From: Campylobacter pinnipediorum subsp. caledonicus | GTDB lineage: Bacteria > Campylobacterota > Campylobacteria > Campylobacterales > Campylobacteraceae | NCBI RefSeq assembly: GCF_002022005.1 | Contig: NZ_CP017258.1 | Coordinates: 1,694,338-1,758,337 of the forward strand | Direction: 5' to 3' | Length of the DNA: 64,000 bases | In this document: one piece after another, positions 1 through 64,000 of the stretch | How the letters are laid out: the number at the start of each line of letters is the position of its first letter | Numbering within the stretch: the first letter of the stretch is position 1 | Translations under genes and position numbers: made by a program | The notes under the pieces: model-generated | The model's database searches: none | What the model saw: the letters and a program-made list of their open reading frames with translations, nothing else | What the model was told of the DNA's origin: nothing

Positions 1-3000
1 TTCAAATGTTTTATGCTCACCAATTCCTTGATTGTTATAGCCAATTGTGTAATACACTGTCTTAGAAAGTGTATTATCATTATAATCTATAGTTACAAAA
101 ACTTTATCTCCAGCAACAACACCATCGGGAACCGTTATGCTTACTTTTGTTTCTGAAGTATCTCCATCATCTGGATGGTTATTTTCTTCTTTATTTAAGA
201 TATTATCTTCACCATCGTTTACAAAACGAATTGTTGGAGCAGATACTATTCTGTTTGCTACTATGTTTGTAGCTTCAAATTTATCACCTTCGATACTTAC
301 TATATTGGCATCAAATGTTTTAAGGTCTGTTTTGCCTTCTATCTTGCCTATACCGCTATATTCATCTATATGAACTTTTTGTATCACCCCATTTACATTA
401 ACATTTACTACAGTAGTATTGTTATGTGGGGGGTTAGATGTTGTAACAACTAATTCTAAATACTCTTCCTTTTGTGAATTTTCTACTTTTGATGAACTAT
501 TTAATAAAGTTTCAATATTTTCACTTGTTATATCAACTTTTTCCTTGTAGACTATTTTATTAATTAAATAATCATCACCTTCTCTTGGTGCTGTAAATTT
601 AATTTTACTAAACTCATATCCAGGTGTAAATGTATATAGAGGATCAACTCTATCACTGCCACCAGGAATATTTTTAGGGTCAGTTGTTGGTTTATCGGAT
701 TCATCAAAATATTGAACGTTGGCCATACTATTAGCTAAGCCTGACTGACCACCAGATATAAGAGCACTTCCTAATTTAGTGCCATTATCATCATAAAATT
801 CAACTTTTGCATGCTCTTGACCAGCTCTCCAAGATAATGCAACATCTAAACTAAATACTGGTTTTTTAAATCCAAATTCTAAAGACTCGCCTTTTTGTAA
901 TTCATCTGGATGACCAGTTGAACCATCGCTATTATGATTTGATATATCACCTTTTACGCCAAAACCTTCAGGATCTATATGATGAGATATACCTTCTCCT
1001 ATACTATTTTTATTTGTAATATCTACGCCTTGTTCATTTTTAGCTATAACTGTTACTAGGCCATTATTATTAATGTTGCCTGATGTAATTGTAGATACTT
1101 TTATTAATCCAAGAGATATATCTGTAACATCATGATCGTCTTTTATATTTGTTGTAACATCTCCAAGCATTACTTTGATATTGCTATCTTTAACACTAGC
1201 ATTACTTATAACCACATTAGTTTGTGACTCTTTATATACATCATCAGGTCTAAATAAGCTTGTATCTAAATCAATTTTAACACTTGTTTCACCTTTTGGT
1301 ATAGTAACTTTTACACTTTGTGTTTCTCCATGATCATTATTAAAGTTAACAATTAATGTTTTATCTTCGCTTAAAGGCTTATTGAGAGTTGCTGTATATG
1401 TTGTATTATTTCCTTCCGTTATCTCATCCTTGTCAACTACTATATTAATAACCGGATTAGCTATATGCGTAGAATCATTACTTATATTTCCTGCCTTATC
1501 AGTAGCAACAACTGACACATCGGTATCATTTTTTATATCTTCGGGATTAATAGTAACCTTGCCCGTATTAGGATCAACATGAACTTTTGAATCATTGCTT
1601 ATCCAATTTCCATCGCTATCTTTGCTTATTGTTGCGGTTACTGGAGTATTGCCATCTGCTGGGGTGTATGTTATAACGGCTTCTTTGGCATCGCCTGCTT
1701 TACCTGTATCTATGTCGATATTTATAGTACCATTTTCATTTTCTGTTACTTTTGGCAATAATGGTGTTGTATCAACATCAACTTGGTCCACTCCTTCTTT
1801 TGATTTATTTCCTGCATTGTCAATTACAGTTGCTGTTACTTTTATGGGAGTATTATTTGTTGGAACTTTATCTGAAGGAATAAGAAATTCAATGTCTTTT
1901 TCTCCATTTTTGACAATTATAGGAAAATCTTCGCCATTAATTTTAATATTTACTTTTTCGCCTTCTGCCAAAGGTTTATCTAGTGTAATTTTTACCTTAA
2001 CACCATTATTAGCTTCATTGATATTGATAATATTATTACTATCTAGAATTTCTACTGTTGGTGTATTTGGAGCTGTTGTGTCAACTATTACATTATCAGT
2101 TCCTGTTGCACTTTCATTTCCTGCCGGATCAACTACTTTAGCTGAAACAGTTGTTTTTACTCCTTCTGGGAAATCTGATTTTGGATATTCTTTTGTATAA
2201 CCTTTATTGATTATATCTTCTGTGACAGGAATTTTATCTACTGAACCGTTTGGGTTAGTAATAACTAGTGTGTCTCCAACTTCTGTATTAGCTGGTATAT
2301 CGATTTTAACAGTAATGGTATCAGTTAATTCTTTAGCGTTTATAAAGCCATCATTATTTACATCTCCTGTAATAGTTACTACTGGAGCGCCACTGTTATT
2401 ATCACTACCATTTATTTGACCATCTTTGTTACTATCACCTGGGATTACTGTGTCAACACCATAGGCTTTAGTAGCTGTTATTTCGCCTTTATTTCCAGCT
2501 TCATCAGTAGCAATAACCTTACCATCAATTATTTTATCACTTTCATTTGCTAATTTTTCACCTGGAATAGAAACAATAAAGTTACCATCTCTATCTACAG
2601 TAGTTTCATATGGTGTATTATCTACTGTTATAATTACCTTATCGCCTTCTTTGAATTCTCCTGTTACTTTACCAGTAACTTTAATATTTTCACTTGCTTC
2701 TTTTGCATTTAATATATTGTCTGGAGTAATATCATCTATAATTAATTTTGTAGTGTTACCATTTGGAGCTGTACCATCAGTTATATCTGTAGTATCTTCA
2801 CCTTTATTACCAGCTCCATCAGTAGCTGTTGCAGTAACCTTATCACCTGTTTTAGTTTTTGTTGGATCAACAGGAACTGACCAGTTGCCATCACTGTCTG
2901 AAACTGTAGGTATTTTAGTTCCATCTACTAATGTTACTTCTACAGAAGTATTTGGTTCTGTTGTACCTGTGATTGTATTATGATTGTTGCTAATGGCATT

Positions 3001-3525
3001 TATGGTTACAACAGGAGGAGTAATGTCAGTATTGGTGCTTCTTCCGCCATCTACGCCATTGATATTATTTAAAGCTGCAACTGTAGCAATGTTTCCTAGA
3101 TCTCCATAATCAGCATGAACATTCGACTCATGTCCGCCTTGTGCAAAAACACTATCATTAAGCTGGCCTGTTCCTTCACCACCATCTCCAGCAGCACTAT
3201 CGCCACCAGCAGCAGTCTCTTCTAGTTGAGTTAAATCAGCACCACTTAAAATTGCTTGTTGTAAAGAATTAGCATCGGCAATTGCATCATCTCCAAAACT
3301 TTGAACCTGAGTAACACTATTATCAAAACTAAGCGTGTCATTGCCTAGTAATGTTATATCCTTATCATCGTTTGTAGATATAGTAACCTTGCTTGATTCG
3401 CCTATCGTTTTGATAACTTCACCCAAAACTACTTCATCGCCTACTTGGACAACCCTTTCTTTTCCGGTCGCATCAATTGCGACAACATTTCCTACTAACT
3501 GTATTATAATACCTGATGTTGCCAT
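1..3525 (-). CDS. Giant LapA-type adhesin with N-terminal retention module (partial, C-terminus beyond window)
   Basis: The frame is open from an ATG at 3525 (preceded by AAGGAG) to the window edge, about 1175 codons. Residues 1-100 match the retention module of LapA-type type I-secreted adhesins (GNVVAID, VVQVGDEVVLGE, ADANSLQQAILSGADLTQL). Residues 104-107 are TAAG, the dialanine motif that the periplasmic protease LapG cuts in this family, at nearly the same position as in Pseudomonas LapA. Next come tandem bacterial Ig-like repeats with the recurring signature TDxAGN, calcium-loop-like segments (DSNKDGQING, DVNNDGFINAKEL) and a Calx-beta-like stretch (ITEGNNTTYTATL). The C-terminal secretion signal lies outside the window, and no type I secretion genes or lapG are in view. 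Family knowledge predicts an outer-membrane-anchored biofilm or host adhesin released by proteolysis; that role is inferred. Confidence 0.88.
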   Translation of the reverse strand, partial: MATSGIIIQLVGNVVAIDATGKERVVQVGDEVVLGEVIKTIGESSKVTISTNDDKDITLLGNDTLSFDNSVTQVQSFGDDAIADANSLQQAILSGADLTQLEETAAGGDSAAGDGGEGTGQLNDSVFAQGGHESNVHADYGDLGNIATVAALNNINGVDGGRSTNTDITPPVVTINAISNNHNTITGTTEPNTSVEVTLVDGTKIPTVSDSDGNWSVPVDPTKTKTGDKVTATATDGAGNKGEDTTDITDGTAPNGNTTKLIIDDITPDNILNAKEASENIKVTGKVTGEFKEGDKVIITVDNTPYETTVDRDGNFIVSIPGEKLANESDKIIDGKVIATDEAGNKGEITATKAYGVDTVIPGDSNKDGQINGSDNNSGAPVVTITGDVNNDGFINAKELTDTITVKIDIPANTEVGDTLVITNPNGSVDKIPVTEDIINKGYTKEYPKSDFPEGVKTTVSAKVVDPAGNESATGTDNVIVDTTAPNTPTVEILDSNNIININEANNGVKVKITLDKPLAEGEKVNIKINGEDFPIIVKNGEKDIEFLIPSDKVPTNNTPIKVTATVIDNAGNKSKEGVDQVDVDTTPLLPKVTENENGTINIDIDTGKAGDAKEAVITYTPADGNTPVTATISKDSDGNWISNDSKVHVDPNTGKVTINPEDIKNDTDVSVVATDKAGNISNDSTHIANPVINIVVDKDEITEGNNTTYTATLNKPLSEDKTLIVNFNNDHGETQSVKVTIPKGETSVKIDLDTSLFRPDDVYKESQTNVVISNASVKDSNIKVMLGDVTTNIKDDHDVTDISLGLIKVSTITSGNINNNGLVTVIAKNEQGVDITNKNSIGEGISHHIDPEGFGVKGDISNHNSDGSTGHPDELQKGESLEFGFKKPVFSLDVALSWRAGQEHAKVEFYDDNGTKLGSALISGGQSGLANSMANVQYFDESDKPTTDPKNIPGGSDRVDPLYTFTPGYEFSKIKFTAPREGDDYLINKIVYKEKVDITSENIETLLNSSSKVENSQKEEYLELVVTTSNPPHNNTTVVNVNVNGVIQKVHIDEYSGIGKIEGKTDLKTFDANIVSIEGDKFEATNIVANRIVSAPTIRFVNDGEDNILNKEENNHPDDGDTSETKVSITVPDGVVAGDKVFVTIDYNDNTLSKTVYYTIGYNNQGIGEHKTFE

Positions 3526-3554
3526 GTAGTATCTCCTTTTCAATATCTATGTTT

Positions 3555-3600
3555 ATAATACTATTAAAAAACAAATGATACCATTGTACTAAAGTACAAT
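3555..3600 (-). promoter_or_regulatory. Putative promoter with 18-bp palindromic operator upstream of the adhesin
   Basis: Reading toward the adhesin, a TATTAT -10-like box lies at 3560-3555. A perfect inverted repeat, ATTGTACT-aa-AGTACAAT, lies at 3583-3600, covering the -35 region and just behind the end of the EAL gene. The two-base spacer and lack of a following T-run argue against a terminator. A dimeric regulator binding here is an inference. Confidence 0.4.
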
Positions 3601-3610
3601 AGCTAAAATT

Positions 3611-6040
3611 TTAAAGAGAATCGGAAGGTTGAGGCTTGCCTAGCAAGAAGCCTTGTGCAAGAGGTATTTTAAATTTCTTAATTTGTTCTAAAATTTCTTC
3701 AGAGCTAACATACTCTGCAACAACATTATATCCTTGTTTTGAAGCAAAATTTAATATAGTTTCGACCAAATACTGGGAATTTTTATCATAAGGTAATTTT
3801 TTGATAATAGAACCATCTATTTTAATATTATCAATATCAAGTTCTAAAATTCGATAATAGTTTGAATATCCTGAGCCAAAATCATCAATAGAAATTTGAG
3901 ACCCATGGCCTTTTATGTGTTTGATAAATGAATTTACTATACCATAGTCACTAACCTCTTCGCTTTCTAATATCTCAAAACAAATACGACTAGGATCGGA
4001 ACACAGTTCTAATTTTTCTTCTAAAAACTCACGAACAGAACTATCTATGATATCTATTCCGGAAAGATTTACAGAAAACATATAATCAGGATATTTTTCT
4101 ACAAGCAAAAAGGCGCGACTTATAACTTTTTTAGTTATCTGAGTATAAAGCTGCGCTTGCATTGCAATTTCCAAAAATTCTCCAGGATATCTTATCTTTC
4201 CATTTTCATCAATAATACGAACCAAAATTTCATAATATGTCGCTTTTTCGCCTATTTTTGATACATCATAGATACCCTGACACTCAACAACTACAGTATC
4301 ATTTTCAAGCGCATACTCTATAAGTTGAGTTATAGTTTGATTTTTATAATACCTTAATTCTATTGCATCATTTTCTTTATAGGCATATATATCTACAGCC
4401 TCTTTTCTTGCTTCTTGGTTGGCAAGAATTGCTTGCATAAGCCTATTTGTTTGCTCTGTATCATTTAAGGAGCTTACGCCTATCACAATCTTTACACCAG
4501 GTAAATTTTCTATCTTATTACCAACCTTAACTTCTATAGTATTAAAGCTAAAATAATCCTGTATATAACCTATATCTTTGTCTATATCATCTCCGATATA
4601 CCACATAAAAAACTCATCATCTTGAAACCTAAAAAGCTCACCTTTAATCTCTGAAGTATCAACACAAAGCTTAAGTGTATTTGCGAAAGCTTTTAGCATT
4701 GCTTCAGTTGTATTTGTTTGATAAAAAAAGCGTAAATTATCAAAATTTTTAATATTTATACTAACAACAATACCATCTTTCTTCTCTTCGAGTCTTTCTG
4801 TCATCGCAAAATAATTTCCAAAACCAGTGAGTTTGTCTATACCTGATTGTACTTTTAATTGTTCATTTTTTAATTCAAGTTCATAGACCATACGAGTTTC
4901 TTTTGTTCTATCCATTTTCAAGCCTATAAAACCAGAAAGTTTATTTTCATATACAAAAGGTAAAAATTTGACTTTTTCGTGTATGTATCGGCCACTTTTA
5001 GTTTTACTTACAAGTTCATTGGCGTCCCATTCCTCAAGGTTCATAATACTACTTCTAATATTCTCATAAAATTCATCACCATGCAATGAAGATTTTAGCA
5101 TGCTCGGATTTTTGCCTATAATCTCACCTGATTTGTATCCACTTGATCTTTCAAACTCTTTATTTACATAAGTTATTTTATTTGAAATATTTGTAAAAAT
5201 AACCGAACCAAAACTATTATCAACAGCTGTTTTAACCATAGCCAATTCTTTTAAAATCTTGAAATATGACAAACTTTGAAGAGCAATAAAAAACAAAACA
5301 AAACAAAATATAGAAAAAGATAAAAGCATAAAAATTTGCAATAAATCAAGAATACGAGCATATTGATGATCATAAGCTATAAGTATATTGTCTAAATAAC
5401 TAGATAAATTTAAGATAACATTTTGTTGGTGAAGTTCTTTTAGTAATTTTAATGAAAAAAGTATCATTTGTGTTTTTTGCAAAATATCTTTATAATATTT
5501 TGTATTTATATCGATATCATTTTTTAAGTTGATTATATCTTGCTCGATCCCCTTGATAGAACGAGTATTAGAAAAATCAACATATTTTAATTTCAAAAAT
5601 AAAGGTTCGAATTTTTTAAACTCAGAATTTTTATCAAGCATATATTCATACTCAAATAAAAAAGACACGATGCTTGAATTTACATAGTTTAATCTATCTA
5701 GCAACTGAAGCTTTTTTAAATATATATTTTGTATAATAGCTATATCATTGTCGTTACCGTATATGTCTGACAAAACAGAAAAGCTATCTACATTTTTTAA
5801 TTGATCGAGATTTGTTTTAAAATCAGCAAAAACTGTATTAATTTCATCATAATTTGTATTTACTAAGCTATTTTTAAAATAAGCATCTATTTCTTTATTT
5901 AAGAGCCTTAAATTCATTATTGCATTTCGCCAAATGCTATTATTTTCAGTTGCTTTACTTAATTTAAAAACAAAAAACGAAGAAATACCAAAAAATACGA
6001 TAAAAACAAATAATAAAAATCTAATTTTTTGTGTATTCAT
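3611..6040 (-). CDS. Membrane PAS / degenerate GGDEF / EAL c-di-GMP protein (probable phosphodiesterase)
   Basis: A 809-residue protein with a transmembrane segment at about 6-28, a helical periplasmic sensor region of about 210 residues, a second membrane segment near 240-263, a PAS domain at about 272-385, a GGDEF domain and a C-terminal EAL domain. The cyclase signature is replaced by QDDEF (about 472-476), so synthase activity is unlikely. The EAL half keeps ExLxR (EILVR, Glu604), NLSG, FEILES, IDDFGSGYS, KIDGS and AEYV, so it probably hydrolyses or at least binds c-di-GMP. The start overlaps the stop of the cytochrome c peroxidase gene by ATGA, indicating translational coupling. The adhesin gene follows 85 bp downstream on the same strand. 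It recalls LapD, which also pairs a periplasmic sensor with GGDEF-EAL, but LapD has HAMP rather than PAS and a degenerate EAL, so it is not a clear LapD. Confidence 0.85.
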   Translation of the reverse strand: MNTQKIRFLLFVFIVFFGISSFFVFKLSKATENNSIWRNAIMNLRLLNKEIDAYFKNSLVNTNYDEINTVFADFKTNLDQLKNVDSFSVLSDIYGNDNDIAIIQNIYLKKLQLLDRLNYVNSSIVSFLFEYEYMLDKNSEFKKFEPLFLKLKYVDFSNTRSIKGIEQDIINLKNDIDINTKYYKDILQKTQMILFSLKLLKELHQQNVILNLSSYLDNILIAYDHQYARILDLLQIFMLLSFSIFCFVLFFIALQSLSYFKILKELAMVKTAVDNSFGSVIFTNISNKITYVNKEFERSSGYKSGEIIGKNPSMLKSSLHGDEFYENIRSSIMNLEEWDANELVSKTKSGRYIHEKVKFLPFVYENKLSGFIGLKMDRTKETRMVYELELKNEQLKVQSGIDKLTGFGNYFAMTERLEEKKDGIVVSINIKNFDNLRFFYQTNTTEAMLKAFANTLKLCVDTSEIKGELFRFQDDEFFMWYIGDDIDKDIGYIQDYFSFNTIEVKVGNKIENLPGVKIVIGVSSLNDTEQTNRLMQAILANQEARKEAVDIYAYKENDAIELRYYKNQTITQLIEYALENDTVVVECQGIYDVSKIGEKATYYEILVRIIDENGKIRYPGEFLEIAMQAQLYTQITKKVISRAFLLVEKYPDYMFSVNLSGIDIIDSSVREFLEEKLELCSDPSRICFEILESEEVSDYGIVNSFIKHIKGHGSQISIDDFGSGYSNYYRILELDIDNIKIDGSIIKKLPYDKNSQYLVETILNFASKQGYNVVAEYVSSEEILEQIKKFKIPLAQGFLLGKPQPSDSL

Positions 6041-6915
6041 TTAAGTATCCTTGGATATTCTCCATTTAACGACAATAAAAACTTATAAAGCAAATCTACA
6101 TCTTTTTTATCAATGTTGTGTATAGATTGTAAATTAACAATATGAATTATTGCATCTTTTAAATATAAAATAGATCCATCTGACATATATGGTGCTGTTC
6201 TGGCTATATTTCTTAAAGAAGGGACTTTATATATTTGTTCTTTAAATATCCTTGAACTATCCATATTACTAAAAATTTCTTCATAAGCTCCTATATTTTG
6301 CATTAAATTACCGCCTAGATTAATTCCATTATGGCATGCAACACAACCTATATTTTTAAAAAGCTCAAAGCCTATTTTTTCTTCTTCACTTAAAGCATTA
6401 GAATCCCCCATCAAAAATCTATCAAATGGAGAATTTACAGACAAAACTGCTCTTTCAAACTCAACCAAAACATCAACTATATTTTCAAATGTAACACCAT
6501 CTTCATATATCTTTAAAAAGGCTATCCTGTATTCATTTACATTGGAAATTTTTGTTATAATCTCATTTTTATCAACTCCAAGCTCATGCTTAGAAGTTAC
6601 CGACTTTAAAACTTGATCATATATATTTCTATGGTCTCCATTCCTAAAAAATATATAATTTAAAGCCGCGTTTAATATGCTAGGTGGATTTATTTTATTA
6701 TTTTGTAAATTAGTTCTTATAGTGCCGCTAAAGTCCCAGTATAAATTATGACAAGTTTCACATGATTTATTTTCGTTGGCGCCCAAACGATTATCAAAAA
6801 ATATCTTTTTTCCTAAGTTTGCTTTAGCTTCGTTATACAAAATTCCAAGTGAGGGAGCAAATATATCTGCATACAATAAACCAACAAAAAAGAATAAAAC
6901 CAAAATCTTTTTCAT
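6037..6915 (-). CDS. Di-haem cytochrome c peroxidase family protein
   Basis: About 292 residues with a signal peptide (MKKILVLFFFVGLLYA) and two CxxCH haem-binding motifs, CETCH (52-56) and CVACH (near 195), in the usual spacing for the CcpA/MauG family. APYMSDG near the C-terminus matches the conserved APYxHDG stretch. Members reduce periplasmic hydrogen peroxide with electrons from c-type cytochromes. An upstream in-frame ATG at 6951 exists, but the ATG at 6915 has a GGAG six bases before it and begins a proper signal peptide, so I chose that. It is shorter than the second family member in this window (344 residues). Its stop overlaps the start of the PAS/EAL gene, so the two are probably co-transcribed. 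Confidence 0.85.
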   Translation of the reverse strand: MKKILVLFFFVGLLYADIFAPSLGILYNEAKANLGKKIFFDNRLGANENKSCETCHNLYWDFSGTIRTNLQNNKINPPSILNAALNYIFFRNGDHRNIYDQVLKSVTSKHELGVDKNEIITKISNVNEYRIAFLKIYEDGVTFENIVDVLVEFERAVLSVNSPFDRFLMGDSNALSEEEKIGFELFKNIGCVACHNGINLGGNLMQNIGAYEEIFSNMDSSRIFKEQIYKVPSLRNIARTAPYMSDGSILYLKDAIIHIVNLQSIHNIDKKDVDLLYKFLLSLNGEYPRILK

Positions 6916-6951
6916 AATATCTCCATAAAGCTTAAGGACTAAATTATACAA

Positions 6952-7674
6952 TTAAAACACAAAAAGAGTTATTAAGCTTTCTATTTTTTCGGAAAATTTA
7001 TCGTTTTTTGAGTCATTTAGCATATCTAAAACTAAATTTTTATTGTAATTTGCATTATTAATATCCAAATGCCAACATATATTTTCAAACGCCTCATCTT
7101 TTGAGCGTATTACATTTCTGCTCTCTCCAAAAATTATTTTTTTAAATTTTATATTATTTTCCATAAGCCATTTTTCAAGCCTAGATGATGAGTTAAAAGC
7201 AAAAGGTTTAACGCCAAATCTTTCAAAAAATGGCTCCAAAAGGGTTGATTTTCTTGGTCTTGAAAAGTTCAAATATATCTTAGTATCGGCAATATCGCTA
7301 AATTTTTGAAAATCATCATTTTCACCGATAGCCGGGCTCATCGTGCTTATAGCTATATCGTAATGCTCATTTGGTTTAAAATCAACCCAAGAAGAACACA
7401 AGGTATCAATGTTTTTTATATTGTGAGTGTTTGCATCTTCTTTTAATATCTCGAGCATATTTAAAGAGCTGTCTACGCCTGTTATGTGATTGCAAATTTT
7501 AGCTAGATAAAGTGTCCAAATACCAGTCCCGCAACCTATATCCAATGCATCTTTATCTTTAAAATCAACACCGAAATCTTGCAGATTTAAAAATATAGCC
7601 TCATTAAAAATTTCCAATTCCGGTTTATAGCGAGGGTATTTGCTTGATTTTTTATCCCAAAGTTTATCTTTCAA
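6952..7674 (-). CDS. Class I SAM-dependent methyltransferase
   Basis: A 240-residue protein with the SAM-binding motif I, ALDIGCGTGIWTLYLA (about residues 44-59), followed by GVDSSLNML (motif II acidic residue) and a Rossmann-type pattern. The substrate cannot be told. The frame begins with TTG, preceded by AAGGA at a good distance of seven bases; no in-frame ATG lies near. It begins 10 bp after the Fur-like gene, so the two form an operon, and the cytochrome c peroxidase follows about 36 bp downstream. The C-terminal third (residues 130-240) is not recognisable. Confidence 0.75.
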   Translation of the reverse strand: MKDKLWDKKSSKYPRYKPELEIFNEAIFLNLQDFGVDFKDKDALDIGCGTGIWTLYLAKICNHITGVDSSLNMLEILKEDANTHNIKNIDTLCSSWVDFKPNEHYDIAISTMSPAIGENDDFQKFSDIADTKIYLNFSRPRKSTLLEPFFERFGVKPFAFNSSSRLEKWLMENNIKFKKIIFGESRNVIRSKDEAFENICWHLDINNANYNKNLVLDMLNDSKNDKFSEKIESLITLFVF

Positions 7675-7684
7675 ATTAAAATCC

Positions 7685-8038
7685 TTATGAACATGAATTG
7701 CAAATTCCCTTTATAACAGCACTTTTTATACTTTTTGCACCAGATACATTTGGAATTTCTATATTTGTTATTTTATGACAGATATCACAGACAAAATAAG
7801 CCTTTGCTTCACTACCAAGCTCATAAAACGCCTTTCTGTCATGTTCGCTTTTTATGACAAGTGAATGCTTTTCAAAAAGCTCAAGACTTCTATACACAGT
7901 TGTTTTATTTACTTTTAGCTTTGATAAAATTTCATCGTAAGCTATAGGATGTTCACTTTTGCTTAAAATATCAAGTATCTGAAGTCTAAGTGGAGTAATT
8001 CTAATGTTAGTTTTTTTTAAAATATCTAATACTTCCAT
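7685..8038 (-). CDS. Short Fur-family transcriptional regulator
   Basis: A 117-residue protein with the Fur-type winged helix: RITPLRLQILDIL, then HPIAYDEILSKL, then the recognition helix KTTVYRSLELFEK. This is followed by the dimerisation start FVCDICHK and a terminal CNSC. The two CxxC pairs suggest a structural zinc site. It is clearly shorter than typical Fur or PerR (about 135-155 residues) because the C-terminal region is trimmed, so which metal or signal it senses is unclear. It is transcribed divergently from ppa across 116 bp and heads a same-strand run with the methyltransferase and cytochrome c peroxidase genes. Control of that run is plausible but inferred. Confidence 0.8.
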   Translation of the reverse strand: MEVLDILKKTNIRITPLRLQILDILSKSEHPIAYDEILSKLKVNKTTVYRSLELFEKHSLVIKSEHDRKAFYELGSEAKAYFVCDICHKITNIEIPNVSGAKSIKSAVIKGICNSCS

Positions 8039-8154
8039 GTGTAAAATGATAGCCTGAAAAAGCTAAAAAATATATTATTTTAGATTTTATGATATTAAAA
8101 GCAATAATATACTAATATTTTCGCCAATTTTAAATCTAAATTCAAAGGAAAAAT

Positions 8155-8673
8155 ATGGATATTTCAAAAATAAAAGTTGGCTCAAATCCTGATAAAATAA
8201 ATGCCGTGATAGAAATCCCTTATGGCTCAAACATAAAATACGAAATAGATAAAGAAAGCGGAGCTGTTGTAGTAGATAGAGTGCTTTACTCAGCTATGTT
8301 CTATCCTGCAAACTATGGCTTTGTTCCAAACACACTAGCTGCCGATGGCGACCCTGCTGATATATTAGTTTTAAATGAATACCCTCTACAAGCTGGTAGC
8401 GTTATACCGTGCCGTTTAATAGGTGTTTTAGTTATGGAAGATGAAGCTGGTATGGATGAAAAACTACTTGCTGTTCCTGTAAGTAAAATAGATCCTAGAT
8501 ATAACAATATAAAAAGCTATGAAGACTTACCAAAAGCTAGTTTAGATAAGATCAAAAATTTCTTTGAAACTTACAAAATGCTTGAGCCAAACAAATGGGT
8601 AAAAGTTAAAGAATTTAAAGATGCTAAAACAGCGCAGGATATACTTCAAAACGCTATAAACGCTTACAAATAA
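8155..8673 (+). CDS. ppa: Inorganic pyrophosphatase
   Basis: A 172-residue family I soluble pyrophosphatase that hydrolyses PPi to two phosphates in the cytoplasm and so pulls biosynthetic reactions forward. Hallmarks visible include EIPYGSNIKYEID, the FYPANYGFVPNT stretch and the metal-binding signature DGDPADILV (about 62-70), then KVKEFKDA near the C-terminus. Length fits the bacterial family. The start ATG follows AAAGGA. It is a single gene, divergent from the Fur-like regulator and closed by a strong hairpin terminator. Confidence 0.97.
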   Translation: MDISKIKVGSNPDKINAVIEIPYGSNIKYEIDKESGAVVVDRVLYSAMFYPANYGFVPNTLAADGDPADILVLNEYPLQAGSVIPCRLIGVLVMEDEAGMDEKLLAVPVSKIDPRYNNIKSYEDLPKASLDKIKNFFETYKMLEPNKWVKVKEFKDAKTAQDILQNAINAYK

Positions 8674-8679
8674 TAATCA

Positions 8680-8704
8680 AAAACGCACTTGTTTAGTGCG
8701 TTTT
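8680..8704. terminator. Bidirectional hairpin terminator between ppa and the hydrolase gene
   Basis: AAAACGCACT at 8680-8689 pairs perfectly with AGTGCGTTTT at 8695-8704 around a five-base loop, and a T-rich run follows. It lies between convergent genes and can serve both. Confidence 0.85.
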
Positions 8705-9218
8705 ATTTTATTAAATTTGATATCTCTTTAAATTTTGGATGTTTTGAATCCTTTAAAATTTCAAACAATACACTTTGCACACTACTTATCTCAACACCAA
8801 GTGTTCTTATATGATTTATAGCTGTTTTTTTATCTTTTTTTGACCTAGATGATGTGCAAGTATCTATCAAAGTAACCTTTTTACCAAGACTTACTAAATC
8901 TTTTATAGTTTGCAAAACACAGATATGAGCCTCTATTCCAAAAACTATAAACTCATCAAATTTCATACACTCTTGTTTGATTTTTTCATTTTTTATACAA
9001 GAAAACTCTATCTTTTCAAAGGCTGGATTTTTCAAAAACTCACTAAATTTTTCACTAGTTTTACCAAGACCTTTTGGGTATTGCTCTGTTGCGATTAGAT
9101 TTATATCTAAAATTTCAAGACCCCTTAGCAAAAGCATAGTCTCATCTATCAACTTGTCTGAATTATACATAACATTAAGCAAACTATCTTGCATATCTAT
9201 CATAATAGCTGTCTTCAT
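8703..9218 (-). CDS. Isochorismatase-family cysteine hydrolase
   Basis: A 171-residue protein of the isochorismatase/YcaC fold. The N-terminus MKTAIMIDMQDSLL carries the catalytic Asp. A central TEQYPKGLGKT matches the family's conserved segment with the usual Pro. VFGIEAHICVLQT contains the nucleophile Cys, with the cis-peptide positions preceding it. Family members cleave vinyl-ether, amide or nicotinamide-type substrates; the substrate here cannot be inferred. It is convergent with ppa and shares its terminator. Confidence 0.85.
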   Translation of the reverse strand: MKTAIMIDMQDSLLNVMYNSDKLIDETMLLLRGLEILDINLIATEQYPKGLGKTSEKFSEFLKNPAFEKIEFSCIKNEKIKQECMKFDEFIVFGIEAHICVLQTIKDLVSLGKKVTLIDTCTSSRSKKDKKTAINHIRTLGVEISSVQSVLFEILKDSKHPKFKEISNLIK

Positions 9219-9335
9219 AAACTCACCTTTAATTTTTATTTGATAAAAAGTCTATTTGAATTTTACATTTTTATTTTTAAGAAAAATTAAAACTTTTATT
9301 GGTAGTATTGGGTAAATAATTTTTTTGAGGTTAAT

Positions 9336-9488
9336 GTGTTAAAAATATTTTTTACGATCGCGATTGGCTTATGTTTTACCTACGCATACAACAATGGCTC
9401 CATAGATATGCATGGCGGTAAAGAGCAAAAATATCGTGGTTTTTCTACTAATCAAAAAATGGATACAAACAAAACTATACAAAGATAA
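9336..9488 (+). CDS. Small secreted protein of about 50 residues (GTG start)
   Basis: The reading frame GTG-TTA-AAA runs 51 codons, preceded by TTGAGG at a good ribosome-binding distance. The product starts with a plausible signal peptide (VLKIFFTIAIGLCFTYA) followed by a short polar mature part rich in Lys, Gln and Asn. The ATG two bases upstream is out of frame and stops at once. I do not recognise a family. It lies 50 bp before the 144-residue hypothetical gene on the same strand and may share its transcript. Confidence 0.5.
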   Translation: MLKIFFTIAIGLCFTYAYNNGSIDMHGGKEQKYRGFSTNQKMDTNKTIQR

Positions 9489-9538
9489 ATCGTTTGTGAC
9501 ATAATCGATACTTTAAAGTGTAAGGAAAATTATAAAAT

Positions 9539-9973
9539 ATGCAATTAAATTTTAAATTAAACTGTTTATTGGCATTTCGCGAATTTTTAGTTTATCACCA
9601 TAAATCACTAGAGTTTAGAGCCAAAGTCTTTGCAGCAATAATAGGCTCTAAATTTGATCCTAGTGAAGATGACTTTGTAATGCTTTATGATATTGCTAAT
9701 GAGATTTATTCAGACGATGAAACAAGAAAAACATTTTTGGTTAAAGCCACAAAAGAGTATGTAGCAAAGGTAAAAACTAAAGATAGACTTACACTAGACT
9801 CGCTTTTAATGAGCATAGACAGAGATTTAAAAACACACAAAAGATATGCGAAAAAGATAGACTTTGCACACCTAAGAAGACTTATGAGTGGGTGTGAACA
9901 TGAAATGCTTATACAACAAAGAGTTTATGAATTTCTTATAAGCGAAGTTAAGAGGTATCTACATATCATTTAG
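9539..9973 (+). CDS. Conserved-looking hypothetical protein, helical
   Basis: A 144-residue, strongly charged and probably all-helical soluble protein with no signal peptide or membrane segment. The central stretch (about 25-70, FRAKVFAAIIGSK to ANEIYSDDETRKT) loosely resembles a TerB-like helical bundle, but I cannot place it with confidence. Codon use is like its neighbours. It follows the small secreted gene and is convergent with the first autotransporter, the two being separated by a bidirectional terminator. Confidence 0.7.
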   Translation: MQLNFKLNCLLAFREFLVYHHKSLEFRAKVFAAIIGSKFDPSEDDFVMLYDIANEIYSDDETRKTFLVKATKEYVAKVKTKDRLTLDSLLMSIDRDLKTHKRYAKKIDFAHLRRLMSGCEHEMLIQQRVYEFLISEVKRYLHII

Positions 9974-10005
9974 TTTTTATAGCTAAGCGCTACTTATTTT
10001 ATATA

Positions 10006-10030
10006 AAACAACCCCTAAAAGGGGTCGTTT
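10006..10030. terminator. Bidirectional terminator after autotransporter AT1
   Basis: AAAACAACCCC (to 10015) pairs with GGGGTCGTTT (10021-10030) over a short TAAAA loop, with one wobble position. It separates the hypothetical gene from AT1. It differs from the hairpin used after AT2, AT3 and AT4. Confidence 0.75.
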
Positions 10031-10039
10031 ATCTAGACA

Positions 10040-11839
10040 TTAAAACTTATAAGAAAGTCCTACAGTTCCATTGTAGTATTTTGATTCTGATTTAGCTTTT
10101 ACGCCAAAGTTTATATTTGTAGATAGATTATCAGTTAGTTTCATCTCTGCACCTGTTTTAAGTGTAAAGAATGTATGCTTATCTTTTTTAGATGCATATT
10201 TGATATTTTCTGTTGAGTTTACAAATGCTAGTTCTGTATCTTTCATACTTTTACGTAACTCTTTTTGGATACCTGGAGTTATGTATAAGAAGTTACCGTT
10301 TGCTATGTATTTTCTAAACTCTACTGCTGCTTTAGCTGATAGTGTTTTTACAGTAGTTCCTTTAAAGCTTACAGGAACTTTACCAGTTTCTTTAAAGCCT
10401 TTAGTACTTACATGGCTATATTCTAAACCAATCATTGGTTTCATAAAAGAGTTGTTGTTTGTATCAAATATATGACCATAATCAATACTTGCATCAAAGA
10501 ATTTAGTATTATATTTACCATTAGCATCAAAGTCTGGGTTTGTAGTTACTTTTCTATCTAGTTTGTTTTTACCTTTACCATAAGATACTTTAGCATCTAT
10601 TTCGTTTTGATCAATATACATTCTAGTATAAGCACCAAAGTGGTAGTTATCTGATTTGGTTGTTAGTGTATTGCTTGATGACTTAGCATTAGTATATCCA
10701 GCATATCCACCAATTATCATATTATCAAATGCTTTATCATAACCTAGCATAAATCCATAAGTATTTGTATTTGCTTGAGATTTTAATTTAGCTTTACCAC
10801 CCATGATATTTCCCCATAGGTTACTGTCATAGTTAAATCTATTTGTATACTCTTTTACTACACTTGAAAGAGTATCTGCATTATCTGCAAATTTATTATC
10901 ACTTAGATTTTTTATAGCATAAGCTAAAGCTAAATCATCATTTAATGGATTGCTTAGTTTAGCAAGTCTTGAGTTTGTAGCCAATCCAGTATTTGATATT
11001 ATAGCATCTATAGTATCGATATTGTTAAAGCCACTGGTAATATCTTCTAAAGATTTGTTTAACACTTTACCTAACATAGCTATATCTTCAGCATCATAGT
11101 CTTCTTCTATAATACCAGAAAGTTTTTTATCATCTTTAACATTTAATAAAGATGATACTGTTTGAGCTTCATTGTTATTTAATTCATTAGCTGTTACTAT
11201 AGCTTCAGTTAAAAGCTTTTTATCTGCATCTTTAAAATTATCTTTTTTTAAAGCTTCTTCTGCATACTTATCTGCAATTTTTTTTACTTCTTTGTTTATA
11301 AAATCTTGTAGTTTTAAATATGAAGACTCATCTAATGGTTTATTGGTTTTCTTGTATTTTCCTAACGGTTTATCATCACCACCTTTAAATACTATCCTAT
11401 TTCCCTCTAACTCAGCTATTTTTTCACCATCAAGATAAACTTCATTTTTTTTGACATCAATAGCAAAAAGACAATCGTTTGTGTTATCTTTGCAGGTATC
11501 TTTACCATTTTTAGGTATAAAAACACCTTTTTTATCTTTGTTGATCACATCAAAATATTCAGTTAATTTAGTAGCATGACTATGTAATTCTTTAAGTGAT
11601 GGATTTCCCTTGTCGTCATAAAAATCCTTTGGAAATTTAGAACTATAGTTTTTAAAAAGATAACTACCAGCATCTACACTTTTTAAACTATCTTTAAAAG
11701 CTTTAACCTCTTTAACAATATTATCTTTCACGTCTTTTATGGTAAGATAATCTTGCTTCTCTTTATTTGCATCTGCAAAAGCACCTGTAGCGATAATAGC
11801 ACCTAATAATGTGCTACATGCAATCTTTGAAATTTTCAT
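10040..11839 (-). CDS. Autotransporter AT1, identical to AT2
   Basis: A 599-residue protein with a signal peptide (cleavage likely after AFA at 20-22), a mostly helical, lysine-rich passenger of about 300 residues, and a C-terminal beta-barrel domain from about 335. The last residues SYKF end in aromatic Phe, typical of outer-membrane barrels, and NLWGNIMGGKAK then GFMLGYDKAF are family-typical barrel strands. Family knowledge (type V secretion) predicts a surface-exposed or released passenger; what it binds is unknown. AAGGAG lies five bases before the ATG. The promoter has 11 consecutive G on the coding strand next to its -10 box. The only difference seen from AT2 and its flanks is tract length. 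Confidence 0.88.
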   Translation of the reverse strand: MKISKIACSTLLGAIIATGAFADANKEKQDYLTIKDVKDNIVKEVKAFKDSLKSVDAGSYLFKNYSSKFPKDFYDDKGNPSLKELHSHATKLTEYFDVINKDKKGVFIPKNGKDTCKDNTNDCLFAIDVKKNEVYLDGEKIAELEGNRIVFKGGDDKPLGKYKKTNKPLDESSYLKLQDFINKEVKKIADKYAEEALKKDNFKDADKKLLTEAIVTANELNNNEAQTVSSLLNVKDDKKLSGIIEEDYDAEDIAMLGKVLNKSLEDITSGFNNIDTIDAIISNTGLATNSRLAKLSNPLNDDLALAYAIKNLSDNKFADNADTLSSVVKEYTNRFNYDSNLWGNIMGGKAKLKSQANTNTYGFMLGYDKAFDNMIIGGYAGYTNAKSSSNTLTTKSDNYHFGAYTRMYIDQNEIDAKVSYGKGKNKLDRKVTTNPDFDANGKYNTKFFDASIDYGHIFDTNNNSFMKPMIGLEYSHVSTKGFKETGKVPVSFKGTTVKTLSAKAAVEFRKYIANGNFLYITPGIQKELRKSMKDTELAFVNSTENIKYASKKDKHTFFTLKTGAEMKLTDNLSTNINFGVKAKSESKYYNGTVGLSYKF

Positions 11840-11852
11840 TTTTTCTCCTTTT

Positions 11853-11871
11853 ATATAGATTATATCTATAT
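11853..11871. repeat. Inverted repeat in the AT1 5' untranslated region
   Basis: ATATAGAT (11853-11860) and ATCTATAT (11864-11871) form an 8-bp inverted repeat right beside the ribosome-binding site, with a further TATAGAT copy near 11885. The same element sits before AT2 (around 13842-13860). It is absent before AT3 and AT4, whose leaders are about 30 bases shorter. It could be an operator or an RNA hairpin. Confidence 0.5.
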
Positions 11872-11901
11872 TTAATATGCATTTATAGATATAAAAACTA
11901 T

Positions 11902-11930
11902 ATTTTACCCCCCCCCCCTATTAAAATAAG
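11902..11930 (-). promoter_or_regulatory. AT1 promoter with phase-variable poly-G(11) tract
   Basis: On the coding strand, 11 G (11918-11908) directly precede TAAAAT (11907-11902), the likely -10 box, 63 bases before the ATG. A tract here sits in the -35/-10 spacer, so slippage would change spacing and promoter strength. G tracts of eight or more are known hypermutable sites in Campylobacter. Confidence 0.7.
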
Positions 11931-11992
11931 CTAAATATTTGATATAAATTTGTATGTTTTATAAGATTAGTGTTGTTTATGTATTGTGTGAT

Positions 11993-12021
11993 AACCACAA
12001 CCCTTGGTTAGAGTTGTGGTT
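11993..12021 (-). terminator. Hairpin terminator after AT2 (copy 1 of a repeated element)
   Basis: AACCACAAC (11993-12001) pairs with GTTGTGGTT (12013-12021). The same hairpin and about 80 bp of flanking sequence recur after AT3 and AT4. Confidence 0.75.
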
Positions 12022-12028
12022 TGTGTAA

Positions 12029-13828
12029 TTAAAACTTATAAGAAAGTCCTACAGTTCCATTGTAGTATTTTGATTCTGATTTAGCTTTTACGCCAAAGTT
12101 TATATTTGTAGATAGATTATCAGTTAGTTTCATCTCTGCACCTGTTTTAAGTGTAAAGAATGTATGCTTATCTTTTTTAGATGCATATTTGATATTTTCT
12201 GTTGAGTTTACAAATGCTAGTTCTGTATCTTTCATACTTTTACGTAACTCTTTTTGGATACCTGGAGTTATGTATAAGAAGTTACCGTTTGCTATGTATT
12301 TTCTAAACTCTACTGCTGCTTTAGCTGATAGTGTTTTTACAGTAGTTCCTTTAAAGCTTACAGGAACTTTACCAGTTTCTTTAAAGCCTTTAGTACTTAC
12401 ATGGCTATATTCTAAACCAATCATTGGTTTCATAAAAGAGTTGTTGTTTGTATCAAATATATGACCATAATCAATACTTGCATCAAAGAATTTAGTATTA
12501 TATTTACCATTAGCATCAAAGTCTGGGTTTGTAGTTACTTTTCTATCTAGTTTGTTTTTACCTTTACCATAAGATACTTTAGCATCTATTTCGTTTTGAT
12601 CAATATACATTCTAGTATAAGCACCAAAGTGGTAGTTATCTGATTTGGTTGTTAGTGTATTGCTTGATGACTTAGCATTAGTATATCCAGCATATCCACC
12701 AATTATCATATTATCAAATGCTTTATCATAACCTAGCATAAATCCATAAGTATTTGTATTTGCTTGAGATTTTAATTTAGCTTTACCACCCATGATATTT
12801 CCCCATAGGTTACTGTCATAGTTAAATCTATTTGTATACTCTTTTACTACACTTGAAAGAGTATCTGCATTATCTGCAAATTTATTATCACTTAGATTTT
12901 TTATAGCATAAGCTAAAGCTAAATCATCATTTAATGGATTGCTTAGTTTAGCAAGTCTTGAGTTTGTAGCCAATCCAGTATTTGATATTATAGCATCTAT
13001 AGTATCGATATTGTTAAAGCCACTGGTAATATCTTCTAAAGATTTGTTTAACACTTTACCTAACATAGCTATATCTTCAGCATCATAGTCTTCTTCTATA
13101 ATACCAGAAAGTTTTTTATCATCTTTAACATTTAATAAAGATGATACTGTTTGAGCTTCATTGTTATTTAATTCATTAGCTGTTACTATAGCTTCAGTTA
13201 AAAGCTTTTTATCTGCATCTTTAAAATTATCTTTTTTTAAAGCTTCTTCTGCATACTTATCTGCAATTTTTTTTACTTCTTTGTTTATAAAATCTTGTAG
13301 TTTTAAATATGAAGACTCATCTAATGGTTTATTGGTTTTCTTGTATTTTCCTAACGGTTTATCATCACCACCTTTAAATACTATCCTATTTCCCTCTAAC
13401 TCAGCTATTTTTTCACCATCAAGATAAACTTCATTTTTTTTGACATCAATAGCAAAAAGACAATCGTTTGTGTTATCTTTGCAGGTATCTTTACCATTTT
13501 TAGGTATAAAAACACCTTTTTTATCTTTGTTGATCACATCAAAATATTCAGTTAATTTAGTAGCATGACTATGTAATTCTTTAAGTGATGGATTTCCCTT
13601 GTCGTCATAAAAATCCTTTGGAAATTTAGAACTATAGTTTTTAAAAAGATAACTACCAGCATCTACACTTTTTAAACTATCTTTAAAAGCTTTAACCTCT
13701 TTAACAATATTATCTTTCACGTCTTTTATGGTAAGATAATCTTGCTTCTCTTTATTTGCATCTGCAAAAGCACCTGTAGCGATAATAGCACCTAATAATG
13801 TGCTACATGCAATCTTTGAAATTTTCAT
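12029..13828 (-). CDS. Autotransporter AT2, identical to AT1
   Basis: The encoded 599-residue protein is the same as AT1 at every residue: signal peptide, helical lysine-rich passenger to about residue 330, and beta-barrel ending in SYKF. The ribosome-binding site and leader are also identical. The promoter tract is 9 G instead of 11, so if tract length sets the expression state, the two copies may be in different states. The repeated terminator element follows it (11993-12021). Such an exact copy implies very recent duplication or continuing gene conversion. Assembly collapse or error cannot be ruled out from sequence alone, but the differing tract lengths argue for two real copies. Confidence 0.88.
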   Translation of the reverse strand: MKISKIACSTLLGAIIATGAFADANKEKQDYLTIKDVKDNIVKEVKAFKDSLKSVDAGSYLFKNYSSKFPKDFYDDKGNPSLKELHSHATKLTEYFDVINKDKKGVFIPKNGKDTCKDNTNDCLFAIDVKKNEVYLDGEKIAELEGNRIVFKGGDDKPLGKYKKTNKPLDESSYLKLQDFINKEVKKIADKYAEEALKKDNFKDADKKLLTEAIVTANELNNNEAQTVSSLLNVKDDKKLSGIIEEDYDAEDIAMLGKVLNKSLEDITSGFNNIDTIDAIISNTGLATNSRLAKLSNPLNDDLALAYAIKNLSDNKFADNADTLSSVVKEYTNRFNYDSNLWGNIMGGKAKLKSQANTNTYGFMLGYDKAFDNMIIGGYAGYTNAKSSSNTLTTKSDNYHFGAYTRMYIDQNEIDAKVSYGKGKNKLDRKVTTNPDFDANGKYNTKFFDASIDYGHIFDTNNNSFMKPMIGLEYSHVSTKGFKETGKVPVSFKGTTVKTLSAKAAVEFRKYIANGNFLYITPGIQKELRKSMKDTELAFVNSTENIKYASKKDKHTFFTLKTGAEMKLTDNLSTNINFGVKAKSESKYYNGTVGLSYKF

Positions 13829-13890
13829 TTTTTCTCCTTTTATATAGATTATATCTATATTTAATATGCATTTATAGATATAAAAACTAT

Positions 13891-13917
13891 ATTTTACCCC
13901 CCCCCTATTAAAATAAG
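13891..13917 (-). promoter_or_regulatory. AT2 promoter with phase-variable poly-G(9) tract
   Basis: Nine G on the coding strand (13905-13897) directly precede TAAAAT (13896-13891). All surrounding bases match the AT1 promoter, so the tract is the only changed position between the two copies. Confidence 0.7.
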
Positions 13918-13979
13918 CTAAATATTTGATATAAATTTGTATGTTTTATAAGATTAGTGTTGTTTATGTATTGTGTGAT

Positions 13980-14008
13980 AACCACAACCCTTGGTTAGAG
14001 TTGTGGTT
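13980..14008 (-). terminator. Hairpin terminator after AT3 (copy 2 of a repeated element)
   Basis: AACCACAAC (13980-13988) pairs with GTTGTGGTT (14000-14008); the sequence is identical to the copy after AT2. Confidence 0.75.
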
Positions 14009-14015
14009 TGTGTAA

Positions 14016-16553
14016 TTAAAACTTATAAGAAAGTCCTACAGTTCCATTGTAGTATTTTGATTCTGATTTAGCTTTTACGCCAAAGTTTATATTTGTAGAT
14101 AGATTATCAGTTAGTTTCATCTCTGCACCTGTTTTAAGTGTAAAGAATGTATGCTTATCTTTTTTAGATGCATATTTGATATTTTCTGTTGAGTTTACAA
14201 ATGCTAGTTCTGTATCTTTCATACTTTTACGTAACTCTTTTTGGATACCTGGAGTTATGTATAAGAAGTTACCGTTTGCTATGTATTTTCTAAACTCTAC
14301 TGCTGCTTTAGCTGATAGTGTTTTTACAGTAGTTCCTTTAAAGCTTACAGGAACTTTACCAGTTTCTTTAAAGCCTTTAGTACTTACATGGCTATATTCT
14401 AAACCAATCATTGGTTTCATAAAAGAGTTGTTGTTTGTATCAAATATATGACCATAATCAATACTTGCATCAAAGAATTTAGTATTATATTTACCATTAG
14501 CATCAAAGTCTGGGTTTGTAGTTACTTTTCTATCTAGTTTGTTTTTACCTTTACCATAAGATACTTTAGCATCTATTTCGTTTTGATCAATATACATTCT
14601 AGTATAAGCACCAAAGTGGTAGTTATCTGATTTGGTTGTTAGTGTATTGCTTGATGACTTAGCATTAGTATATCCAGCATATCCACCAATTATCATATTA
14701 TCAAATGCTTTATCATAACCTAGCATAAATCCATAAGTATTTGTATTTGCTTGAGATTTTAATTTAGCTTTACCACCCATGATATTTCCCCATAGGTTGC
14801 TGTCATAGTTAAATCTATTTGTATACTCTTTTACTACACTTGAAAGAGTATCTGCATTATCTGCAAATTTATTATCACTTAGATTTTTTATAGCATAAGC
14901 TAATGCTAGATCATCATTTAATGGATTGCTTAGTTTAGCAAGTCTTGAGTTTATAGCTGAACCAACACTTGATAAAAGTGTATCTACTGTTTTATTGTCT
15001 TTAAACTCTTTTGAAACTTCTTCTAATGTGCTATTTATATTTTTAGCTAAAGTAGCTATGTCTTTGGCTTTAACATTAAGTAGTAAATTCTCAACCTCTT
15101 TATTATTAACAACAGATAATAAAGATGATGTTGTTTGAGCTTCATCTTTGTTTAGTTCTAAATTTTTATCACTTGATATAGCTTCTGCTCTATCTTTTTT
15201 GGCTTTTTCTAGTTTTTTATCTAGTTCTGCTATTATTTTAGCTTTTGCTTCTGGATTTTTTGCTTTACGAGCTAGTTCTTGGGCTTCTTTTAGTTCTTTT
15301 TCGGCTTGTTCTAGTTTTGGTTGTAGTTCTTTTAGTTTTTGTTCGGCTTCTTTTTTGGCTTGTTCTAGTGCTTTTTCAGCTTTTTCTAATTCTTCGGTTT
15401 TTTGTTGTGCTAATTGTGCTTGTTTTTCTGATTCCTTAGTTTTTTCTGTGATTATTTTTTCTTTTTCTGTTTCAATTTGCTTTTGTCTTTCAAATTCTTG
15501 TTGTTGTTTTTCAAATTCTTGTTGTTGTTTTTCAAATTCTTGTTGTTTTTTATTTTCTAAACTTTGTTGTTTTTTAATTTCTTGTTCAAAACTTACTATT
15601 TCTTCTACTTTTTTTTGAATTTCATTTTTGATAGTAATTATTGTTTCAAGCATAGACTTAATCGAATCTGTTTCATTTTTTAGATCTTCTATTAATTTTC
15701 TCAAACCTTTTTTATTATCTTCTTTACCACCAATAATTTCATTTAATTTATTTGTTTTTTCTTGTTCTGTTTCAAGTTTGTTAAGCTTTGATTTATTAAC
15801 CAAACCTATTTTAGACAGAGTTTCCAATAATTTTATTTTTTCATTATTTTTATTACCATTTAAATCACCAGCTAATTGTTTTAGTTTATCATCAGTATAT
15901 CCATTTTCGCCTTTTAAAATTTCAATGGCATTATTAAGGTCATTTTTTGAACCTTTAAAAGTTTCTTTGGTTAATTCTTGTAAAATATCTTTTAATTCTG
16001 TTTGATTTTTAATTTTACTGTTTATTCCATTTTTTCCAAATACTTTTTCTTCAGCTTCTTTTTTAATCTTTTCATTTCGATCTTTTAAATTTTCAGCTAC
16101 TTTTTTTTCTTTTTCAATTTGTATTATTTCTGTTTCAGCTTTTTGTCTTTCTTTTTCAATTTTTTCTTTTGCTTGTTGTGCTTGTTGTGCTTGTTGTAAG
16201 GCTTTATTTTTTATATTTTCAGCTACTTTTTTTTCTTGTTCTGCTTGTTGTTTTAATTTTTCTGCTTCATTTCTTGCTTGTTCTGCTTGTTGTTTTTCTT
16301 TTTCAATTTTTTCTTTAGCTTGTTCTGCTTCTAATCTTGCATTTTTTGCTTGCTGTTTAGCTTGCTCAATTTGTTGTTTTTCTTGCTTAAATTTATCAAG
16401 AAATCCATCTTTACTAGCTTCTTCTAATTCTTTAATTTGGTTTTGGTTTTGGTTTTGTATATTATTTATTTCATCCAAAGATGAACTACCATAAACATTT
16501 ATCGTCATCATTGCACCTATAATAGTTGCACTAGCAATCATCGAAATTTTCAA
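14016..16553 (-). CDS. Autotransporter AT3 with long coiled-coil passenger (TTG start)
   Basis: An 845-residue autotransporter. After a signal peptide (residues 1-22), the passenger up to about residue 480 is a long coiled coil rich in Lys, Glu and Gln (runs such as EQAKQQAKNARLEAEQAKEK). It is followed by a helical linker and the barrel. The barrel DNA is identical to AT1/AT2 from the stop to 14798; mismatches begin at 14799 and the sequences soon diverge fully, the mark of gene conversion. The start is TTG at 16553: AAGGAG lies exactly six bases before it and it aligns with the ATG of AT1. The next in-frame ATG (codon 5) would shorten the signal peptide. The passenger contains 21-bp repeats. 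Confidence 0.87.
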   Translation of the reverse strand: MKISMIASATIIGAMMTINVYGSSSLDEINNIQNQNQNQIKELEEASKDGFLDKFKQEKQQIEQAKQQAKNARLEAEQAKEKIEKEKQQAEQARNEAEKLKQQAEQEKKVAENIKNKALQQAQQAQQAKEKIEKERQKAETEIIQIEKEKKVAENLKDRNEKIKKEAEEKVFGKNGINSKIKNQTELKDILQELTKETFKGSKNDLNNAIEILKGENGYTDDKLKQLAGDLNGNKNNEKIKLLETLSKIGLVNKSKLNKLETEQEKTNKLNEIIGGKEDNKKGLRKLIEDLKNETDSIKSMLETIITIKNEIQKKVEEIVSFEQEIKKQQSLENKKQQEFEKQQQEFEKQQQEFERQKQIETEKEKIITEKTKESEKQAQLAQQKTEELEKAEKALEQAKKEAEQKLKELQPKLEQAEKELKEAQELARKAKNPEAKAKIIAELDKKLEKAKKDRAEAISSDKNLELNKDEAQTTSSLLSVVNNKEVENLLLNVKAKDIATLAKNINSTLEEVSKEFKDNKTVDTLLSSVGSAINSRLAKLSNPLNDDLALAYAIKNLSDNKFADNADTLSSVVKEYTNRFNYDSNLWGNIMGGKAKLKSQANTNTYGFMLGYDKAFDNMIIGGYAGYTNAKSSSNTLTTKSDNYHFGAYTRMYIDQNEIDAKVSYGKGKNKLDRKVTTNPDFDANGKYNTKFFDASIDYGHIFDTNNNSFMKPMIGLEYSHVSTKGFKETGKVPVSFKGTTVKTLSAKAAVEFRKYIANGNFLYITPGIQKELRKSMKDTELAFVNSTENIKYASKKDKHTFFTLKTGAEMKLTDNLSTNINFGVKAKSESKYYNGTVGLSYKF
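15486..15548 (-). repeat. Three 21-bp repeats encoding heptads (EFEKQQQ) in AT3
   Basis: Three near-identical 21-bp units encode consecutive EFEKQQQ-type heptads. Since 21 bp is one coiled-coil heptad, gain or loss of units would change passenger length without breaking the frame or register. Confidence 0.8.
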
Positions 16554-16584
16554 CTTTTTCTCCTTAAGTAAAATTTAGCTAGGT

Positions 16585-16610
16585 ATTTTACCCCCCCCAT
16601 ATTAAAATAA
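16585..16610 (-). promoter_or_regulatory. AT3 promoter with poly-G(8) tract
   Basis: Eight G on the coding strand (16598-16591), after TTTTAATAT, directly precede TAAAAT (16590-16585). The leader is only 32 bases and lacks the TATAGAT inverted repeat of AT1/AT2. Confidence 0.65.
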
Positions 16611-16683
16611 GATAAATATTTGGTATAAATTTGTATGTTTTATAATGTTTTATAAGATTAGTGTTGTTTATGTATTGTGTGAT

Positions 16684-16712
16684 AACCACAACCCTTGGTT
16701 AGAGTTGTGGTT
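16684..16712 (-). terminator. Hairpin terminator after AT4 (copy 3 of a repeated element)
   Basis: AACCACAAC (16684-16692) pairs with GTTGTGGTT (16704-16712), the third copy of the intergenic element. The upstream flank here contains an extra ATGTTTTATA duplication. Confidence 0.75.
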
Positions 16713-16730
16713 TGTAGTTTAGTTGTGTTC

Positions 16731-19565
16731 TTAGAACTTGTATTTAAGTCCTACAGTTCCATCAAAGTATTGTTGTTTTGATTTAGCTTTTACGCCAAAG
16801 TTTACGTTTGTAGATAAAGCATCTGTTAGTTTTAATTCTGCACCTGTTTTAAGTGTAACAAATCTTCCTTTTTTATCATCTGCTTTTAGTTTGATGTCTT
16901 TGTTTGAACCTATAAATCTAGCTACAGGATCTTTTACATCTTTGTATACTTCTGCTTCAAATCCTGGAGTTATATATAGGTAGTTTCCATTGTCTACATA
17001 TTTTCTAAATTCTAAACCTAGTTTAGCATTTAAAGATTTTGAAGTAACACCATTAAATGATAATGCTAGATCTCCACTTTCTTTGAAAGCTTTTGATTTA
17101 GAGTGAGAATAATCTAATCCTACTAATGGTTTCATAAACAAGCTATCGCTTAGATCTATAACATAACCATAATCAACTGCTAATGATGTATATGTTGTAT
17201 CATATTTACCGTTTTGAGTTAATACATTACCATTGCTTTTTACATATCTATCAATTTTGTTTTTAGCTTTACCAAATGATACTCTTGTATCTATTTCACT
17301 ATTGTCTATATATGTTCTACCATATAGACCAAATTGATAGTTGCTTGCTTTTGTGTTGATTAGGCTAGAATCAGCTTTTGATTTAGCAAGAGTCATATAT
17401 CCACCTACTATTGTGTTATCAAATGCTCTATCATAACCTATACTAAAGCCATGTAGTTCTGGATTAGAACTATCTTTTACTTTACCTTTTGCACCTATAA
17501 CATTTGCCCATATATTGTTATCATTGTTAAATCTATCTGTATATGATTTTATTACAGATGATACACTATCACCATTATCAGCAAATTTATCATTGCTTAG
17601 TTTATTTATAGCAGATGCTAATGCTAAGTCTTCATTGAATGGATTGCTTAGTTTAGCAAGTCTTGTTTGTGTTGATAGTTGATTACTAAAATTAACCATA
17701 TCTAGATTAGATACTTTACCTATTTCGTTTGTTGCTGATTGGATTGAGGTTTCGTTGGCTTTTACGAAAGATAGTATATTTGCAGTATCTTGTGTTAGAT
17801 AATTTGCTATGTTATCATTTGAAGTAGCCGCATCAGTCATACTTAAAATGATATCTTTACTCATAGATGACAAATAAACTCTAGGATCTTGCAAAAATGT
17901 CTTTGCTTTTAGATCGTATCTAGCTTGGATAGAAGCCAGTTTTATCTGTGCATTTAAGGCTTTTTTTACAAGTTCTATCCCACTAGCACCAGCTACTAGC
18001 ACATCTATCGCATCTTTTATAGCGCCAGAACCATCATCACTCAATACTTTGTTATCTATATTTGTAGCTGCAAAATCTAACATTTTTTTAAGCTCACTAT
18101 CGTTTTTAACAACTATATTAGATTTTTTCAACAACCAAATAGCCTCTTTAAATTTAGCTATTTGTGCCATTTCACCATCTGTTTTTTGTCTGCTTTCTAA
18201 TGCGATTTTGGGATTAAAATTACCCATCTTTAGCTCTAATAGCAAATGACTTGCTTTTTGTAAGTTGTCGTATTGAGCTAAAATTCCTTCCGGTGTGTCT
18301 TTTATATGAATTTTTTTATCATTAATACCTTTCTTATTATATTTATAAACTTGTTGTTTTAATGTTTTATCGCCTTGTTTGATTAACCCAGCTTTTAACT
18401 CATAAATAGCTTCTTTTATCTTTAAAATCACACTTGGTTGTTCTTTCATAAACGCATCACTTTGTAAATTATCATAAATAATACTCAAATTTACAGCTGC
18501 GTCAAGAGCAAAAAGAGTAGTAGTGTCAAATCTATCAATGTATTTTGTTTTTAAATCATTACCATTGTTAAGATTATCCACATCTTTAATCAACTTTTTG
18601 AGATTTTCTATGCTATCTGCGGTATTTATATCTGATATCGTTTTACCATTTGCGAGTTCAATACCTGCATTAGCTAACGATTTAGCCAAAGCTTTAGCCT
18701 CAGATATATACTTATCATCTGATAACTTATCTAATTTTACCAAGTCATAATAAACTTGCATTAATTGTGATAAATTATCGGCCTTAAGCTTATTTCCACC
18801 AGAATCACCATTTGAACCTAAATGAAGTTTGGATCTTATCTGATCACCTGTTATCTTAAAAGAATTTGCCTTAATGCTTTCGTTCATGATTTTTAGATAC
18901 TTTAAGACAATATCGGAATTTAGCCTATCATCAACGATACTTGAATCCATTGAATCAAATTTTGGTTGTTCATTATAGTAACTCAATATAGCATATTTGG
19001 TTAGTTTTTCAAAGACTAATTGTTCTCTTTTTTGCAAGTCATTTGCTACATATTCTTTTAATGATTTTAAAAGAGCTGTAACTTTTTCTTTGTTTGCAAT
19101 AGAAAAAACATTATCAAAACCATTCTTTTCAGGACTAACAGTCGCAGTAGATGGAACTAAATTTGCACCCTTATGACTATCAATAAATATACTGACAGTT
19201 CCACCTTGTGATATTGAAATTTTATATCCATTTGGATTTGATATATCCGTTATATCTGATATTAGTTTCTTTTTATCAGTTACGCCAGGATTGTCAGCTA
19301 CATAAAAAGCACCTAGACTCGATATGTCATAAATTAACTCTGTTATTTCTTTTGCGTTAGTTGCAGTATTTTCGCCATAAGTGGCAAACTTTGAGTAGTC
19401 TATCTGATAAAAATCATTTATGATTTTATCTAATTTTTTACTATACCTTTTGGCTTTATCTTTAAGATTTTCTGAATCTTTAAAATCACTTTTAAGATCA
19501 GCAAAAGCACCTTGTGTTAAAACTACAGCGATCAGAGTCGCACTAGTAATAATCGAAATGTTGAA
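16731..19565 (-). CDS. Autotransporter AT4, intact frame but no canonical start codon (possible silent copy)
   Basis: One frame is open from 19565 to the stop at 16731 (about 943 residues). It encodes a hydrophobic signal-peptide-like start (KFNISIITSATLIAVVLTQGAFA), a long helical passenger, and a barrel ending LKYKF that is related to but diverged from AT1-AT3. The first in-frame ATG, GTG or TTG is a TTG at 19037, deep in the passenger, which would give a 768-residue protein without signal peptide. Alignment of the leader with AT3 puts TTC (19565-19563) where AT3 has TTG and AT1 has ATG, six bases after AAGGAG. An ATT codon (19559) is the nearest rare-start alternative. So either initiation is unusual or the gene is a recently silenced copy, perhaps a recombination donor. 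Confidence 0.72.
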   Translation of the reverse strand, partial: FNISIITSATLIAVVLTQGAFADLKSDFKDSENLKDKAKRYSKKLDKIINDFYQIDYSKFATYGENTATNAKEITELIYDISSLGAFYVADNPGVTDKKKLISDITDISNPNGYKISISQGGTVSIFIDSHKGANLVPSTATVSPEKNGFDNVFSIANKEKVTALLKSLKEYVANDLQKREQLVFEKLTKYAILSYYNEQPKFDSMDSSIVDDRLNSDIVLKYLKIMNESIKANSFKITGDQIRSKLHLGSNGDSGGNKLKADNLSQLMQVYYDLVKLDKLSDDKYISEAKALAKSLANAGIELANGKTISDINTADSIENLKKLIKDVDNLNNGNDLKTKYIDRFDTTTLFALDAAVNLSIIYDNLQSDAFMKEQPSVILKIKEAIYELKAGLIKQGDKTLKQQVYKYNKKGINDKKIHIKDTPEGILAQYDNLQKASHLLLELKMGNFNPKIALESRQKTDGEMAQIAKFKEAIWLLKKSNIVVKNDSELKKMLDFAATNIDNKVLSDDGSGAIKDAIDVLVAGASGIELVKKALNAQIKLASIQARYDLKAKTFLQDPRVYLSSMSKDIILSMTDAATSNDNIANYLTQDTANILSFVKANETSIQSATNEIGKVSNLDMVNFSNQLSTQTRLAKLSNPFNEDLALASAINKLSNDKFADNGDSVSSVIKSYTDRFNNDNNIWANVIGAKGKVKDSSNPELHGFSIGYDRAFDNTIVGGYMTLAKSKADSSLINTKASNYQFGLYGRTYIDNSEIDTRVSFGKAKNKIDRYVKSNGNVLTQNGKYDTTYTSLAVDYGYVIDLSDSLFMKPLVGLDYSHSKSKAFKESGDLALSFNGVTSKSLNAKLGLEFRKYVDNGNYLYITPGFEAEVYKDVKDPVARFIGSNKDIKLKADDKKGRFVTLKTGAELKLTDALSTNVNFGVKAKSKQQYFDGTVGLKYKF

Positions 19566-19599
19566 TTTTATCTCCTTTGTAAAAATTATTTGGACTTGT

Positions 19600-19605
19600 A
19601 TTTTA
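19600..19605 (-). promoter_or_regulatory. AT4 -10 box without homopolymer tract
   Basis: TAAAAT (19605-19600) is preceded by CTTTAATA and ten mixed bases (AATCCAGTAG), in the place where AT1-AT3 carry G tracts. The leader to the AAGGAG site matches that of AT3 in length. Confidence 0.5.
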
Positions 19606-19803
19606 CTACTGGATTTATTAAAGTAAAATAAAAATTACATAAATTTCTCATTTTTATGTAATTTTATTTCTACTTATATTAATGTCTTTTTGAAATCATA
19701 ATATAAAAAATAATTTTCTACCAAAAATAGGAAAAAAATATTTTTCAGTATTTGATTTTAAGTCCTAAAAGGCTAAAATACACAAAAATTCAAAAGAGAA
19801 AAT

Positions 19804-20436
19804 ATGAAAATAACACTTTTAACACACACACCATTAAATGTATGCTCACATGCTATAAGAACTTGTTGGCAGAGCTTTGAGAGAGGTGATAATGGTGGCG
19901 AAAAAGACATAGAGCTGATAGATAGAGTAGGAAATAAGTTTAAACACGCTTCAACCTTGGAGCATATACACTATACATTTTATATACAAGATATATCTAG
20001 GGCGTTATTGCAAGAGCTATCAAGACATAGAATGGCCAGCCTATCTGTAAAATCAACAAGATACACACTAAAAGAGCTAAAAAACGAAAACCCTTTTATA
20101 CAAGATGATAAATTTGATTATGAAAATGCACAAAGATATATAGTTTTGACACAAAATGAACTAATCGACAATGCAAGCATAAAAGCACTTGAAAACCTAA
20201 GACATATCTTATCAACCACTACGACAAGTCTTGATATAGTAAAATACTGCCTACCTGAATGTTACAAAACAGAGCTTACTTGGAGTATAAATGCTAGAGC
20301 CTTGCAAAACTTCATATCACTAAGAAGTTCTAAAGCGGCACTTTGGGAGATAAGACAGCTTGCAAACGAAATATATAAAGCTATCCCACAAGAGCATAAA
20401 TTTATATTTCAAGATTGTATTCACAAAGAGCAATAA
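19804..20436 (+). CDS. thyX: Flavin-dependent thymidylate synthase
   Basis: A 210-residue ThyX enzyme that makes dTMP from dUMP using methylene-tetrahydrofolate, FAD and NADPH. The diagnostic ThyX motif RHRx7S is present as RHRMASLSVKS followed by TRY (about residues 76-90). HASTLEHIHYTFYI upstream and the C-terminal INARALQNFISLRSS stretch, which binds dUMP and FAD, also fit. Epsilonproteobacteria commonly use ThyX rather than ThyA. A TAAAAT -10-like box lies about 30 bases upstream. Single gene with its own terminator. Confidence 0.96.
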   Translation: MKITLLTHTPLNVCSHAIRTCWQSFERGDNGGEKDIELIDRVGNKFKHASTLEHIHYTFYIQDISRALLQELSRHRMASLSVKSTRYTLKELKNENPFIQDDKFDYENAQRYIVLTQNELIDNASIKALENLRHILSTTTTSLDIVKYCLPECYKTELTWSINARALQNFISLRSSKAALWEIRQLANEIYKAIPQEHKFIFQDCIHKEQ

Positions 20437-20458
20437 AGATGGTTTTATAGCCATCTTT
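20435..20458. terminator. Hairpin terminator between thyX and the C-N hydrolase gene
   Basis: AAAGATGG (20435-20442) pairs with CCATCTTT (20451-20458). It lies between convergent genes and starts inside the thyX stop codon region. Confidence 0.7.
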
Positions 20459-20484
20459 GTATGGCTTATTTCAAATTTTAGCTA

Positions 20485-21294
20485 TCAAGATAAAAGTTTC
20501 TTTTTATTTATCTCGTTTTTAAAACCCCAAATTCCACGAGCTGTGATTATCTCTTTTTTATCAAGATTTGATATCATCATCTCTTCATTATTGCCAAGTC
20601 TTTGGGACACTTCGCCAAATGGAGATATAAGCATACTATCGCCGTAAAAGTTCCAGCTCTCATCTATGTTTTTGTTTTTATAATGCCCTATTCTATTTGC
20701 TCTTAATATATAGACATTGTTTGTAAAGGCTCGCATTTTTAAAAGTTCACACCATCTTTCGTTTGTCTCAAAGGTGCAAGCTGTAGGTATCAGTAAAACA
20801 TCTACATTTTTTTTCATCATATAGACAAAACTAGCATCAAAATGTGCCTCATAACCAAACATCACACCAAATTTCAAATCATCAAATTTAAAAGTAGCAT
20901 AGTTTAATTTATCTTTAAACTCATTTTTAAAAAATTTTGCCTCATTCCAGTGAGAGTATTGCATTAAAAATTGTTGTTCATAAAATTTAGTTTGAGACTG
21001 TGAAATCTTTGCAATAACCTTATATATATCCTTACCACGCACTAAAACAAGTGGAGCGATGATGGTTATATCGTATTTTTTTGCTAAATTTATAAGGGAT
21101 TCTTTTCTATCTTCGCTCTGTTTTTTTATCATGCTAATTGGCATATTTTCAAGCTCTTTAAAAAAGCTATTTAAAACATATTCGCCAAGTAAAATCAAAC
21201 TAACGCCATTATCCTTACAAACCTTAAGATAATAATCAAGCCTAGCCTCGCTTAAAGCAAGGGTGGGAAGTTGCAATACCGCTATCTTAGTCAT
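20485..21294 (-). CDS. Nitrilase-fold (C-N hydrolase) protein lacking the catalytic cysteine
   Basis: A 269-residue nitrilase-superfamily protein, starting at MTKIAVLQLPT (21294). A longer frame to 21324 exists, but this ATG overlaps the xseB stop in ATGACTAA, the typical coupled arrangement. The overall fold signals are clear (GEYVLN with Glu38; VDVLLIPTA; MRAFTNNVYILRANRIG; FYGDSMLISPFGE). However, the usual catalytic segment xxICYDxRFPE reads VMFGYEAHFDA, with Gly147 where the nucleophile Cys should be. The normal catalytic Lys segment (YRKxHL) reads YEQQFL. It is therefore probably not a standard amidase and may be a binding or scaffold protein. In C. jejuni a C-N hydrolase gene sits at the same place after guaB/xseB. 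Confidence 0.85.
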   Translation of the reverse strand: MTKIAVLQLPTLALSEARLDYYLKVCKDNGVSLILLGEYVLNSFFKELENMPISMIKKQSEDRKESLINLAKKYDITIIAPLVLVRGKDIYKVIAKISQSQTKFYEQQFLMQYSHWNEAKFFKNEFKDKLNYATFKFDDLKFGVMFGYEAHFDASFVYMMKKNVDVLLIPTACTFETNERWCELLKMRAFTNNVYILRANRIGHYKNKNIDESWNFYGDSMLISPFGEVSQRLGNNEEMMISNLDKKEIITARGIWGFKNEINKKKLLS

Positions 21295-21478
21295 CTTGTA
21301 CTTGTGTGATGCTAAGTTTTGCATCTTCTAGTATCTTTTGTGCTTCATCAAGTAGCTTTTTGCCATCTTTACATAGTTTTACACTATCTTGAAGTGCAAC
21401 ATCTTCACTGTTTAGAGTCTTTAAAATTTCTTCTGCTTTTTTTATCTTATCTTCAAAGCTTTGAGCTTGATTATCCAT
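21287..21478 (-). CDS. xseB: Exodeoxyribonuclease VII small subunit
   Basis: A 63-residue helical protein matching XseB: SFEDKIKKAEEILKTLNSEDVALQDSVKLCKDGKKLLDEAQKIL. The usual pattern is a sequential helix pair that binds the large subunit XseA to make exonuclease VII, which degrades single-stranded DNA. Length fits (XseB is 60-80 residues). It lies downstream of guaB and overlaps the nitrilase-fold gene by eight bases. Confidence 0.88.
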   Translation of the reverse strand: MDNQAQSFEDKIKKAEEILKTLNSEDVALQDSVKLCKDGKKLLDEAQKILEDAKLSITQVQDD

Positions 21479-21503
21479 ATCTTTCCTTTTGTGGATTAAA
21501 AGA

Positions 21504-21527
21504 TAAAGCCATCAAAAAATGGCTTTA
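21504..21527 (-). terminator. Hairpin terminator after guaB
   Basis: TAAAGCCAT (21504-21512) pairs with ATGGCTTTA (21519-21527); in the minus direction a U-rich run follows. It ends the ileS-gatA-guaB transcript before xseB, perhaps incompletely. Confidence 0.65.
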
Positions 21528-21532
21528 AGATT

Positions 21533-22984
<1,452 letters not shown>

Positions 22985-24343
22985 TTATCCTTTTATTATA
23001 TTTTCTAAACTTAATGCACCATCCATAAGAGTTTGTTCATCCCAAGCTTTAGCTATTAGCTGTGCGCTTATACTTAGATTGTTTTGCGCTTTGCTTACAG
23101 GAACTGATACAGCTGGAAGCCCCGCCAAATTCACGCTTATGGTATAAATATCACTCAAATATGCACTCAAAGGATCTTTTATCTGCCCAAATTTAAAAGC
23201 TGTGCTAGGAGCAATAGGCATAAAAATAAGATCGTTTTCTTTTAAAATTTCTTCATATTGTGCTTTTATATGAGCCCTTGCTTTTTGAGCCTTTATATAA
23301 TAAGCATCATAATAACCACTACTTAAAACAAAGGTTCCAAGTAAAATTCTTCTCTTTACCTCTTCACCAAAACCTTCACTTCTTGAGTTTATATATAGCT
23401 CTTTTAGATTTTTTGAATCGGCTCTTCTGCCATATCTTATACCATCATATCTGCTTAAATTTGCACTAGCTTCGGCAGTTGCTATTATATAGTATGTTGC
23501 TACATCATATTTTGAGTCTTCTAAATTTCTATAAGTTATATTGTGTCCGTGAGATTTTAACTTTTCTATCGTTTTTAAAAGTGCGGTTTTATTCTCTTCG
23601 TCTGCATTTTCAACATAATTTTTAATAACACATATATTTAATTTTTTGTTTGGATCTAGCTTGTCACTTATGGTTTCAAACTCTACATTAGCACTCGTAC
23701 TATCCATCTTATCATAACCAGCTATAGCATCATACAATATAGCTGCATCTTCTACATTTTGAGTTATAGGGCCTATTTGATCTAAGCTACTTGAATAAGC
23801 AGCCAAACCATATCTACTTACCCTGCCGTATGTAGGTTTAAAGCCGACACAACCACAAAAAGCAGCTGGTTGGCGGATACTACCGCCAGTATCACTACCA
23901 AGTGCAGCTATAGCCAAACCACCGGCAACAGCGGCAGCAGAGCCACCACTTGAACCACCGGGAACATGAGCATGATTTAAAGGATTTAATGTTTTACCAT
24001 AAAATGAACTTTCAGTCGTGCTACCCATAGCAAACTCATCCATATTTGTCCTGCCAAATGGCGACATATTGTGTTCGATAAGTTTATTTATAGCAGTAGC
24101 ATTATATGGCGATACATATCCTTGCAATATATTAGATGCACAAGTTACGCTCCAGCCTTTTACTTGTATGTTGTCTTTTATGGCTACCGGTATACCTTCG
24201 CCAAATTTAGCCAAAGGTAGATCCGCTAACTGTTCTACATAAGCGCCTAGCTGTTTTTCTTTTTTTATCTTTTCTTCAAGCTCGATTCTTAAATTTTTAA
24301 TCTCTTCGCCTGATAGTTTTAAAGCATCTTTTAAACTTATCAC
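22985..24343 (-). CDS. gatA: Aspartyl/glutamyl-tRNA(Asn/Gln) amidotransferase subunit A
   Basis: A 452-residue amidase-signature protein, the glutaminase subunit of GatCAB that converts Glu-tRNA(Gln) and Asp-tRNA(Asn) to the amidated forms. The Ser-cisSer-Lys triad is visible: VAIKDNI (Lys), GGSSGGSAAAVAGG and GSDTGGSIRQPAA (nucleophile Ser). Translation starts with GTG at 24343, overlapping the stop of the small hydrophobic gene as GTGA. gatB and gatC are not in the window, as is usual in Campylobacter where these genes are dispersed. Confidence 0.96.
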   Translation of the reverse strand: MISLKDALKLSGEEIKNLRIELEEKIKKEKQLGAYVEQLADLPLAKFGEGIPVAIKDNIQVKGWSVTCASNILQGYVSPYNATAINKLIEHNMSPFGRTNMDEFAMGSTTESSFYGKTLNPLNHAHVPGGSSGGSAAAVAGGLAIAALGSDTGGSIRQPAAFCGCVGFKPTYGRVSRYGLAAYSSSLDQIGPITQNVEDAAILYDAIAGYDKMDSTSANVEFETISDKLDPNKKLNICVIKNYVENADEENKTALLKTIEKLKSHGHNITYRNLEDSKYDVATYYIIATAEASANLSRYDGIRYGRRADSKNLKELYINSRSEGFGEEVKRRILLGTFVLSSGYYDAYYIKAQKARAHIKAQYEEILKENDLIFMPIAPSTAFKFGQIKDPLSAYLSDIYTISVNLAGLPAVSVPVSKAQNNLSISAQLIAKAWDEQTLMDGALSLENIIKG

Positions 24344-24450
24344 TTTTTATCCTTAAATTTATTAACCAAAACTATGCCTATTGCTGTAACAACAAGTATA
24401 ACGACAATACTTACAACAATTATACTAAAAGGTATTTGTTCAGTTAGCAC
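24340..24450 (-). CDS. Small hydrophobic single-pass membrane protein (36 residues)
   Basis: A GTG-started frame of 36 codons plus stop lies exactly between ileS and gatA. It overlaps ileS by 11 bases and gatA by four. The product has one long membrane helix ([20 protein letters not shown]) with a short acidic N-terminus and a lysine-rich end (NKFKDKK). C. jejuni has a small hydrophobic protein gene in the same slot (Cj1060c, as I recall), which supports it being real. Function unknown; it could be missed by gene callers because of its size. Confidence 0.75.
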
Positions 24451-27190
24451 TAGCTAAAACCTCTTTACATCTTGGGCAAACATCGCCTTCGCTTGAAGCG
24501 TTAAATTTCCAACATCTTGGACACTTATGCTCTTTATTTAAAACAATTTTAAATTTATTATCATCTATACCAAACTCACATAATGCCTCAGTATCATCAA
24601 AAGGTAAAACCCTACTAACCATATAAAAATCACTTATGTCTTTATTGTCTAGGCTTAAAATTTGATCAGATGTTGTTTGTAGATTTAATTCAAGAGTTGA
24701 TTTTATCTTTTTATCTTTTTTCAAAGAGTCAATCATTTCAAAAAACTTCTGTCTGCTACTCAACATAAGCTCATCTTCAACCTTAAAGTCAAACTCCATA
24801 GGTGTATTTATAAGGTCAAAACCATCGGTATAATCTTGCTTGATTATCTTTGGCGCATACTCCATAACCTCATCTACTGTATATGTCAAGGTAGGCGCTA
24901 AAAGTGGCAATAAAGAGCGAGTTATGATAGCCATTGCACTTTGTGCTGAACGTCTAGTTGATGAGTTTTTATCATCACAATAAAGTCTATCTTTACAAAC
25001 ATCAAGATAAATACCACTCAAATCAGCAGACAAGAAATTTAAAAGTATATTAAATCCTTTTGAAAAATCATACTGCTGAAAACAAGCACTAGCTTCATCA
25101 AAAGCTCTTTTTGCCTTACCAAGTATCCACTTGTCCAAAAGACCAAAATCAGCATTAATCTCATCTAAATCATTTACGTTAGCGAGTAAAAATCTTATTG
25201 TGTTTCTTATTTTTCTATACTGCTCACTAACTTGTTTTAAGATATTGTCGCTTATTTTAAGATCACTTGAATAATCACTCAAACTAACCCAAAGGCGTAA
25301 AATTTCAACACCATAAGTCTTTATAACATCTTGTGGAGCTACGACATTACCTCTACTTTTACTCATCTTCTCACCCTTGTGATCAACGGTAAATCCGTGA
25401 GTAAGGACAGATTTGTAAGGTGCATGAGAATTTACAGCTGTGCTAACAAGTAATGAACTTTGAAACCAACCACGATGTTGATCTGAACCCTCTAAATACA
25501 TACTTGAAGGATAGCTACCAGCATCATATCTTTTGCTATTTAAAACAGCTTGCCAAGTAGAACCGCTATCAAACCAAACATCAAGTATATCCATAACTTT
25601 TTCTAATTTTTCAGGATTGTATTTTGTATCAGATGGAAGTAACTGGGCTATACTCAAATCCCACCAAGCATCTGCGCCTTTTTTCTCAAAAATATCAGCA
25701 ACATTACTTAACACATCAGCATCAAATATAGGCTCTTTTGTATCCTTGTCTCTAAAAAATGCTATAGGCACACCCCAATCCCTTTGGCGAGATATACACC
25801 AATCAGGACGATTTTCAATCATTGTTCCTATTCTTTTTATACCAACTGCTGGATAAAATTTGATATTGTTTAGCTCTTGCCTTGCTACGCTTCTTAGGCT
25901 TTTGCCATCTAGTTTTTTATCATCCATAGAGATAAACCACTGCTTGGTAGCTCTATAAATAACAGGTTTTTTCGTTCTCCAACAAAATGGATATGAGTGA
26001 ACAAACTTAGATACATTTAGCAAGCTATCGCCTAAAAGTTCTAAAATTCTCTCATTTGCTTTAAAGATATGCATACCTATGAGTTCATCAGGATCTTTCA
26101 ACAAGCCTTTTACTTTTAGAGTATTGTCATATTTTCCCTCTTCATCAACAGGCATAATAACCTCTATGCCGTATCTTAAACATACATAATAGTCATCCTC
26201 GCCGTGACCCGGTGCTGTATGAACTAAACCGGTTCCGCCATCCATACTAACATGCTCAGCAAGTAAAAGTTTACTATCTCTATCATTTAAAGGATTTATA
26301 GCATTTAGTCCTTCTAGGATTTGTGCTTTAAACTCTTTCTTTATTTCGCCTTTTGTTATGCCTATATTTACCAAATTTTCAAGTAAAGGCTTAGCAAATA
26401 TTAAATCTTCACTAGTTACAACATATGTTTCATCTGGGTTTAAACATATAGCTTGGTTTGCTGGTAATGTCCAAGGAGTAGTTGTCCATATAACAGCACT
26501 TGCTTTATCTACACCAAGCTTAGCTGAAGCTTCATCGCCGAGTTTAAAAGCAACATAGATAGAATAATCCTCTTTATCTTCATACTCAACCTCAGCTTCA
26601 GCAAGTGCTGACCTAGCCGCCCAGCTCCAATAAACAGGCTTGCTTCTTTCTACTAAAAGTCCTTTTTTTGCTATCTCGCAAAGCGCTCTGTATATATCAG
26701 CCTCAAACTCAAATTTCATAGTTAAGTAAGGATTATCAAAATCTCCGATAATACCAAGCGATTTAAACTCTTCGCTTTGAATTTTTACAAACTCACTAGC
26801 ATAAGCTCTACATAGCTCTCTAATCTTAGTCTTGCTTAAAGTTTTTTTCTTATCACCAAGATTTTTCTCAACTTGTTGTTCTATAGGAAGTCCGTGACAG
26901 TCCCAGCCCGGAACATATCTAATATCCTCGCCAAAATAATAGTGTGTTTTTGTGATAATATCTTTTAAAATTTTATTTAAAGCGTGTCCTATATGCAAAT
27001 GACCATTTGCATAAGGAGGTCCATCGTGAATACTAAAACTAGAAGTTGCGTTTTTGCGTTTTTGCTTCATCTTTTCATAAACATCTCTTTTTCCATACCA
27101 AGAACTTATCCTATCAGGCTCATTTTGTGGTAAGTTTGCCCGCATAGGAAAATCAGTAGCAGGAAGTAAAAGCGTATCTTTATAATCCAT
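24440..27190 (-). CDS. ileS: Isoleucyl-tRNA synthetase
   Basis: A 916-residue class I synthetase that charges tRNA(Ile). The HIGH motif appears as GHLHIGHAL (about 66-74) and the KMSKS loop as EKMSKSRGN (about 605). An editing domain sits between them ([13 protein letters not shown]). The C-terminus has the zinc-binding knuckles CPRCWKF and CPRCKEV. Length fits the bacterial type. The gene heads the ileS - small protein - gatA - guaB operon and is divergent from the CinA-family gene. Confidence 0.98.
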
Positions 27191-27279
27191 CTTTATACCC
27201 CTAAAGTTAAATTTGCAAATTCTATCTAAAACTCTGTTATATAGGGCTTAAAAAAATTTATTTTTTATTTTTTATTTGA

Positions 27280-27285
27280 TATAAT
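27280..27285 (+). promoter_or_regulatory. Putative -10 box upstream of the CinA-family gene
   Basis: TTTGATATAAT ends at 27285 and lies 25 bases before the ATG. A strongly T-rich stretch precedes it, the usual Campylobacter vegetative promoter shape in place of a -35 box. Confidence 0.55.
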
Positions 27286-27310
27286 AGATCAAAATTAAAA
27301 GGTAAAATTT

Positions 27311-28411
27311 ATGAAACATAAAATGCTTATAGTTGGCGATGATTTGCGTGTAAATAAAGAACATTTAAGTTATATTTATGATAGCTATGAGGAACATTTT
27401 GGTGAAATCGGGGATATAAATTTTGTATCAAAAAGCGATAATGAGATACTTTTTATAGTTGAAAATTTGATAAAAGACCAAGACTCTCTTTGTATTTTTG
27501 CTTCATATGAGAGTTATGATTTTATGGCAAAGATACTAGCGACTCTTAGTTCTGATGTTCTTGAACTAACCGAACAAAACACAATAGCCACAAAAAATGC
27601 ACTAGATAGCTCTAATGGTAGCTTTGTGATAGAACTAAACAACACGAAAATAAATCTAATACAAGCAAATCCAACCGAAAAAATGGCAGAAATTTTGATA
27701 AAAAAACCTGAAAATATATCATTTTTTAACCTATTTGATATAGATAAAGAGAGTGCAAAAATTTTACTTGAACCGCTTGCAAAACCGTATAAAGTCCAAA
27801 TTTATCTAAGTGAAATTTTACCAAATTTAACGATAGTAAAAACAAAAGCCGAAAAATTTGGAAGCATAGATGGCTTCAAACAAAGTGTAAAAAATCTCTT
27901 TTCACAAAAGATGATAGATGATAAAGATATAGTTAAATTCATCGCAAAAAAACTAATAGAAAAAGACATAAAAATAAGCTTTGCAGAGTCTTGTACGGCT
28001 GGAATGTGTGCTTGTAGGCTTGGCGATTATGATGGAGTTTCTCAAGTATTTGAAGGCTCAATTGTAAGCTATGCAAATAGGATAAAAAACTCTTGGCTTG
28101 GAGTAAGTGATGAAGTCTTAGACACTTATGGAGCAGTTAGCGAAGAGTGTGTTAGAGCTATGCTTAGTGGTGTTATAAGGTCATCAGAATCTGACTTTAG
28201 TATAGCTATAAGCGGGATAGCTGGACCAAATGGGGGCAGTGATTCAAAACCAGTAGGGACAGTTTTTGTCGGTGTACTTCACAAAGATGGCACGAGTATG
28301 GTTGAAAGGCTACTGCTAAAAGGCGATAGAAATTATATAAGAGAGCAAAGTATGCTTAGTGCTTTTTTGATGGTCATTAAACTAAAGCCTGATATGTTTT
28401 TAGGCAAATAA
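27311..28411 (+). CDS. CinA-family protein with C-terminal nicotinamide-nucleotide amidohydrolase domain
   Basis: A 366-residue protein. The C-terminal half (about 205-366) is a clear CinA/PncC domain: SFAESCTAGMCACRLGD, FEGSIVSYAN, YGAVSEECVRAM and ISGIAGPNGGSDSKPVGTVFVG. This domain deamidates NMN to nicotinic acid mononucleotide. The N-terminal half sits where CinA has a molybdopterin-binding-like (COG1058) domain, but only the opening KMLIVGDDL is reminiscent and the normal GDEL/GGLGPT motifs are absent. The N-terminal activity may therefore be lost. It abuts ung (the ung ATG follows directly after the stop), so the pair is likely co-transcribed. Confidence 0.85.
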   Translation: MKHKMLIVGDDLRVNKEHLSYIYDSYEEHFGEIGDINFVSKSDNEILFIVENLIKDQDSLCIFASYESYDFMAKILATLSSDVLELTEQNTIATKNALDSSNGSFVIELNNTKINLIQANPTEKMAEILIKKPENISFFNLFDIDKESAKILLEPLAKPYKVQIYLSEILPNLTIVKTKAEKFGSIDGFKQSVKNLFSQKMIDDKDIVKFIAKKLIEKDIKISFAESCTAGMCACRLGDYDGVSQVFEGSIVSYANRIKNSWLGVSDEVLDTYGAVSEECVRAMLSGVIRSSESDFSIAISGIAGPNGGSDSKPVGTVFVGVLHKDGTSMVERLLLKGDRNYIREQSMLSAFLMVIKLKPDMFLGK

Positions 28412-29095
28412 ATGCATATAAATTTACAAGATGTTAAGATAGAACAAGGCTGGAAAGATAGCTTAAAAGATGAATTTTTAAGCCCCTATTTTGCTAAAAT
28501 AAAGCAAAGCTTGATAGAAGCAAAAAAGCAAAACAAAGTATATCCGCCAAGTAAGCTTATATTTAATGCTTTTAATCTAACTCCATTTGATAATGTAAAA
28601 GTAGTTATTTTAGGGCAAGACCCTTATCACAGACCAAATCAAGCAATGGGGCTTAGCTTTTCTGTGCCAAAAGGCGAAAAGATACCGCCTAGCCTTGTTA
28701 ATGTTTACAAAGAAATTTATGATGATTTGGGTATCAAGCAACCAAACTCAGGCGATCTTAGCAAATGGGCAAGGCAGGGTGTACTACTTCTGAACTCAAC
28801 CCTTAGTGTAAATGAAGGAATGCCAAATTCTCACTCAAACTTTGGTTGGCAAATTTTTACAGATGCCGTTATAAAAAAGCTAAGCGATACAAAAGATGGG
28901 CTGGTTTTTTTGCTATGGGGAAATTATGCAAAGATAAAGTCAAATTTAATAGACAAAGATAGACATTTAGTACTTTTTGCACCTCACCCAAGCCCTCTTG
29001 CTCGTGGTGGATTTTTTGGTTGCAAACACTTTTCAAAAACAAATACTTATCTTATTAGGCAAGGCAAAGAGCCTATTGATTGGAGTGTTGAATAG
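28412..29095 (+). CDS. ung: Uracil-DNA glycosylase
   Basis: A 227-residue family 1 UDG that removes uracil from DNA for base excision repair. All active-site blocks are present: the water-activating loop GQDPYHRPNQAMGLSFSV, the uracil-binding LLLNSTLSVNEGMPNSH, and the minor-groove intercalation loop HPSPLARGGFFGCKHF with its His. Length is normal. It starts immediately after the CinA-family stop. A degenerate copy of its 3' part lies about 280 bp downstream. Confidence 0.97.
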   Translation: MHINLQDVKIEQGWKDSLKDEFLSPYFAKIKQSLIEAKKQNKVYPPSKLIFNAFNLTPFDNVKVVILGQDPYHRPNQAMGLSFSVPKGEKIPPSLVNVYKEIYDDLGIKQPNSGDLSKWARQGVLLLNSTLSVNEGMPNSHSNFGWQIFTDAVIKKLSDTKDGLVFLLWGNYAKIKSNLIDKDRHLVLFAPHPSPLARGGFFGCKHFSKTNTYLIRQGKEPIDWSVE

Positions 29096-29375
29096 TTTTT
29101 GTTTGATGAGAGTTTTATAAATTTCAAATTTTTACAAAAATTTAATTTTTTATTGCAAAATATATAACACTTTGGGTAATAAACTTGGCTGCAAGATGAC
29201 TTTTATAATTTTAAAATCATCCCTGATCATTAAAAATTTTTACTAAAATTAAACACCTTTAACTTATAAATTCAAATGTTTGTATGCATATTTTTAATAT
29301 AAATTTTTAATATCCGTAACTATATTATTTTTTATTTAGCAATCTAATGCATTAAAATTTATGTTTATAATATCT

Positions 29376-29551
29376 TGTAAATTTTACGGATGTCCTTATA
29401 AAAAGCTAAGAGATAAAAAGATGGATTGGTCTTTTTGCTTTAGGAAAATCATACAAAGATAAAATCAAATTTAATAAACAAAAACAAGTACATTAGATTT
29501 TATCATCTAAATCATCTTGGTCGTGATTTATTTTTATGTATAATTTGCAAT
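29376..29551 (+). pseudogene. Decayed duplicate of the 3' part of ung
   Basis: This stretch aligns with ung 28849-29027. Matching pieces include TTATAAAAAGCTAAG, then AGATGG..TGGT.TTTTT, then GCAAAGATAAA.TCAAATTTAATA and later CTTG.TCGTG and TTGCAA, in the same order and strand. Many substitutions and small indels break the frame. Weaker likenesses further left (about 29195-29375) suggest the whole 29096-29551 interval may be a worn-out ung copy. No intact gene is visible in 29096-29668. Confidence 0.7.
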
Positions 29552-29640
29552 GAGAAAAAATTGTATATTGTTTATAAATTAATATTTAAATATAAAAATA
29601 CTTAGAGAGAATAAAAAGAGAGTTAATAATAATTTTAAAA

Positions 29641-29669
29641 ATTTATAGAGGAAAAAATCCTCTATAAAT
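29641..29669 (-). terminator. Hairpin terminator after rpmA
   Basis: ATTTATAGAGGA (29641-29652) pairs with TCCTCTATAAAT (29658-29669), a 12-bp perfect stem that begins in the rpmA stop codon; T-rich sequence follows on the minus strand. Confidence 0.85.
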
Positions 29670-29926
29670 TAAGCAGCTGGATATACAGAAACTTTTTTTC
29701 TGTTTTTATCTTTTCTTTCGAATTTAACATATCCATCTATCAAAGCAAATATTGTATGATCTTTACCTAAACCAACATTGCTACCAGCGTGAGTAGCTGT
29801 TCCTCTTTGACGAATTATGATATTTCCAGCTCTAACAAATTCTCCACCGAACTTCTTAACACCTAAGCGGCGACCGATAGAATCTCGGTTGTTTTGGGTT
29901 GAACCTTGACCTTTTTTGTGTGCCAT
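29669..29926 (-). CDS. rpmA: 50S ribosomal protein L27
   Basis: An 85-residue L27 with the conserved N-terminus [18 protein letters not shown], which reaches the peptidyl-transferase centre, and the core [24 protein letters not shown]. There is no N-terminal cleavable extension of the Firmicutes type. It is downstream of rplU by 11 bp. In many Campylobacter, obgE follows; here a strong terminator and the ung remnant follow instead, so local order is rearranged. Confidence 0.98.
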
Positions 29927-29937
29927 ATCTTATCTCC

Positions 29938-30252
29938 TTAGGCTGCTATGCTTATTACTTTAACGCGTGTGTATTGTCTTCTAAAACCACGCTTTAATTT
30001 TGAGTCTTTTCTTCTGCGTTTTTTGTAGATAATAACTTTTTTGTCTTTACCTAAATTAACAACTTCTAAGACAACTTTTGCACCCTTAACAAACGGCGCA
30101 CCTACCTTAACATCACCATCATTTACAGCCAATACGTCTGTAATCTCGATGCTGTCTTTTGCATTAGCTTCAAAACGATCCAAGTTTAGGTACTGACCTT
30201 CGCTAACCCTGTATTGTTTTCCACCGTGTTTTATAATAGCATATTTTGACAT
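29938..30252 (-). CDS. rplU: 50S ribosomal protein L21
   Basis: A 104-residue L21: start [20 protein letters not shown] and C-terminal signature [23 protein letters not shown] are characteristic. It forms a two-gene operon with rpmA. A TAAAAT -10-like box lies at 30346-30341, giving a leader of about 85 bases; ribosomal protein leaders are often regulatory, but I see no recognisable element here. Confidence 0.98.
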
Positions 30253-30340
30253 TGCTATCCCTTCTATATGTGGTAGTTACCAAAAAGCACTTTTACTAAG
30301 AAAAGATTTTGGGAGCTCTATTGGTTATTTTAAGGGGTTG

Positions 30341-30346
30341 ATTTTA
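30341..30346 (-). promoter_or_regulatory. Putative -10 box for rplU-rpmA
   Basis: AGTAAAATC on the minus strand contains TAAAAT at 30346-30341, within an A/T-rich stretch, 89 bases before the rplU ATG. Confidence 0.4.
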
Positions 30347-30392
30347 CTAAAAAATTTATAAATTTAAGATTAATTTTTATTTTAAAAAGAAA

Positions 30393-30417
30393 TTTCAGGA
30401 GAAAAAATCTCCCGAAA
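30393..30417 (-). terminator. Hairpin terminator after the second cytochrome c peroxidase gene
   Basis: TTTCAGGAGA (30393-30402) pairs with TCTCCCGAAA (30408-30417), with one G-U pair in the transcript, followed by U-rich sequence. Confidence 0.75.
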
Positions 30418-30419
30418 AA

Positions 30420-31454
30420 TTAATAATCAAGTTCTGGAACAGATGTGGTTTTTGTAGAGGCTGGCAATATAGGATAATCTATCTTAGGAGCATCTCCTGT
30501 CAAAGATTTTAAAAATATTGCTATATCTTTAGCTTCATTGTCTTTTATATCAATGCCTAGCTGAACACTGCCCATAATTTTAACAGCTTCTTCTAGTGAC
30601 CATACTACACCATTATGAAAATAAGGTGCTGTTAATTCTATATTTCTCAAAGTTGGAGTTTTTACAAGTCCGTTTTTATCACCTTTAAAATCACCAATAT
30701 TAGAAAACTCATATTTATTTGCAACTTCAAATGGTTGCAAGGTTCCACCTAAATTCACGCCATCATGACAACTAGCACAACCTTTATCTATAAAAGTCTT
30801 TAAACCCTTTTTTTCCATATCATTAAGAGCTTTATTGTCGCCTTCTAAAAATTTATCAAACTTAGAAGGAGTAATAAGACTACGTTCAAAAATACCAATA
30901 GCTGCTGCTACCAAATCAAACTTTATTTCGCTATTAAAAGCTTTCTTAAAATCATATACATAAGCCGGAATTGATTTTAATCTTTGTTCTATAAGCTTAG
31001 GTGTTGAAGCCATCTCAACCGATGCTAGCAAAGGACCTTTAGCTTGCGCTGTTAAATGAGCTGCTCTTCCATCCCAAAACTGAACTGAGTTAAATACCGA
31101 GTTAAATACAGTTGGAGAATTTACATGTGAAGGGTTTGGCATCCATTTATGTCCAGTTGAAGCAGGCACTCCATCAACGCCACCAAGACTTAAATTGTGA
31201 CAAGTATTACAGCTAATTATACCTGATTTTGATAATCTAGGATCAAAATAAAGCTTTTTTCCAAGCTCATATGCATCTACTGAAAATGGATACTCTTTAG
31301 AATCCGGAGCAATATCATTTATAAGCTGTTCTAACGCATTTTTATCTGAAGGTATAGACTTCAAACCAGACTCTAAAGCAAGTGTTCTTAAATCATCTGC
31401 AAACGAAGATGAGAGTAAAAAAATACAGGTAAAAAACACATTTTTAATTTTCAT
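30420..31454 (-). CDS. Di-haem cytochrome c peroxidase
   Basis: A 344-residue periplasmic CcpA-type peroxidase. It has a signal peptide (MKIKNVFFTCIFLLSSSFA), a high-potential/low-potential haem pair at CNTCH (82-86) and CASCH (near 228), and the conserved KLYFDPRLSKSG, GRAAHLTAQAKGPLLASVEM, VKTPTLRNIELTAPYFHNG and ELD-type C-terminus. Length is typical. It detoxifies hydrogen peroxide with electrons from cytochrome c. It is a single gene divergent from flhB and closed by its own terminator. The window has another family member at 6037-6915. Confidence 0.93.
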   Translation of the reverse strand: MKIKNVFFTCIFLLSSSFADDLRTLALESGLKSIPSDKNALEQLINDIAPDSKEYPFSVDAYELGKKLYFDPRLSKSGIISCNTCHNLSLGGVDGVPASTGHKWMPNPSHVNSPTVFNSVFNSVQFWDGRAAHLTAQAKGPLLASVEMASTPKLIEQRLKSIPAYVYDFKKAFNSEIKFDLVAAAIGIFERSLITPSKFDKFLEGDNKALNDMEKKGLKTFIDKGCASCHDGVNLGGTLQPFEVANKYEFSNIGDFKGDKNGLVKTPTLRNIELTAPYFHNGVVWSLEEAVKIMGSVQLGIDIKDNEAKDIAIFLKSLTGDAPKIDYPILPASTKTTSVPELDY

Positions 31455-31606
31455 TTAAACTCCTTGAAATATAATTTTAGCCTGCAATAATAAAATATAA
31501 ATTATTAAAAGACAATAAATTTATATAAATAAATTTTATTATTGTTTTAACTTCGTTTAAACTTAGCTATAATAACAAAAAAATAAATTAATTTAGATAG
31601 GGCATA

Positions 31607-32683
31607 ATGGCTGGGGAAGATCAAGAAAAAACAGAAGAAGCCACCTCCAAAAAAATCGAAGACGCAAAAAAGGACGGAAATGTCCCTAAAAGTCAAGATA
31701 TAAGTGGTTTTATAACTCTTATAGTAGCTATTGGTGTGTTATTACCCATGCTTGGAGTTATGAAAAATCAAGTTGTATCGCTTTATAATTATTATCAAAG
31801 CTTAATAGGAACAGAGATAACCCTAAAAGTCGCACACCAAATAACGATAAACACACTTTTTAGAATGTTACTTATGGTGCTTCCTATTTGTATTTGTGTA
31901 GCAATAGCAGGTGTTTTAGCCTCTGTAATGCAGTTTGGATTTATTTTTACGACCAAACCAATCACACCTGATTTAAATAAAATAAATCCAATAAAAGGCC
32001 TAAAAAATCTATTTTCTTTAAAAAAAGTAATAGACTCTATAAAGATAATTGTTAAGGTTTCAGCTGTTTTTGGAATCGCATTTTACTTTTTTTTACAATT
32101 TATCAAAGAGCTTCCAAAAACACTATTTTTTACGATGTTTGATCAGTTATCTTGGTTAAAAGAAAAAATGCTTATCTTAATTGGAGTTATGCTTATAGTT
32201 TTGCTTGCTATAGCACTTATTGATCTTTTAATAGTAAGGTTTCAATACTTTAAAGATTTAAGAATGAGCAAACAAGAGGTAAAAGATGAATACAAACAAA
32301 TGGAGGGTGATCCGCAAGTAAAAGCAAGGATAAGAAGAGCTCAAATGGAAGCCGGAAGAAAGCGCATGATGCAACAAGTCCCGCAAGCAGATGTTGTTAT
32401 CACAAACCCAACCCACTATGCGATAGCTCTCAGATATGACAGAACAAAAGAAGATGCACCGGTGGTTTTAGCAAAAGGTGTTGATATGATGGCTTTGCAA
32501 ATACGAAAAATAGCAACTGAAAATGGTGTTGAGATAGTAGAAAACCCGCCACTAGCAAGAGAGCTTTACAAGCTTTGTGATGTAGATGAAATGATACCGG
32601 CAAATATGTTTAAAGCGGTTGCAGAAGTGCTTAGCTTTGTTTATATGGGAAATGAGAAAAAATTTAAAGGCAGAATGGGCTAA
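31607..32683 (+). CDS. flhB: Flagellar type III export protein FlhB
   Basis: A 358-residue FlhB. N-terminal QEKTEEATSKKIEDAKKDGNVPKSQDI is characteristic. Four membrane segments follow, and the cytoplasmic C-terminal domain carries the autocleavage site NPTHYAIALRYD (NPTH near 265). Cleavage there switches export from rod/hook to filament proteins. In Campylobacter, FlhB also feeds the FlgSR/RpoN circuit. It is the only flagellar gene in the window. Its 3' end overlaps the convergent lnt gene by four bases. Confidence 0.97.
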   Translation: MAGEDQEKTEEATSKKIEDAKKDGNVPKSQDISGFITLIVAIGVLLPMLGVMKNQVVSLYNYYQSLIGTEITLKVAHQITINTLFRMLLMVLPICICVAIAGVLASVMQFGFIFTTKPITPDLNKINPIKGLKNLFSLKKVIDSIKIIVKVSAVFGIAFYFFLQFIKELPKTLFFTMFDQLSWLKEKMLILIGVMLIVLLAIALIDLLIVRFQYFKDLRMSKQEVKDEYKQMEGDPQVKARIRRAQMEAGRKRMMQQVPQADVVITNPTHYAIALRYDRTKEDAPVVLAKGVDMMALQIRKIATENGVEIVENPPLARELYKLCDVDEMIPANMFKAVAEVLSFVYMGNEKKFKGRMG

Positions 32684-33969
32684 ATTCCTTTTTTTGGGAT
32701 TATTATCTCGCTTTTTGAACCATTTACACTATGATATATTGTAGTGCCGTATTTTGTGGCATAGTATTTAAGCAACAAATGTTGCAAAACTGGCTCTGTT
32801 GAGTTTATATTTTTTGTTTTAAACCAAGCATTATTTGTTATTGCTATGATTATTTTTGGATTGTTTTTATAAATTTTATCTGTCGTAGCCTCATAACAAA
32901 TAGCATTTCGCACCAAAACACCACCTATTTCATAATCACTTACATCACCAGCTGGCTTAAAGTCACTTGCTCCGTTAAAAAAGTTTTTATTTATAAAATC
33001 ACGCATAAAATTTGGAAGTGGAATTTCCTCCCCAAAAGGAACCAAAACATATTTATCAATCTTTCGCATTTTCCCATCATCAAAGATATATGTTGAGTTG
33101 TGAGCTTGTCTATTTTCATACGATAATGCACCGGCTACGATGGTTATATTTTTAGACAATTTTTTAAGCTCTAAAATAAGCTCTTTTTCAAAATTCATAA
33201 AAGTGGCAAAGGCATTTTCAGGCATAATAATAAGCTTTTTATTATCTCTTATAGCTGAGTTTATAAGCTTTAAATTTTCGTTTATAAAATCATTTTTATA
33301 TCTTTTATCCCATTTTTTATCTTGCGGTATATTTGTTTGAACCAACTGTATATCAAAAGGTAAAAAATTTGGTTTTTTTGTATCAATTTGAACAGCAAAT
33401 ATCAAAGGAATTAAAAATAAAAGTTTATAAAATTTATTAAATCTCAAAAAATAAGCTGACAAAAATATACAAATCAAGCCTTTTGTGCTTGGTTCAAACA
33501 CGCCCAAAACCAAAGTCGCTTCTAAATTAAACCAATTAAAACCAAAAGGATGAATATAACTTATCAAAAAAATCATTACAGCTCTTAAAAAAACAAAACT
33601 TGGAAAACTTGCTATAAGAAATATGAATCCATAAACAATACCTACAGAGATTATAACGATAGGAATCATATAAGTCATTTCATAATAAATAAAACTAAAA
33701 CCTATCCAATAAAACCACAAAATTCCCACAAAAAAACCAGTTAAAAAAAAGCCAATTCTATCTGTATTTATCAGTAGATGAATCCCTAAAATAGTCAAGA
33801 AAGGAGAAATAAAATTTAAAATTTCATAATCAAAAATAGCTAAAAAGATAAAATTTGAAATTAAAAAAGCACTTACAAAGGCTTTTATTATAATTTTAGT
33901 GGTAAAATATTGCTTTAAAAATTTTCTATTAAGGAACAAAAATGCAGGAACAAAATTTATTAACCTCAT
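32680..33969 (-). CDS. lnt: Apolipoprotein N-acyltransferase
   Basis: A 429-residue inner-membrane enzyme that adds the third acyl chain to lipoproteins. The N-terminal half has about six membrane helices. The C-terminal half is a nitrilase-type periplasmic domain with the Glu-Lys-Cys triad in MPENAF, KIDKYVLVPFGEEIP and NAICYEAT. The ATG at 33969 has AGAGG five bases before it, so I keep it, although it overlaps the divergent yajC start by 28 bases; a TTG at 33939 is the alternative. The neighbour order with yajC-secD-secF matches C. jejuni. The window also encodes lipoproteins (LptE, the efflux adaptor and outer-membrane protein) that would be substrates. Confidence 0.92.
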   Translation of the reverse strand: MRLINFVPAFLFLNRKFLKQYFTTKIIIKAFVSAFLISNFIFLAIFDYEILNFISPFLTILGIHLLINTDRIGFFLTGFFVGILWFYWIGFSFIYYEMTYMIPIVIISVGIVYGFIFLIASFPSFVFLRAVMIFLISYIHPFGFNWFNLEATLVLGVFEPSTKGLICIFLSAYFLRFNKFYKLLFLIPLIFAVQIDTKKPNFLPFDIQLVQTNIPQDKKWDKRYKNDFINENLKLINSAIRDNKKLIIMPENAFATFMNFEKELILELKKLSKNITIVAGALSYENRQAHNSTYIFDDGKMRKIDKYVLVPFGEEIPLPNFMRDFINKNFFNGASDFKPAGDVSDYEIGGVLVRNAICYEATTDKIYKNNPKIIIAITNNAWFKTKNINSTEPVLQHLLLKYYATKYGTTIYHSVNGSKSEIIIPKKGI

Positions 33970-34211
33970 TATTACCTCTTGTCGCGATTTTTGCGATTTT
34001 TTATTTTTTGGTTATCAGACCACAACAAAAGCAACAAAAGCAACACGCCGAGATGATTTCAAACCTAGCAAAAGGTGATAAAATAATAACAAATGGTGGC
34101 TTAATATGTGAAGTCATAAAACCTGAAGAGGATTTTATCAAAGTAAAACTTAACGATGACGTAATAGTTCGTCTTTCAAGAGATTTTGTAGCTAAAAAGA
34201 TCGAAGCCTAA
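33942..34211 (+). CDS. yajC: Sec translocon accessory protein YajC
   Basis: An 89-residue single-pass membrane protein. The helix SLLPLVAIFAIFYFLVIRPQQKQQKQH is the family hallmark (IRPQQK after the membrane segment), then GDKIITNGGLICEV. It joins SecDF-YidC. AAGGA precedes the ATG, and a GTGGTAAAAT -10-like box lies about 35 bases upstream, inside the divergent lnt gene. It leads the yajC-secD-secF operon. Confidence 0.96.
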   Translation: MQEQNLLTSLLPLVAIFAIFYFLVIRPQQKQQKQHAEMISNLAKGDKIITNGGLICEVIKPEEDFIKVKLNDDVIVRLSRDFVAKKIEA

Positions 34212-34213
34212 CA

Positions 34214-35794
34214 ATGCGAAGTGGTAAAGTAACGTATAGGCTTATTATATTTTTAATAGCCCTTATTTTTGGTATTACTTTTTCAATTCCATCTTTTTTG
34301 CAAACAGATAAAGGGGCTAAGATAAATCTTGGTCTTGACTTACAAGGTGGTTTGCATATGCTTTTGGGGGTTGAAACAGAAGTTGCAATACACTCAAAGA
34401 TAAAATCAATAGCAGGCAGTATAAATTATTATGCTAAAAAAGAGGATATTTTACTTGATAAGCTAAGAACAAAAGATGAAAATATAGAATTTTCGCTCAT
34501 AGATGCTGATGAGACTCAAAACATAGACGCAATGTTAAAAACAATCAAAGGCATCGTAGTTGAGAAAAAAGACCTTCATTATACACTTAGTCTAAGCGAT
34601 GAAGAAAAAGCAGCAACGATAGAATATGCTATAGCTCAAGCTGTTGAAACAATAAGAAACAGACTTGATCAATTTGGACTAGCTGAACCTACTGTTGCAA
34701 GACAGGGAAGTGATAAAATTTTAGTAGAATTACCCGGCATAAAAACATCAGAAGATGAGCAAAGAGCTAGGGACTTGATAGCAAAAGCAGCACATTTACA
34801 ACTTATGGCAGTTGATGACAAAAGACAAGATAGAGCCTTAAGTATGAGCAAAACAGAAGCTGAAAGCTATGGAGATATAATCTATCCGGATTCAAAAAAC
34901 AGCAATATAAAATATGTATTAAAAAGCATACCTATACTTGATGGCTCTATGCTTACAGATGCTAGAGTGGCTTTTTCTCAACAAAACAATATGCCTATTA
35001 TTAATTTCTCTTTAAATTCAGAAGGTGCTAGAATATTTGGTGATTTCACCGGCTCAAATGTAGGAAATAGACTAGCAATAGTCCTTGATGGAAAGGTATA
35101 TTCAGCGCCTGTTATAAACGAAAGAATAGGTGGAGGAAGTGGTCAAATAAGCGGTGGTTTTACAGTTGAAGAGGCTCACGATGTAGCAATAGCACTTAGA
35201 AGTGGGGCTTTACTTGCGCCTGTAAAAATGCTAGAAAAAAGAAGTATAGGACCATCTCTTGGTGCCGAAAGTATCCAAAAAAGTATGATAGCCTTAATGG
35301 GAGCTTCGCTACTTATAGTATTGTTTATGATTGTTTATTATGGTTTTTCGGGTGTTCTTGCAAATATAGCACTGATTGCAAATATAATAATACTTGTAGC
35401 TATTATGGCGCTATTTGGAGCTACATTAACACTTCCTGGTATGGCAGGTATAGTCCTTACGATAGGTATGGCTGTGGATGCGAATGTTATAATAAATGAG
35501 CGTATAAGAGAGCTTTTAAGAGATGGGGCTAGTATAAAAGTAAGTGTTCAAAAAGGCTATGAAAATGCTATGAGTGCTATCGTAGATGCAAACATAACAA
35601 CACTTATAACAGTTGTAGCACTATATGCTTATGGAACAGGACCAGTAAAAGGCTTTGCTGTTACTATGAGTATTGGTATATTGGTTTCAATGCTAACAGC
35701 CATTCTCGGAACACACGGATTTTTTGACTTTTTGATGGACAAGATAGAAAAAAGCAAAAGCACAAGACTTTGGTTTGGTTACAAACGAGACTAA
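34214..35794 (+). CDS. secD: Protein translocase subunit SecD
   Basis: A 526-residue RND-type membrane protein that, with SecF, uses the proton gradient to pull proteins through SecYEG. Features: the signature GLDLQGGLHMLLGVE after the first helix; a large periplasmic domain (P1 region with ETIRNRLDQFGLAEPTVARQGSDKILVELPG); and six-helix C-terminal bundle with VDANVIINERIREL. Two bases separate it from yajC. Confidence 0.97.
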   Translation: MRSGKVTYRLIIFLIALIFGITFSIPSFLQTDKGAKINLGLDLQGGLHMLLGVETEVAIHSKIKSIAGSINYYAKKEDILLDKLRTKDENIEFSLIDADETQNIDAMLKTIKGIVVEKKDLHYTLSLSDEEKAATIEYAIAQAVETIRNRLDQFGLAEPTVARQGSDKILVELPGIKTSEDEQRARDLIAKAAHLQLMAVDDKRQDRALSMSKTEAESYGDIIYPDSKNSNIKYVLKSIPILDGSMLTDARVAFSQQNNMPIINFSLNSEGARIFGDFTGSNVGNRLAIVLDGKVYSAPVINERIGGGSGQISGGFTVEEAHDVAIALRSGALLAPVKMLEKRSIGPSLGAESIQKSMIALMGASLLIVLFMIVYYGFSGVLANIALIANIIILVAIMALFGATLTLPGMAGIVLTIGMAVDANVIINERIRELLRDGASIKVSVQKGYENAMSAIVDANITTLITVVALYAYGTGPVKGFAVTMSIGILVSMLTAILGTHGFFDFLMDKIEKSKSTRLWFGYKRD

Positions 35795-35815
35795 AATAGA
35801 TATAAAAGGTTTATA

Positions 35816-36796
35816 ATGCAAATATTTACAAAGGCTAAAGTTTATGACTTTATGAAGTTTAAAATTCCTTCGACTATACTTTCTGCCATATTATTTTTTG
35901 GATCTGTATTTTTACTTACCACAAAAGGTTTAAATTACGGTATAGACTTTGCGGGTGGAACACTTATACAATTAAAATATGATAAAGAGGTTTCATTAGA
36001 TAAAGTAAGAGAAGCACTTGCTGTAAATGAAACACTAAGAAATGCATCAGTTACAAAATTTGGAAACGAAAAAGACACACACGAAATAATCGTGCGTTTT
36101 TTAGGTTCTAGTTCTGATGTAGGTTCTGATGCTGGAGATACAGTAAAACAACTTTTAAAAGATACTGGAAATGTTGAAGTTAGAAGGGTTGATATGGTTG
36201 GACCAAAGGTTGGTGGAGAGCTTAGAAGCAAAGCGCTTATGGCTATTTTTATATCTTTTGGTGCGGTTTTGATATACATTGCTTTAAGATTTGAATGGAG
36301 ATTTGCCATAGCTGCAATAATATCTGAAATTCACGATATCATAATAACAATGGGAGCTATATCTTTGTTTGCCATAGATGTGAACTTAGACACATTGGCG
36401 GCGATTTTAACAGTTCTTGGATACTCACTAAATGATACAATAATTATCTTTGATAGGATAAGAGAAGGCATCACAACAAGCAAAAGAGATGACATAGCTG
36501 GGATAATAAACGAATCCGTATCATCTACCCTATCAAGAACGATACTAACATCAAGTTCTACATTTATAGTTGTATTTGTTCTTTATAATTTTGGTGGAGA
36601 TATGATCAGCGGATTTTCATTTGTGCTTATGGTTGGTGTCCTTGTAGGAACACTAAGCTCTGTCTATATAGCTTCGGCTTTTCTTATATGGCTAAAATTT
36701 AGTGTTGAACAATACAGAAATAGACTAAATGAAAAACTAAAACAAAAAAGAGAGCGCGAAAGAGAAAGAGCAAAATTTGAAAAAGGTGTGGTGTAA
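35816..36796 (+). CDS. secF: Protein translocase subunit SecF
   Basis: A 326-residue SecF: GLNYGIDFAGGTLIQLKY, then RRVDMVGPKVGGEL, then membrane helices with YSLNDTIIIFDRIREG and a helical region around LSRTILTSSSTFIVVFVLYNFGG. The C-terminal tail is very charged (KLKQKRERERERAKFEK). It pairs with SecD 21 bp upstream. Confidence 0.97.
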   Translation: MQIFTKAKVYDFMKFKIPSTILSAILFFGSVFLLTTKGLNYGIDFAGGTLIQLKYDKEVSLDKVREALAVNETLRNASVTKFGNEKDTHEIIVRFLGSSSDVGSDAGDTVKQLLKDTGNVEVRRVDMVGPKVGGELRSKALMAIFISFGAVLIYIALRFEWRFAIAAIISEIHDIIITMGAISLFAIDVNLDTLAAILTVLGYSLNDTIIIFDRIREGITTSKRDDIAGIINESVSSTLSRTILTSSSTFIVVFVLYNFGGDMISGFSFVLMVGVLVGTLSSVYIASAFLIWLKFSVEQYRNRLNEKLKQKRERERERAKFEKGVV

Positions 36797-36805
36797 GGAG
36801 TTAAA

Positions 36806-37144
36806 ATGAATTGGGGTAAAGTTGTATATGTATTTTTCGCTCTTATGAGCCTTACTACTGCTGCTGAGTTTTTATATGATAAAAATGAAATCGCTTTATT
36901 TGTCGCTGCTAGTATAAATTTAGTATCAACACTGCTTAAAATAGGTGTTAGAAACATACTATCGGCCGAACTTTTTGCAAGTTCTTTGGTTGCGGATTTG
37001 CACCTAATACCTGCATTTGTTGTATTGCAAGTTAATGCAAATATGACATTAGCATATTCACTTGTAATAGGTGCGGTTATAGCAAATGTATTTTCACTAG
37101 CTTTGGTTTTAGTCGAATCAAACAAAGCACAAGAAGAATTTTAG
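36806..37144 (+). CDS. Small four-helix integral membrane protein
   Basis: A 112-residue protein with four predicted membrane helices ([81 protein letters not shown]). It sits between secF and leuS with short spacing on both sides, so it is co-transcribed with them. It resembles what databases call the DUF6394 family, as far as I can tell from memory; function unknown. A role near the Sec machinery is suggested only by position. Confidence 0.85.
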
Positions 37145-37152
37145 GAGTTAAA

Positions 37153-39606
37153 ATGGCTTATGAACCATTAAAAATAGAAAAAAAATGGCAGGAAAAATGG
37201 CAGGAAAGTGGCGAGTTTGAACCAAAAGATGATTATACATTACCAAAAAAATATATCTTAAGTATGTTTCCTTATCCTAGTGGTAGGATACATATGGGAC
37301 ACGTAAGAAATTATTCTATAGGTGATGCATTTGCTAGATATTATAGAAATCAAGGCTACAACGTGCTTCATCCTATCGGTTTTGATAGCTTTGGTATGCC
37401 TGCCGAAAATGCTGCTATAAAGCATAAAATTCATCCTAAAAAATGGACTTATGAAAATATCGACTACATGAAGAAAGAGCTTGCAAGCCTAGGGCTTTCT
37501 TTTTCGAAAAACAGAGAACTAGCTACATCTGATCCGCTATACACAAAATGGGAACAAAGCTTTTTTATAAAGATGTTTGAAAAAGGCTTAGTATATAGAA
37601 AAAGTGCTATAGTAAATTGGTGTGAGCATGACCAAACAGTATTAGCAAATGAGCAAGTCGAAGATGGTTGTTGTTGGAGATGTGGAAATCAAGTAATACA
37701 AAAAGAGCTTCCAGGGTATTATTTAAAGATAACAGACTATGCTGATGAATTACTTGATGATTTAAAGACATTGGAAGGAAAATGGCCAAGCCAAGTTTTA
37801 AGCATGCAAGAAAACTGGATAGGCAAGAGCTATGGTCTTGAGTTTAAACTTTTCTTAGATAGTGAATCACAAAAGAAACTAAACAACAAATTTGATGGCT
37901 TTAGTGTATTTACAACAAGACCTGATACTATATACGGAGTAAGCTATACAGCTTTATCTCCTGAACATCCTATCGTAAAAACATTGCTTGATTTAAATTT
38001 ATTAGATGATGATAAAAAAGCCAAGATAAAAGCGATATTAAACCAAAGTCCAAGAGAGAGACAAGCAAGCGAAAAAGATGGTGTATTTTTAGGAATTTAT
38101 GTAAACCATCCTTTGACTGATGAAAAAATACCTGTTTGGGTTGCAAATTTTATCTTGTCTGATTATGGTAGTGGTGCTATTATGGCTGTTCCGGCTCATG
38201 ATCAAAGAGACTTTGAGTTTGCAAATAAATTCAATCTTGCTATAAAAACTGTTGTTAAGTCTTTAGATGAAAATTGCGATAATACAAAGGCAAATAGTGA
38301 TTATGGAATTTCTATAAATTCTCCTCTTATAAATGACCTTAGCAGCGAAAAGGCAAAAGAAAAAATAATATCATATTTTGAAGATAAAAATTTAGGCAAA
38401 AGAGTAACAAACTTTAAACTTAGAGATTGGGGAATTTCTCGCCAGAGATACTGGGGCGCTCCTATACCTGTTGTGCATTGTAAAGACTGTGGTGCAGTGC
38501 CTGAAAATACACAAAACCTACCTGTTGCATTACCTGATGATGTTGAGATAACAGGCGAAGGAAATCCACTAGATAAGCACCCTACTTGGAAATTTACAAA
38601 ATGTCCAAAATGTGGAAAAGATGCTGTAAGAGAAACTGATACAATGGATACATTCTTCCAAAGTTCTTGGTATTTTGCAAGATATGCAAGCGATCATAAG
38701 ACATGGGAAGATTGTGCTTTTGATAAACAAAGTGTTGATTATTGGATGAATGTTGATCAATACATAGGTGGTATCGAACACGCCATATTACACCTACTCT
38801 ATGCTAGATTTTTCCAAAAAGCTTTAAGGGATTTGGGACTACTTAGCAATGACGAACCATTTTCAAATTTATTAACACAAGGAATGGTTTTAAAAGATGG
38901 TGCTAAAATGAGCAAGAGTAAAGGAAATGTAGTAGACCCTGATAGCATTATAAATAAATACGGTGCTGATACGGCTAGATTATTTATACTTTTTGCAGCG
39001 CCTCCACAAAAAGAACTTGACTGGAACGATAGTGCAGTAGAAGGCTCTTATAGGTTTTTAAATAGACTTTGGGAAAAGTCAATGAGTGCAATAAAAACAG
39101 ATAAAATACCAAGCATAGATCACACCTCTTTAAACAAAGAAGAAAAATATGCTAGATTAAAAGTCTATGAAGCACTAAAAAAATCAAAAGATGTATTTAA
39201 CGAAAGCTTTACTTTTAATACACTTATAGCAGCTTGCATGGAAGCTTTAAATGCTTTAAATGCTCAATCAAACGAAAAAGTAACAACAGAGGGAATTTAT
39301 ATAATCCTAAATTTACTAGAACCAATAGTTCCTCACATATGTTGCGAATTAAGCGAAGAGCTATTTAGAAGAGCAAATTTTGGTGAACTTAAAATTTTAG
39401 ATGAAGTTTTTGTAAAAGATAGCTTTAAACTAGCAGTTACAGTAAACGGCAAAAAAAGAGCCGAGTTTGAGATCTCAAATGAAACTAACGAAGCTGACAT
39501 AATAAAATTAGCCAAAGAACAAGTTTCAAAGTGGATAGAAAACAAAGAGATAATTAAAGAAATTTACATAAAAGAAAAACTTGTAAATTTGGTCGTAAAG
39601 GGATAA
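37153..39606 (+). CDS. leuS: Leucyl-tRNA synthetase
   Basis: An 817-residue class I synthetase: HIGH-like [14 protein letters not shown] (about 43-56), zinc-type CxxC pairs (CKDCG and CPKCG), the inserted editing domain with TTRPDTIYG and [13 protein letters not shown], and KMSKS as [14 protein letters not shown]. Full length. It is in the run yajC-secDF-membrane protein-leuS-lptE, as in C. jejuni. Confidence 0.98.
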
Positions 39607-39608
39607 TT

Positions 39609-40142
39609 ATGAAGTATTTTGCTACTATTTTTATCACTATATTTCTTGTTGGTTGTGGATATCAACCTATCTCAAAAATAAGTCACAACTTAGTTGGAGA
39701 CAGGGTTTTTATAGATGTTATTATAGACAAAAACGAACCAAAAAATAGTGTATTTATAAAAGATGCTGTAAGAGAGGGGATTGCATCTAGATTAAATAAA
39801 AACTTAAGTTCTAAAAATAGCGCAAATACTTTTATCAATGTAAAAACAAAATCGCTATCGTATCAACCAACTGTTTATGATGAATATGGCTACATAACTT
39901 CATATAAAGCGACTTTGGTTTTGATTTTTGAAACAAAATTTAAAGATGACAGTGTAAGTGAAATTCAAACAAGTGGAGAATATGATTTTAATATAGCCAA
40001 AAGAATAAAAAATATCAGATATGCAGATAGTATTATTAGTGAAAGAGAGAGGTATCAAGCCATAAAAGAAGCATCAAAAGAGGCATTTGATGAATATGTC
40101 TCTAAACTAGCATTAAAAGGAAACAAAAATGGCAGCAATTAG
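39609..40142 (+). CDS. lptE: LPS-assembly lipoprotein LptE
   Basis: A 177-residue lipoprotein with a lipobox LVGCGYQ (Cys16) after a signal peptide. LptE plugs the LptD barrel and helps place LPS in the outer membrane. Similarity is mainly the N-terminal GCGYQP and the family-like fold pattern (TAxxLxFETKxKD, SGEYDF). The position right after leuS is conserved across bacteria and in C. jejuni. The last 14 bases overlap the diguanylate cyclase gene. Confidence 0.87.
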   Translation: MKYFATIFITIFLVGCGYQPISKISHNLVGDRVFIDVIIDKNEPKNSVFIKDAVREGIASRLNKNLSSKNSANTFINVKTKSLSYQPTVYDEYGYITSYKATLVLIFETKFKDDSVSEIQTSGEYDFNIAKRIKNIRYADSIISERERYQAIKEASKEAFDEYVSKLALKGNKNGSN

Positions 40143-41694
40143 TATGGCACAAATAATAAAAGAATCAATCAGTGAGATAAAAAATCGCCAATTAATGCTA
40201 ACACCTGAAAATTACACAGAAGTTTTTAATGAGATATCAAATAAATATGGTTTTACAACAGAAACCCAGATAAAACTAGAAAAATATATATCGAGATTAA
40301 CAACAGAGTATAAAACACAAGCAAATAATTTAAATATAAACACTATAGATGAGTTTATAGCATTTTTAACAGCTAGACTAAACAGATCATCTCAGCAATC
40401 TTTTAATATCAGCGAGGATTTAAACTTTAGATCTTTAGTCACATTTACAAAGCGTATTTTGCAAACTATATCAATATTGCATAACAAAGATGCAAAATCT
40501 CTTGCCGAAAAAAGTATTCAACTTTTAAATAAAAAATTTGATATAAAAAATATAGACAAAACAAGAAAAAACTGGCTTGATCTAATTGACTCTTACAATG
40601 AAGAGTATCTTGAGTTTTTAAAATACTATGGTGTAAGAAACTTTGATGACTTAAAGTCTATGATGAGTGAATTGAATGAGTTTTTAACCCTACAAAACAA
40701 TCAAACGCGATTAGCATTAATAACAGATCTTATAGCATACACTTTAAAGCCATCTATATCAAAAGAACTTGAAAATGATATAAATGAACTTAGTTTGCAG
40801 ATCAAGAAAAATCCAATCTGTATACATGAAAGTAGTATCCAAAATGATATAAGAAATTTAATCACAAGAAGAATAGAAGCTGATAAAGATGAGATAACAG
40901 AAAAATTTTCAACACTAAATGTAGTCTTACAAAATATAAGTGATAAAATTTCAAATATAGCAACAACTTCGCATACAAACTTAAAAAAAGCTCAAGACAT
41001 CAAAAACAACATAAGTGGGATAAAATTTGATGTAAATAATTTTGAAAAAGTAAGAGATACACTTTTTGATATAGCAACCAGTCTTGAAGTAGAAAGTCGA
41101 GAACTTGGCACAGAAATGGTTGTAAAGCAAGAAACTATTTTACAACTTCAAGAAAAAGTAACGATATTAGAAAAAGAGCTTGAAGATGCAAGAGCTGAAA
41201 GCAAAGAAGATTTTCTTACAAAAACAGCTTCTAGACGTGCTTTAATGCAAGAAATTTTAAGAATAGAAGAAGCATTTAAACGATATGGAACAAATTATTC
41301 ATTATGCTTTTTGGATATTGATTATTTTAAAAAAATAAACGATAATTATGGGCATGATGCTGGAGATGCGATACTATCAACTGTAGCTAAAATATTTAAA
41401 AAATCATCTAGAAAAATTGATTTTATAGGCAGATATGGTGGTGAGGAGTTTGTTGTAATTTTACCAAACACTAGTTTAAATGATGCGATTAAATTTGCAA
41501 ACAAAATAATATTATCTATAGAAAAGTTTAAATTTATATATAAAAATGAAGTGATAAAAGTTACAATCAGTGCTGGTGTAGCAACGAGAAATCTAAATGA
41601 AAATGATACATGCACTCTTGAAAATGCAGATAAAATGCTTTACTCTGCCAAGAAAAATGGTAGAAACCAAGCTATGCCAAAAATAACAGAATAA
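40129..41694 (+). CDS. Diguanylate cyclase (GGEEF) with helical N-terminus
   Basis: A 521-residue cytoplasmic protein. Residues 1-350 are mostly helical, with a coiled coil (about 310-365) that would dimerise the output domain. The C-terminal GGDEF domain (about 365-520) is complete: DFLTKTASRRAL, FLDIDYFKKINDNYGHDAGD and RYGGEEF (GGEEF 437-441). An RxxD inhibitory site (RKID) stands at the spacing known from PleD, so product inhibition is likely. No membrane segment or known sensor is seen. Its ATG lies inside lptE with AAGGA before it, and folC begins two bases after its stop. It is thus embedded in an envelope/housekeeping operon. Confidence 0.92.
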   Translation: MAAISMAQIIKESISEIKNRQLMLTPENYTEVFNEISNKYGFTTETQIKLEKYISRLTTEYKTQANNLNINTIDEFIAFLTARLNRSSQQSFNISEDLNFRSLVTFTKRILQTISILHNKDAKSLAEKSIQLLNKKFDIKNIDKTRKNWLDLIDSYNEEYLEFLKYYGVRNFDDLKSMMSELNEFLTLQNNQTRLALITDLIAYTLKPSISKELENDINELSLQIKKNPICIHESSIQNDIRNLITRRIEADKDEITEKFSTLNVVLQNISDKISNIATTSHTNLKKAQDIKNNISGIKFDVNNFEKVRDTLFDIATSLEVESRELGTEMVVKQETILQLQEKVTILEKELEDARAESKEDFLTKTASRRALMQEILRIEEAFKRYGTNYSLCFLDIDYFKKINDNYGHDAGDAILSTVAKIFKKSSRKIDFIGRYGGEEFVVILPNTSLNDAIKFANKIILSIEKFKFIYKNEVIKVTISAGVATRNLNENDTCTLENADKMLYSAKKNGRNQAMPKITE

Positions 41695-41695
41695 G

Positions 41696-42877
41696 ATGAG
41701 TTTATTAAAAGATTTTTTATCAAAAAAACCTCTTTTTTATAAAGAAATAGATTATACTACTATGCCTAAGGCATGGAGTAAGATTAAAAGCGAGATAAAA
41801 CCATTTAAAATAATTCATATCGTAGGTACGAATGGTAAAGGCTCAACTGGTAGATTTTTAGCTCAAATTTTAAAACAAAATGGCAACTATGTAGGGCATT
41901 ACACAAGCCCTCATATATTTAGTTTTAACGAAAGATTTTGGCTAGATGGCAAAGTAGTATCTGATGAAAAATTAGAATTAGCTCACCAAAAACTTCAAGA
42001 GATTTTAAACGATGAGCTTAAAAAAAGAGTTAGCTATTTTGAATATGCAACACTATTATCAGCGATACTATTTTGCAAATGTGATTATTTTATATGTGAA
42101 GCTGGAATGGGTGGAGAGCTTGATGCAACAAATGTTTTTGATAAACAAATGAGCATCTTTACGCCAATAGGACTTGATCATACAGCCGTACTTGGGGATA
42201 CCCTGGATAAAATTTGTATAACAAAGTTTAATGCTATACAGAAAAAAATACCAGTTTTGCTAAATAACAAAATGGATAAAACTTGTGTAAAAATAGGATT
42301 TGAAATAGCAAATGCAAAACAAGCAAATATAAATTTTGCAAAAGATATTTTAAATCAAACTGACATGGATAGCATAAATTTATACAGCCAAAAATTCAGT
42401 CTGCCAAATTTTTTAAGATCAAATTTGACACTAGCATGCAGTGGTGCAAAAAAGCTCTTAGGATTTTTAGATATCTCAAAACTTGATAAGCTAAATTTAC
42501 GTGGTCGTTGTGAAAAAATAGCAAATAATGTATACGTAGATGTAGGTCACAATGAGCTTGGCGCATTACAAATGGTTGATTTTTTCCAAAGTAAAAAAAT
42601 AAATTTAATATATAATTCTTTTTTAGATAAGGATTTTGATAGTATTTTAAATACTCTCAAACCAATACTAAAACATGTTTTTATATATGAATACGCAAGC
42701 TATGATAGAGAGCTTGGAGGAGAAAAATTAAAATCAACTCTTGATAAATTAAATATACCAAATTCCATATTTGATAAAGAAAATTTAGAAAATATATTTG
42801 ATAAAAACGATATATACTTGGTATTTGGCTCTTTTTTGTTGGTAGAATCTTTCTTAGAAAATTACAAATCCAATTAA
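41696..42877 (+). CDS. folC: Bifunctional folylpolyglutamate synthase / dihydrofolate synthase
   Basis: A 393-residue Mur-ligase-type enzyme. The P-loop is HIVGTNGKGSTGRFLA (about 41-56), followed by GHYTSPHIFSFNERF and CEAGMGGELDATN, then GLDHTAVLGDT. It adds glutamate to dihydropteroate and folates. Start ATG directly follows the cyclase stop. The C-terminal domain is shorter than in E. coli but within range for Epsilonproteobacteria. A perfect hairpin terminates the operon. Confidence 0.95.
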   Translation: MSLLKDFLSKKPLFYKEIDYTTMPKAWSKIKSEIKPFKIIHIVGTNGKGSTGRFLAQILKQNGNYVGHYTSPHIFSFNERFWLDGKVVSDEKLELAHQKLQEILNDELKKRVSYFEYATLLSAILFCKCDYFICEAGMGGELDATNVFDKQMSIFTPIGLDHTAVLGDTLDKICITKFNAIQKKIPVLLNNKMDKTCVKIGFEIANAKQANINFAKDILNQTDMDSINLYSQKFSLPNFLRSNLTLACSGAKKLLGFLDISKLDKLNLRGRCEKIANNVYVDVGHNELGALQMVDFFQSKKINLIYNSFLDKDFDSILNTLKPILKHVFIYEYASYDRELGGEKLKSTLDKLNIPNSIFDKENLENIFDKNDIYLVFGSFLLVESFLENYKSN

Positions 42878-42946
42878 ATTTTTATTATAATTAATATAAG
42901 TCAAAAGTAGTTTAATGAAAATATCACGCAAGATTAAATTAATAGG

Positions 42947-42979
42947 TATAAATACTCCCATTTATAGGGAGTATTTATA
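42947..42979. terminator. Bidirectional hairpin terminator between folC and the chemoreceptor gene
   Basis: TATAAATACTCCC (42947-42959) pairs perfectly with GGGAGTATTTATA (42967-42979), a 13-bp stem. It lies between convergent genes. Confidence 0.88.
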
Positions 42980-42991
42980 TTTAGTTAGTTG

Positions 42992-44953
42992 TTAAAACTT
43001 CTTCTTCCTTACATCTTCAACTATAGTCTTAGCCATATCATCTACTTCTAATGTAATTTGATTTGTGTTGTTTGCTATTTTAACATTTTGTTGAGTTAGC
43101 ATATCTACCTCTGAAACAGATTTATTAATCATATTAATACCTTCTGCTTGTTCTTTTATAGACTCACTCATTTCATTTATTGATTGAGCTAATACATTTG
43201 TATTTGCTTCTATCTCTCCTAATGATTTTTGAGTTCTTTCTGCTAGTTTTCTTACTTCATCAGCAACAACTGCAAAGCCTCTACCATGTTCTCCTGCTCT
43301 TGCTGCTTCTATAGCTGCATTAAGTGCTAATAGATTTGTTTGATCTGCTATATCTCTTATTATTGTTATTATGTTTTTAATCTCTTCTGATTGTCTTATA
43401 ACATCTTGTGTCTTTTGAGATATTGCATTCATTGAACTGCTCATTTGCTCTACTGCTGCTGCACTCTCTTGTAAAGAACTTGCTTGTGAGTTTGCTCCAT
43501 TTGTTAATTCATCCATAGAGCTTGATAGTATTTGAGCTTTTTGTTGTAGTGTTTCTGCTTGTTTTAGATTGTTTTTAAGCATATTTGTTATTTCTTCACC
43601 AAGTAAATTTACACCACTAGCCATTCTACCTTCATCATCAAGTCTTGATGTAAAGTCTTGTCTTTTATATGAATCAAGTAATCTTAATACATCTTGACCA
43701 TCTTTTGCTATTGCTTCTTGTAATGCTTCTTGAAGCTCTTTAAATGTTTGTTTTAATTGATTAAGCGCTGGGTTATTTGTATTAGCATCTAATGTAGCTG
43801 TAAAATCACCATCTTTTATCTTATCAACAAAGTGATTTGCTTGTTGGATGAAGTTGTTTTCTTGTGTTTTACCATCTTGGATTTTAGCTATGTTTTCGTT
43901 TATCATTGTTGCCATTTGACCAAATTCGTCTTTGGTTTTTACTTGTATTGTACTTGCATTTTTAGTTTTAAAATTTAAGAAGTCAAAGAATGAACTTAAA
44001 CCTTCTTCTATTTCTTTAATAGGCTTTAACTTAAAATTCATAAAAAAAGCTAAAACCAAAACTATCAAAACAATAAAAATTGCAGATAAAAGAATCTGAG
44101 TCTTTAACAGCCTATCTGAACTTTGATTGTTGATACTTGTTGGCACAACTGAACATAAAAGCCACTTGGTAGTATCTTCTTTAAGGCAAGCTGCAACCAT
44201 TTTTTTGCCATCTTTATCAAAAGTATGAGTTTTTAATTCTTCTAATATAACATCATTACTTTCATTGAATACTGACACTAATTCTTTACTGATAGGTGTT
44301 TCTTTCATAATCAAATTTTTATCTGAATACAATAGTATTCTACCTTTTTCATCTATAGCAAAAATTTCCTCTTCATCATAATACTTCATTCTAATTATTC
44401 TAGAATTAAGCTCCGAGAGGAAAATATCAGATGACACAACACCTCCGAACCCACCATATGGTTCATTAAAAGTAGTAGCCAGTGATATAGCTACTTGATT
44501 GCCAGTAGTAGTTAAATAAGCATCTGTTATAATATCATTATTAACGCTTTTTGCTTTTTTATACCATCCTCGAATTCTTGGATCGTAACCATCACTAGGA
44601 GATTGATTTTTATTATTTGATCTGACCATGCGACCATTTTTTTCAAATCCAGCGTATAGCAAATCAGAACCGCCGGATTCTTGTGAAGCTTTTAACATCT
44701 TCACTAGTTCATCTTCCGGAATATTTGCTTGTGATAGAGATTTTGCAATATATTTTACTGATGCGAATTTTAATTCCATAAAACTTTTTAAAAAATCCAC
44801 AGCATTATCAACAACCCCATATTGGGAAGACAAAACTAGTTTATTTGTTTCTTTTTTTGCAAAAGACAAATTAGCAAAAGAAAATAAACCTAAACTTATA
44901 GTTAAACACAAAGTAAGCCATAAAATAAGACTTTTAATTAAATTTGAACCCAT
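42992..44953 (-). CDS. Methyl-accepting chemotaxis protein with dCache sensor
   Basis: A 653-residue chemoreceptor: N-terminal membrane helix (about 7-30), a periplasmic double-Cache region to about residue 280, second membrane helix ([19 protein letters not shown]), a HAMP-like linker and the signalling domain. The hairpin tip is [23 protein letters not shown], essentially invariant in MCPs. The distal Cache module has [13 protein letters not shown], resembling the amino-acid-binding dCache motif (RxxWY), so an amino acid ligand is possible but not shown. The C-terminus is DVRKKKF, without a CheB/CheR tether. The start ATG has AAGGA nine bases upstream; TATAAT (44983-44978) is a likely -10 box. 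Confidence 0.94.
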
Positions 44954-44977
44954 ATTTTTTGATCCTTAAAATAAAAA

Positions 44978-44983
44978 ATTATA
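44978..44983 (-). promoter_or_regulatory. Putative -10 box of the chemoreceptor gene
   Basis: CGTATAATTT on the minus strand holds TATAAT at 44983-44978, 25 bases before the ATG. No sigma-28 (FliA) type box is evident. Confidence 0.5.
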
Positions 44984-45107
44984 CGGTTTGAAGTATACGA
45001 TATGCAAAATTAAAATATATTTAAACCTAAAATATTTTTAGTACTTAGCAAATTTTAATAAAAATTAAAAATAAATTATTATTTATTTAAATATTTTTTT
45101 TAGAATT

Positions 45108-46448
45108 TTATTTAATAAAATAATTTCCATCAAAGCTAACAAGTGAGTATTTTCTCTCTCTGCCTAAAGCCATTTGTAGCTCATCAATATCAAGAAATTC
45201 CAAGCTATCGACGCCTATATATTTGCAAACCTCATCTATGCTTTTATTTGCACTTATAAGCTCTTCAAAACTAGGAGTATCTATACCATATCTTTCAGGA
45301 TATTTAAGCTCAGGACAAGCAACTTTAAAATGTATATTTCTAACGCCGGCATGACGCAAAAGTTCAACTATCTTTTTACTTGTTGTTCCTCTTACTATGC
45401 TATCATCTATAACGACAACATCTTTACCTTTTAAGACATTAGACATAGGGTTTAGTTTGAGTTTTACCTTTAAATTTCTCATTTCTTGAGTAGGTTCTAT
45501 AAAAGTTCTTCCGACATAGTGATTTCTAACAATAGCCGCCTCAAAAGGAAGACCACTTTCTTGTGCATATCCTAATGCCGCAGCTACACCACTATCTGGC
45601 ACAGGTATTACAAAGTCTGCCCTAACCTTACTTTTTCTAGCAAGGACTCTTCCCATATTTTTTCTAGTCTCATATACACTTTTGCCTTCTATAACGCTAT
45701 CAGGACGAGCAAAATATATATATTCAAATGCACAAATTCTTGGTTCTGGCTCAAAAATTTGTTCGCTTATAAAATCATCTTTTCCACGTTCAAATATAAT
45801 CATTTCACCAGGTCTAACATCTCTTATGAACTCAGCCTCAAGCAAGTCAAAAGCACAAGTTTCACTAGCAACAACATATCCGCCATCTTTTAATCTTCCA
45901 AGACTTAATGGTCTAACACCGTATTTATCGCGAACTACAAAAGTCTTATGTCTTGATTGTATAAGCAAACAATAAGCTCCAACAATCTTTTCTAAAGCAT
46001 ATATTATTCTATCTTTTAGACTTTTGCTGTTATGTCTAGCTATAAGATGAATTATATTTTCTGTGTCCATATTTGAAGCAAAAATAGCACCTTCATCTAT
46101 CAAGGATTGTCTTATTTTGTCTTTATTAACCAAATTTCCGTTATGAACTATAGAGATTGAACCAAGAGAATAATTTGCATTTATAGGTTGTGCATCAAAC
46201 AATGACTCATTTCCAGCAGTAGCATATCTATTGTGTCCTATTGCCATATCGCCTTTTAAAATTTCAAAGCTACTTTTTTTAAAAACCTCAGTCACAAGTC
46301 CAGAAGCTTTTACTGTATGTATTTTTCCACTTTCATCACAAGAGCTTATACCACTTGCTTCTTGACCTCTATGTTGCATAGCAAAAAGAGCATAATAAGC
46401 AGTTTTTGCAGCATCCTTTGAATTTATTATACCAACTATAGCACACAT
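45108..46448 (-). CDS. purF: Amidophosphoribosyltransferase
   Basis: A 446-residue glutamine PRPP amidotransferase, first step of purine synthesis. The N-terminus MCAIVGIIN gives Cys2 as the glutaminase nucleophile once Met is removed, without a propeptide. FAMQHRGQEASGI and GHNRYAT follow. The PRPP loop is VVVIDDSIVRGTTSKKIV. It lies downstream of dapB with a 120-bp gap, the same pair order as in C. jejuni. Confidence 0.97.
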   Translation of the reverse strand: MCAIVGIINSKDAAKTAYYALFAMQHRGQEASGISSCDESGKIHTVKASGLVTEVFKKSSFEILKGDMAIGHNRYATAGNESLFDAQPINANYSLGSISIVHNGNLVNKDKIRQSLIDEGAIFASNMDTENIIHLIARHNSKSLKDRIIYALEKIVGAYCLLIQSRHKTFVVRDKYGVRPLSLGRLKDGGYVVASETCAFDLLEAEFIRDVRPGEMIIFERGKDDFISEQIFEPEPRICAFEYIYFARPDSVIEGKSVYETRKNMGRVLARKSKVRADFVIPVPDSGVAAALGYAQESGLPFEAAIVRNHYVGRTFIEPTQEMRNLKVKLKLNPMSNVLKGKDVVVIDDSIVRGTTSKKIVELLRHAGVRNIHFKVACPELKYPERYGIDTPSFEELISANKSIDEVCKYIGVDSLEFLDIDELQMALGRERKYSLVSFDGNYFIK

Positions 46449-46568
46449 TACTTATACTCCAAATTTATAATATAATTTTATATTTATTTTTAATAAAATT
46501 TATAAGCTTTAAAATTTAAAACCTAGCTGATACTATCAAAAAATTCTAAATATAAAATTTACAATACA

Positions 46569-47336
46569 TTAAAGACCGATACAATCATATATACTATATT
46601 TTCCATTTGGTTGAGAATGTAGCCAAACCGCAGCTTTTATAGCACCTTTAGCAAATGTAGTTCTTGAAGTTGCTGTATGATTAAGCTCCATATACTCTCC
46701 GTCATTATAAAAACCAACAGTATGCCTACCAACAACATCTCCACCACGAAGAGCCATGACAGATATCTCATCTTTTGTTCTAGCCCCGATAAGCCCTTCT
46801 CTACCAGTAACCATAACATCTTTCAAGTCAAGATTTCTAGCAACTGCTGCATGTTCTGCCAAAGTAAGTGCTGTTCCACTAGGTGCATCTTTTTTGTGTT
46901 TATGATGCATTTCAACTATCTCTATATCAAAATCTCTCAAAGTCTTTGAAGATAAAGCAACCAAACGATTTAACAAAGCAATGCCTAAACTCATATTTGT
47001 AGCATATAAAATAGGCATAGCATTTGCGGCATGTTCTATAAGATCAGCGCCATCTTCTCCAAGCCCTGTTGTTCCGATAACAAGTGGTTTTGGATTTGTT
47101 CTAGCATAGTTTATCAAATTAATAGCACCTTGTTTTATACTAAAATCTATAACAACATCGCTATTTTCAAAAAGCTCTTCAAGGTCATTTGTAATTATCA
47201 CATCTTTTGGCAGTGGATGTGAAATTTCATTTATAGAATAAGCAACGCTAAGTTTAGCAAATTCATTTTCGCACAAGCAAGAAGCTATCTCTTTACCCAT
47301 TTTTCCACTTGCACCATGTATGCCTACTCTTATCAT
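46569..47336 (-). CDS. dapB: 4-hydroxy-tetrahydrodipicolinate reductase
   Basis: A 255-residue DapB in the lysine/diaminopimelate pathway. N-terminal nucleotide-binding [13 protein letters not shown], then VIGTTGLGE, the catalytic [15 protein letters not shown] (His and Lys), and C-terminal [11 protein letters not shown] with [14 protein letters not shown]. Length is normal. It follows the CNNM-type gene by 16 bp on the same strand. Confidence 0.97.
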
Positions 47337-47352
47337 AAATATCTCCTATCTC

Positions 47353-48696
47353 TTAACTATGTTCGTTATCTGACTCGATTTGTTCTATCTTTTTTCTTAC
47401 TTTCACACTTAAAATACTAGTGCCATCTATTTTTCTAACTTCATAATAACAGTTTTCATCTTCTATTTTATCGCCAACAGTAGGAAGTCTTCCCATAAGA
47501 TTAAACACATATCCACCGATTGTAACTTGATCAGTCTGTTCATCAAACGTTATACCAAGAAGTTCCTCAACCCTTTCAAGTTCAAATCTTCCATTAAATT
47601 CATATATATTTTCATTTATTCTTTTATAGCCAAGGTCAGCATCGTCATGCTCATCATGAAAATCGCCCAAAACCTCTTCCATAATATCTTCCATAGTCAA
47701 AAGCCCAGCTGTTCCGCCGTATTCATCAACAACCAAAGCAGCTGAAATTTGTTGTTTATTCATCATCAAAAGCACTTTTGATATAGACAAACTCTCAGGC
47801 ACAATAATAAACTTTCTTACTATACTATCAAAACTTTTTTCTTTACTATCGCTAAAATGAACTTGTAAAATATCTCTTATATGAATAAGCCCTAAAATAA
47901 CATCTTTTGAACCATCTATATAAGGATATCTTGTATACTTAGAGTCAAAAACAACTTGTAAATTTTCTTCAAAACTTTTTTGTTTATTTATACAAACCAT
48001 ATCCCTACGAGGAGTCATAATCTCTTTAGCAACAGTATCACTAAAATCAACAGCATTTTTTATAAGCTCTGTTTCAAAACTATCCAAAACACCGCCCTTT
48101 AAACTCTCACTTACTATTATTTTTATTTCTTCTTCTGAATGTGCTATTTCGCTATCTTTAGCTGGCTTTATACCAAGTGCTTTTAAACCAACACCAGCTA
48201 AAAAATCAAAAGTTTTTATAACAGGAGAGAATATCGCCCAGAAAAAATGAAGTGGTCTTGCTATCTTTAAAACAGAACTTTCAGCTTTTGATATCGCTAT
48301 TGATTTTGGTATAAGTTCACCTAAAACAACGTGCAAAAGTGTTATCAGTGTAAAGGCTATAGCAAAAGACACACTATGAACAACAACTTCACTAGCACCA
48401 AAATATTTAGCCATAGGTTCTTCTAATAATCTAGCAACAGCAGGCTCTCCTATCCAACCAAGTGCAAGAGAACTAAGTGTTATACCTAATTGTGTAGCAC
48501 TAAGATATGTATCTAGTTTGTTTGACATATCAAATGCCAACTGAGAATTTGGAACTTTTTCTTTTATAAGCTCTTCAAGGCGTGATTTACGAACCTTAAC
48601 AAGAGCAAACTCAGAAAGAACAAAAAAAGCATTTAAAAAGACAAAGAATACTGCAAGAATAATCATAAAAAGCGAGTTGTCGCTACTGGGATACAA
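47353..48696 (-). CDS. CNNM/CorC-type membrane protein (hemolysin C family)
   Basis: A 447-residue protein: an N-terminal DUF21/CNNM membrane domain (about 1-190) with conserved VLSEFALVKVRKSRLE and GELIPKSIAIS, a CBS pair (about 215-340; TPRRDMVCI, ISAALVVDEYGGTAGLLTMEDIMEE) and a C-terminal CorC_HlyC domain (YEFNGRFELERVEELLG). Relatives act in magnesium or cobalt efflux; the hemolysin name is historical. The start is TTG at 48696, six bases after AAGGA; the first in-frame ATG (codon 11) lies in the first helix and is less likely. Confidence 0.9.
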   Translation of the reverse strand: MYPSSDNSLFMIILAVFFVFLNAFFVLSEFALVKVRKSRLEELIKEKVPNSQLAFDMSNKLDTYLSATQLGITLSSLALGWIGEPAVARLLEEPMAKYFGASEVVVHSVSFAIAFTLITLLHVVLGELIPKSIAISKAESSVLKIARPLHFFWAIFSPVIKTFDFLAGVGLKALGIKPAKDSEIAHSEEEIKIIVSESLKGGVLDSFETELIKNAVDFSDTVAKEIMTPRRDMVCINKQKSFEENLQVVFDSKYTRYPYIDGSKDVILGLIHIRDILQVHFSDSKEKSFDSIVRKFIIVPESLSISKVLLMMNKQQISAALVVDEYGGTAGLLTMEDIMEEVLGDFHDEHDDADLGYKRINENIYEFNGRFELERVEELLGITFDEQTDQVTIGGYVFNLMGRLPTVGDKIEDENCYYEVRKIDGTSILSVKVRKKIEQIESDNEHS

Positions 48697-48833
48697 ATAA
48701 AATCCTTAATAATTAAATTTTTTGGGTCAAATTATATCAAAAAATAATAAAAATAATAAATTTTAGAAAACTTTAAAGCAAAAATGATGTAAAATCAAAT
48801 AATTTTAAAACACAATAAATAAAGGATAAAATT

Positions 48834-49208
48834 ATGAAACAAATCATACATACAAACTTAGCACCACAAGCTATAGGACCATACTCTCAAGCTGTTTTAG
48901 CAAATGGAATGTTATTTATTTCGGGACAATTGGGTGTTAAGCCAAATGGTGAATTTGCAGGAAATAGCGTAGAAGAACAAGCAAAACAAAGCTTAGAAAA
49001 TATAAAAAATATTTTAGCTGAAGCAAAAATGGACTTTAAAAATGTAGTAAAAACAACTATATTTTTGGCAAATATTGATGATTTTGCAAAAGTAAATGAT
49101 ATATATGCTACATATTTTGATGCGGATTATCCAGCAAGAAGCACGATAGCTGTAAAAACATTACCAAAAAATGGACTTGTAGAGATAGAAACCATAGCTA
49201 CCGTATAA
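48834..49208 (+). CDS. ridA: RidA-family reactive enamine/imine deaminase
   Basis: A 124-residue Rid protein that hydrolyses 2-aminoacrylate and similar reactive intermediates. Visible hallmarks: APQAIGPYSQAV, FISGQLGV, EQAKQSLENIKNIL, VKTTIFLANIDDFAKVNDIYATYF and PARSTIAVKTLPKNGLVEIETIA with the catalytic Arg in PARST. Length is exactly usual. Monocistronic; AAGGA precedes the ATG. Confidence 0.96.
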   Translation: MKQIIHTNLAPQAIGPYSQAVLANGMLFISGQLGVKPNGEFAGNSVEEQAKQSLENIKNILAEAKMDFKNVVKTTIFLANIDDFAKVNDIYATYFDADYPARSTIAVKTLPKNGLVEIETIATV

Positions 49209-49341
49209 ATATATCGAAAGTTTAAAGTTTAAAACAATATATGTTATAAAAATTACTATTTTTTTTATTTTTTGTTTTAAAATTTGTTATACAATTCCAA
49301 GACTGTATTTTAGACTTAAAACAAATAAAATTGGAGACAGT

Positions 49342-50478
49342 ATGAAAAAAACACAAATCCTTATAGCTATTTTTGTAACAATATTTATAGCTGGGTGCTT
49401 TGACTTTAATTTTTTAAAAACAGAGAAAAGCAAAAACACTCAAAATAAGAAACCACAAATGCCACCAGCAACAGTGAATGTTATAGTTGCAAAAAAAGCT
49501 GATAATAAAATGATTTTTGAGTATCCAGCAAAACTTGAAAGCTTACAAGAAGTTATAGTTACCCCAAAAGTTTCTGGAACCATAATAAAACAAAATTTCA
49601 AAGCAGGAGACAAAGTAAAACAAGGCGATGTTTTATTTATTGTAGAACCTGATAAATTTGAAGCGTTATATGATATAGCAAATGCAGCTATCATACAAGC
49701 TGAGTCAGCATACAAAAACGCAAAAAGTGAAATGGAACGTGTTAAGAGATTGTTTTCTCAAAATGCGATAAGCCAGAAAGAGTATGACAATGCCTTGGCA
49801 AAATTGGAAGTCGCAAGTGCATCAATAGCAAGTGCAAAAGCAAATGCAAAAGCAGCAAAATTAGATTTAAGCTATACAAAAATCAAAGCACCTTTTAGCG
49901 GTGTTGTTAGTGAGAACTTAGTAGATGTGGGTTCTTTTGTTGCGGCTGGTAATACAAAACTTGTAAAACTTAGTGACATAGATACAATCAATGCTAGATT
50001 TTATATCTCAGATGTAGCAAACCTAAAAAGAATCAATAATCTAACAAACAAAAATTGGGTTCAATTAGACTCAAATGCAACACTTATAACTAACAATGGA
50101 AACGTAAAAGGCTCACTTAACTTTATAGACAATACCGTTGATGAAAATACCGGTAGTGTTTTAGCAAAAGCTGAGTTTAAAAATGAAAATTTGCAACTTC
50201 TAGCTGGTTCATTTGCAAAAATAAGCCTAGATGGTTTTATACAAAAAAATAGCTTTTTATTGCCACAAATTGCAATAAAACAAGATGTTGTATCTCCATA
50301 TGTTTTAGTTGCAAAAGATAATAAGGTTACAAAAAAACCTATTCAAATTATATTTGAAACATCAGAAAATGCAATCATAAATAGTGGATTAAAAGAAGGT
50401 GATCAAATAATAATTAACAATTTTAATAAAATCGGTATCGGAGCGACTGTAAAGGTAGAAAACAAGGAGAACAAATAG
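49342..50478 (+). CDS. cmeA: RND efflux periplasmic adaptor (CmeA-like)
   Basis: A 378-residue membrane-fusion lipoprotein with lipobox IAGC (about residue 19). The lipoyl half KVSGTIIKQNFKAGDKVKQGDVLFIVEP and its partner AKLDLSYTKIKAPFSGVVSENLVDVGSFV frame a coiled-coil hairpin (about 105-165), followed by beta-barrel domains. It bridges the inner-membrane pump and the outer-membrane channel. First gene of a three-gene efflux operon. The symbol is by likeness to C. jejuni CmeABC and not certain. No cmeR-type repressor lies beside it. Confidence 0.85.
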   Translation: MKKTQILIAIFVTIFIAGCFDFNFLKTEKSKNTQNKKPQMPPATVNVIVAKKADNKMIFEYPAKLESLQEVIVTPKVSGTIIKQNFKAGDKVKQGDVLFIVEPDKFEALYDIANAAIIQAESAYKNAKSEMERVKRLFSQNAISQKEYDNALAKLEVASASIASAKANAKAAKLDLSYTKIKAPFSGVVSENLVDVGSFVAAGNTKLVKLSDIDTINARFYISDVANLKRINNLTNKNWVQLDSNATLITNNGNVKGSLNFIDNTVDENTGSVLAKAEFKNENLQLLAGSFAKISLDGFIQKNSFLLPQIAIKQDVVSPYVLVAKDNKVTKKPIQIIFETSENAIINSGLKEGDQIIINNFNKIGIGATVKVENKENK

Positions 50479-53400
50479 ATGTTTTCTAAATTTTTTATCA
50501 ACAGACCTATATTTGCAAGTGTTATATCTATTATTATATTTATAGCAGGAATTATGTCTTTAAGAGGTCTTCCTGTAGAAGAATATCCGCAACTAACACC
50601 ACCTCAAATTAGTATAAGGGCACAATACACTGGCGCAAACGCAGATGTTATAGCAAACACTGTTGCCTCTGTTATAGAAGAACAAGTAAATGGTGTTGAA
50701 AATATGATATATATGAAGAGTGTATCAAGTTCTAGTGGTTCTATGAATTTAAATGTGTTTTTTAAAATAGGAACAAACTCAAAACAAGCTAGTGTGGATG
50801 TAAACAATCGTGTTCAATCAGCTCTTTCAAGACTTCCTAGCGAAGTTAGACAAATAGGAGTAACTGTTCGTGAGAGTAGTGGGTCTATGCTCGGTGTTGT
50901 TTCTTTTTTAAACCCAAATGCTACGATTACTGAATTACATAATTATGTTGTTTTAAATATACTAGATGACATAAAAAGGGTAAAAGGTGTTGGAGATGCG
51001 ACTATCATAGGTGGAAAAAATTATGCTATGAGAATTTGGATAAAACCTGATTTGCTTGCAAAATACAATCTAAGTACCACTGATGTCATATCGGCTATAA
51101 AAACTCAAAATAGTCAGTATGCAGCTGGAAAGATAGGCGAAGCACCTATAAAAGATAAGATATCTTATGTGTATGCAATAAGTGCTGATGGACGATTTAA
51201 AAATGTAGATGAATTTAAAAATATAATACTAAAAGCTGATAGTAACGGAAATTTATTAAGGCTTAAAGATGTAGCTGATGTTGAGATAGGCTCGGAAAAT
51301 TATTCAATAGGTGCTTTAATGAACGGAAAAAATATGGCACCTATGCTTATATTTTTGCAAAACGGAGCAAATGCTGTTGAAACAATGCATTTAGTCAAAG
51401 AGAGATTACAAGAAATTTCAAAAAGTTATCCTGATGGAATGTATCACGATATTCCTTACGATACTACAAAATTTGTTGAAATTTCTATACAAGAGGTTAT
51501 AAAAACATTTATAGAAGCAATGTTGCTTGTTATGGTTGTTATTTATATGTTCTTAAAAAGTTTTAGGGCAACAATCATACCAATGCTTGCCGTTCCTGTA
51601 TCCATAATAGGAACATTTGTTGGTTTTTATATTATGGGTTTTTCTATAAATTTAATAACACTTTTTGCACTAATTCTTGCCATAGGTATAGTCGTTGATG
51701 ATGCGATTATAGTTATAGAAAATGTTGAGCGTATTATGCACGAAGATAAAAGTATAAGCGTCAAAGAAGCTAGTATAAAAGCTATGCAGGAGGTTACAAC
51801 ACCTGTTATTTCAATAGTTTTGGTTTTATCAGCCGTTTTTATTCCTGTTGCTTTTATGGAGGGTTTTGTTGGGGTTATTCAAAGACAATTTGCCCTAACT
51901 CTTGTGGTTTCTGTTTGTCTTTCTGGCTTAGTTGCTTTAACACTAACTCCGGCACTTTGTGCAGTTTTTTTAAAAAGAACAGAGGAAAAGCCATTTTGGT
52001 TTGTACAAAAATTTAATGATTTTTTTGATTGGAGCACAAGTATTTTTTCAGCTGGTGTAGCTAAAGTTATAAGACATGTAATTCCTAGTTTGATTATAGT
52101 TGGCATTATTGTTTGGGCTATGATAACACTTTTAAAGATTATACCAAGTTCTCTTGTTCCTTATGAAGACAAGGGTGCTGCTATAGCCGTTACATCTTTA
52201 CCACCAGCATCAACATCATCTAGAACACTAACAGAAGTTAAAAAAATATCAGATAAATTTTTGTCAAATCCAAATGTTGAAATGGTTACAACCATAGCTG
52301 GTTATGATATGTTTGCAGGGGTGCTTAGAGAAAATTCTGCCATATCTTTCGTAGGGCTTAAAGATTGGGATCAAAGGAAAAATCCAAAAGATCAAATTTT
52401 TGCTTTATTAGGACCTTTTAACGGAATGCTTGCACCATCAAAAGAGAGTATGAGTTTTGTTATGAATACGCCACCTATTATGGGACTTAGTCTTGCGGGT
52501 GGTTTTGAAATTTATCTTCAAAACAAAAGTGGAAAAAGCTATAATGAAATTCAAAAAGACACTATGAAAGTTGTAATGGCGGCAAATGCTAGACCTGAAA
52601 TAACTAGAGTTAGAACAACACTTGATACTACATATCCGCAGTATAAAATAGAAGTAGATGAACAAAAAGCTTATTTGATGGGTGTTAGTAAACCCGATAT
52701 ATTTGCTACTATTTCAGCTACGATAGGTGGATACTATATAAACGATTTTAATATGTTTGGAAAGACATATCGTGTATATATGAGAGCAAAAGAGAGTTTT
52801 AGAAATTCAGCAGAAGATATCAGAAATATATTTGTAAAAAACAAAAAAGGTGAGATGGTCGCACTAAATTCTATCGTTACCTTAAAAAGAAGTATGGGTG
52901 CTGATTTGGTTGAAAGGTTCAATCTTTTTCCAGCTGCTAAACTTATGGGAGAACCAGCACTAGGATATACATCAGGAGATGCATTAAATGCTATCGAAGA
53001 TGTTATAAAACAGACATTGCAACAAGATGAGTACTCTATAGCATATTCAGGAACGGCGTATCAAGAAAAGACATCATCAGGTACAGGTCAAACCGCGTTT
53101 GTATTTGGTATGATTTTTGTATTTTTGATATTAGCAGCTCAATACGAAAGATGGCTTATACCTTTGGCTGTTATTACAGCTATTCCTTTTGCAGTATTTG
53201 GTTCTCTTTTTGCAACATACATAAGAGGTCTTAGCAATGATATATATTTCCAAATAGGTCTATTATTGCTTATCGGACTTTCGGCAAAAAATGCTATTTT
53301 AATAATAGAATTTGCAATGCAAGAAAGAAAAAGGGGTAAAAGCATATTTGATGCAGCTATAAATGCAGCAAAACTTCGTTTTAGACCGATAGTTATGACA

Positions 53401-53604
53401 TCAATTGCATTTAGTATGGGTATTTTTCCGATGGTTATTTCAAGTGGTGCTGGTGCTGCAAGTAGGCATTCATTATCTACCGGACTTATAGGTGGTATGA
53501 TAGCAGCGACTACGATAGCGATATTTTTTGTTCCGTTGTTTTACTATCTGCTTGAAAGTTTAAATCAAAAATTTAAAAATAGAAAAGGTGCTTTAGATGC
53601 GTAA
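50479..53604 (+). CDS. cmeB: RND multidrug efflux transporter (HAE1, CmeB-like)
   Basis: A 1041-residue proton-driven pump with 12 membrane helices and two large periplasmic loops. The N-terminus MFSKFFINRPIFASVISII and GLPVEEYPQLTPP are typical. Proton-relay acids are in GIVVDDAIIVIENVER (helix 4) and the Lys in LIGLSAKNAILIIEFA (helix 10). It strongly resembles CmeB, the main drug and bile-salt pump of Campylobacter. The gene follows the adaptor stop immediately, and its last eight bases overlap the outer-membrane gene. Confidence 0.93.
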   Translation: MFSKFFINRPIFASVISIIIFIAGIMSLRGLPVEEYPQLTPPQISIRAQYTGANADVIANTVASVIEEQVNGVENMIYMKSVSSSSGSMNLNVFFKIGTNSKQASVDVNNRVQSALSRLPSEVRQIGVTVRESSGSMLGVVSFLNPNATITELHNYVVLNILDDIKRVKGVGDATIIGGKNYAMRIWIKPDLLAKYNLSTTDVISAIKTQNSQYAAGKIGEAPIKDKISYVYAISADGRFKNVDEFKNIILKADSNGNLLRLKDVADVEIGSENYSIGALMNGKNMAPMLIFLQNGANAVETMHLVKERLQEISKSYPDGMYHDIPYDTTKFVEISIQEVIKTFIEAMLLVMVVIYMFLKSFRATIIPMLAVPVSIIGTFVGFYIMGFSINLITLFALILAIGIVVDDAIIVIENVERIMHEDKSISVKEASIKAMQEVTTPVISIVLVLSAVFIPVAFMEGFVGVIQRQFALTLVVSVCLSGLVALTLTPALCAVFLKRTEEKPFWFVQKFNDFFDWSTSIFSAGVAKVIRHVIPSLIIVGIIVWAMITLLKIIPSSLVPYEDKGAAIAVTSLPPASTSSRTLTEVKKISDKFLSNPNVEMVTTIAGYDMFAGVLRENSAISFVGLKDWDQRKNPKDQIFALLGPFNGMLAPSKESMSFVMNTPPIMGLSLAGGFEIYLQNKSGKSYNEIQKDTMKVVMAANARPEITRVRTTLDTTYPQYKIEVDEQKAYLMGVSKPDIFATISATIGGYYINDFNMFGKTYRVYMRAKESFRNSAEDIRNIFVKNKKGEMVALNSIVTLKRSMGADLVERFNLFPAAKLMGEPALGYTSGDALNAIEDVIKQTLQQDEYSIAYSGTAYQEKTSSGTGQTAFVFGMIFVFLILAAQYERWLIPLAVITAIPFAVFGSLFATYIRGLSNDIYFQIGLLLLIGLSAKNAILIIEFAMQERKRGKSIFDAAINAAKLRFRPIVMTSIAFSMGIFPMVISSGAGAASRHSLSTGLIGGMIAATTIAIFFVPLFYYLLESLNQKFKNRKGALDA

Positions 53605-54940
53605 TATTATATTTTTTGCAATAGTTCTTTTATTTGTAGGATGTTCATTTAAACCTGAAATGATTGATGTAAACTCAAGCTTTGATTACAAAAGCCAAAC
53701 AACAAATATAAGCGATAAATGGTGGGAAGAATTTAACGATGATAAATTAAACTCGCTGGTTGATGATGCGTTAAAGCATAATATAGATTTAAAAATAGCT
53801 TATTTGAATTTACAAAAAGCTGATATAAATCTAAACAATGCAAAATCACTATTTTTACCTACTGCTAGTGTAACAGGCAGTGCGACAAGAAGAGGCACAG
53901 AGCATTTAAAAACAGATAGTTTTTCACTAAATGCTGTTTTAAACTACGAGGTTGATTTATGGGGAAGAGTAAAAAACTCAGTTGAATCAAACAAAGCCCT
54001 TTTAAATGCAAGTATTTATGATTATAATGCTTCTAGACTAAGTATAGTTTCAAATGTCGTAGATAATTATTTTTCATTAGTAGCATTAAAAATGCAAGAA
54101 AATATCTACAAAAACACACTAAAAAGTTATATAGACACGATGAATTATCGCAAAAAACAGCTTGAAGCCGGCGCGATAACAAAATCTGTATATATACAAA
54201 GCGTAACATCTGTGCAAAATGCAAGTATAAATTTAAACAACATAAAAAATCAAATCATCACACTTTCAAATGTATTGTCTATACTTGCTGGAAGAGATAA
54301 TAATGAAATTTTATACTCGCTAGTTAATACAAACAAAACACTTCCAAAAGCACCTCAAATAAATGCCGATATAAGTGCTGATATACTTCTAAAAAGAAGT
54401 GATGTAGCTTATGCCTATGAAATTTTAAAAAGCTCAAATGCACTTGTTGGAGTTGCGAAAGCTGCTTATTTTCCATCTATATCTTTGAGTGGAATTTTTG
54501 GTTTTAGTTCAGCTAAGATAGACAATTTATTTGATAAAGATGCTCGGTTTTGGTCTCTTGGTACTTCTCTTACACAAAATATTTTCAATCTACCTCAAAC
54601 AAAAAATAGAGTTAAGCTATCTAAAATCATAGAAAGTGAAAATGCTTTAAGGTATGAAAAAATCATAAAAATAGCTCTTGGTGAAGTTAAAACAGCTTTG
54701 ATAAATAGACGAAATCTAATTGAAATTTTCAACCAAACAAAAGAGCTTTTAGACTCTCAAGAAAAGATATACGAACTTGTAAACTCGCAATACGATGAGG
54801 GTTATGTAGATCATCTAAGTCTACTTGATGCACAAAGAAATCTACTAAGCACAAAACTAAGTCTTGTAAATGCGAATTTAAATCTAAATAAAGCAGTAGT
54901 TCAAGTATTTAAAGCTTTTGGAGGTGGCTTTAAAAAATAA
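53597..54940 (+). CDS. cmeC: RND efflux outer-membrane lipoprotein (NodT/CmeC-like)
   Basis: A 447-residue TolC-like channel lipoprotein with lipobox FVGCSF (Cys16). Conserved segments include DKWWEEFNDDKLNSLVDDAL, YEVDLWGRVKNSVESNKA, LLKRSDVAYAYEILKSSNALVGVAKAAYFPSISLSG and the second repeat YDEGYVDHLSLLDAQRNLL. Two repeated helical halves make the tunnel. It completes the adaptor-pump-channel operon by overlap with the pump gene. Confidence 0.9.
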   Translation: MRNIIFFAIVLLFVGCSFKPEMIDVNSSFDYKSQTTNISDKWWEEFNDDKLNSLVDDALKHNIDLKIAYLNLQKADINLNNAKSLFLPTASVTGSATRRGTEHLKTDSFSLNAVLNYEVDLWGRVKNSVESNKALLNASIYDYNASRLSIVSNVVDNYFSLVALKMQENIYKNTLKSYIDTMNYRKKQLEAGAITKSVYIQSVTSVQNASINLNNIKNQIITLSNVLSILAGRDNNEILYSLVNTNKTLPKAPQINADISADILLKRSDVAYAYEILKSSNALVGVAKAAYFPSISLSGIFGFSSAKIDNLFDKDARFWSLGTSLTQNIFNLPQTKNRVKLSKIIESENALRYEKIIKIALGEVKTALINRRNLIEIFNQTKELLDSQEKIYELVNSQYDEGYVDHLSLLDAQRNLLSTKLSLVNANLNLNKAVVQVFKAFGGGFKK

Positions 54941-55002
54941 TCGTAAATTTTTAAATTTATATAAAATTTGAAATAAATATTTTTTAAATTCAGCAAAAAT
55001 TC

Positions 55003-55021
55003 AAAAAAAAAAAAATAGAAT
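55003..55021 (+). promoter_or_regulatory. AT5 promoter with poly-A(13) tract before the -10 box
   Basis: Thirteen consecutive A (55003-55015) directly precede TAGAAT (55016-55021), a plausible -10 box 38 bases before the ATG. The geometry parallels the poly-G promoters of AT1-AT3. Confidence 0.5.
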
Positions 55022-55059
55022 TTGCATTTTAAATATCAAAACACGATAAGGAATACAAG

Positions 55060-57093
55060 ATGAAAATTTCTAAATTTTTAAGTGCTGTTGCTATTAGTGC
55101 CTGTATTAGCACCGGTTTATTTGCTAATACATATTTTGAAGATGCAAGATTATATCTATCTATTTATGCAGCAAAGCATAATGATGATATAGAGAAGATG
55201 ATGTCAGATATAGAAACAGCAAATGATCTCAAAAATATAGTTATTCAATATTTGATTAGTTTTGCAAATGCAAAAAATGAAGAAATAAAAGTCGAAAGGC
55301 ATTCACAAAAAGATAATAACGATGCTATTTGGATATCTAGTGCTATAAAATATGGATATCAAGCAACTAATGATTGGATAAAAAAAAATATACAAGTTCC
55401 TTTAAATGAAATGTTAGAAAATCCTGATAATATAGATAATACTAAACTTAATAAACTTAATGGAAGTTTTAGTACTAATGGAATTAATTTAGAATTAGGA
55501 CAAGGTTCGGTTGATGCTTCGCAAAATGTAACTAAGTTAGATAAAAATTTTATAAAAAAACATAAAACAGATATCAAAAACAAACTAAATGAATTTTTAA
55601 ATACATTTCATACCAAACTTAAAAAAAATGTAGAGATTATTAGCAAAAAAATTGAAGAAAAATCAAATGATGACCATAAATTAAAAACAGAATTAGAAAA
55701 ATTGAAGAAAGAAAAAGTAAAAATTGAAGAAAAAGTAAAAGAGATAGAAGATAAACTTAAAAAAGAAAAACAAGAGAGACTTGAAAGAGAAAGACTTGAG
55801 AGAGAAAGACAAGAAGAACAAGAAAGACTTGAAAAAGAAAAAGAAAGACTTGAAAAAGAACAAGAAAGACTTGAAAAAGAAAAAGAAGAAAGAGAAAAAA
55901 TCAAAAAAGAAGAACTTAAAAAAGAGCAAGAATTTAAATCTAAATTTTCTACACAGGATAGCATTCAAAGTTCAATTTATGATTTAACAAAAGACAATCA
56001 AAATTTAAGACAAATATTTGAAACTATGAGCAAAGATCAAATTCAAGCTTTTTCTAAAGAAATAAAACAAACAACACAAGATATATCCAGCAATATATCA
56101 GAAAATTTATATACTCAAATAGTTGATTTTAATTCAGAAATAACAACTCAAACCAGACTAGCACAACTAAGCAATCCTTTCAATAAAGATCTAGCACTTG
56201 CAAAGGCTATCAATGCCTTAAAAGATATGAGATTTGTTTCAAATGATGATAGCGTAATGACAAATGTAGTAAAAGAATACACAGATAGATTTGCATACAA
56301 TAACAATCTATGGGCTTCTGCTTTAGGGGGTCAAACAAGATCTAAGAACAATATAAAATCAAGTCTTTATGGTTTTGCTATAGGGTATGATAGAGCATTT
56401 GATAGCACAATAGTAGGAAGTTATATAAATTATGCAAAAACAAAAACAAAAAATGATAGTTTTGATAATAAAGCAGATAACTATCAAGTAGGTGTGTATA
56501 CTAGAAGTTATGTGAATAATAACGAGATAGATACAAAAGTATCCATAGGAAAATCTAAAAATAAACTAACAAGAGATATCAAAATACCAAACAATGCATT
56601 AGTATCACAAAAAAGCAAATATGATACAAAATCACTAACATTTGATTTAAGCTATGGTTATGTCGTAGCAACAAAAAATAATAGTTTTGTAAAACCTTTT
56701 ATAGGTGCTTCATATAGTTATTTTAAAAATGATGAATTTAAAGAAGATGGATTATTTGCTATGAAATTCAGCGGTTCAAATTCTAAGATGCTTAATGCAA
56801 GCGCTGGAATTGAGTTTAGAACATATCTAGAAAATGGAAACTACTTTTTTATAACACCTTCTTTACAAAAAGAAATTTATAAAAAAACAAAAGATAGCAT
56901 TGTTAGATTTGTAGGTTCAGATAAAGATATAATCCTAGCAACAAACAACAAAAAATCAACATATGTTTCTTTGATAACAGGAGCACAAGTAAATTTAACA
57001 CAAAATTTATCTGCTAATATGATAATTGGCGCAAAAGCTAAATCGAAAGAAAAACTATATAATGCAACAATAGGACTTAGATATAAGTTTTGA
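55060..57093 (+). CDS. Autotransporter AT5 with charged coiled-coil passenger
   Basis: A 677-residue paralogue of AT1-AT4 on the opposite strand, about 35 kb away. Signal peptide MKISKFLSAVAISACISTGLFA; a helical passenger with a Glu/Lys/Arg coiled coil (about 200-300, including 21-bp repeats); the shared linker TRLAQLSNPFNKDLALAKAINAL; then the barrel (LWASALGGQTRSKNN, GFAIGYDRAFDSTIVGSY) ending LRYKF. The barrel is diverged from AT1-AT3, so it has escaped their gene conversion. AAGGA precedes the ATG. It follows the efflux operon but has its own promoter. Confidence 0.88.
   Translation: MKISKFLSAVAISACISTGLFANTYFEDARLYLSIYAAKHNDDIEKMMSDIETANDLKNIVIQYLISFANAKNEEIKVERHSQKDNNDAIWISSAIKYGYQATNDWIKKNIQVPLNEMLENPDNIDNTKLNKLNGSFSTNGINLELGQGSVDASQNVTKLDKNFIKKHKTDIKNKLNEFLNTFHTKLKKNVEIISKKIEEKSNDDHKLKTELEKLKKEKVKIEEKVKEIEDKLKKEKQERLERERLERERQEEQERLEKEKERLEKEQERLEKEKEEREKIKKEELKKEQEFKSKFSTQDSIQSSIYDLTKDNQNLRQIFETMSKDQIQAFSKEIKQTTQDISSNISENLYTQIVDFNSEITTQTRLAQLSNPFNKDLALAKAINALKDMRFVSNDDSVMTNVVKEYTDRFAYNNNLWASALGGQTRSKNNIKSSLYGFAIGYDRAFDSTIVGSYINYAKTKTKNDSFDNKADNYQVGVYTRSYVNNNEIDTKVSIGKSKNKLTRDIKIPNNALVSQKSKYDTKSLTFDLSYGYVVATKNNSFVKPFIGASYSYFKNDEFKEDGLFAMKFSGSNSKMLNASAGIEFRTYLENGNYFFITPSLQKEIYKKTKDSIVRFVGSDKDIILATNNKKSTYVSLITGAQVNLTQNLSANMIIGAKAKSKEKLYNATIGLRYKF
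55825..55887 (+). repeat. Three 21-bp repeats encoding RLEKEKE/RLEKEQE heptads in AT5
   Basis: Units begin at 55825, 55846 and 55867 and differ by a base or two. Each equals one heptad (RLEKEKE or RLEKEQE). Weaker copies extend to the left. Confidence 0.85.
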
Positions 57094-57102
57094 TTTAGTC
57101 TA

Positions 57103-57133
57103 AATGTTAAAGTGCTATTAGCACTTTAACATT
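57103..57133. terminator. Bidirectional terminator between AT5 and the PP-loop gene
   Basis: AATGTTAAAGTGCT (57103-57116) pairs perfectly with AGCACTTTAACATT (57120-57133) over a three-base loop, a 14-bp stem between convergent genes. Confidence 0.9.
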
Positions 57134-57134
57134 A

Positions 57135-58121
57135 TCATTTAACGAAGAAATTTTGAGCTATAGCCTTATCTTCAAAAGGTATAACTTCTAAGTTTTTATC
57201 CCCTACTTTGATATTTACAGACTTATCTTTTGGGGCTTTTGTGTAAGCAAGTGCTAATCTACAAGCAAAGTTCAAATCCTCATCATCGGCATTTTTATCA
57301 ATAAAGCTAACGGCACCTACTATATCATCTAAAAAGCTTATCATTTGAAATTTATCATTTGGTGATTTTAAAAGGAATTCGTTGTCTTTTTCATCTCTTC
57401 CTATGACCATTTTTGCACCATTTTTTAAGCGTAAATGGCGACCTAGTTTTAGCCAAGTTACATCTATATCTCTCATATCTTTATCAAATTTCAAATACTC
57501 TTTTATTTTAACGGCAAAACTCTCAACAGTAAGCAAACAACCCCCGCCCGGTGTAGCATAGTCATCAAAACCAAACTTCTTAGCAAGAGTTAGTTGTGGT
57601 TTTCTATCTCTACCACTAAAATTAAGCAGTTTTTCTCTATCGACCCACCCTTCTCTCTCTGGTTTTGTAGGGTTTAAAAGCTTTGCACACATAGGTCTAA
57701 GAACAAGATCTTCATCATCACTTGCAAGTTTTTTTACTTGATTTAAAGCTTCTCTTCTTTGACTCATAGGTCTTTGTCCTAAAACTTCACCAGTTATAAC
57801 AAAACTCGCACCCTCTTCTTCAAGCATAGCAAGCGCAACCTTGAACATATGTCCGTGACAATCTATGCAGGGATTAAACTGTCTTCCATAACCAAATTTA
57901 GGTGTAAAAAGCACCTCTTGAAGATATTTATTTTTTATATCCACTACCTTAAACTTAGCTCCAGCTATCTTTGCTCTTCTTTGTAAAATATGAAACTTTT
58001 CTTCATCTACGCCAAAACCTGTATCCATATGAAGTGCAACTACATCTATACCTTGATCTGTAATCAGCTTAATAGCAAGCATGCTATCAAGACCGCCACT
58101 AAATAATGCCAATGCTTTCAT
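57135..58121 (-). CDS. PP-loop ATP-pyrophosphatase, MnmA/thiouridylase-like
   Basis: A 328-residue protein whose N-terminus holds the PP-loop SGGLDS (residues 8-13), which activates substrates with ATP. The NPCIDCHGHMF segment (Cys85, Cys88) resembles the conserved Cys region of tRNA 2-thiouridylases of the MnmA family, and FVITGEVLGQRPMSQRREAL is typical of the related subgroup. The C-terminal 120 residues (RHLRLKNGAKMVIGRDEKDNE) recall the NFACT-R/DUF814 fold, a possible RNA-binding part. tRNA thiolation is the best guess but substrate is not proven. The ATG overlaps the dnaG end by 23 bases, so they are coupled. Confidence 0.8.
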   Translation of the reverse strand: MKALALFSGGLDSMLAIKLITDQGIDVVALHMDTGFGVDEEKFHILQRRAKIAGAKFKVVDIKNKYLQEVLFTPKFGYGRQFNPCIDCHGHMFKVALAMLEEEGASFVITGEVLGQRPMSQRREALNQVKKLASDDEDLVLRPMCAKLLNPTKPEREGWVDREKLLNFSGRDRKPQLTLAKKFGFDDYATPGGGCLLTVESFAVKIKEYLKFDKDMRDIDVTWLKLGRHLRLKNGAKMVIGRDEKDNEFLLKSPNDKFQMISFLDDIVGAVSFIDKNADDEDLNFACRLALAYTKAPKDKSVNIKVGDKNLEVIPFEDKAIAQNFFVK

Positions 58122-59769
58122 TTTTCTCTTTCAATCCTTTTATAATTTTTGCAATTTTTTCTAAAACTTCCAGCTTGTCTGCATCTTTGCTTTTTCTTTT
58201 ATTCATTTGCAAATTTTCAAAATATTTTATCTTTAAATTGTTAATAGCTATTTGCAATTTATCAAAATCTTCTATAGCTATCGCACTATCATCAAGCCAA
58301 AGTTCCCTTAAACTCGTATTTTCCTCAACTTTTTCTAAATTTAAAATAGCATTAAAAATATCAGAATGATTAAAAAAATAAGAGCTATTTACATTACTAA
58401 TTATAAATTTTTTGAAATTTTCATTACTAAACATAGTCTTTAAAATAGAAAGTTCTAACAAATCTTTTGAAATTTTGTTATTAATATTTACATTTTTTGT
58501 TGTCTCTTGATTTTTATATTTATAATTTTCTTGTTTAAAATTATGAGCTAAATTTATACTAACGCCTATTAACTCTGAAACCAAATCATTATAACTAACA
58601 CTAACAACAGGTTTTAGTTTGTTAGTAAATTGTGTTATTTCATCTAAACACTTTTGTTTTTGTACAGGACGTTCTAGGTCGTATTTAAGGGCTATTTGTC
58701 TTATATAAAACTCCCCTATTTCTATTCCTGACTCAAACAACTCTTCTAACTCTTTTATCTTGTTAGCAAACACCATATCAGCTGGGTCAGCACCATCATC
58801 TATGATAACAACAGAACCATCTATCTCATTTGTGCTAAGCAACAAGCTTGATTTTATAGCAGCATTTATGCCTGCCTCATCTCCATCAAAACAAAGGATT
58901 GCACTTATATTTTCACGTTTTAAAAGTGGAAGATGCTTTTCTGTAAGCGCTGTTCCTAAAACAGCAACAGCATTTGTAAATCCAGCCAAATGAAGCATAA
59001 TAACATCAAGATAGCCCTCAGTTATGATAACCTTCTTTTTTTGATAAATCGTCTGTTTTGCTAGATTGTATCCATAAAGCAATTTTGACTTATCAAAAAC
59101 AACACTTTGCGGACTATTTACATATTTTGCCATATGATTTGTGATAGTCCTACCACCAAATCCTACAAGTCTTGATGTGTGATTGTATATAGGAAAGCTT
59201 ATTCTTTCAATAAAACTAGCATAAATTCCTTTTTCATTTTGTTTTATTATCCCTACTTCAAGTGCCTCTTGTGGTAAAATTTTTTCATTTTCCAAAAGCC
59301 TTAAAGTAGCACTGTTTTCAGGTGCATAGCCAAGTCCAAAATGCTCTATAATCTTATCGTTTAAACCTCTTGAATAAAGATAATTTAATGCATTTTGATT
59401 TTTATAAAGACAAGAACGATAAAAGGCATTTACATTTTCTAAAATCTGTTTATTTTGTATGGGTTTACTGTTATTATTTGTGTATTCTAATGTAAAGTTT
59501 GAAATACTAGCAAGTTTTTCTATCGCCTCTGGATAGTTTAGCTTTTCAAAATCCATAATAAATTTTATAGCATTTCCACCAGCTTTACAAGAAAAACAAT
59601 GATAAATTTGTCGTTGCGGACTTATACTCATACTTGGATTTCTATCATCGTGAAATGGACAAACACATTTATAATTTGCCCCTGATTTTTGAATATCCAC
59701 ATAATGACTTACAACATCAACAATATCAACTTGTTCTAATAATCTATCAATACTTTTTTGTTCTATCAT
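58099..59769 (-). CDS. dnaG: DNA primase
   Basis: A 556-residue DnaG. The N-terminal zinc finger is CPFHDDRNPSM and YHCFSCKAGGNAI (Cys-His-Cys-Cys). The Toprim catalytic parts are ITEGYLDVIMLHLAGF and CFDGDEAGINAA. The C-terminal helicase-binding region (about 430-556) is divergent. I chose the ATG at 59769 (MIEQKSIDRLL) over an upstream TTG at 59775. It is divergent from the LapB-like gene, with very short spacing. Confidence 0.95.
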   Translation of the reverse strand: MIEQKSIDRLLEQVDIVDVVSHYVDIQKSGANYKCVCPFHDDRNPSMSISPQRQIYHCFSCKAGGNAIKFIMDFEKLNYPEAIEKLASISNFTLEYTNNNSKPIQNKQILENVNAFYRSCLYKNQNALNYLYSRGLNDKIIEHFGLGYAPENSATLRLLENEKILPQEALEVGIIKQNEKGIYASFIERISFPIYNHTSRLVGFGGRTITNHMAKYVNSPQSVVFDKSKLLYGYNLAKQTIYQKKKVIITEGYLDVIMLHLAGFTNAVAVLGTALTEKHLPLLKRENISAILCFDGDEAGINAAIKSSLLLSTNEIDGSVVIIDDGADPADMVFANKIKELEELFESGIEIGEFYIRQIALKYDLERPVQKQKCLDEITQFTNKLKPVVSVSYNDLVSELIGVSINLAHNFKQENYKYKNQETTKNVNINNKISKDLLELSILKTMFSNENFKKFIISNVNSSYFFNHSDIFNAILNLEKVEENTSLRELWLDDSAIAIEDFDKLQIAINNLKIKYFENLQMNKRKSKDADKLEVLEKIAKIIKGLKEKNESIGII

Positions 59770-59794
59770 AAGCAAGATTATACAATCAACTTGC

Positions 59795-59800
59795 TATAAT
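59795..59800 (+). promoter_or_regulatory. TATAAT -10 box upstream of the LapB-like gene
   Basis: TTGCTATAATTGC contains a perfect TATAAT at 59795-59800. A transcript from it would begin near 59807, which rules out the longest reading frame (TTG at 59800) and supports a start at 59824 or 59833. Confidence 0.6.
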
Positions 59801-59823
59801 TGCGCTTTAAATACAATAAAAAA

Positions 59824-60858
59824 GTGATCAAAGTGGATATATTTTTTATAGGTCATAGAGACCCTATTTTTGGACTTATTGTTTTGTTTAGCATAATTTT
59901 TATGGTAGCATTTTTTAGCTATGCTTGGGGCATTTTTAGTAAAAAAGATGAAAAAAGAAAGATAGAAAAATTTATAAGAAAATTTGATAATTCAAATTCT
60001 ATAAGTGACAATCACAAACAACTACTAAAAAACCTAGATATAGACTCAAACGATCTTGGAGTTTTAGCCATGACCTTTGTAAAAAGTGGTGATTTTGAAA
60101 AAGCCATAAGTATATATCTCATAGCCCTTAGCAAGGTAAAAAACAAAATAGAAAAAGAATTTATCCTAACCCAGCTTGGAAGTGTATATTTTAAGGCTGG
60201 TTTTTTACAAAATAGTATGAATATATTTTTACAAGCTGTCCAGATAAGCCCAAGAAATGAAATTGCTTTGAGATTTTTAACTATGATAGATGAAAAGTTA
60301 AAAAAATTTAACGAAGCATTACAAACACTTGACTCATTGCAAGAGCTTGGTGCCGATGTAAAAATAGCTAGAGCATATATAAAAGCAAATATAGTTTTAA
60401 ATGATAAAGAGCTAAGTATAGATGAAAAAACTGATAAAATTTTAAAATACAGCAATGATTTTGCATTACTTAAAAGAATGGCTATGCAACTTTGGATAAA
60501 AAATAATAAAAGCCTTGAAAACTTTCCTAGCTTTTTGCCTATTTCAGAGGTTATTGATATTTTATATCAGCAAAATATGCCGTTAAATTTAGAAGATGAA
60601 GAGTATAAAGCACTATTTTATGCAAAAGGTATCATCAAAGAAAAAGCACAGATAAATAACTTTGAATTAAATGTTATTAAAAATTTAAAAGATACAGGAT
60701 TTGATAAGGCTGATTTGAGTTTTAACTATGTTTGCAACTCATGTAAAAACTCATTTCCAATGCACTTTTATAGATGTCCTATGTGCCACTCTTTGGGTAG
60801 TGTAAAAATTTTAAGCCAGATAACGGAAAAAAATGATGAAAACAGTATGCCTTTTTAG
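59824..60858 (+). CDS. LapB/YciM-like TPR membrane protein with C-terminal rubredoxin-type zinc ribbon
   Basis: About 345 residues: a single N-terminal membrane helix (PIFGLIVLFSIIFMVAFFSYAWGIF), a long run of TPR-like helix pairs (about 60-290), and a C-terminal metal knuckle CNSC...CPMC (NYVCNSCKNSFPMHFYRCPMCHSLGSV). This order is that of E. coli LapB, which controls LpxC turnover and LPS synthesis, though overall likeness is modest. The start is GTG at 59824 or 59833, since a TATAAT box covers the longer frame's start. Its 3' end overlaps rnhA by 26 bases. Confidence 0.75.
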   Translation: MIKVDIFFIGHRDPIFGLIVLFSIIFMVAFFSYAWGIFSKKDEKRKIEKFIRKFDNSNSISDNHKQLLKNLDIDSNDLGVLAMTFVKSGDFEKAISIYLIALSKVKNKIEKEFILTQLGSVYFKAGFLQNSMNIFLQAVQISPRNEIALRFLTMIDEKLKKFNEALQTLDSLQELGADVKIARAYIKANIVLNDKELSIDEKTDKILKYSNDFALLKRMAMQLWIKNNKSLENFPSFLPISEVIDILYQQNMPLNLEDEEYKALFYAKGIIKEKAQINNFELNVIKNLKDTGFDKADLSFNYVCNSCKNSFPMHFYRCPMCHSLGSVKILSQITEKNDENSMPF

Positions 60859-61273
60859 TGATGGTTCGTGCTTAAATAACCCGGGTCCCGGTGGCTGGGC
60901 TTATATCCTTGAATACAAAGAAAATATAAAAAAACAAAGTGGTGGAGAGAACAATACAACAAACAATCAAATGGAACTTCGTGCAGTTATAGAGGGTATA
61001 AAAGCATTAAAAGAACCTTGCAATATAGAGCTTTATACAGATAGCTCTTATGTGGCAAACTCTGTAAATTCATGGCTTGAAGGCTGGATAAAGAAGGATT
61101 TTAAAAAGGTAAAAAACATTGAGCTTTGGAAAGAGTATATAAGCATTTCAAAAGGACACAATATAAATGCGATTTGGGTAAAAGCACACAATGGACACCC
61201 ACAAAACGAAGAGTGCGATAAAATGGCAAGAGATGAAGCGATAAAAATAAAAGAAAATGGAAGTTTTATATGA
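60833..61273 (+). CDS. rnhA: Ribonuclease HI
   Basis: A 146-residue RNase HI that removes RNA from RNA-DNA hybrids. The catalytic acids are visible in [19 protein letters not shown] (Asp), MELRAVIEG (Glu), LYTDSSYV (Asp) and CDKMARDEA (Asp). [13 protein letters not shown] matches the His loop. Two adjacent ATGs exist at the start; either is possible. The rnc ATG overlaps its stop by four bases. Confidence 0.96.
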
Positions 61274-61941
61274 ATGAATTAAAAAAACTTGAAAAAATTT
61301 TAAATTATACTTTTATTGATTTGAAAAATTTAAAAGAAGCATTAACACATAAAAGCTCTAAATTTAACTATAACAACGAGAGATTAGAATTTTTGGGCGA
61401 TGCTGTTATGGATTTGATAGTTGGTGAATATCTCTTTAAGAAATTTAAAAAGACAAATGAAGGCGATATGAGTAAATTAAGAGCCGCTCTTGTAAATGAA
61501 AAAAGTTTTGCAAATATGGCAAAAAATTTACATTTAGGAGAATTTGTATATATTTCTACCGCCGAGGAAAACAACGGTGGAAGAGAAAAACCAAGCATTT
61601 TAAGCGATGTCTTTGAAGCTGTTATGGGTGCTATCTATCTTGAGTCAGGACTTGAAAAAGTAAGAGAGATAGCCATAAGGGTCTTAGAAGAGTGCTATCC
61701 AAAAATAGATCTTTTAAACTTAGCAAAAGACTATAAAACATCACTTCAAGAAATAACTCAATCAAATCTAGGAGTAACTCCTACTTATGAACTTGTAAGA
61801 AGTTTTGGACCAGATCATAAAAAAGAGTTTGAAATAGCACTTTTTATAAACAACACAGAAATTTCAAGAGCCATAGCAAACTCAAAAAAAGAGGCTCAAC
61901 AAAAAGCGGCAAAAATAGCACTAGAAAAAATAAAACATTAG
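61270..61941 (+). CDS. rnc: Ribonuclease III
   Basis: A 223-residue RNase III that cuts double-stranded RNA in rRNA processing. The signature [20 protein letters not shown] and the second acidic block [17 protein letters not shown] carry the Mg-binding residues. The C-terminal double-stranded RNA-binding domain (about 150-223) ends in [21 protein letters not shown]. Coupled to rnhA by ATGA overlap; followed by aroC. Confidence 0.97.
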
Positions 61942-61949
61942 GATAATGC

Positions 61950-63017
61950 TTGAATACTTTTGGAGTAAAATTAAGACTAACGACATTTGGAGAAAGCCAC
62001 GGAAAAGCCATAGGTGGAGTTATAGATGGGCTGCCTGCTGGTATAAAAATAGATGAAGAGTTTTTGCAAAGTGAGTTAGACAAAAGAAGACCCGGAAAAA
62101 ATAAATTTTCAACACCAAGAGATGAAGCTGATAAATTAGAAATTTTTAGTGGCATATTTGAAGGATTTAGCACTGGTACTCCGATAGGTTTTGCGATTTT
62201 TAACCAAAATCAAAAATCAAATGATTATGAAAATCTAAAAAATATTTTTAGACCTGGACATGCTGATTTTACATACTTTAAAAAATTTAAAATTCGTGAT
62301 TATAAAGGAGGAGGGAGATCAAGCGCTCGTGAAACTGCTGTTCGTGTTGTAGGTGGTGCTTTTTCTGCTCTTTTGTTAAATGAGTTTGGTATCAAAGTCC
62401 AAAGTGGTGTTTTGAAAGTTGGAAATATTTTAGCTGATGATATTGACTTTGAATTAGCCCGAAAATCTGAAATTTTTTCCTTAGGAAAAGAAGAGGCTAT
62501 GAAAGATGAAATTTTAAAAGCAAAACAAACTCACGATAGTGTAGGGGCTTGTGTCTTTACAAAAGCTAGTGGTGTTCCTGCTGGACTTGGAGAAGTGCTT
62601 TATGATAAGCTTGATGCAAGACTAGCTTATGCGATAATGGGCATAAATGGAGTAAAGGCTATTGAGATAGGCGAGGGGGTTAATGCTAGTTGTATGTTTG
62701 GGTCACAAAATAACGACCAGATGGATGAAAGCGGATTTTTGACAAATCATTCTGGTGGAATTTTAGGCGGGATAAGCAACTCAAATGATATCATTTTAAA
62801 AAGCCATTTTAAGCCAACACCATCTATTTTCAAATCACAAAAAACTACAAATTTAGAAAATCAAAATGTTGAGTTTGAGCTAAGAGGAAGACACGACCCT
62901 TGTATAGGCATAAGAGGAAGTGTTGTAGTAACAGCTATGGTTAGAATAGTCTTAGCCGATATGCTTTTACTAAATGCTACTTCAAATTTGGATAATTTAA
63001 CTAAAATTTATAATTAA
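61950..63017 (+). CDS. aroC: Chorismate synthase
   Basis: A 355-residue FMN-dependent enzyme making chorismate, the last shikimate step. Signatures: GESHGKAIGGVIDGLPAG, RPGHADFTYFKKFKIRDYKGGGRSSARETA and the C-terminal GRHDPCIGIRGSVVVTAMVRIVLADMLL. The start is TTG (61950) with AGGA about seven bases upstream; the nearby ATG is out of frame. It is last in the rnhA-rnc-aroC run. Confidence 0.96.
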   Translation: MNTFGVKLRLTTFGESHGKAIGGVIDGLPAGIKIDEEFLQSELDKRRPGKNKFSTPRDEADKLEIFSGIFEGFSTGTPIGFAIFNQNQKSNDYENLKNIFRPGHADFTYFKKFKIRDYKGGGRSSARETAVRVVGGAFSALLLNEFGIKVQSGVLKVGNILADDIDFELARKSEIFSLGKEEAMKDEILKAKQTHDSVGACVFTKASGVPAGLGEVLYDKLDARLAYAIMGINGVKAIEIGEGVNASCMFGSQNNDQMDESGFLTNHSGGILGGISNSNDIILKSHFKPTPSIFKSQKTTNLENQNVEFELRGRHDPCIGIRGSVVVTAMVRIVLADMLLLNATSNLDNLTKIYN

Positions 63018-63400
63018 ATTTAATTAAAACCATATAAATAATAGCAATCAATATACAAGATAAAATTTCAACCATTCCATAAGGTGCTACACTAAAGTTT
63101 ATATCTATAATAACAAGCACAGCAGAAAAGCTAACACTATTTATATCAAAAAATAAAGCAGTAATAAATATAGAACAAAAGCAGTCTCTAAAATCCAATA
63201 AATATGATTAAAAAAAATAAAACATATATCTATCTATTTAATTTTTATACTAATCATTTGAGAGTAGGGCATATATTTCATTTTTCAAAGCAAATATCTA
63301 ATATGGCTTTATACTTGAATTTATCATTATAGTTGTTAATACAGTCATAGATAAAGACTAAATAAGCCAATACAATACCACTAAATTTTATTTACTACAA
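63001..63400 (-). pseudogene. Probable remnant of a small integral membrane protein gene
   Basis: The space between aroC and ruvC (63018-63413) has no intact gene. On the minus strand, broken pieces read like membrane protein: a 34-codon piece with YLVFIYDCINNYND, then a frameshift, KNEIYALLSND, several stops, and a 65-codon hydrophobic piece with FSAVLVIIDINFSVAPYG and ILSCILIAIIYMVLIKF. No start with a ribosome-binding site fits. I cannot name the family. Confidence 0.33.
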
Positions 63401-63413
63401 ATTTTCCTATAAA

Positions 63414-63890
63414 TTATTGTTGTATTCTTAGATTATTTGCATGAGTTAAGGCGATAGCGATAGCATCTGTTATATCAAGTGGCTTTATCTCTTTTGTAAT
63501 TCCCAAAATTTTTTTTACCATAAAAGCAACCTGTTCTTTTGTAGCTTTTGCTTTTCCTGTTACAGCTTTTTTTACTTGAAGTGGAGTATATTCAGCAAAA
63601 TCACCGTGGATTTGAAGTATTTTAAGGCTTAATGCTCCACGAAATTGAGCTAATTTTAAAACGGTTTTTGGGTTGTAAGCAAAAAATATGTCTTCAATGG
63701 CCACTTCATTAAAACTATGATTTTTAAAAATCACATCAAGTCCTTCACATAGTTCTGTGATTTGATATTGAAGATTATTTGGTTTTATTTTTATAAGCCC
63801 AGCCTCAATCAAAACCGTTTTTTTAGGGGTCTTTTCAATGATAGCATAACCACAGTTTTTAGAACCCGGATCTATTCCTAAAATTTTCAT
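63414..63890 (-). CDS. ruvC: Holliday junction endonuclease RuvC
   Basis: A 158-residue RuvC resolvase: [18 protein letters not shown] (catalytic Asp7), [24 protein letters not shown] (Glu), [21 protein letters not shown] and the C-terminal [12 protein letters not shown] (Asp pair). The ATG at 63890 follows AAGGATGTG; the codon before it is GTG, also in frame, but too close to the ribosome-binding site. In C. jejuni ruvC is the last gene before dnaA and the origin, and the same seems true here. Confidence 0.96.
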
Positions 63891-63904
63891 CACATCCTTT
63901 TCAA

Positions 63905-64000
63905 TAGTTATTCACTACTTATTCACATAGTGAAAAAGTTAAAATTTATTAAATTTAAGATAAAATAAGGAGTATATTTTATTACAAAAAAGGTTTAATT
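63905..64000. other. Probable edge of the chromosomal replication origin (DnaA-box cluster)
   Basis: Upstream of ruvC are TTATTCACT (63908-63916), TTATTCACA (63919-63927, the exact epsilonproteobacterial DnaA box) and, on the other strand, TTTTTCACT (63937-63929). A TTCACTA/TAGTGAA inverted repeat embeds the middle box. The A/T-rich sequence that follows could be the unwinding region. dnaA should begin just beyond 64000. Confidence 0.75.

Follow-up and report, generated by a model that had tools for sequence, protein, structure and literature searches.

The DNA analysed here, referred to as the window, is a 64,000-nucleotide stretch at the end of the single 1,758,337-base contig that represents the 1.758-Mb genome of Campylobacter pinnipediorum subsp. 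caledonicus. It carries a tandem array of three autotransporter genes and a fourth beside it, all read from the minus strand: AT1 (10040..11839), encoding 599 aa; AT2 (12029..13828), also 599 aa and nucleotide-identical to AT1; AT3 (14016..16553), encoding 845 aa from a TTG start; and AT4 (16731..19565), an autotransporter reading frame whose start position is uncertain. All four match the autotransporter barrel PF03797 in a Pfam scan, for which positions 16731-19037 of AT4 were taken, and the intergenic lengths are 189, 187, and 177 bp. AT4 has a clear ribosome-binding site (RBS) and promoter but shows TTC (19563-19565, minus strand) where its paralogues have a start codon, and the same TTC occupies this position in the sister species genome G036.

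Poly-G tracts upstream of AT1, AT2, and AT3

Within the window, only three runs of at least seven G or C are found, namely C11 at 11908-11918, C9 at 13897-13905, and C8 at 16591-16598. In the coding sense of AT1, AT2, and AT3, they read G11, G9, and G8, each followed directly by TAAAAT, and the window-wide search thereby bears out the sequence-only reading, which had described three pure G tracts abutting identical hexamers. At AT1, the predicted −10 hexamer TAAAAT (11902..11907; present in all ten copies discussed below by virtue of the search pattern) is preceded by the G11 tract (11908..11918), which together with one A (11919) makes a spacer of 12 bp to the upstream element TTTAAT (11920..11925). 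The corresponding features of AT2 are TAAAAT at 13891..13896, the G9 tract at 13897..13905 that with one A (13906) gives a 10-bp spacer, and TTTAAT at 13907..13912; those of AT3 are TAAAAT at 16585..16590, the G8 tract at 16591..16598 that with AT (16599-16600) again gives a 10-bp spacer, and TTTAAT at 16601..16606, all on the minus strand. The promoter of AT4 (19600..19622, minus strand) has no tract, being composed of TTTAAT, a nonrepetitive spacer of 11 bp, and TAAAAT, and offers a fixed reference spacing. The tract lengths come from a single assembly, and since homopolymers are error-prone, assembly lengths can be wrong.

When the AT1 unit (1989 bp) is aligned with the AT2 unit (1987 bp), there are 0 mismatches and one 2-base gap located inside the tract, in line with the earlier observation that the two units, with intergenic lengths of 189 and 187 bp, are the same apart from two tract bases. 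Tract length thus differs on constant flanks, a comparison that is made between paralogues and not at one locus over time. Over its final 942 nt, AT3 departs from AT1 at 4 positions, so the array is recently duplicated or homogenised. The tracts end 68 nt before the start codon in AT1 and AT2 and 37 nt before it in AT3, a location on the strength of which translational switching is rejected for these three genes.

An inverted repeat separates the −10 from the RBS in the promoters with long leaders (those of AT1, AT2, and others), and at the end of this repeat stands a second TATAAT. In AT1, the repeat spans 11860..11894 on the minus strand, with arms at 11884-11894 and 11860-11870, and in both AT1 and AT2 the second TATAAT lies 19 nt before the start codon, where it is a possible alternative −10. 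The short-leader class (15727, 1095064, 1545793, and AT3) is devoid of the second TATAAT, yet has the TTTAAT-Gn-TAAAAT part. A stable RNA structure in the leader was considered and rejected on fold z-scores that are nothing unusual (−1.2 for AT1, +1.2 for AT3, and −0.75 for AT1 with the tract included).

Tract-bearing promoters across the genome

The whole genome contains 24 matches to PF03797, one of them under the family cut-off, and 29 distinct tracts of at least eight G or C. Ten of these tracts stand directly before TAAAAT, one before TATACT, and one before TACAAT (1600085); the ten that abut TAAAAT belong to paralogues and are not independent. They have the common form TTTTAATA(T)-Gn-TAAAATA with tracts of G8 to G11, and a barrel-matched gene lies downstream in nine of the ten. 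The tenth, at 1095064, leads to a 269-aa frame that has an autotransporter signal sequence but does not match the barrel; this gene is probably broken or truncated. At 371040, the flanks are different and the layout is alike, with G9 abutting TATACT and a 1394-aa autotransporter downstream, so that ten of these eleven promoters lead to autotransporter-barrel genes.

Tracts are also present within genes. Three large autotransporters (1387-1403 aa) at 50299, 375537, and 379902 have a G10 tract inside the coding region, just after the signal peptide, and these are candidate translational switches beside the promoter ones. Given that both promoter tracts and coding-sequence tracts are found, the genome uses both tract locations. 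Opposite-strand tracts were noted inside the open frames of two more autotransporter genes (G11 at 226367 and G9 at 915407), and an opposite-strand G9 lies just 3′ of two large autotransporter genes at 375315 and 379680 (minus strand), in each case after A9. A separate set comprises five near-identical sites at 1531819, 1534320, 1680688, 1683521, and 1686206, distributed over loci L064 and L066, with G/C runs of 10, 13, 10, 10, and 9, where the tract directly precedes TAAAGG...CCGATTT. In L066, the three sites read as poly-C in the coding sense and lie 82 nt upstream of flagellin genes (PF00669/PF00700). TAAAGG...CCGATTT resembles a sigma28 promoter, and the expression of flagellin may be tract-tuned as well.

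An 11-bp reference spacing

All occurrences of TTTAAT-N(5-17)-TAAAATA in the autotransporter loci retrieved from the window species and from the sister G036, in which the best relative of AT1 is 86% identical, were listed, and those linked to an RBS were kept. Among the promoters that have no pure tract of at least G8, the spacer is exactly 11 bp in all seven; two of these are from the window genome (AT4 and 1102769) and five from G036, and they were counted as five lineages because two look like ortholog pairs. In the window species, by comparison, the ten promoters with a pure tract have spacers of 10 bp (four), 11 bp (two), and 12 bp (four), while the single pure-tract promoter of G036 has 11 bp. 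Fisher's test gives p = 0.002 for the seven versus the ten promoters and p = 0.007 when five lineages are set against the ten, values to be used as a guide only in view of the shared ancestry. Three promoters of G036 contain what appear to be broken tracts, ATAAAGGGC, GGGGAGGGG, and AGGAGGGGG, and all have the 11-bp spacer; it is possible that they are locked switches.

The same distance emerges, with differing clarity, from a related pair of elements. In genome G035, TTTAAG-N(3-17)-TATAAT peaks at N = 11, with 10 of 27 matches, and in the window genome these two elements most often stand 11 bp apart as well, though with little excess (9 of 85 matches with N = 10-30, and 7 of 79 unique strings). 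Twelve autotransporter promoters of G035 have the form TTTAA(G/T)-(T/C)Gn-TAAAAT; their spacers are 8 bp (one), 9 bp (four), 10 bp (five), and 12 bp (two), with 11 bp in none. Counted over three genomes, 3 of 23 tract promoters have the 11-bp spacer, which is no enrichment. This scatter about 11 is to be expected of a slipping element and fits free slippage in which most copies are off; it fits a different optimum equally well, and 11 bp should be regarded as the putative active state. No conserved −35 hexamer was found by eye upstream of the tracts.

Recurrence in relatives and in the family

Autotransporter genes of relatives were retrieved by protein similarity, independently of the tract. 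Among the 26 with an assigned start, 14 have at least G7 directly before TAAAAT or TATAAT, including 11 of 12 in G035, 2 of 2 in G032, and 1 of 6 in G036. The remaining 12, which include all six genes from G003, G015, G033, and G041, show no pure tract before the −10. The layout takes the form TTTAAGT-Gn-TAAAAT in G035, and G12-TAAAAT and G10-TATAAT in G032. In some species the architecture is common, whereas in others it is not seen at these genes; it is not universal.

On a broader scale, tracts of at least G8 that abut TAWAAT yield 201 matches in 68 of the 153 genomes of the family, from five of its 12 genera. The other offsets from 1 to 10 yield 152 matches when pooled, about 15 each, such that the zero offset is enriched ~13-fold over their mean. 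Together with the number of genomic tracts that abut a −10-like hexamer, this makes a chance placement unlikely. A reversed-pattern control yields 37 matches, some of which arise where one of these promoter tracts is matched through the AT-rich sequence upstream of it. Outside the family, a sample of 268 genomes from the order gave 27 matches in 23 genomes.

In total, 96 unique sites, most of them chosen by the motif, were read, 72 of which have an open reading frame with an RBS and start within 110 nt. In 65 of these 72, the end of the −10 and the start codon are 25-48 nt apart, which accords with transcription that begins a short way past this −10. At 29 of the 72 sites, TTAAG precedes the tract by 7-13 nt, lying 19-21 nt from the −10 in 22 of those 29; the other 43 have no TTAAG at that position. 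By one simple rule, hydrophobic N-termini are found in 60 of the 72 proteins versus 13 of 31 control reading frames from the window. A Pfam scan of 20 of the 72 proteins returned seven autotransporters, three outer-membrane beta-barrels, two chemoreceptors, an AMP-binding enzyme, a GTPase, and two DUF proteins, with four having no match or only matches below the cut-off.

A probable slipping promoter spacer and its alternatives

The explanation that we consider probable is that each tract constitutes the spacer of a predicted sigma70-type promoter, between the TTTAAT element and the likely −10 TAAAAT. Replication slippage in the poly-G would move the spacer off, or back to, the favoured 11 bp, and with the tract placed between the last A/T element and the −10, a slip would alter the distance of the upstream pattern and its rotational phase alike, which in turn would alter transcription of the autotransporter gene downstream. 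In the sequenced clone, the spacers of AT1 (12 bp), AT2 (10 bp), and AT3 (10 bp) would all miss the favoured length by one base; a one-base step would either restore that length or take a spacer further from it, so that the paralogues would switch independently. The placement of the tracts in promoter spacers is well supported by the arrangement of the sequence; that TAAAAT serves as the −10 in vivo, that 11 bp corresponds to the high-expression state, that tracts slip within a population, and that surface display is consequently phase-variable are steps that we infer. The independent and reversible tuning of each autotransporter would follow by analogy with sabA, porA, and mismatch-repair and indel data from C. 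jejuni, which has no functional mismatch repair system and in which indel rates of tracts have been measured (PMC8355987). The sequence-only reading is accordingly supported in part. Its promoter-spacer placement is well supported and extended, in that TAAAAT, TATAAT, or TATACT directly follows the tract on unrelated flanks and 11 bp is kept in 7 of 7 promoters with no pure tract, and phase variation is the predicted consequence. A literal −35/−10 spacer of the porA kind is not evident, no conserved −35 hexamer having been found by eye and the conserved distance being 11 bp from TTTAAT.

Other explanations deserve to be weighed against the slipping spacer. A promoter may lie further upstream, in which case the poly-G would be transcribed and would act within the 5′ leader on translation or on small-RNA pairing, as the length of a leader poly-G does in H. 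pylori tlpB. The 68 nt (AT1 and AT2) and 37 nt (AT3) that separate tract and start codon leave room for a longer leader, and −10-like hexamers are available in the AT-rich DNA upstream. Against this, in the promoters recovered by protein search, the hexamer TAAAAT/TATAAT that follows the tract is kept while the upstream flanks vary among lineages, the −10-to-start distance falls within the range given above in 65 of 72 sites, and a fixed spacing of 11 bp has no evident role in a leader, so that we regard a transcribed tract as quite improbable. Less probable still is that the TATAAT next to the inverted repeat, 19 nt before the start codon, provides the main promoter of AT1 and AT2, which would render the tract irrelevant to both. 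This hexamer is perfect in the long-leader class, but it would leave a leader of only about 12 nt, and it is missing from the short-leader class, which has the TTTAAT-Gn-TAAAAT part nonetheless.

It is also conceivable, albeit unlikely, that the tracts vary with no useful effect, either as drifting homopolymers in redundant genes or as assembly errors in length. Among the alternatives, this is the one to which we give the most weight. In its favour are the single assembly with its error-prone homopolymers and the decayed capC genes with short uniform tracts that are reported for some lineages (PMC7168839). It is opposed by the ~13-fold excess, family-wide, of tracts placed directly at the −10 over the mean of the ten other offsets, and by the paralogues with no pure tract, in which exactly 11 bp is found in 7 of 7, an outcome that drift would not produce.

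Comparison with known systems

The notion that promoter poly-G before surface genes would be novel was overstated, since both capC (PMC7168839) and Helicobacter canadensis (PMC2823697) are in print, and this kind of arrangement is already known from the promoter poly-G of capC, with porA following the same principle (PMC7168839, PMC3899988). The capC autotransporters of Campylobacter jejuni, Campylobacter coli, and relatives have poly-G in the putative promoter, ranging from G4 to at least G10, and the length of the tract is unrelated to the intactness of the gene, a comparison that leaves expression aside. The sister family capD either has its tract within the coding sequence, as do the three G10 genes of the present genome, or has none (PMC7168839). 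Like the capC family, AT1-AT4 have the PF03797 barrel, and poly-G occupies the promoter region of AT1-AT3; membership of capC is not claimed. In C. jejuni and C. coli, capC lies between ppk and ssrA (PMC7168839), while no tmRNA (ssrA) neighbour is present in the two g4 loci checked here (L245 and L246). Among the C. jejuni and C. coli genomes of the capC study, none was found to carry multiple intact capC genes, in contrast to the ten near-identical promoters in one genome found here, and the tandem arrays with a defined 11-bp reference spacing differ from capC, for which the sections considered describe no promoter elements, spacing, or effect on expression (PMC7168839).

In porA of Neisseria meningitidis, poly-G likewise lies in a promoter spacer and one-base changes alter transcription; in that case, the spacer is between the −35 and the −10 and the effect is demonstrated, whereas here the distance is 11 bp from TTTAAT and the effect is one that we infer (PMC3899988). 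In H. canadensis, poly-G is similarly found in predicted promoters, upstream of IgA1-protease- and VacA-type genes and with length ranges at the level of reads, but the tracts are longer (G13-G16), the five promoter candidates include one poly-A, and promoter elements and spacing are not given in the portion of the paper drawn on (PMC2823697). For Campylobacter at large, the PhasomeIt survey lists 109 of 536 phase-variable gene groups (20%) with homologues that have intergenic tracts, and its core-phasome table includes a C. fetus autotransporter with C8-11 as well as MCPs, whose tracts may or may not be intergenic; the catalogue likewise holds genes with intergenic poly-G, but its accessible part gives no promoter anatomy (PMC6321876).

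Helicobacter pylori belongs to the same phylum as Campylobacter. Its gene sabA likewise exhibits homopolymer slippage at an adhesin promoter, with output set by the alignment of promoter parts, and tract length there alters transcription multiphasically at intervals of ~ten base pairs (PMC4081817). The sabA tract consists of T and adjoins the −35, with maxima and minima separated by about ten base pairs, as opposed to the G-tract set against the −10 in the present case (PMC4081817).

What is new is the 11-bp reference spacing, which provides a prediction for each gene, and the family-wide extent; in the open-access literature, as far as it could be searched, the spacing rule, the ten-copy set, the broken tracts at the same spacing, and the family-wide abutment were not found described. 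More tentatively, with a chance that we place slightly short of even, it can be speculated that there is a dedicated Campylobacter-type promoter class that has an evolvable poly-G, some ten bases long, between an A/T element and the −10, which occurs several times per genome before genes for autotransporters, outer-membrane barrels, lipoprotein-like proteins, and chemoreceptors, in which the favoured 11 bp allows the surface genes expressed by a clone to be predicted from genome sequence alone, and whose switch is locked in some lineages through interruption of the tract at exactly this length.

Phase variation in Campylobacter has been read mostly from coding-sequence tracts, where the frame is either ON or OFF. 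Promoter tracts have been catalogued, but the active length is not stated in the literature searched. If the 11-bp reference is true, promoter tracts would become readable from sequence, and each autotransporter would receive a predicted state that can be checked at the RNA level. The broken tracts of the sister species, which keep the same spacing, suggest that switches may be locked, and the family-wide pattern suggests that tracts control likely exported proteins of several classes, in bacteria that show no clear −35 in their main promoters.
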